Virus record (IMG/VR): IMGVR_UViG_3300043427_003004 | Location: 1-20,245 of that record | Origin: a virus | Strand: one strand, 5' to 3' | DNA: 20,245 bases | Part shown: positions 1 to 20,245 of the stretch, piece after piece | How positions within the stretch are numbered: position 1 is the stretch's first letter | How the letters are laid out: every line of letters begins with the position of its first letter | Made by a program: the position numbers and the translations under genes | Notes under the pieces: model-generated | Told to the model about the DNA's origin: nothing | The model's database searches: none | Seen by the model: the letters and a program-made list of their open reading frames with translations, nothing else

Positions 1-19
1 TATGAATAAGTAACAGACT

Positions 20-502
20 ATGCGTATTGATCTTTACGACATAGCCCGCTTCTTCTCAAGAGTAGAAGTCAAAAAGCAGCCGAACTGCTGGATATACAAA
101 GGCTCGGTCAGTTACGAAGGATACCCTAGTTTTAGCTTACAGGGGAAATCTGTCCTTGGTCATCGGTTCTGCTACATGGTCTTCCACGGTGAGATAGAAG
201 ATGGCCTTGTCGTTCGGCACAAGTGCGATAATCCGAAGTGCGTTAACCCTTATCACCTTGAGACCGGAACACACGCCGACAATATGCGGGACAAATTTGT
301 CCGGGACAGGACCGTCAAAGGGTCCAGGAATGGACGGGCAACCCTCAACGAAGAGCAGGTAATGCGGATCGTCGAGGATGGCCGGACCTACCAAGAGATT
401 GCAGACGAGTACGGTGTCTGCAAAGATACGATCAAGAACATCATGATCGGGAAGAACTGGTCACATGTAACCGGGATCAAGCGGAAGAAGCGCAGAAAAT
501 AA
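20..502 (+). CDS. HNH endonuclease with C-terminal helix-turn-helix
   Basis: A 160-residue protein of the HNH_3-like class found as free-standing homing-type nucleases in phages; these nick or cut DNA using a metal held by a beta-beta-alpha fold. Visible: GHRFCY around residues 47-52, then RHKCDNPKCVNPYHL at 66-80, where the two cysteines and the histidines are the expected structural and catalytic positions. Residues 105-150 (NGRATLNEEQVMRIV, then TYQEIADEYGVCKDTI) look like a DNA-binding helix-turn-helix of the kind that follows such nucleases. The tail is strongly basic. No clear ribosome binding site precedes the ATG, so the true start may lie upstream of the window. Class confident; target unknown. 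Confidence 0.88.
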   Translation: MRIDLYDIARFFSRVEVKKQPNCWIYKGSVSYEGYPSFSLQGKSVLGHRFCYMVFHGEIEDGLVVRHKCDNPKCVNPYHLETGTHADNMRDKFVRDRTVKGSRNGRATLNEEQVMRIVEDGRTYQEIADEYGVCKDTIKNIMIGKNWSHVTGIKRKKRRK

Positions 503-925
503 TATTATGCCCCCGGGGGTAGGGGTACCTTGACGGCTTTCTATGAAAAAAGGGGTCGGTGTCAACGGGATGTTCCGGATCGGTGCCGGTTTTCCGGAGA
601 ATTTTTGAAACTACTAAGATTGCGTTTATTTTCAGGTTTATACAGGTGATCGTATTGCACGGGCTCTATATAGGGGGGGTGGCCCTTATTGATCTGCGCG
701 AGATCGGTTTGGAAAAGCTATAGGTACCCTAAGCCCGACGTGATGCTGCACCGCACAATGCATGCCGGATCATCTGACATCTGACTGATGCACGATTGCA
801 TAGCAGATATGCGAGGCCTCTTTGCATACCAGCCATGCGCTATTATTAGTTGATTTATTTTTGACAATATGATGGCATGCTATGGCCGAGACCGAATCAG
901 TCCGGCTTAACAGGGAGTAATAATA
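503..925. other. intergenic region after the HNH gene
   Basis: About 420 bases without a supported gene. A perfect CCCCCGGGGG palindrome sits at 510-519 just after the HNH stop. Several CCGG-rich inverted segments lie near 575-600, and AT-rich sequence with a possible promoter precedes the next gene. A minus-strand reading frame at 770-1087 overlaps the gene starting at 926 and has no family features, so it is not called. Confidence 0.6.
861..886 (+). promoter_or_regulatory. possible sigma70-like promoter upstream of the gene at 926
   Basis: A perfect TTGACA lies at 861-866, with TATGGC at 881-886. The 14-base spacer is shorter than the usual 17, so only the -35 element is convincing. It lies about 40 bases upstream of a well-placed AGGGAG ribosome binding site. 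Confidence 0.35.
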
Positions 926-1264
926 ATGTCTGACTTTGATTATGCTGACGAACAAGAGATTGACGAACACCCATACGTGGGTCCGTGGACAGTGTGCCTG
1001 TTCATAATTGATCAGGCATATGGTGGGCATGAGGAAGGCGGTTGGTGGTACACTTACGGGGATCCGGTGATCACCACGCACGTTCAAGTATTCTCTGATC
1101 TGGATCTGGCGAAAGCCTATCGGGATCGGCTCGATACAGTGGCCGAGGAAATGAACGTCGGTCGGCCAAAAATATCCGACAGCAATTCCATTGGCCGATT
1201 CAGTGCCATGGTTTGCGAGGGGTGGCCGAAGGCTTTCCCTGATCGGGTGCCGCGTTATTCATAA
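926..1264 (+). CDS. hypothetical phage protein (112 aa)
   Basis: Product unknown. The protein is acidic at the N-terminus (residues 1-16) and rich in tryptophan and tyrosine in the middle (WTVCLF, GGWWYTYGD). An alpha-helical stretch around residues 52-70 (DLDLAKAYRDRLDTVAEE) recalls small phage proteins described only as conserved hypotheticals. The ATG follows AGGGAG at normal distance, which supports this start. It is first in a run of four + strand genes separated by GC-rich stem-loops. No catalytic motif was seen. Confidence 0.75.
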   Translation: MSDFDYADEQEIDEHPYVGPWTVCLFIIDQAYGGHEEGGWWYTYGDPVITTHVQVFSDLDLAKAYRDRLDTVAEEMNVGRPKISDSNSIGRFSAMVCEGWPKAFPDRVPRYS

Positions 1265-1272
1265 TGCAGTTG

Positions 1273-1301
1273 GGCTCGCGGCATAGTGTCGCGGGCCTTT
1301 T
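1273..1301 (+). terminator. GC-rich stem-loop with U-tract between small genes
   Basis: GGCTCGCG (1273-1280) pairs with CGCGGGCC (1290-1297) through eight pairs including one G-U, with loop GCATAGTGT and then TTTT. It lies between the stop at 1264 and the start at 1327. The U-tract is short, so it may attenuate or stabilise rather than fully terminate. The loop is repeated exactly in the next intergenic stem. Confidence 0.55.
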
Positions 1302-1326
1302 CAACTTATCCATAGGAGAAAGAACA

Positions 1327-1524
1327 ATGGACACGTTTACAGCATGCATGATCGTCGAAGGCGTAGAAGACGCAGAAGAATATGAGATCATTAACGCATG
1401 GCAGTATCTGATCGATACCGGCGTGGTCTGGTCTCTGCAGGGCTTCTATGGTCGCATGGCCCGCGATTTAATTGAACGCGGTATCTGCTACCTGAACAAT
1501 GCAGAAGAAGAAGCTTTCGCTTAA
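1327..1524 (+). CDS. small conserved phage protein, DUF7417-like
   Basis: A 65-residue acidic protein. The core, around residues 22-55, reads NAWQYLIDTGVVWSLQGFYG then RMARDLIERGICY, a pattern I associate with a widespread small phage family (helix, W-LQG-YGR, helix). The family name is from memory and needs a profile search. The ATG at 1327 is chosen because AGGAGAAAGA precedes it; an in-frame upstream extension would run through the terminator-like stem. Function unknown. Confidence 0.75.
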   Translation: MDTFTACMIVEGVEDAEEYEIINAWQYLIDTGVVWSLQGFYGRMARDLIERGICYLNNAEEEAFA

Positions 1525-1538
1525 CAATTGCCACTTGA

Positions 1539-1563
1539 CCGGCGCGGCATAGTGTCGCGTCGG
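1539..1563 (+). repeat. intergenic stem-loop sharing its loop with the 1273 stem
   Basis: CCGGCGCG (1539-1546) pairs with CGCGTCGG (1556-1563) around loop GCATAGTGT, identical to the loop at 1281-1289. The left arm forms the end of one copy of the CACTT..CCGGCGCG repeat. No strong U-tract follows, so it looks like a processing, stability or protein-binding hairpin rather than a full terminator. Confidence 0.55.
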
Positions 1564-1584
1564 TTCATCACAGGGAGAAATAAG

Positions 1585-1812
1585 ATGCGTCCTATCTATG
1601 AAATAGCATATGAGATCCGCGGGGATTGGAAGAAGCCTTACTTCGGCGCGGCCCCATACCTTGACGCAATGTGTTCGCTGAATAGCGTGACCGACAAGTA
1701 TATGTACGACAGCGCGAAAAGCATTGTCCTTTACTTTCTGTCCAATGCCTCCACATGGCGGGGAGAGACCGCCAAACGCGTGAAGGCTGAACTGAAAGCA
1801 ATGGTGAAATAA
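1585..1812 (+). CDS. hypothetical protein (75 aa)
   Basis: I do not recognise the family. The protein is mixed alpha/beta by eye with no signal peptide, and has a basic helical C-terminus (residues 57-75, WRGETAKRVKAELKAMVK). The ATG at 1585 is preceded by CAGGGAGAAATAAG, a good ribosome binding site at normal spacing; an upstream in-frame start would cross the stem-loop at 1539-1563. Probably co-transcribed with the preceding two genes. Confidence 0.65.
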   Translation: MRPIYEIAYEIRGDWKKPYFGAAPYLDAMCSLNSVTDKYMYDSAKSIVLYFLSNASTWRGETAKRVKAELKAMVK

Positions 1813-1830
1813 TAATTGCCACTTATCCGG

Positions 1831-1866
1831 CGCGGCTCGTGCTTTATCGGCGCGGGCCGCGTTTTT
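1831..1866 (+). terminator. probable Rho-independent terminator
   Basis: CGCGGC (1831-1836) pairs perfectly with GCCGCG (1856-1861) and is followed by TTTTTATTT. The left arm overlaps a copy of the CACTT..CCGGCGCG repeat. It closes the 926-1812 unit just before a new promoter. Confidence 0.55.
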
Positions 1867-1882
1867 ATTTGTCAATTGCTTA

Positions 1883-1911
1883 TTGACTTTTTATTGACTG
1901 CACACTATCTT
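1883..1911 (+). promoter_or_regulatory. sigma70-like promoter for the GP88-like gene
   Basis: TTGACT (1883-1888) and TATCTT (1906-1911) are separated by exactly 17 bases, immediately after the terminator at 1831-1866 and 33 bases before the start at 1944. A second TTGACT at 1894-1899 has no partner at suitable spacing. Confidence 0.6.
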
Positions 1912-1943
1912 TAATCCGTCATAACAATGGGAGAAAGAAAACC

Positions 1944-2591
1944 ATGTTGACTTTAAAAGAAGCACAAGAGGCGGGTAGCGTCTCAACACGTAATACAAAA
2001 ATGCCGGGCTCCACTTTCGCAATATCTGCCCGGGCATGCAATGTCGGCGGCAAGCTTGCGAACCTCAAAGGTTCAGTCTGCCATAAATGCTATGCCCTAA
2101 AGCTTCAGAATATGCGTCCGTCGGTAAATTCCGGCTGGACTGGAAACCTCGATAAGGCCTCCCGCATGATCTCTCAAGATCCGGCGCGGTGGGTCAAGTT
2201 CATGGCCTTCCAGATTAACAAGGCCTACGAAAAGACAGGCGAACCCTATCACCGCTGGTTTGACAGTGGAGACCTGCAATCGGTCGAGATGCTAGATGCT
2301 ATCGCCGAAGTTGCCAGAGCTACACCAAACGTCAAGCACTGGCTCCCCACACGAGAAAGCAAGATCCTGAAAGCTTGGCGCGGCTCACTGCCCGATAACC
2401 TCATTATCCGGATCTCGAGCCCGATGGTCGACGACAAGCCTATGGCGGGTTACATCTGGACAAGCACAGTCCACAAGCACAGCAAGCCCGTCGGTCATGT
2501 CTGCCCTGCCCGTCACCAAGGGAATTCATGCGGGTCATGCCGCGCATGCTGGACAGATGGTATCGGAAACATCTCCTATCCCCTCCACTAG
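1944..2591 (+). CDS. GP88-like cysteine-rich phage protein
   Basis: A 215-residue protein resembling the mycobacteriophage gene product 88 family, whose biochemical role is not established to my knowledge. Visible: a Cys cluster C32...CHKCYA (C46, C49) near the N-terminus; a central WFDSGDLQS (residues 105-113) and WLPTRES (133-139); and a C-terminal VCPARHQGNSCGSCRACW (C187, C196, C199, C202). The paired cysteine clusters suggest a metal or Fe-S site; this is inference. GGGAGAAAG precedes the ATG and a separate promoter lies upstream. The stop codon falls inside a perfect 10-bp hairpin. Confidence 0.85.
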   Translation: MLTLKEAQEAGSVSTRNTKMPGSTFAISARACNVGGKLANLKGSVCHKCYALKLQNMRPSVNSGWTGNLDKASRMISQDPARWVKFMAFQINKAYEKTGEPYHRWFDSGDLQSVEMLDAIAEVARATPNVKHWLPTRESKILKAWRGSLPDNLIIRISSPMVDDKPMAGYIWTSTVHKHSKPVGHVCPARHQGNSCGSCRACWTDGIGNISYPLH

Positions 2592-2599
2592 GGGATAGG
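2575..2599 (+). terminator. perfect 10-bp stem-loop at the end of the GP88-like gene
   Basis: CCTATCCCCT (2575-2584) and AGGGGATAGG (2590-2599) form a perfect 10-bp stem with loop CCACT, which contains the first base of the TAG stop. No U-tract follows (TTAACG), so it may protect the mRNA 3' end or pause transcription rather than terminate it. Confidence 0.45.
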
Positions 2600-2632
2600 T
2601 TAACGTCACCACATATGATAGTTCTACTTTTC

Positions 2633-2703
2633 CGGCGCGTCGTAGCGTGGCGATCCTCCCTCGCCTTGCAGTCCGTTTAGATTCGGACTGTCGCTCCGCG
2701 TCG
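2633..2703 (+). ncRNA. candidate structured RNA: compact three-way junction
   Basis: Four helices nest without conflict. P1: CGGCGCG 2633-2639 with CGCGTCG 2697-2703 (one G-U). P1b: AGCG 2644-2647 with CGCT 2692-2695. P2: GGCGA 2649-2653 with TCGCC 2661-2665, 7-base loop. P3: CAGTCCG 2669-2675 with CGGACTG 2684-2690, 8-base loop. Only one to three bases separate the helices at the junction, and an uncontested terminator follows at 2709-2741. Nothing here encodes a convincing protein. It could be a small RNA or the 3' UTR of the GP88-like mRNA. Possible -10 TATGAT at 2614-2619 without a good -35. I do not recognise a known RNA class. Confidence 0.45.
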
Positions 2704-2708
2704 TAACT

Positions 2709-2747
2709 GGGCAGAGGACAGATGTCATCTATCCTCTGCCCCTTTTT
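2709..2747 (+). terminator. strong Rho-independent terminator
   Basis: GGGCAGAGGA (2709-2718) pairs perfectly with TCCTCTGCCC (2732-2741). The interior contains a second self-complementary stretch, GATGTCATC. CTTTTTCTTT follows. It would end + strand transcripts from the GP88-like gene and the structured RNA candidate before they run into the convergent minus-strand genes. Confidence 0.8.
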
Positions 2748-2793
2748 CTTTCTACTTTGTCGGCGCAAAGCTTTCCTTAGGCGGCTCACAAAG

Positions 2794-2815
2794 AAAGGAT
2801 TTCCCGTTATCCTTT
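2794..2815. terminator. stem-loop between convergent units, probable terminator on both strands
   Basis: AAAGGAT (2794-2800) and ATCCTTT (2809-2815) form a perfect 7-bp stem with loop TTCCCGTT, followed on the + strand by TCTTACTTTT. Read on the minus strand, it lies just past the nuclease stop at 2818 and is followed by CTTTG. Its position between convergent genes fits a bidirectional terminator. Confidence 0.5.
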
Positions 2816-2817
2816 TC

Positions 2818-3216
2818 TTACTTTTCCGGCGCGTTCTCAATAAACCACTGCTCAATGTGATTATACAACAATTCCCACTTAATCGGCGCGGAAAGGATCA
2901 ATTCCGGCTGTCCACTGCCCTTTGTCACCAGTTCGACGAGCGTTTTGCATGAATAAATTTCTACAGAGTGAGACCGAGGACGGCTAACCAAGTTCCAGAC
3001 GTTTGGGAAAATTAACGATCTTCTGGTTTGCCATGCAATTTGTGCAGGCCTCCAGAGCTTAAGTGGTTGGAACGTGTTGGATTCGCACACCTTGTTTTCT
3101 AGCCAAAACTCGCCGAAGGAGGCGGCTCCGTTAACGTCAGGTACCCCCGCACCTGCCCAAGCCTCAATCCTCGTCCAGTGCACCTCTAATGGGCTTGAGC
3201 GCAACGAGTTCCACAT
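2818..3216 (-). CDS. VRR-NUC / PD-(D/E)XK-like nuclease
   Basis: About 132 residues. HWTRIEAWAGAGVPDVNG (13-30) followed by EFWLENK (36-42) matches the small phage VRR-NUC-type nuclease pattern: E18, D27 and the E40-x-K42 pair are the expected metal-site residues, then a basic RPAQIAWQTRR stretch (56-66). Such proteins cleave DNA, possibly branched structures. The start is uncertain: ATG at 3216 gives a 53-base overlap with the terminase small subunit gene, and GTG at 3183 shortens it to 20 bases; neither has a good ribosome binding site. The C-terminus contains two copies of the 15-base repeat, which looks like an extension beyond the core fold. Confidence 0.75.
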   Translation of the reverse strand: MWNSLRSSPLEVHWTRIEAWAGAGVPDVNGAASFGEFWLENKVCESNTFQPLKLWRPAQIAWQTRRSLIFPNVWNLVSRPRSHSVEIYSCKTLVELVTKGSGQPELILSAPIKWELLYNHIEQWFIENAPEK

Positions 3217-3754
3217 CTTCTTTTCTGTCGTGAACAGGGTTGATCTCCTTCATCTTTCCAAGGGAAGCCAGAGCGGGGAATTCCTCCGTAAGCTTGGCGA
3301 TTTCCCGAAGCACCTCATCTTTACTCATCTGATCGATCCGGCCCACGAGGATCTCGGAGCGGGAGATATACAGGCCCGCCGCCATGCCTCGCTGTTTCTC
3401 CGCCGCAACCGCCGCCGCAGTCTGTCCGTTCTGAAGAGCGATGTCTCGGATCTTAGCGAGTTCCGTGATGTGGCTATCGTATGTGACTTCGTACTTCTTC
3501 GCGAGTTCTGCTTTGATCTCCCTGATCCGCTCGATCACTTTCGGATAGTCCCGACCATTCAGAAACCGAGAAGCCACCACCGCCGCATCTGAGTATCCGG
3601 CAAGCTTCGCCGCCTCTGTCTGGGTTACGTTCTGTGTCGCGTATATCTGGCAGAACTTCTCCTGCATGTCTGTGATGCCGTAATCCAGAGTCGGGATCGC
3701 CGCTGGATCCGAAGTGTTGACTTTAACTTTATGTGTTCTCTTTCTGTCCGTCAA
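3164..3754 (-). CDS. terS: terminase small subunit (Terminase_2-like)
   Basis: 196 residues. TDMQEKFCQIYATQNVTQTE (28-47) followed by AAKLAGYSD is the N-terminal helix-turn-helix signature of this family. It recognises packaging sites and hands DNA to the large subunit at the portal. Residues 90-130 are helical (oligomerisation region in the family). The start appears to be TTG at 3754 after AAAGGAATCC; the next in-frame ATG is at residue 29-30 and would cut into the domain. No large subunit is adjacent: the next minus-strand gene is the nuclease, and beyond it genes run on the + strand. It could also act as a DNA-binding regulator of the array upstream. Confidence 0.8.
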   Translation of the reverse strand: MTDRKRTHKVKVNTSDPAAIPTLDYGITDMQEKFCQIYATQNVTQTEAAKLAGYSDAAVVASRFLNGRDYPKVIERIREIKAELAKKYEVTYDSHITELAKIRDIALQNGQTAAAVAAEKQRGMAAGLYISRSEILVGRIDQMSKDEVLREIAKLTEEFPALASLGKMKEINPVHDRKEDVELVALKPIRGALDED

Positions 3755-3775
3755 AACAGGATTCCTTTCCTACAC

Positions 3776-3812
3776 AGGACTGTTGTCCTAGTTCTGTTAT
3801 AAGGCCCAGAAC
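3776..3812 (-). promoter_or_regulatory. candidate promoter/operator for the minus-strand terminase unit
   Basis: On the minus strand a TATAAC (3797-3802) lies upstream of the terminase start; the -35 region is weak (TTTTTC at 17-base spacing). GTTCTG (3791-3796) and CAGAAC (3807-3812) form an inverted repeat around this -10. AGGAC (3776-3780) with GTCCT (3785-3789) forms a second one downstream. This is consistent with regulated transcription but unproven. Confidence 0.35.
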
Positions 3813-3826
3813 CGTACAGAAAAAAA

Positions 3827-4138
3827 TGATAGCACCTGATAGAAAAAGATAGAAGTGGGGCGGATCAGATGGTTTATCCTATCAATCCTATCAAAACCCT
3901 ATCATAATTCTATCAAAACTATATTGTATTAAATCCTTGTATATCAATAGTTTATCATCATTCTATCAAATCTATCATAAAATTCCGTATAGAATAAATC
4001 CTCTGTGAAAAATTCCTATAGATCGCCCTGTCAAGCCATGGTTTGGCTAAAAAACAGTATTTCTCTAAAACCCCAATATATTTGATAGAATGATAGAGTT
4101 GTTTAAAATCAATGACTTAGCAGAATAAAAAATGATAG
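3827..4138. repeat. AT-rich iteron array (CTATCA / TGATAG)
   Basis: CTATCA occurs at 3880, 3888, 3899, 3910, 3963 and 3972 (first bases). Its complement TGATAG occurs at 3827, 3837, 4083, 4091 and 4133. Near matches TTATCA and ATATCA add at least two more. The extended consensus is about TCTATCAWA. Direct copies occupy the centre and inverted copies both flanks. Spacings of 8, 11 and 11 bases in the core resemble helical phasing. The region is strongly AT-rich and gene-free, between the divergent terminase unit and the rightward genes. Candidates: replication origin, packaging site for the adjacent small terminase, or a multi-site operator. Confidence 0.75.
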
Positions 4139-4199
4139 AGTTGTATCTCTTATATAAGAAAAAAAGATATAGGTCAGAGGACACCGGACAACCCACCCT

Positions 4200-4641
4200 C
4201 TACCTCCCCCTTCTGTCAGATCCCGCTAAACCAAAATCCCCTGCAATCTGACAGTGGACAACGGACACCTCTTCGGATACCAGCTTCCCGTAAAGCCCCC
4301 CTTCCTGTAAAACTGGCAGTGAACAAGGGGCAGTGTTGATGCACGGTCTGGGTGCGCACCTAGGCGAGGTCGGGGAGGCGACGAGTCTCATAACCTTGGA
4401 AACCCGAACACTGAAAAGGGGATGCATACTCGTTCCCCTTGTTCTCTCCGGTCATTTCCCAATTTGGGAACCCCTGACCCCCGCCATTTATTCTGGGAAT
4501 TGTTGGCGGTCCCTATGGACAGATGACATCTGACCACTTAGCTTGATCCTTGCGCTTAGGGATGAGCCATGGTGGTGATCGGCATAAGAAGCTTCCGTCG
4601 GTCACCACCTTCTTTCCCCTACAAATCCCTTTTGTGTAGGG
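4200..4641. other. non-coding block dense in inverted repeats
   Basis: No convincing gene is present. Perfect or near-perfect pairs: CTGTCAGAT 4213-4221 with ATCTGACAG 4246-4254; the folded element at 4321-4444 (listed separately); TTCCCAA 4456-4462 with TTGGGAA 4464-4470; CCGCCA 4481-4486 with TGGCGG 4504-4509; CAGATGACATCTG at 4520-4532; GGTGGTGATCG 4571-4581 with CGGTCACCACC 4599-4609 (one G-U), followed by TTCTTTCCCC; and CCCTACA 4617-4623 with TGTAGGG 4635-4641. The density suggests one or more structured RNAs ending in, or processed next to, the tRNA-like element at 4648. Confidence 0.5.
4321..4444 (+). ncRNA. candidate 124-base structured RNA element
   Basis: Outer helix: GAACAAGGGG (4321-4330) with CCCCTTGTTC (4435-4444), 10 perfect pairs. 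Second helix: CAGTGTT (4331-4337) directly continuing on the 5' side with AACACTG (4407-4413). Inside: GCAC 4341-4344 with GTGC 4352-4355, and CGAGGT 4365-4370 with ACCTTG 4393-4398 (one G-U). The 3' bulge 4414-4434 can alternatively form GGGGA/TCCCC with the outer strand. It contains CTCATAA (4387-4393), identical to a typical Met anticodon loop, and shares GGGGCAGTGT and GATGCAC with the tRNA-like element at 4648. I do not recognise a known class. Confidence 0.5.
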
Positions 4642-4647
4642 CAGAAA

Positions 4648-4719
4648 GCAGGGGCAGTGTATCGATGCACAGCGACCTTGAAATCGCTAGAGTGGGTTCC
4701 AATCCCACCCCTTGCTCCA
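4648..4719 (+). tRNA. tRNA-like gene, degenerate; anticodon possibly TGA (Ser)
   Basis: All four cloverleaf helices can be drawn. Acceptor GCAGGGG 4648-4654 with CCCTTGC 4709-4715 (one G-U), then T and encoded CCA 4717-4719. D-like arm GTGT 4657-4660 with GCAC 4667-4670. Anticodon arm AGCGA 4671-4675 with TCGCT 4684-4688. T-arm GTGGG 4692-4696 with CCCAC 4704-4708 and loop TTCCAAT. Odd points: an 8-base anticodon loop, CCTTGAAA; a 6-base D-loop without GG; no U8; C at position 57 of the T-loop; a three-base variable loop, wrong for a normal Ser tRNA. It may be a decayed tRNA, a suppressor-like tRNA, or a tRNA mimic. Confidence 0.55.
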
Positions 4720-4721
4720 TC

Positions 4722-4740
4722 TATACGTCAGTGACGTATA
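4722..4740. promoter_or_regulatory. 19-base operator-like palindrome
   Basis: TATACGTCAGTGACGTATA is a perfect palindrome with 9-base arms around a central G. It starts two bases after the CCA of the tRNA-like element and lies about 110 bases upstream of the first gene of the rightward cluster. GCGTATAACGC follows at 4755-4765. This is the form expected of a dimeric repressor site. No repressor gene is recognised in the window. Confidence 0.5.
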
Positions 4741-4851
4741 CCCAAAACCCAGCATTGCGTATAACGCATGGCAGGTATTCCCCCACCATCATTGACCTTT
4801 TGCTGACATCCTGAAAGACTTATATCTTCTCGAAGAAAGGAGAGAGGACAG
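4741..4851 (+). promoter_or_regulatory. leader of the rightward small-gene cluster
   Basis: Contains TTGACC at 4792-4797 and TATATC at 4821-4826, but the 23-base gap is too long for a standard pair; TTGCTG at 4800-4805 gives 15 bases. A rightward promoter is expected here, yet neither pairing is convincing. GAAAGGAGAGAGGACAG just before 4852 is a strong ribosome binding site. Confidence 0.3.
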
Positions 4852-5118
4852 ATGTCAAAGCTTGCCGACGACCATTCCCAGACGCGGCTGATGTATAAGA
4901 ACTATTCCTGCAACCACAGCCTTTATTTGATTTACGAGGACGATGCTGTCCTCTTGCGCAATGCCTTGCTGACCTATGCGAGCGCGATAAAGGAAACATA
5001 CCGTGATTCCTACGCGAATGCAGACTGGTGTGAACTGGAGGACACCAAGCGCCTGATAAAGATCTTGTCAAAGGACATCAAGCTTTCGGAAAAGAAATAC
5101 GAGGAGGAATACAAATGA
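4852..5118 (+). CDS. hypothetical small protein, member of a local paralogous set
   Basis: 88 residues, unknown function. A short beta-like start is followed by DDAVLLRNALLTYASAIKE (residues 30-48) and ELEDTKRLIKILSKDIKLSE (61-80). The same two-helix plan, with D-A-x-x-I/L-R-x-A-L-x-x-Y and then D-x-x-R/K-L, recurs in the products at 5704, 8879 and 9087. The start is fixed by the strong AGGAGAGAGG site. It heads the long rightward cluster, and its end overlaps the next gene by four bases (ATGA). Confidence 0.7.
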   Translation: MSKLADDHSQTRLMYKNYSCNHSLYLIYEDDAVLLRNALLTYASAIKETYRDSYANADWCELEDTKRLIKILSKDIKLSEKKYEEEYK

Positions 5119-5363
5119 CAACGGACAACGCAAAGATATGGACGGAGAAAGTCGAGAAAGCACTGGTCGGTAAGACCATTGTAGGGGTTAGCTACATGAC
5201 CCCGATGGAGGCAGACGACGTTTTCGGGTGGGCGAACAGGCCGATTGTCCTGACGCTGAATGACGGCTCCATCCTGTTTCCATCCTCGGATGACGAGGGG
5301 AATGCGGCGGGTTCACTATTCACTTCCATCGACGGTCTCGAAACCATTCCTGTGATTCGGTGA
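5115..5363 (+). CDS. conserved phage hypothetical protein (82 aa)
   Basis: The region RPIVLTLNDGSILFPSSDDE (residues 42-61) then GNAAGSLFTS resembles a common small phage family of unknown function; I judge this by pattern memory only. It looks like an all-beta fold (VGKTIVGVSYM, then IVLTLNDGSILF). The start overlaps the previous stop by four bases, indicating translational coupling. Confidence 0.7.
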   Translation: MTTDNAKIWTEKVEKALVGKTIVGVSYMTPMEADDVFGWANRPIVLTLNDGSILFPSSDDEGNAAGSLFTSIDGLETIPVIR

Positions 5364-5364
5364 A

Positions 5365-5381
5365 GTATACGGAGCGTATAC
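5365..5381. promoter_or_regulatory. 17-base inverted repeat
   Basis: GTATACG (5365-5371) and CGTATAC (5375-5381) around GAG, immediately after the stop of the preceding gene and in the only sizeable gap (55 bases) here. It shares a TATACG half with the palindrome at 4722-4740. It could be an operator or a weak RNA hairpin. Confidence 0.4.
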
Positions 5382-5418
5382 TCGCGTTTCCACGATTTGC
5401 GAATAATGGAGAAAGACA

Positions 5419-5703
5419 ATGACAATGGACGAATTTCACAGTTCCATGGATGCCTTCAAGGAGGCTGGAATAGAGATCAAGGGCGCGTGCCTGACCTTTG
5501 TAACGGTGGCTGGTGGTTATCGTGGGAAGGTCCGTAAGATCATTGACAGGCGACCTGAGAGCCTTGGGCTTTTGATAGAGGTCGTTGACGTGCATGACAC
5601 AAGCGGGGCGGGCAAGGACTTTGTAGCTGTGCCGCTGTCCCAGATTGTGGCTGTTTACCACAATGCCCAGAAGCATCGTTACGAGCGGAGCAAGGGGGTC
5701 TGA
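5419..5703 (+). CDS. hypothetical protein (94 aa)
   Basis: Not recognised. An amphipathic N-terminal helix (EFHSSMDAFKEAGIEI) is followed by strands in which GGYRGKVRKIIDRR (48-61) and LLIEVVDVHD (67-76) alternate basic and acidic segments, and a basic C-terminus. ATG at 5419 follows GGAGAAAGACA. The alternative ATG at 5425 is also possible. No catalytic motif or membrane segment. Confidence 0.65.
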   Translation: MTMDEFHSSMDAFKEAGIEIKGACLTFVTVAGGYRGKVRKIIDRRPESLGLLIEVVDVHDTSGAGKDFVAVPLSQIVAVYHNAQKHRYERSKGV

Positions 5704-5983
5704 GATGACAGAGGTCAAAGTAGCTCCGATAGAATCCTTTGTTCACGACAGCAATGGTGACGGGGCTGTTTATTATATCTCCCACTACGACGCACGGAAA
5801 AATCTTCTGGTTGCGCTGAAGGAGTTCAAAAGACTTTTGTTGAAGCGGCAGGACAATGTTGGTTGGGACTCTCCCTCTGGGATGAAGATTCATGACCGCA
5901 TCGTTGATGTTGATAGGTTGAGATCTCTTCTTCAGGAAGGCTTGGGAGAGGACACCATACCTTATCAGGAGCAAGACAAATGA
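5704..5983 (+). CDS. hypothetical small protein, paralogue of 4852/8879/9087
   Basis: About 92 residues from the ATG at 5705 (ATGACAGAGG), directly after the preceding TGA. The central YYISHYDARKNLLVALKEFK (residues 23-42) and the C-terminal DRIVDVDRLRSLLQEG (63-78) match the two-helix pattern of the product at 8879 (YAISHEDALIIRDALKEYK, IKDVNRIRRIF). Function unknown. The start context ATGACAGA is shared with several neighbours, and the stop overlaps the next ATG. Confidence 0.7.
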
Positions 5984-6156
5984 CAGAGAACCACGGACCG
6001 CAGGTCCAATACCTGCTCAACAAGGTCGCGGAGTTAGAGCGTCTCGTTAAAGATCTTCGCAAGGATGTCGAGCATCTGGAGTCATTCCGTATTTATACAG
6101 AGACGGATCTTTATCTTATCAAGACTTCCATTGAGGAACTGGAGGACAGGAAATGA
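5980..6156 (+). CDS. small coiled-coil protein (58 aa)
   Basis: MTENHGPQVQYLLNKVAELE continues as a leucine-heptad helix (LERLVKDLRKDVEHLE), then TETDLYLIKTSIEELEDRK. The ending matches that of the gene at 6585 (DTDLYILKSTVDGMEKDK), so the two are probable paralogues. It is coupled to both neighbours by ATGA overlaps. The predicted coiled coil suggests oligomerisation or a partner-binding role; nothing more can be said. Confidence 0.65.
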   Translation: MTENHGPQVQYLLNKVAELERLVKDLRKDVEHLESFRIYTETDLYLIKTSIEELEDRK

Positions 6157-6287
6157 AAACTATCTTACGGATACTAGCTGTTTTTTGTTTGATACTAGCT
6201 GTCGTGTGGTCCTTACTTGGGCAGTATGACCGCGCAGCTTTTATGGCAGCATTGGCGGCATCAAATGCTGCCATAGCGGAGTGGTGA
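6153..6287 (+). CDS. small membrane protein (44 aa)
   Basis: MKTILRILAVFCLILAVVWS is a basic start plus one hydrophobic helix (residues 4-23), then a short polar link and an alanine-rich C-terminus (AAFMAALAASNAAIAEW). It would be an inner-membrane peptide or an uncleaved signal anchor. The start overlaps the previous stop (ATGA) after GGAGGACAGGAA, a strong ribosome binding site, and the next gene begins two bases after its stop. Possible roles include envelope modification or superinfection exclusion, but there is no direct evidence. Confidence 0.6.
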   Translation: MKTILRILAVFCLILAVVWSLLGQYDRAAFMAALAASNAAIAEW

Positions 6288-6288
6288 A

Positions 6289-6588
6289 ATGACAGAGGGC
6301 AAAGAACACTTTGAAGTACAGCACTACACACTGGTTGATGGCTGGATCAATTGTTGGACGACCTACGACGAGAACGACGGAGAATATCCGACCACCTACG
6401 GGACCTTTAAGGCCGCGATAGCGGATCTCGACGATATGTTCGACGAGCAGGACTACGAGGTCACGCTAGGCCTTCTGGAACCAGAGCATCGTCACTCGGA
6501 CGACGAGTATCGGATCGTCCGTATCGTGGACGGTGTCGTGACGGACATTGAACCGTACCAGTGGTTAAGAAAGGCAGAGGACAAATGA
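6289..6588 (+). CDS. hypothetical acidic protein (99 aa)
   Basis: Not recognised as a named family. Very acidic, with many aromatic residues: FEVQHYTLVDGWINCWTTYD (residues 8-27), then a helix TFKAAIADLDDMFDEQDYEV and a C-terminal strand pair DEYRIVRIVDGVVTDIEPY. The composition resembles small DNA-mimic or host-interaction proteins, but that is only an impression. It starts ATGACAGAGG and is coupled to its neighbours. Confidence 0.65.
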   Translation: MTEGKEHFEVQHYTLVDGWINCWTTYDENDGEYPTTYGTFKAAIADLDDMFDEQDYEVTLGLLEPEHRHSDDEYRIVRIVDGVVTDIEPYQWLRKAEDK

Positions 6589-6767
6589 CAGATAGCAAAG
6601 CACTACAGGATCTTATCCGTAAGATCGATGAACTGTCGGCAACACTTGAGGCCCACACTGTCGAGATCCACAAGCAGCTTGAGCGGTTGGATTATCTCTA
6701 CAACACATTGGACACGGACCTATACATTCTCAAGTCAACGGTTGATGGGATGGAGAAGGACAAATGA
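6585..6767 (+). CDS. small coiled-coil protein, paralogue of 5980
   Basis: 60 residues from the ATG at 6585, preceded by GCAGAGGACAA; the upstream in-frame ATG at 6561 lacks a ribosome binding site and lies within the previous gene. Almost entirely helical (LQDLIRKIDELSATLEAHT, then VEIHKQLERLDYLYNTLDTD). The C-terminal DTDLYILKSTVDGMEKDK aligns with the ending of the product at 5980. Function unknown. Confidence 0.65.
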   Translation: MTDSKALQDLIRKIDELSATLEAHTVEIHKQLERLDYLYNTLDTDLYILKSTVDGMEKDK

Positions 6768-7039
6768 CCTATTTCATGAGCATCGAGGACAAGCTCGACA
6801 ACTGGGCGAAGTATTCGACAGCAGGACAGAAGCAGGTGCTTGAAGAGGCTTCGTTCACAATCAGGGAATTGCGTCGTCTCAACAATGTCAATAATGATTG
6901 GGGCACAACGCTTTATCAAGCGTTGGAGAATTTATACAACGACTACGCGAGTTACTATCCGAGTGCCATTGAGAACAGTCCTGCCATGAAGGCCGCATAT
7001 GAGTTGATCCATGAGTATGAAGAAGAGGGGGTTGAGTGA
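6764..7039 (+). CDS. hypothetical helical protein (91 aa)
   Basis: Starts ATGACC after GAAGGACAA and overlaps the preceding stop. All-helical by appearance: EDKLDNWAKYSTAGQKQVLE, then EASFTIRELRRLNN, and a C-terminal helix MKAAYELIHEYEEEG. I do not recognise it. The neighbours and start context mark it as part of the same small-gene operon. Confidence 0.65.
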   Translation: MTYFMSIEDKLDNWAKYSTAGQKQVLEEASFTIRELRRLNNVNNDWGTTLYQALENLYNDYASYYPSAIENSPAMKAAYELIHEYEEEGVE

Positions 7040-7248
7040 TGGATATTGTTGAACGGTTAATGCGGCAGATAGAGACAGGCCCAGACGTAGAAGACATTGT
7101 GTTTATAAACCCTGATGGCCCCGATGCCGCCGACGAGATTGAGCGGTTGCGGGAAGCGTTGAAGAAGATAAGTGAATGGCCGGATTATAGATTGCCTTCG
7201 CATCAAGACATTGCCCGTTCCGCCCTCCAACAAAAGGACAATGAGTGA
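7039..7248 (+). CDS. EIERLR-family small phage protein (69 aa)
   Basis: MDIVERLMRQIETGPDVEDI, then DAADEIERLREALKKISEW and a tail SALQQKDNE. Proteins of the DIVERL...AADEIERLR type are very common in phages; their function is not known to me. ATG at 7039 is chosen over the adjacent GTG at 7036 because GAGGGGG is well placed for both and the TGATG stop/start overlap is repeated in the next genes. It carries the 18-base EIERLR-coding repeat at 7135-7152 and the QQKD-coding gene-end repeat. Confidence 0.7.
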   Translation: MDIVERLMRQIETGPDVEDIVFINPDGPDAADEIERLREALKKISEWPDYRLPSHQDIARSALQQKDNE

Positions 7249-7718
7249 TGGGAATGTATCGACACCGGATGCCAGACAGGGAGATACAGATGGCAAAAGA
7301 TTGGACACAAGAGAAGTTGATCGACACTCTTGAAAAAGAATGTGAGCAATTAAGGAATTGGTATATCGCAAAAATAGACCAGGAAGCTGAATTGCAGACG
7401 CAGATTGAGTCATGCTCAGCCGAGATTGAGCGGTTGCGGGAAGCGTTGAATGGAGCATATTCAGAACGCAACAATCTTGTTGCTTTACTGGCGTCTATGT
7501 TTCCGTCAGGGACTAAAAAGACAGCAATAGAAGGATGGGATGAGGAATGGCACGGTTGCGTCTATATTGACTTTCCGTGGGGCCAAACATCTTGGCATTA
7601 TCATTCTTCAGAAGCCGATCTGTTTTCTCATTTGCCGGAATATCATGGCGATTGGGACGGTCACACGACTGAACAAAAGTATGCGGCGATCCGTGCCGCA
7701 CTAAAGGGAGATGAGTGA
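7248..7718 (+). CDS. conserved phage protein with EIERLR segment and WDGHTTEQKY-type C-terminal domain
   Basis: 156 residues. The N-terminal half is coiled coil with the repeated segment AEIERLREALN (repeat at 7422-7439). The C-terminal half contains EEWHGCVYIDFPWGQTSWHY, HLPEYHGDWDGHTTEQKYA and a short helix, a conserved phage domain I recognise by pattern, function unknown. The join between the halves suggests a fusion made through the shared EIERLR module. ATG at 7248 sits in the repeated GAGTGATGG context; ATGs at 7254 and later are also possible. Confidence 0.75.
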   Translation: MGMYRHRMPDREIQMAKDWTQEKLIDTLEKECEQLRNWYIAKIDQEAELQTQIESCSAEIERLREALNGAYSERNNLVALLASMFPSGTKKTAIEGWDEEWHGCVYIDFPWGQTSWHYHSSEADLFSHLPEYHGDWDGHTTEQKYAAIRAALKGDE

Positions 7719-8065
7719 TGGATTACGATAGAAGCATACACCACAACCCAGATGCTAAAGTGTGGGCTAAATTTTTTATTGAAACAACAAAGGATATGGG
7801 CCGCGAAGTATTTAATGATGAGGGATATATTGTTGGCTGGTTTGCCAATGCAATGATGGCAATGCACGATCATCTTTATACAAAAGAGATTGAGCGGTTG
7901 CGGGAACAAATTAAACATTCCACTCAAGAACACAGCATCTTAGTGGAGAGTTTAGACGCCGAGATTGAGCGGTTGCGGCGCATTATCTGGAATTTGCTTG
8001 ATGATGGCGATGAAACAGACCGCGCAGAAGCATTAGCCGCCCTCCAACAAAAGGACAGTGAGTGA
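7718..8065 (+). CDS. conserved phage protein (WFANAMMAMHD type) with two EIERLR segments
   Basis: 115 residues. The N-terminal DAKVWAKFFIETTKDMGREV and GWFANAMMAMHDHLY (about residues 40-54) form a small conserved phage module I recognise by pattern only. It is followed by two tandem repeated segments, KEIERLREQIK and AEIERLRRIIW (DNA repeats 7886-7903 and 7961-7978), and ends AALQQKDSE. Start ATG at 7718 after AAGGGAGATGAGTG. Function unknown; the helical C-terminal half suggests multimers. Confidence 0.75.
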   Translation: MDYDRSIHHNPDAKVWAKFFIETTKDMGREVFNDEGYIVGWFANAMMAMHDHLYTKEIERLREQIKHSTQEHSILVESLDAEIERLRRIIWNLLDDGDETDRAEALAALQQKDSE

Positions 8066-8277
8066 TGGATGACTGGAGAGACAACCCATACGCAAATCAA
8101 CGCCGTTTGCCTGATGATGTTTCAAAAGGCAGAGACAAAGACCGCAATACAAAAGTGGATGTAATTACTGGCGGTGGGATTACGTCTATCGGCGCTGATC
8201 CAATTCTGACTTTTATGGGGCCAGAAGTGATTAGCAAATATCGTTATCCCTCTATTCAACAAAAGGACAGTGAGTGA
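8065..8277 (+). CDS. hypothetical protein (70 aa) with the shared QQKDSE tail
   Basis: MDDWRDNPYANQRRLPDDVS, a basic polar middle, and IQQKDSE at the end, encoded by the same gene-end repeat as its neighbours. No helix-rich EIERLR segment is present, so only the tail and the start context are shared. It resembles no family I know. The start lies at the repeated GTGAGTGATGGAT junction. Confidence 0.55.
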   Translation: MDDWRDNPYANQRRLPDDVSKGRDKDRNTKVDVITGGGITSIGADPILTFMGPEVISKYRYPSIQQKDSE

Positions 8278-8588
8278 TGGATATTGTTGAGCGGTTGCGG
8301 AAAGGTGATCCGTGCGGAAATTGCAAGCGTGATGATTGCCGTTGTGTAATCATGGAAGATGCCGCCGACGAGATTGAGCGGTTGCGGGGAGAAGTTAAAG
8401 CGAAAAAACTTGCCTTAAATCATGCGGGCGATTGTGCTTTTGAAATGTTAAGGCAAGACGCTGAGATTGAGCGATTGCGGGAGGCGTTGCGAGCCATAAA
8501 TCGTAAAAATGATAACCCTGCTTGGTTCAATCCTGACCTTCATGAAATACTTGAAGCCGCCCTTCAACAAAAGGACAGTGGACAATGA
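8277..8588 (+). CDS. EIERLR-family phage protein with CxxC...CxC motif (103 aa)
   Basis: MDIVERLRKGDPCGNCKRDD then CRC: Cys at 13, 16, 21 and 23 could bind zinc. AADEIERLRGEVKAKK and AEIERLREALRAINR follow (DNA repeats 8370-8387 and 8463-8480, the latter with one mismatch), and the tail is AALQQKDSGQ. Its first residues are the same as those of the product at 7039, so the two are probably duplicated. Function unknown. Confidence 0.7.
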   Translation: MDIVERLRKGDPCGNCKRDDCRCVIMEDAADEIERLRGEVKAKKLALNHAGDCAFEMLRQDAEIERLREALRAINRKNDNPAWFNPDLHEILEAALQQKDSGQ

Positions 8589-8608
8589 ACGTGTCACAAA
8601 TGACACGT
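8589..8608. promoter_or_regulatory. 8-bp stem-loop / operator-like inverted repeat
   Basis: ACGTGTCA (8589-8596) and TGACACGT (8601-8608) around CAAA, at the break after the EIERLR cluster. A 22-codon frame starting at ATG 8585 runs through it but has no family features and is not called as a gene. The remaining bases to 8699 hold no gene; a GAAAGG ribosome binding site lies before 8700. Confidence 0.45.
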
Positions 8609-8699
8609 CTGCATACCACCCATGCACAAATGTCAGAGGACAAAGGTCAATAGCTAGTTTACATTCCACCTACCGACACTTCGAAGAAAGGTATGTGTC

Positions 8700-8879
8700 A
8701 TGGAAAGATTGTTTTCGCATATTGTAGATCTCCGTGATCGCTTGAGACAGGTTGATGCGATGACGAAGGAAGAGGCGGATGCCATTGCGCGTGAGGTCTG
8801 GGACGACTGGATCGAGGCCTTGTGGTGGGATCTGCAAGAAGAAGTTGATGTGTATTTGAAGAAGAAGGAAGCAGCGTAA
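8700..8879 (+). CDS. small acidic helical protein (59 aa)
   Basis: Encodes a protein starting MERLFSHIVDLRDRLRQVDA, followed by TKEEADAIAREVWDDWIEAL, WWDLQEEVDV and YLKKKEAA. Helical, with a tryptophan-rich centre; not recognised. GAAGAAAGG precedes the ATG, and the stop TAATG overlaps the next start, so the gene is probably real and coupled. Confidence 0.6.
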   Translation: MERLFSHIVDLRDRLRQVDAMTKEEADAIAREVWDDWIEALWWDLQEEVDVYLKKKEAA

Positions 8880-9082
8880 TGACTGAAAAAACAACGCTTC
8901 TTTCTTGGGATGAGGAAGGCGCAGATTACGCAATCAGCCACGAAGATGCCCTTATCATTCGTGATGCGTTGAAGGAGTACAAGAGGAAGATGGCAAAAGA
9001 AAATCCATCCTTTCATCAAGGCACAATAAAAGACGTAAACCGGATTCGTCGTATTTTTAAAGTAGCAGAAGAAGGAGCATAA
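8879..9082 (+). CDS. hypothetical small protein, paralogue of 4852/5704/9087
   Basis: 67 residues. YAISHEDALIIRDALKEYKR (residues 19-38) then IKDVNRIRRIFKVAEEG (50-66). This is the clearest statement of the two-helix pattern also found at 4852, 5704 and 9087. It starts at the TAATG overlap after a purine-rich AGAAGAAGGAAGC site. Function unknown; adjacency to a further paralogue suggests tandem duplication. Confidence 0.7.
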   Translation: MTEKTTLLSWDEEGADYAISHEDALIIRDALKEYKRKMAKENPSFHQGTIKDVNRIRRIFKVAEEGA

Positions 9083-9086
9083 TAAA

Positions 9087-9290
9087 ATGCAGTTAAATGA
9101 CAAAGGACAGATGACATTCAACGTCCAGTTGAGTTCGTCGGATCTTGCTTTCATCTCAATGGTTCTTGAGATGTATGCAGTTGAGATGGAACGCGAGCGG
9201 GAGCGAATTGTGTTGTCTCGCAACGAAAATCTGCTTGCGTTTGTTGACCGTGACATTCGTGACGCGAAGCGTTTGGTAGAGAAGTTATGA
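9087..9290 (+). CDS. hypothetical small protein, diverged paralogue of 8879
   Basis: 67 residues from ATG 9087, which follows GAAGGAG at about 11 bases; a second ATG at 9111 follows AAAGGACAG and is an equally good start. LSSSDLAFISMVLEMYAVEM (17-36) and FVDRDIRDAKRLVEKL (52-67) fit the same strand-helix-helix plan as the product at 8879. Highly charged middle (MERERERI). Function unknown. Confidence 0.65.
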   Translation: MQLNDKGQMTFNVQLSSSDLAFISMVLEMYAVEMERERERIVLSRNENLLAFVDRDIRDAKRLVEKL

Positions 9291-9643
9291 TCATGCAAGC
9301 TTATCTGATTGATCCTGAGAAGAGGATCGTAGAGTCGTGCGACTATGACGGGGATTGGAAATCAATCTCTGCGTTGATTGAGTGCGAGACGTTTGATGTG
9401 GCTGGCACGAGTGAGTTCTCGGTCTATATCGATGACGAAGGGTTGTATAAAAATCCGCAGCACTTCTTCATGGTCGGAAACTATCCTTTCCCGTTATGCG
9501 GGAAGGGGTTGTTGCTTGGCCCAGTCAACTACGACACGGGCGACACATTGGAATCGCCGCTGACTTTGGAAGAAGCAAAGTTGCAGGTTCAGTTCCTGTC
9601 GCTCGAAGATGTGCGTAAACTGGCTCCGATTATTCGGGAGTAG
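9287..9643 (+). CDS. DUF3846-like phage protein (118 aa)
   Basis: AYLIDPEKRIVESCDYDGDW (5-24) then KSISALIECETFDVA, VYIDDEGLYKNPQHFFMVGN and GKGLLLGPVNYDTGD follow the order of the DUF3846 family, a common phage and plasmid domain without a known biochemical function. The start is ATG at 9287 overlapping the previous TGA; ATG at 9293 would also give the full domain. No membrane or secretion signal. Confidence 0.75.
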   Translation: MIMQAYLIDPEKRIVESCDYDGDWKSISALIECETFDVAGTSEFSVYIDDEGLYKNPQHFFMVGNYPFPLCGKGLLLGPVNYDTGDTLESPLTLEEAKLQVQFLSLEDVRKLAPIIRE

Positions 9644-9647
9644 TGAA

Positions 9648-9977
9648 ATGAAATATTTATTGACAGCGGCACTGCTTCTAACAAGCACACAGGTCTTTGC
9701 AGAACAAGCTTCGTTCTTGTGCCGGACAGAGACAGATGAGTTCGTTGATGTTGTGTCGAAGGGTGACGACACGAACGAGGTTCTCGTTCAGCTCAATGGC
9801 GGGAAGTTCTTGGAAGGATTCGGCGAGTTCGAAGAACCGATTCTGTTCATCAAGGTTCCGCTCGACAGGGGTTCTCTCTTGATGGGCTATAACATCAAGA
9901 CAAACAAAGCCCTTATGCTGACCGAAATCAACGGCAAGAAGACAGCTATCAAGATGACGTGCCAGTTCAGGGATTGA
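9648..9977 (+). CDS. exported protein with signal peptide (109 aa)
   Basis: MKYLLTAALLLTSTQVFA is a clear Sec signal peptide with likely cleavage after VFA. The mature part of about 91 residues has two cysteines, one near its start (FLCRTE) and one near its end (MTCQF), that could form a disulfide in the periplasm, and alternating strands (EVLVQLNGGKFL, EEPILFIKVPLD). Family not recognised. The ATG at 9648 is preferred over an upstream TTG at 9609, which would bury the signal peptide. Periplasmic location is inferred. Confidence 0.7.
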   Translation: MKYLLTAALLLTSTQVFAEQASFLCRTETDEFVDVVSKGDDTNEVLVQLNGGKFLEGFGEFEEPILFIKVPLDRGSLLMGYNIKTNKALMLTEINGKKTAIKMTCQFRD

Positions 9978-10078
9978 GCGGGTGATCTTCCTGACGCTGC
10001 TCTGCTTCGGTTGATCCAAGGTTGAGAAGCAGCAGAAATCAACCGCCCCGCATTTGTATTCTAAAGGACAGATGTCAA
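9978..10078. other. 100-base gap with imperfect hairpins
   Basis: GGTTGAT (10009-10015) pairs perfectly with ATCAACC (10038-10044), and TGCTTC (10003-10008) could instead pair with GAAGCA (10026-10031). No U-tract. AAAGGACAG at the right end is the ribosome binding site of the next gene. Confidence 0.4.
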
Positions 10079-10258
10079 ATGGCAATGGGCCACAAAGAGA
10101 AGTTAAAGGGTGGCGACGAGTATGACTTCCTGACAAGGGCTCGCCGCTACTACAACCACAAGGCCGGAGAGATCCGCAAGATCAAGCGGAAGTTCTGGAA
10201 GAGACAGAGGGCAGAGGTCAGGGATCACAAGAAGGAGATCATGGATGAGAAAGATTAG
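10079..10258 (+). CDS. small basic phage protein (59 aa)
   Basis: MAMGHKEKLKGGDEYDFLTR continues with ARRYYNHKAGEIRKIKRKFW, then KRQRAEVRDHKKEIMDEKD. This KLKGGDEYD...RR...AG..K.IKRKF.KR pattern is common among small phage proteins of unknown role; the strong positive charge suggests nucleic-acid contact. ATG at 10079 is preferred over the frame extension back to 10022, which crosses the hairpin region. The stop overlaps the following small gene. Confidence 0.7.
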   Translation: MAMGHKEKLKGGDEYDFLTRARRYYNHKAGEIRKIKRKFWKRQRAEVRDHKKEIMDEKD

Positions 10259-10394
10259 GCTGTGGATCTTTCGTGCGGCTGTATGGGTTGCGATGAAAGC
10301 GTGTGTACTGGGCGACACATTTGATTACTTATGGGCCGCTTATGACGTAGAACTTGGGCTCGAAGATTATTGGTATGACGATGACTACCTCTGA
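10245..10394 (+). CDS. small protein (49 aa), possibly membrane-associated
   Basis: MRKIRLWIFRAAVWVAMKAC starts basic and amphipathic/hydrophobic, followed by a very acidic, tyrosine-rich end (LEDYWYDDDYL). It overlaps the previous stop and the following start. GAAGGAGATC lies before the ATG at good spacing. Function unknown; the charge switch from N- to C-terminus is unusual for so short a protein. Confidence 0.5.
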   Translation: MRKIRLWIFRAAVWVAMKACVLGDTFDYLWAAYDVELGLEDYWYDDDYL

Positions 10395-10821
10395 GAAATG
10401 GGATCGACGGTTCATTGAACTGGCAGAGTTCATCGCGCAGTGGTCGAAAGATCCGAGTACGCAAGTGGGTGCGGTGATTGTACGACCGGACAAGACGATT
10501 GCTTCGGTCGGATACAATGGCTTTCCTCGTGGGACAGATGACAGTGAACATCTCTACGAGGACAAGGAGATGAAGTACGCGAGGGTTGTGCATGCGGAGA
10601 TTAACGCAATTATCTCCGCACAGAATGCGGATTTTAAGGGATGCACTGTTTACGTGTCTCCTTTGTATCCTTGCCCGCAATGCACAGCGGCATTGATACA
10701 GGCTGGAATAACAAGGGTTGTTGCTCGGTTGAGCAACAGGCCTGATTGGATGAGTCGCTTCAAGACATCAAAGCAGTTGATGAAAGAGGCGGGTGTTGAG
10801 TTTGTAGTGATGGAGTTATGA
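10375..10821 (+). CDS. deoxycytidylate (dCMP) deaminase
   Basis: About 148 residues. This zinc enzyme turns dCMP into dUMP, the substrate for thymidylate synthesis. Visible: VGAVIVRPDKTIASVGYNGF (31-50) with following PRG; the catalytic HAE at 73-75; and PCPQC with zinc cysteines 100 and 103. ATG at 10375 or 10381 both give a complete domain; the frame start at 10354 is less likely. A phage copy would raise dTTP supply during replication. No thymidylate synthase is seen in the window. Confidence 0.9.
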   Translation: MTMTTSEKWDRRFIELAEFIAQWSKDPSTQVGAVIVRPDKTIASVGYNGFPRGTDDSEHLYEDKEMKYARVVHAEINAIISAQNADFKGCTVYVSPLYPCPQCTAALIQAGITRVVARLSNRPDWMSRFKTSKQLMKEAGVEFVVMEL

Positions 10822-10822
10822 G

Positions 10823-10969
10823 ATGAAAGAGCGAATCAAAAAGCAAGTGGAAGAGGTTATGATCTACCTTTTTCTCCCAGTGTTCATGGCAACATGGGCA
10901 GTTGTCCTCGGTCTAGTGTCAATTTATCTAGTGATATCAACGCTTTGGAACATCTGGAGTTTCTTTTAA
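10823..10969 (+). CDS. small membrane protein (48 aa)
   Basis: A basic start, MKERIKKQVEEVM, is followed by two adjoining hydrophobic stretches (residues 14-31, IYLFLPVFMATWAVVLGL, and 32-43) and an aromatic end, NIWSFF. It begins one base after the dCMP deaminase stop. It precedes the secreted transglycosylase gene, so a lysis-related role (holin-like) is conceivable, but length and sequence alone do not show it. Confidence 0.55.
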   Translation: MKERIKKQVEEVMIYLFLPVFMATWAVVLGLVSIYLVISTLWNIWSFF

Positions 10970-11029
10970 TTGACTTGGGTGGCGGTGTCTAAGATACTGC
11001 CACCCCCGAAACGGCAGAAGGACATGAGG

Positions 11030-11431
11030 ATGAGAGCACTAGCAATCATCGCAGTGGCATTCGCTTTCCCCGCACTGGCGGGTAATCCAGTGGATAGTAT
11101 GTTGAATGATGCGGCAGACAGGCACGGTATCCCAAGGGACATTGTTCATGCTGTTGCATTAGTCGAAAGCACGAAGCGATGCGGGGCCAGAAATGGACCG
11201 CACCGAGGTATCCTACAGGTCTCGCGTGGCGCAGTCGAAGAGGTCGGAATGCAATGGCCCCCTCGAAGTTGTTACGAAGAGATTGAGGCCGGAGTCCGTT
11301 ATCTGAAGAAAGCGATAGATAAAGGTGGCCTAGGTTGCAGCGGTGTTACACTCTACAATACAGGCATCTATGCAAAACCTCACTGCTCGGCATATGGTAG
11401 AAAGGTTATGCGTAAGCGGAGCGAAGTATGA
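11030..11431 (+). CDS. secreted lysozyme-like lytic transglycosylase (SLT fold)
   Basis: 133 residues. MRALAIIAVAFAFPALA is a signal peptide. The mature part has IVHAVALVESTKRCG with candidate catalytic Glu46, then GILQVSRGAVEEVG matching the G-I/L-M/L-Q-V motif, and LYNTGIYAKPHCSAYGRKV as the C-terminal substrate-cleft segment. It cleaves the glycan strands of peptidoglycan from the periplasm. ATG 11030 is chosen for spacing from AGAAGGAC; ATG 11024 adds two residues. It could serve lysis or peptidoglycan remodelling. The stop overlaps the next ATG. Confidence 0.85.
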   Translation: MRALAIIAVAFAFPALAGNPVDSMLNDAADRHGIPRDIVHAVALVESTKRCGARNGPHRGILQVSRGAVEEVGMQWPPRSCYEEIEAGVRYLKKAIDKGGLGCSGVTLYNTGIYAKPHCSAYGRKVMRKRSEV

Positions 11432-11619
11432 ATAGGCAGCAGAAGATCGATGCTTTGGTAAGCTCAGGCGTTGCACACGTTCTTGAAGTTGAAAGACACC
11501 AGTGGCTTGGCATCATTCGTTCTCTGTTGAATATCCTACTGAGTTCGATGACCGATGAGCAGTTGCAAGAAGTCTATGACGATGTAATTGGCAGTGAGCA
11601 AAAGCCAAAGGTCAGTTGA
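11428..11619 (+). CDS. hypothetical helical protein (63 aa)
   Basis: MNRQQKIDALVSSGVAHVLE, then HQWLGIIRSLLNILLSSMTD and EQLQEVYDDVIGSEQKPKVS. All helical, with a hydrophobic but not membrane-length centre. The ATGA overlap with the transglycosylase indicates coupling. Not recognised. Confidence 0.6.
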   Translation: MNRQQKIDALVSSGVAHVLEVERHQWLGIIRSLLNILLSSMTDEQLQEVYDDVIGSEQKPKVS

Positions 11620-11666
11620 CATCGTACAACAGTTTATCTAATCTTTACCGTAGAAAGGGGAAGATC

Positions 11667-11981
11667 ATGACAGAAGTTATTCGTGGTGAGTTTGGTTACC
11701 CGTTCGAACTGGACATTGATTTGCCGCGTCCGACGAGTGTGTCTGGCGTAGCTATCGTTGCCTATGAGGCAGAGCGATACAGCAAGAGCGAAGGCTGGTT
11801 TATCGAAAACATTTCTGTATCTGAGATGACAATTGAAAAGGCTTACGACGATGAAGGTGATGAAACAAGTGTGGGATCAGACGAGGTCTCTATCATTGCG
11901 GATTACATCAACAGCAAAGAAAGTGACGACCTCATTTATCGAGCGATTGAAGACGCTTCTGAGCGATCTTTCTACGGTTAA
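11667..11981 (+). CDS. hypothetical acidic protein (104 aa)
   Basis: Start ATG at 11667 follows AAAGGGGAAGATC; an upstream in-frame TTG at 11616 is unsupported. MTEVIRGEFGYPFELDIDLP then a strand pair GVAIVAYEAERYSKSEGWFI and an acidic helical C-terminus. No family recognised. Its end overlaps the beginning of the next reading frame. Confidence 0.65.
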   Translation: MTEVIRGEFGYPFELDIDLPRPTSVSGVAIVAYEAERYSKSEGWFIENISVSEMTIEKAYDDEGDETSVGSDEVSIIADYINSKESDDLIYRAIEDASERSFYG

Positions 11982-12240
11982 ATGGCAAAGGATAAGGCGC
12001 AGTGTAGGCGATGGCTTTGTTTACGTTGGCGTAAAGATCTCTGGCCGCAACAAGCACATGCAGGCTGTGATTGACCTGACCATGGATCCTCCGGTCGAGG
12101 ACAAGGATATTGAGTTGAAGTACGCAGTGTCGTTAACAACGAGGCGGTACGACATCTATGTCGGGACATATGATTCGTATGAAGAAGCTGCGAGGATCGC
12201 AGACAACATTGATAAGTCGATAGAGGAGGCTCACTCTTGA
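11947..12240 (+). CDS. hypothetical protein with unclear start
   Basis: The core RRSVGDGFVYVGVKISGRNK, then MQAVIDLTMDPPVEDKDIEL and YDIYVGTYDSYEEAARIADN looks like a real protein, but no good start exists. The frame extends back to ATG 11833 inside the previous gene. TTG 11947 is a compromise. ATG 11982, right after the previous stop, is in another frame and meets a stop after about 30 codons. A +1 frameshift or sequencing error near 11985-12000 would join ATG 11982 to the core. The position is otherwise normal for this operon. Confidence 0.5.
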   Translation: MKTLLSDLSTVKWQRIRRSVGDGFVYVGVKISGRNKHMQAVIDLTMDPPVEDKDIELKYAVSLTTRRYDIYVGTYDSYEEAARIADNIDKSIEEAHS

Positions 12241-12431
12241 GCGCAGAGATGTTTGATAAACAGATTGCAGACATCCGTGTCGTGCAGATCTTGGACAAGG
12301 TTACGAAGACTCCTTTGTCTTGGGTGTTGGAGTTCCGGTTCTCTGGTGAAGAGAACTGGAATCCAGTTAAGATTCAGACTTATGAAATTGAACAGGCAGT
12401 GACGGATAATGAACCTACATCAGGAAATTGA
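12237..12431 (+). CDS. hypothetical protein, TTG start (64 aa)
   Basis: TTG at 12237 follows GAGGAGG with seven bases of spacing and overlaps the previous TGA; the first internal ATG (12249) is too far from that site. Strands RVVQILDKVTKTPLSWVLEF and NPVKIQTYEIEQAV suggest a small beta-rich fold. Not recognised. It overlaps the next gene by 23 bases. Confidence 0.6.
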   Translation: MSAEMFDKQIADIRVVQILDKVTKTPLSWVLEFRFSGEENWNPVKIQTYEIEQAVTDNEPTSGN

Positions 12432-12765
12432 TAAGCTTCGGGCGGAACTGGAACACTACAAATCTTTGTTTGCGAAGAACGGGGAAGATGCTCGGTTCTC
12501 GTTGGCCTTCAAGGCTCCGGCGCAGTTGGCCGCAGTGATCAAGGCTTTGTACATGTTTCCGGTTGTCGGACATAACTCGTTGATTGCTATTGCGGATAGT
12601 CACGGCAGCACACAGGACCACGACAAGACCTATGTGCGGATGATGATCTACCGTACTCGCAAGATCCTTGCGAAGTATGGAATCGAGGTCGAGTCCCGCC
12701 CGCTGTTTGGATACGCGATCAGCAAAGAAGCAAGAGCAAAGATCAAGGAGATGATTGGTGACTGA
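12409..12765 (+). CDS. winged-helix-like DNA-binding protein
   Basis: 118 residues. A short N-terminal coiled coil, EIDKLRAELEHYKSLF, is followed by LAAVIKALYMFPVVGHNSLI (40-59), then KTYVRMMIYRTRKILAKYGI (73-92) and EVESRPLFGYAIS (93-105). The spacing and the end (R-x-L-x-x-x-I-E-S-R-x-x-x-G-Y-x-I) resemble the OmpR/PhoB C-terminal winged helix, whose recognition helix precedes a turn and GY hairpin. It has no receiver domain. Probably a phage regulator or origin-binding factor; placed directly before a DnaA-like gene. Confidence 0.65.
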   Translation: MNLHQEIDKLRAELEHYKSLFAKNGEDARFSLAFKAPAQLAAVIKALYMFPVVGHNSLIAIADSHGSTQDHDKTYVRMMIYRTRKILAKYGIEVESRPLFGYAISKEARAKIKEMIGD

Positions 12766-13297
12766 TTTATCTTTCGTAGAAAACTACAAGAAGATTCGCG
12801 CTCGGCTGAACTCTCCGCTGAAGAAGAAGGTTGCGGTTCCTGCGGTAGAGGAGGTTGTGCCTGTGAAGACAGAGCCGACTTACACACCACCAGAAAACAT
12901 CACTTCTTTGAAGGTTATGAAGGATGCGGAACTACGGGCGTATCTTCGTAAATCAACAGTGCTTGAAGACGGGATCTCTTATCGACAGGCCTTGCTGAAA
13001 GGTGCGGAGGATATCCCGAAGCGAATCAAGTTGTATCTTCTGCCGATTCTTGAGGAAGCAAACTACAGTTGGGAAGAACTGTTTAGTAAGGATCCAAAGA
13101 CGAAGCGAAACTCACGGGCTGCGGAAGCAGTGAAGACCAAGTGGGCTATCTTCAGGGAGATGCACGACTTTCTTGGCATGAACCCGTATCAGATCGCTCG
13201 TGTGTGTCGGATGGATCACACCTCGATCATGTACGGACTCGGTAAGTTGGAAAAAAGAAGGGCGGGAAAAGATGGAAAACATAAACAATCTGCTTGA
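12758..13297 (+). CDS. DnaA domain IV-like protein
   Basis: About 179 residues, GTG start at 12758 seven bases after AAGGAG, overlapping the previous stop. N-terminal 1-60 is basic and low complexity. The C-terminal region KWAIFREMHDFLGMNPYQIA then RVCRMDHTSIMYGLGKLEKR matches the DnaA domain IV arrangement, where the D-H-T/S-T/S-hydrophobic motif reads DnaA-box DNA. No AAA+ ATPase (Walker A) part is present, so it cannot act as a full initiator. It could bind origin sites, compete with host DnaA, or regulate. The neighbouring winged-helix gene supports a DNA-binding pair. Confidence 0.7.
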   Translation: MTDLSFVENYKKIRARLNSPLKKKVAVPAVEEVVPVKTEPTYTPPENITSLKVMKDAELRAYLRKSTVLEDGISYRQALLKGAEDIPKRIKLYLLPILEEANYSWEELFSKDPKTKRNSRAAEAVKTKWAIFREMHDFLGMNPYQIARVCRMDHTSIMYGLGKLEKRRAGKDGKHKQSA

Positions 13298-13538
13298 TGA
13301 GCGCGAGAAAACCCACGGATCTTTCCTTGAGGTCTCGACCGTTGCTCAGGACATCAAGTCAGCTATGCGTAAATCGAAGAACTGGAATGATCTGGATCCG
13401 CGCATACAGGAATCTCTTGACATGATTGGTAACAAGATAGGAAGATTACTTTCTGGTAACCCACTCTTTGAGGACCACTCGGACGACATTGCTGGGTACG
13501 CAGAACTCCTTAGAAAGGCCGTGAAATGGAACAAGTAA
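13272..13538 (+). CDS. DUF6378-like phage protein (88 aa)
   Basis: Starts MENINNLLDEREKTHGSFLE, then WNDLDPRIQESLDMIGNKIG, RLLSGNPLFEDHSDDIAGYA and ELLRKAVKWNK. The THG...LDMI..KI.R...G.....DH..DIAGYA order matches a widespread phage family that I recall as DUF6378; function unknown, though the helical metal-binding-like pattern (E, D, DH..D) resembles MazG-type folds. ATG 13272 is chosen over 13200, which lies within the DnaA-like gene. Confidence 0.75.
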   Translation: MENINNLLDEREKTHGSFLEVSTVAQDIKSAMRKSKNWNDLDPRIQESLDMIGNKIGRLLSGNPLFEDHSDDIAGYAELLRKAVKWNK

Positions 13539-13702
13539 TTGGAATCATTGTGTTTTTACCTGTCGCCATATCCCTTTTGGTGCTGAGTTTTAATATCAGA
13601 AAGGAGTTCCTCTATGGGACTGAGCATGATGTGTTCCGGAGAAACTTGCCCGCTGGCTCCTCGGTGTCTAATGTCACCAAAGAGCGGAACGAAACCGAGT
13701 GA
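13526..13702 (+). CDS. small membrane protein (58 aa), overlapping the next gene
   Basis: MEQVIGIIVFLPVAISLLVL then SFNIRKEFLY is one hydrophobic helix (4-21) followed by a basic cytoplasmic-like stretch. It begins inside the previous gene and its last 30 codons overlap the strongly initiated gene at 13614 in another frame. The hydrophobic N-terminus is convincing; the tail is not. It may be a genuine small membrane peptide or chance. Confidence 0.45.
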   Translation: MEQVIGIIVFLPVAISLLVLSFNIRKEFLYGTEHDVFRRNLPAGSSVSNVTKERNETE

Positions 13703-13904
13703 CAATCAGGGATGGTTCATTGACGAACCATATTGGCGAGATGGAACAGGAAATCCCACCCTCTGCGACTGGTACTGGCCCAAAAAAGAAGCGGGCCACG
13801 CCCCGATACCTTACTCGGACATGGATCGAGGGGTCTCAGCTGATCCTTTGTACGAACGAGCAGCAGTTCAAGAGGGTTCTAAAGAAGACTGGGCAGAAGG
13901 ATGA
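13614..13904 (+). CDS. cysteine-rich small phage protein (96 aa)
   Basis: AGAAAGGAGTTCCTCT before the ATG is among the strongest ribosome binding sites in the cluster. MMCSGETCPLAPRCLMSPKS (5-24) then NQGWFIDEPYWRDG and TLCDWYWP: Cys 7, 12, 18 and 51 form a likely metal site seen in a common small phage family. After residue 56 the sequence is low in structure and overlaps the next gene for 164 bases. Both frames look real, since each has family-like residues. Function unknown. Confidence 0.65.
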   Translation: MGLSMMCSGETCPLAPRCLMSPKSGTKPSDNQGWFIDEPYWRDGTGNPTLCDWYWPKKEAGHAPIPYSDMDRGVSADPLYERAAVQEGSKEDWAEG

Positions 13905-14190
13905 CCTTTTCCTAGACGACGGAGCCCTCGCCATGACGCATAGCTTCAAGCATAACAATGATTCGTTATGCGTTGTGTGCATACCCATTTACAATGACAT
14001 GGATGCGGCTGACGTGATTGGCCTACTTGTACATGAAGCTGTACATGTCTGGCAGTACCACTGCGAGTACATTGGCGAGACAAAGCCAGGCGAAGAGCAG
14101 GAAGCTTACTGTATCCAAGCGATTACAACCTTCCTGTTTCGGGATTACCTCAGGCAAAAGGGGATTGAGGAAGATGGAAAGACACGCTGA
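13741..14190 (+). CDS. HEAVH metallopeptidase-like phage protein
   Basis: About 149 residues from ATG 13741 (GGCGAG before it). The frame extends to 13699 but that part is shared with the preceding gene. PRYLTRTWIEGSQLILCTNE (21-40) and GLLVHEAVHVWQYHCEYIGE with HExxH at 98-102, then PGEEQEAYCIQAIT giving a possible third ligand Glu121, resemble a common phage zincin-like protein of unknown substrate. The catalytic Glu and both His are present, so activity is possible. Cytoplasmic, no signal peptide. Confidence 0.75.
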   Translation: MEQEIPPSATGTGPKKKRATPRYLTRTWIEGSQLILCTNEQQFKRVLKKTGQKDDLFLDDGALAMTHSFKHNNDSLCVVCIPIYNDMDAADVIGLLVHEAVHVWQYHCEYIGETKPGEEQEAYCIQAITTFLFRDYLRQKGIEEDGKTR

Positions 14191-14383
14191 CCCTGTAACA
14201 ATGGCTCATATCGTAGAGCTTCGGGCCAAGGTCGCGGAGCTTGAGAAGTATCTCATCAACTATGAGAAACATTACGGCAAAATCAGGAAGGCTTTGGGGG
14301 ATGTTCGAGAGATTATACGACACTCTGATGAGCCAAGGGCAGAGGTCCTTCGTCTCATTGATGAAACTCTTCGGAACCTTTGA
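14174..14383 (+). CDS. small coiled-coil protein (69 aa)
   Basis: MERHADPVTMAHIVELRAKV then AELEKYLINYEKHYGKIRKA and LGDVREIIRHSDEPRAEVLR. A long helix with heptads; not recognised. It overlaps the metallopeptidase-like gene by 17 bases; GAGG just before ATG 14174 is very close, and ATG 14201 is the alternative. Confidence 0.6.
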   Translation: MERHADPVTMAHIVELRAKVAELEKYLINYEKHYGKIRKALGDVREIIRHSDEPRAEVLRLIDETLRNL

Positions 14384-14384
14384 C

Positions 14385-14450
14385 ATGATAGAATGGCTTT
14401 TGGTTTTGGCATTGTGTGCTATCCTTGGGTGGTCTGTGTTCTACCCCTAG
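14385..14450 (+). CDS. possible 21-residue membrane peptide
   Basis: MIEWLLVLALCAILGWSVFY plus P is almost one hydrophobic helix. It begins two bases after the previous stop and ends nine bases before the next start, as expected for a gene in this packed operon, with GGAACC upstream as a weak ribosome binding site. The short length makes chance hard to exclude. Confidence 0.35.
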   Translation: MIEWLLVLALCAILGWSVFYP

Positions 14451-14458
14451 AGGATCCC

Positions 14459-14680
14459 ATGTACGTCATGATCTTGATGGCTGCGTATTATGTTGCAGAT
14501 GCCCAGCCACCTCTCGTTATCGTTACACGACCGTCGCTTGAGCACTACGCTTCCAAAGAAATGTGCGCTGCCGATGGTGAAAGACAGGCAAAACTTTTTA
14601 TGCAAGAAGTTCCAAAGACTCCTATCCTTTTCGCAGGAAAGTGTGTGGAAGTTAAAGGTCCGGCTGGCATAAAGTCATAG
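14459..14680 (+). CDS. possible exported small protein (73 aa)
   Basis: Start ATG 14459 follows GAGGATCCC; the longer frame from 14393 lies over the previous peptide. MYVMILMAAYYVADA is hydrophobic with a weak signal-like VADA-Q cleavage site. The mature part would have two cysteines (MCAADG, GKCVEV) that could form a disulfide. No family recognised. Periplasmic location is a guess. Confidence 0.55.
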   Translation: MYVMILMAAYYVADAQPPLVIVTRPSLEHYASKEMCAADGERQAKLFMQEVPKTPILFAGKCVEVKGPAGIKS

Positions 14681-14691
14681 GACAGAGGACA

Positions 14692-14820
14692 ATGGGCAGA
14701 AAGAATGGAACTCTCGTTCGGTTTGAACGGGAAGGAGAAGACATCGTTGCATTGTGGGAGGACCGTAAAGGCAATCGATGGTATGAGGTAATTGTTAAGA
14801 ACGGAATCGTTCAATTCTGA
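14692..14820 (+). CDS. small protein (42 aa)
   Basis: MGRKNGTLVRFEREGEDIVA then LWEDRKGNRWYEVIVKNGIV and QF. It looks like a single beta sheet (strands TLVRF, IVALWE, WYEVIV). GACAGAGGACA gives a good ribosome binding site. Not recognised. It closes the small-gene cluster. Confidence 0.55.
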   Translation: MGRKNGTLVRFEREGEDIVALWEDRKGNRWYEVIVKNGIVQF

Positions 14821-14822
14821 TC

Positions 14823-14851
14823 TTGACAACATGATCACAGGCCCATAGCTT
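14823..14851 (+). promoter_or_regulatory. candidate promoter for the replication module
   Basis: TTGACA (14823-14828) and TAGCTT (14846-14851) are 17 bases apart, in the 55-base gap before the gene at 14876. The -35 is perfect; the -10 keeps only T1, A2 and T6. It would separate control of the replication genes from the small-gene cluster. Confidence 0.4.
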
Positions 14852-14875
14852 GTGGTCTCAACGGAGAAGAAAGCC

Positions 14876-15190
14876 GTGACGGTATACATAACACAGGAAA
14901 TGAGAGGGCGAGATCTGTCCGATGCTTTAGAGTTCGGGGATCTTGAGGTTATCATTCCTGCCAAAGATCAGATCAGCTTGTCTGCTATGCCTACGGTAAG
15001 GCGCATGCAGAGGAAGCTTGCAAAGTTTACGGACGAGGATTTCTTGGTGCTTGCCGGAGATCCGGTGTGTATTGGGATTGCTTGCGCTCTTGCGGCATCT
15101 GCCAATAGGGGTAAGTTCAAGGTTCTGAAGTGGGATAGAATAGATAACAAGTATTATCCCATTCAGGTGAGTTTGTATGGAAAGGAGTAG
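14876..15190 (+). CDS. conserved phage protein upstream of replication genes (104 aa)
   Basis: GTG at 14876 follows GGAGAAGAAA; GTG 14852 lacks a site. FGDLEVIIPAKDQISL (24-39), KLAKFTDEDFLVLAGDPVCI (49-68) and NRGKFKVLKWDRIDNKYYPI (77-96) form a recurring pattern in phage replication regions; function unknown. It ends with AAAGGAG, which is also the ribosome binding site of the next gene. Confidence 0.7.
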   Translation: MTVYITQEMRGRDLSDALEFGDLEVIIPAKDQISLSAMPTVRRMQRKLAKFTDEDFLVLAGDPVCIGIACALAASANRGKFKVLKWDRIDNKYYPIQVSLYGKE

Positions 15191-15193
15191 AAA

Positions 15194-15751
15194 GTGTCCT
15201 TACTGAATAGTCTGGAAGAATACGCAACAGATGTTGCAAAGATGAACGAGACGGGGTTATCCCGTGTCTCGGAGCTTGTCCGGAAGCAGATTGCTCTTGA
15301 GAAGCGTGTCGAGGACATCGAGGAAGAACTCAAGGCCGCGAAAGAAAACTTGCGGCAGATCGCAGAACAAGATCTTCCGAATGCTCTCCATGAGATGGGC
15401 ATGAAGGAAGTGAAGATGGAAGATGGCAGCATTGTGTCTGTCTCAAACTTCTATAATGTCTCGATCCCCAAGGACAAAACGGAAGAGGCCTTTGACTGGC
15501 TTCGCCTGAATGGTCACGGGGATCTGGTAAAGAATGTTGTGTCGGCTACGTTTGGTCGGGCCGAGGACAACAGGGCGAAAGATCTTATCGGGAAACTTTC
15601 CGATGAGGGGTATGCGGTAGCGCAGAAGCAGTGGGTCGAGCCAATGACGCTCAAAGCTTTTGCAAAGGAACAGGTCGAGCAGGGTTCAGATATCCCTACT
15701 GATTTGTTTGGTTTGTACATTGGCGAAAAAGCTAAGATTCGGAGAAAGTAA
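15194..15751 (+). CDS. conserved phage protein, DUF7173-like (185 aa)
   Basis: GTG start after AAAGGAG at six bases. Residues 25-60 are coiled coil (VRKQIALEKRVEDIEEELKA). The C-terminal domain has KMEDGSIVSVSNFYNVSIPK (74-93), AFDWLRLNGHGDLVKNVVSA (99-118), TLKAFAKEQVEQGSDIPTDL (152-171) and FGLYIGEKAKI. This pattern recurs next to SSB, primase and helicase genes in phages; the domain name is from memory and the function is not known to me. It is probably part of the replication or recombination set. Confidence 0.75.
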   Translation: MSLLNSLEEYATDVAKMNETGLSRVSELVRKQIALEKRVEDIEEELKAAKENLRQIAEQDLPNALHEMGMKEVKMEDGSIVSVSNFYNVSIPKDKTEEAFDWLRLNGHGDLVKNVVSATFGRAEDNRAKDLIGKLSDEGYAVAQKQWVEPMTLKAFAKEQVEQGSDIPTDLFGLYIGEKAKIRRK

Positions 15752-16555
15752 ATGGCTAAGAATGCTGTTGCAGTATCGCAACCCACAGCAGGTGCGGTTG
15801 CTACGATTGGTGGTATGGACCTCGAACAGTTTGCGGGCGCTGGTCTGCAAGAAGTGAAGGCTACGGATCTTGCGATCCCGTTCCTTCGCATCCTTGCCCA
15901 GCTTTCACCGCAGGTGAACAAGCGTGACGGTGCATATGTTCAGGGCGCAGAGGCAGGTGACATCTATCACACTGTTTCGAACACAGCCTTCAAGGGTGCC
16001 GATGGTATCACGGTTGTGCCGTGCTACTTCCAGCACCGCTTCCTTGAGTGGAAGCCTCGTGAAAAAGGCGGTGGTTTTGTTGGCCCGCATCGCTCGGATG
16101 ATCCGATTGTGAAGACGACTCGTCGTGATGATCGCGGCAATGATGTTCTTCCCAATGGCAACTACCTTGTGAACACCTACCAGTTCTTTGTGCTTCTTCT
16201 CACGGAAGAAGGGCCACAACGCTGCATGATTGCGATGTCGAGTTCGCAGGTAACGAAGGCGAAGAAGTGGTTGACAGTTATGGAAAGCCAGACTTTCCGT
16301 TCTGCTTCCGGAAACCTTCTCACCTACCCGATGTTCTACAACAAGTATCGGATGGTCACTGTGCCACAGCAGAATGACAAGGGCTCGTGGTATGGGTGGG
16401 AGATCCAGAAGATCGGACCTCTCAACGAAGACGAGGCGCACATCTTCCAGATGGGTGCGCAGTTTATGAAGGCTATCAGTGCAGGTGATGTTGTTGTTCG
16501 CGAAGATGGCGAAGAGCAAGCAGCCGCACCGCATACGCACGACGACATCCTTTAA
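15752..16555 (+). CDS. conserved phage replication-region protein, possible ssDNA-binding protein (267 aa)
   Basis: The N-terminus is flexible and alanine-rich. The body has LAIPFLRILAQLSPQVNKRD (42-61), AGDIYHTVSNTAFKGADGIT, VVPCYFQHRFLEWKPREKGG and TVPQQNDKGSWYGWEI, beta-rich with many aromatic residues. The tail EDGEEQAAAPHTHDDIL is acidic, as in many SSBs. Location between the DUF7173-like gene and primase, plus the acidic tail, suggest ssDNA binding; I cannot confirm an OB fold by eye. The start lies immediately after the preceding stop. Confidence 0.65.
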   Translation: MAKNAVAVSQPTAGAVATIGGMDLEQFAGAGLQEVKATDLAIPFLRILAQLSPQVNKRDGAYVQGAEAGDIYHTVSNTAFKGADGITVVPCYFQHRFLEWKPREKGGGFVGPHRSDDPIVKTTRRDDRGNDVLPNGNYLVNTYQFFVLLLTEEGPQRCMIAMSSSQVTKAKKWLTVMESQTFRSASGNLLTYPMFYNKYRMVTVPQQNDKGSWYGWEIQKIGPLNEDEAHIFQMGAQFMKAISAGDVVVREDGEEQAAAPHTHDDIL

Positions 16556-16563
16556 TCAGGGAC

Positions 16564-16586
16564 GGGGGAGGCTATGCACCTCCCCC
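16564..16586 (+). terminator. GC-rich stem-loop before the primase gene
   Basis: GGGGGAGG (16564-16571) pairs perfectly with CCTCCCCC (16579-16586), loop CTATGCA. No U-tract follows, so partial termination, attenuation or 3'-end protection of the upstream highly expressed transcript is more likely than full termination. The ATG in its loop (16574) would be hidden. Confidence 0.5.
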
Positions 16587-16603
16587 ACATCTGGAGCCTT
16601 ACC

Positions 16604-18133
16604 GTGGATTTAAGCCAAGACTTTTTTGATCTCTTTGCTGGGAGCGATATTGCTCACGGTACGTTCGAGATCAACTCAGAAAGAATGACAGATGGCAAAC
16701 GACAGGGATCAGCACGCGTCATTCGCGAAGCTACCACTCTTGATCATTGGCGCAGTCACCTCGATGGCAAGGTGGGCCTTGGCATTATTCCAATCAACAG
16801 CCAGAACACTGTACGGTGGTGTGCCATCGACGTTGACGTATACAGTCTCGATCACTCGTCCCTTGCGCGGAAACTCGCGTCGCTTAAAATCAAAGGTGTC
16901 CTATGCCGGAGCAAGTCCGGAGGTGGTCACTTATACTTTTTCCTCGCTGAACCAGTTGCAGCAGGAGATGCCATGGCAAAGCTTGGAGCAGTTGCCTCAC
17001 TCCTTGGCTACGGTAACTGTGAAATTTTCCCCAAGCAATCATCCCTTCTTCTGGAACGAGGAGATACTGGAAACTTCCTCAACATGCCATACTTCGCCAG
17101 TGGCAGAAGTACGCGATACGGCTTCGATACAACTGGGGCAAGTCTCAGTGCGAGTGAGTTCATAGCGTTTGCCAAATCCAATGTCATGACACCGGAAGAG
17201 TTCTTCGCGATCAAGACACGCGATGACTCCTACGATCAGGCACTTCCCGAAGGACCACCATGCTTACAGCATCTCGCTTCACAAGGCTTTGGTGAAGGCA
17301 GTCGCAACAACGCGCTGTTTAATCTTGGCGTGTATGCGCGGCAATCAAATCCGGAAGGGTGGGAAGATCAAGTCAAGAACATGAACTCAAAGATGGTCAT
17401 CCCTCCGCTTGATTCGCGTGAGGTTGATGCCGTCATAAAGCAACTCAAGAAAAAAGAATACTTCTACAAGTGTAGCGATCAACCAATTGCTCCGTTCTGC
17501 AACAAGGAAATCTGCAAGACACGTAAGTTTGGTGTGGGTGAGGGCAATGCAACAGTTGACATTGGATCACTGACAAAGATCAACGGAGATCCGCCAATCT
17601 GGATCATGACCGTTGACGGTGAACGCTTGGAATTGAACACCGATTCTTTGCACTCACAGACCATGTTTCAGAAGGCATGCATCTCGCAGATCAACAAGTT
17701 CCCGCCGATGATGAGCGCACCCGCATGGCAACGCCGTGTCTCTGCTCTCCTGTCTGCGGCAACAGTTGTCGAGGTTCCACCAGATACAACGACTCGTGGT
17801 GAGTTTGAAGATCTGTTCATCTCCTTCTGTTGTGATCGCGCTCGCGGTAACGAGCGTCATGAAATCTTGCAAGGCATCGCTGTCTGGATGGAAGGCCGTG
17901 TCTTCTTCCAGATCAAGGATCTCAAGAAACATCTTACGGTTAACGGGTTTACGCTATATTCCTCAAACAAGATTGGTCTGATCATCAAGGAGATTGATGG
18001 AGCAGACAAGTCCTTCTGGAATATTCGAGGCAAAGGCGTTCATGTGTGGAGTGTTCCAGAAAAGTATTTCGGGGACATGATCAACACGATTGCTCGCGAT
18101 CTCCCGAAGATGCGCAGTGAGGACATTCTCTGA
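16604..18133 (+). CDS. AEP primase (TOTE-conflict-type primase domain)
   Basis: About 509 residues from GTG 16604, seven bases after GGAG; the ATG at 16574 lies in a stem-loop and has no such site. Makes RNA or DNA primers for replication. GLGIIPI then WCAIDVDVY gives catalytic Asp76 and Asp78; SKSGGGHLYFF (103-113) is AEP motif II; EIFPKQ (140-145) follows as in TOTE-type primases. After a PriCT-like helical region, C290-x8-C299-x4-C304 (YKCSDQPIAPFCNKEICKTR) may hold zinc or Fe-S. The last 190 residues, WQRRVSALLSAA onward, resemble a C-terminal helper domain. The stop overlaps the helicase start. Confidence 0.85.
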   Translation: MDLSQDFFDLFAGSDIAHGTFEINSERMTDGKRQGSARVIREATTLDHWRSHLDGKVGLGIIPINSQNTVRWCAIDVDVYSLDHSSLARKLASLKIKGVLCRSKSGGGHLYFFLAEPVAAGDAMAKLGAVASLLGYGNCEIFPKQSSLLLERGDTGNFLNMPYFASGRSTRYGFDTTGASLSASEFIAFAKSNVMTPEEFFAIKTRDDSYDQALPEGPPCLQHLASQGFGEGSRNNALFNLGVYARQSNPEGWEDQVKNMNSKMVIPPLDSREVDAVIKQLKKKEYFYKCSDQPIAPFCNKEICKTRKFGVGEGNATVDIGSLTKINGDPPIWIMTVDGERLELNTDSLHSQTMFQKACISQINKFPPMMSAPAWQRRVSALLSAATVVEVPPDTTTRGEFEDLFISFCCDRARGNERHEILQGIAVWMEGRVFFQIKDLKKHLTVNGFTLYSSNKIGLIIKEIDGADKSFWNIRGKGVHVWSVPEKYFGDMINTIARDLPKMRSEDIL

Positions 18134-19635
18134 TGAACATTATCCTTGGTCCTCCAGGCACAGGCAAAACGACGAAGCTCCTGACACTTGTCGAGGGGTT
18201 TCTGGAAGCGGGTATTCCGCCGCATCGTATCGGATACTTTGCGTTCTCTCGTCGTGCTGCACACGAAGCGGTGACGAGAGCATCTGCTCGCTTCAAGATG
18301 CAAGCAGGTGAGTTCCCGTTCTTTCGGACGCTGCATAGTCTTGCGTTCAGGCAGATGCAGATCTCGCCTCGCAATATCATGACGCGCAACCACTACAACG
18401 AGGTTGCGGAGTGGCTGAAGATCCCGCCGTTCCACGGATATGAGGTGGAGGACGGACCCTTCATCGACTTCGGTATGGGCGACAAGTATCTTGAAGTCAT
18501 AGACATGGCCCGTATCTGCTGCATACCTTTGCAGGATGCATACCTTCGCTCTGGTGCGAACAAGCGAGTCGATTGGTCCATGGTCGAACTGGTTGATCGC
18601 GCAATGCGTAAGTTCAAAAAAGAAAAGAACCTCTTCGACTACACAGATATGCTCGAACAATTTGTTGCCCACAATCTTGCGCCGGATCTCGATGTCGCAT
18701 TCATCGACGAGGCGCAGGACTTGTCACCCTTGCAATGGAAGATGGCTTCGTTGATCGAGAAGTCTGCGGGCGAGACCTATGTCGCAGGTGATGATGATCA
18801 GGCGATCTATCGCTGGGCAGGTGCAGATGTCGAGTACTTCATTCGTCTTGACGGCAAGATCGAGGTTCTCAACCAGAGCTACCGCATTCCGCACACTCAC
18901 CATCAGATCTCGCAGAACCTGATCAACCGTGTCTCCTCTCGTCGCCCGAAGATCTTCAGTCCTCGTGACGAGAATGGTGTTGTCATGTGGCATCCGAACA
19001 GTGATTCGGTGGATCTGACAGAGGGCAACTGGCTTCTGTTGGCTCGCACAAAGCAACTCGTCAAGCACCTTGAGGCAGAGGTCCAGTCGAAGGGACATCT
19101 CTACACAAGCAAACTCAGTGGCAACAGCACGTCTGATATTATGCAAGCCATTGAGGTGTGGGAAGACCTGAGATCAGGTGGCTCCCGTATTGCTGCCGAT
19201 GTGCGGGTTGCCTATAAGTATATGGAACTCAGGACACAGGTAGCGCATGGCTTCAAGACGCTGCCAAATGTGGACGAAGAGCGGTTCTTGAACATCAACG
19301 ATTTGCAGAAAGAGTTTGGCCTTCTTCACACAGATCCGTGGACAGTTGGCCTTGCTCGAATCCCAGCAGAACAGAGGCAGTATCTCGAAGCCTGTATCAA
19401 AAAGGGCGAAAAGATTGGTGGAAAACCTCGCATCCATATCTCCACTATCCATGGAGCAAAGGGTGCCGAAGCAGATAATGTTCTTCTGCTGACAGATTAT
19501 TCACCTCCCGCCAGAGCTGTGCAAGAAAAGCATCACGCTGACGACGAAAAACGTGTATTCTACGTCGGTCTGACACGGGCGAAGAAGAACCTTCACCTCG
19601 TGCATCCTATGTTCACAGCGGGGTTTAAGATATGA
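18133..19635 (+). CDS. SF1 UvrD/Rep-like DNA helicase
   Basis: 500 residues. All core motifs are visible: Walker A GPPGTGKTT (6-14); AFSRRAAHEA (37-46) as Ia; TLHSLAF (66-72); Walker B FIDEAQD (190-196); GDDDQAIYRWAGAD (219-232) as III; LNQSYRIP (246-253) as IV; ISTIHGAKGAEADNVLLL (around 437-454) as V; and VFYVGLTRAKKNLHLV (around 476-491) as VI. It is shorter than host UvrD and lacks most of the 1B/2B insertions. Would unwind duplex 3'-5' ahead of the polymerase. ATGA overlap with the primase. Confidence 0.93.
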   Translation: MNIILGPPGTGKTTKLLTLVEGFLEAGIPPHRIGYFAFSRRAAHEAVTRASARFKMQAGEFPFFRTLHSLAFRQMQISPRNIMTRNHYNEVAEWLKIPPFHGYEVEDGPFIDFGMGDKYLEVIDMARICCIPLQDAYLRSGANKRVDWSMVELVDRAMRKFKKEKNLFDYTDMLEQFVAHNLAPDLDVAFIDEAQDLSPLQWKMASLIEKSAGETYVAGDDDQAIYRWAGADVEYFIRLDGKIEVLNQSYRIPHTHHQISQNLINRVSSRRPKIFSPRDENGVVMWHPNSDSVDLTEGNWLLLARTKQLVKHLEAEVQSKGHLYTSKLSGNSTSDIMQAIEVWEDLRSGGSRIAADVRVAYKYMELRTQVAHGFKTLPNVDEERFLNINDLQKEFGLLHTDPWTVGLARIPAEQRQYLEACIKKGEKIGGKPRIHISTIHGAKGAEADNVLLLTDYSPPARAVQEKHHADDEKRVFYVGLTRAKKNLHLVHPMFTAGFKI

Positions 19636-19919
19636 TCGAGATGGATCCGGAAAGAATCGAGGCGCAGGTCAAGATTCAAACCCTGATGAGTGTTCTTATC
19701 AATTCACTGGTTGACAAGACGGAAGAGTATGTGGCGATGCATTTCAGCGATACAGTAGAAGAAGATGAGCTTGATGTTATAATGGCTCTCTCATTCATTC
19801 GTTCTTCTGCAGAACTCGCTGTCTTGGATGGTATTGACAGAGAACAATTCTTACGGATCTGCGAAGAAGTGTACATGGCAACGGATCTTCACATAAGCCC
19901 TCCCGCTGGAACAGCATGA
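19632..19919 (+). CDS. hypothetical acidic helical protein (95 aa)
   Basis: MIEMDPERIEAQVKIQTLMS then VLINSLVDKTEEYVAMHFSD and VLDGIDREQFLRICEEVYMA. Helical and acidic, not recognised. Coupled to the helicase by ATGA and to the next gene by a four-base overlap. Could be a small replication accessory factor by position only. Confidence 0.65.
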   Translation: MIEMDPERIEAQVKIQTLMSVLINSLVDKTEEYVAMHFSDTVEEDELDVIMALSFIRSSAELAVLDGIDREQFLRICEEVYMATDLHISPPAGTA

Positions 19920-20143
19920 TTACCGCAGTATGTGAATGCAAGAAAGAAGCAGTAACCCTCACCACAGAAGATCTATCAAACAGGTGGCCGACCTGTGGGT
20001 GTGGGCAATTTATGAAGGTGACTAGAAATGAATTGGTTCGTGAAACCACCGGAAACAGAATGGGTAATGCCGACAGAAATCCCCGACCTGTCCGGAGCAA
20101 CGACAATCTGCATCGACCTAGAAACATACGATCCAGATCTTAA
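19916..20143 (+). CDS. small zinc-ribbon-like protein overlapping DNA polymerase
   Basis: ITAVCECKKEAVTLTTEDLS then NRWPTCGCGQFMKVTRNELV: the CxC...CxC pairs (C6, C8, C27, C29) suggest a minimal zinc ribbon. The last 38 codons overlap the polymerase gene in another frame and look unselected (arginine/asparagine-rich). ATG 19916 overlaps the previous stop. The N-terminal part is plausible as a DNA-binding accessory protein. Confidence 0.5.
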   Translation: MITAVCECKKEAVTLTTEDLSNRWPTCGCGQFMKVTRNELVRETTGNRMGNADRNPRPVRSNDNLHRPRNIRSRS

Positions 20144-20245
20144 GACAAAGGGCAGTGGATGGCCGACAAAGAACGGTCATGTCGTTGGCTTTGCTGTCGC
20201 TGTTGATGGTCTCTCGGTTTATCTCCCCATCCGTCACGGCATGGG
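20028..20245 (+). CDS. DNA polymerase I family (5' end only), 3'-5' exonuclease domain
   Basis: Incomplete; runs off the right edge after about 72 codons. MNWFVKPPETEWVMPTEIPD then ATTICIDLETYDPDLKTKG: D-x-E of exonuclease motif I is in IDLETYD, and NGHVVGFAVAVDGLSVYLPI follows as in phage family-A polymerases. This is the proofreading domain; the polymerase domain is expected downstream. AAGG nine bases upstream supports ATG 20028. Together with primase and helicase it forms the replication core. Confidence 0.82.
   Translation, partial: MNWFVKPPETEWVMPTEIPDLSGATTICIDLETYDPDLKTKGSGWPTKNGHVVGFAVAVDGLSVYLPIRHGM

Follow-up and report, generated by a model that had tools for sequence, protein, structure and literature searches.

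What is the function of a dense array of short repeats in the intergenic gap beside the terminase small subunit (TerS) gene of a freshwater phage? The gap lies in a 20,245-base IMG/VR virus record, which was analyzed in its entirety and is referred to here as the window. A first-pass annotation, made from the sequence alone, had offered an origin, a packaging site, or a cooperative operator as possible functions. We analyzed the array, the corresponding gaps of related phages, and the window-encoded proteins that might bind it.

The CTATCA array and its surroundings

Eleven exact CTATCA/TGATAG hexamers lie at the location given in the annotation, positions 3827–4138 of the window: at 3827 and 3837 on the minus strand; at 3879, 3888, 3899, 3910, 3963, and 3972 on the plus strand; and at 4083, 4091, and 4133 on the minus strand again. 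The start-to-start steps are 10, 42, 9, 11, 11, 53, 9, 111, 8, and 42. The clustering is far above chance, as had been claimed: in 5000 dinucleotide-preserving shuffles of 3760–4240, the hexamer averaged 0.43 copies and never exceeded 4, against the 11 observed, and in 1000 shuffles of this region the commonest non-trivial 6-mer of any kind reached at most six copies. No other 6-mer cluster in the window is as dense, and CTATCA outside the array occurs at the chance level (10 copies in 20 kb versus a whole-window shuffle mean of 9.1). The AT-richness attributed to the gap was confirmed (65% AT over 3760–4240).

The array is organized in blocks. The core block (3879–3915, plus strand) consists of four direct copies with steps of 9, 11, and 11, rather than the 8, 11, and 11 originally given. 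In a second direct block (3941–3977, plus strand), the exact hexamers at 3963 and 3972 stand in the same row as the near-copies ATATCA (3941–3946) and TTATCA (3952–3957). A conserved spacer block, TGTCAAGCCATGGTTTGG (4029–4046), separates the direct from the inverted blocks. An inverted pair of copies (4083–4096, minus strand) is contained in a 19-nt inverted repeat pairing with 3957–3975, and the outermost right iteron, TGATAG (4133–4138, minus strand), ends 10 bp before a CTTATA hexamer. Both flanks carry inverted copies, as described in the annotation; in detail, the left flank has two and the right flank three, and the mirror symmetry of the array is weak (z = 2.4).

The neighbor of the array is indeed the TerS gene, a Terminase_2 gene that is the first leftward gene (3164–3754, minus strand). 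The array does not lie upstream of all rightward genes, as had been thought, since an HNH gene (20) and a GP88 gene (1944) are directed rightward and located to its left. Elsewhere, the window encodes an AEP-type primase, a UvrD-like helicase, and a Pam3 gp34-like protein. Several neighboring small ORFs at 7036–8588 share the pattern DIVERL...ADEIERLREAL, and similar small ORFs are present in the related contigs G024, G027, and G030. A match to CyVA-1 RNA at 9977–10052 (minus strand) scored 41.7, just above the gathering score of 41.4.

Repeat words in related phages

Related contigs were gathered by TerS, GP88, and primase searches and included the long contigs G001 (62.0 kb) and G002 (67.0 kb) as well as C97, a 57-kb phage-like contig in a Verrucomicrobia MAG. 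The TerS-adjacent gap is a module in this family of tailed phages. Many members bear an array, and many have a repeat word of their own that is alike at most or all sites of the array; these words include CTATCA, GTATCA, GATCACAGGG, GGTTATGGGG, and TCGCAGGGT, and also CGTCACA, GGTTCAAGGG, CGTAAC, and others. The longer words are nearly confined to the array, which holds all four copies of TCGCAGGGT in C97, all seven of ATCACAGGG in G022, and all six of GGTATCAAA in G001. The arms of many relatives are mirror images of each other (z as high as 24 relative to shuffles), and in several an AT-rich core adjoins GC-alternating tracts. At the two edges of the DSL-LC04 gap, the outward elements read as near-identical inverted copies.

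Comparisons between close relatives revealed that the word changes as a set. L002 and L004 carry CTATCA, and L003, whose TerS is 85% identical to that of the window, has seven GTATCA sites and no CTATCA, with its flanks and one ATATCA site (3941–3946 in the window) the same as the window's. In L449 and L442, which have 99% identical TerS proteins and DNA 90–98% identical over aligned stretches, the words are GTCACAGGG and GGTTATGGGG, respectively. L333 and L334 (TerS 88% identical) have an ATATC-type word and a weaker GTAACA-type word, a less clear difference than that between L449 and L442. Together, these results place the array and the concerted differences of its word between phages at high confidence, and the array looks like a fast-evolving control switch. 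The annotation had named a lack of hexamer conservation in related phages as part of what would refute its reading; the hexamer was often changed and the array and its layout were kept, so hexamer conservation is a poor test here.

About 75 gaps, many of them near-duplicates, were scanned at the 6-mer level, and most of the distant ones had no significant repeat, so that only part of the family has strong arrays. No significant repeat was detected in the stretch upstream of distant marine TerS relatives, and blastn of the array region against phage records returned no match. L429 was excluded from the comparison because its TerS-upstream stretch is unrelated sequence. The L002 and L005 contigs both stop within the gap, close to the spacer that separates the direct from the inverted blocks. 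In HTVC027P (L291), TCAAGC-type repeats at 14030–14372 lie upstream of a gene run containing terS; two genes there, gp33 and gp34, reach high expression during early to middle infection (PMC12753301).

Putative outward promoters and alternative functions of the array

A -10-like hexamer, a putative promoter element, lies at each edge of the gap: on the right, CTTATA (4149–4154) or TTATAT (4150–4155) on the plus strand, and on the left, upstream of the TerS gene, TTATAA (3797–3802) on the minus strand. In 27 of the 42 arms examined, from 21 phages, an outer iteron is followed after 10–11 bp by such a hexamer, whatever the word; this is a raw count without a shuffled null, made with a loose -10 pattern and with repeat units chosen by hand for each phage (up to three mismatches for long units), and the arms share ancestry, some of the phages being near-identical. 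In nine phages the spacing occurs in both outward directions. In the window it is found on the right side only (TGATAG at 4133–4138 and CTTATA at 4149–4154), no iteron lying 10–11 bp from the left hexamer, and in L003 no outer iteron has it. A sigma-70 scan of the window gap gave nothing above shuffles. Spacing that stays constant while the sequence varies is consistent with operator sites that replace a -35 element.

From these sequence comparisons, we judge it fairly probable that the gap is a divergent promoter/operator hub that binds a phage-encoded regulator, with its outer repeats substituting for -35 elements. The two putative edge promoters would point outward, the left one into the TerS unit and the right one into a unit of small early-type genes, and the repeats between them would be bound by a single sequence-specific protein, probably encoded by the phage, whose copies sit next to one another along the DNA and control both promoters. 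Across the family, the outermost sites would take the place of the -35 elements, and the word would change as a set between phages, presumably together with its reader. The sites might activate or repress. The hub reading is weakened by the one-sided spacing and weak symmetry (z = 2.4) in the window, and the 8- and 9-bp steps do not fit strict 11-bp tandem binding. Among the functions originally offered, the operator is nevertheless the best supported, owing to the 10–11 bp spacing; packaging is disfavored, and the skew that would indicate an origin is limited to the window and two relatives.

We also propose, tentatively and at a little under an even chance, that the gap is a two-way switch whose whole operator set is swapped between near-identical phages while the 10–11 bp frame stays fixed, so that each phage has a private regulatory code, possibly doubling as a replication origin. 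If so, the family would offer a natural series in which the promoter frame is fixed and the matched site sets vary. With it, one could ask which phage protein reads the repeats, how changes in that protein and in a dozen sites are coordinated, and whether private words allow members of the same family to avoid cross-control in co-infection. In the immunity regions of temperate phages, divergent promoters are accompanied by sets of operators that vary in specificity from one close relative to another. The array resembles these regions in its putative divergent promoters and in repeat sets that differ between close relatives; unlike in immunity regions, no CI-type repressor or integrase was found among the window proteins scanned. 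A literature search for phage iterons with divergent promoters yielded no phage example.

Alternatively, the repeats could be initiator iterons flanking a melting AT-rich core, bound by the DnaA domain IV-like protein described below or another initiator and possibly sharing DNA with promoters. Like plasmid and phage iteron origins, the array comprises clustered short direct repeats in AT-rich DNA; the repeats are mirrored, some relatives have an AT-rich core beside GC-alternating tracts, and the protein encoded at 12755 resembles DnaA domain IV. In G001 and G002, the turn in cumulative AT skew falls within about 200 bp of the array, and in the window it falls at 3798, so that skew support comes from three records. 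As general evidence for an origin, skew was rejected, since six further genomes (C97, G024, G027, G028, G030, and DSL-LC04), unlike G001 and G002, have no turn at the array. Furthermore, the replication genes of the window point away from the array and those of C97 toward it; the DnaA-like protein could not be found in three of the relatives; and constant spacing from a -10-like hexamer is characteristic of promoters. We consider an origin unlikely.

A host regulator is a still less probable occupant of the array. CTATCA is, by eye, unlike the CtrA site, TTAA-N7-TTAA, and we counted this against such a regulator. The precedent is alphaproteobacterial phages in which a large intergenic gap contains CtrA sites (PMC9437464): there, as here, dense regulator sites (putative in our case) fill a single phage intergenic gap, but those sites fit the host CtrA motif, whereas here each phage has its own word. 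G024 (L516) encodes a GcrA family protein (PF07750, E = 3e-14), and its occurrence in some relatives hints at alphaproteobacterial hosts. Conversely, the word is wholly different in the near-identical L449 and L442, which a fixed host protein would not explain unless the hosts differ. An ORF of C97 (L502) has a C-terminal motif resembling that of the GcrA protein, judged by motif alone.

A packaging site (pac or cos) bound by the adjoining TerS ring is the least probable function, very unlikely in our estimation, because the repeat can differ where TerS is unchanged and TerS can differ where the repeat is unchanged. The array does lie directly upstream of terS, and L003 and L334, with their differing repeats, also have different residues in the TerS recognition helix. 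However, the repeats differ between L449 and L442 despite their 99% identical TerS, L318 and L422 combine the same helix with different repeats, and L423, L424, and L438 combine different helices with the same repeat, so that site sequence did not track the TerS DNA-binding residues; moreover, the layout is two-way and packaging one-way, and many contigs continue through the gap.

Candidate readers of the repeats

If the gap is a promoter/operator hub, a phage protein would probably read the repeats. The annotation had noted DnaA-like and winged-helix proteins, and both are present: a receiver-less OmpR/PhoB-type winged-helix protein (12409–12765, plus strand) and a small protein with a DnaA domain IV-like C terminus containing a DHTS motif (12755–13297, plus strand). 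The structure model of the former resembles response-regulator DNA-binding domains such as that of SaeR, with high Foldseek probability and no E-value below 0.001, and its G024 ortholog matches Pfam Trans_reg_C at 34.2 bits (cut-off, 26.2). The model and the ortholog above the Pfam cut-off together identify an OmpR/PhoB-type DNA-binding domain encoded in the window. For the latter, the structure matched DnaA domain IV (3pvp) at 1.8 A over 70 columns with a probability of 1.0 but E = 0.3, and the profile match of an ortholog to PF08299 (E = 1e-4) was below the curated cut-off.

By fold and repeat geometry, the modeled 12409–12765 protein fits best among the candidates. A PHO box site lies near the -35 position relative to the -10. 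PHO boxes consist of two 11-nt direct repeats bound head to tail by OmpR/PhoB-type domains (PMC4415409). The copies at 3888, 3899, and 3910 are spaced by 11 nt; the other within-block steps are 8, 9, and 10. The array is unlike PHO boxes in that two opposed putative promoters share it together with inverted arms, its word differs between close relatives, and 8–9 bp steps occur; unlike PhoB and OmpR, the candidate has no receiver domain. It was also not found in the array-bearing G027–G029. We regard this protein as a possible reader, with the chances somewhat against it. The DnaA-like protein, which is present in the window clade and some others and was not found in the large array-bearing contigs G023, G024, and G030, is a doubtful reader, and the reader may also be a protein other than these two.

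Covariation between candidates and repeats, tested by partial Mantel with hand-chosen repeat units and helix segments, was not beyond background for the OmpR-type protein (p = 0.87), the DnaA-like protein (p = 0.42), or TerS (p = 0.11). TerS had been a candidate in that it has VV in all TATC-type phages and TQ in the GTATCA phage; it was ruled out by near-identical TerS proteins accompanied by different repeats. In G027 (L508), nearby ORFs at 9301–10870 encode an RNA polymerase alpha C-terminal domain (E = 3e-16) and sigma-70 region 4 (E = 9e-13).

Lastly, a tRNA-like sequence (4648–4716, plus strand) is located between the rightward -10-like hexamer and an ORF at 4852; it scored 32.9 bits with Rfam tRNA (gathering score, 29) and was not called by ARAGORN. 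The stretches 4327–4344 and 4651–4670, the second of which overlaps this sequence, both start with GGGGCAGTGT, followed close by with GATGCAC.
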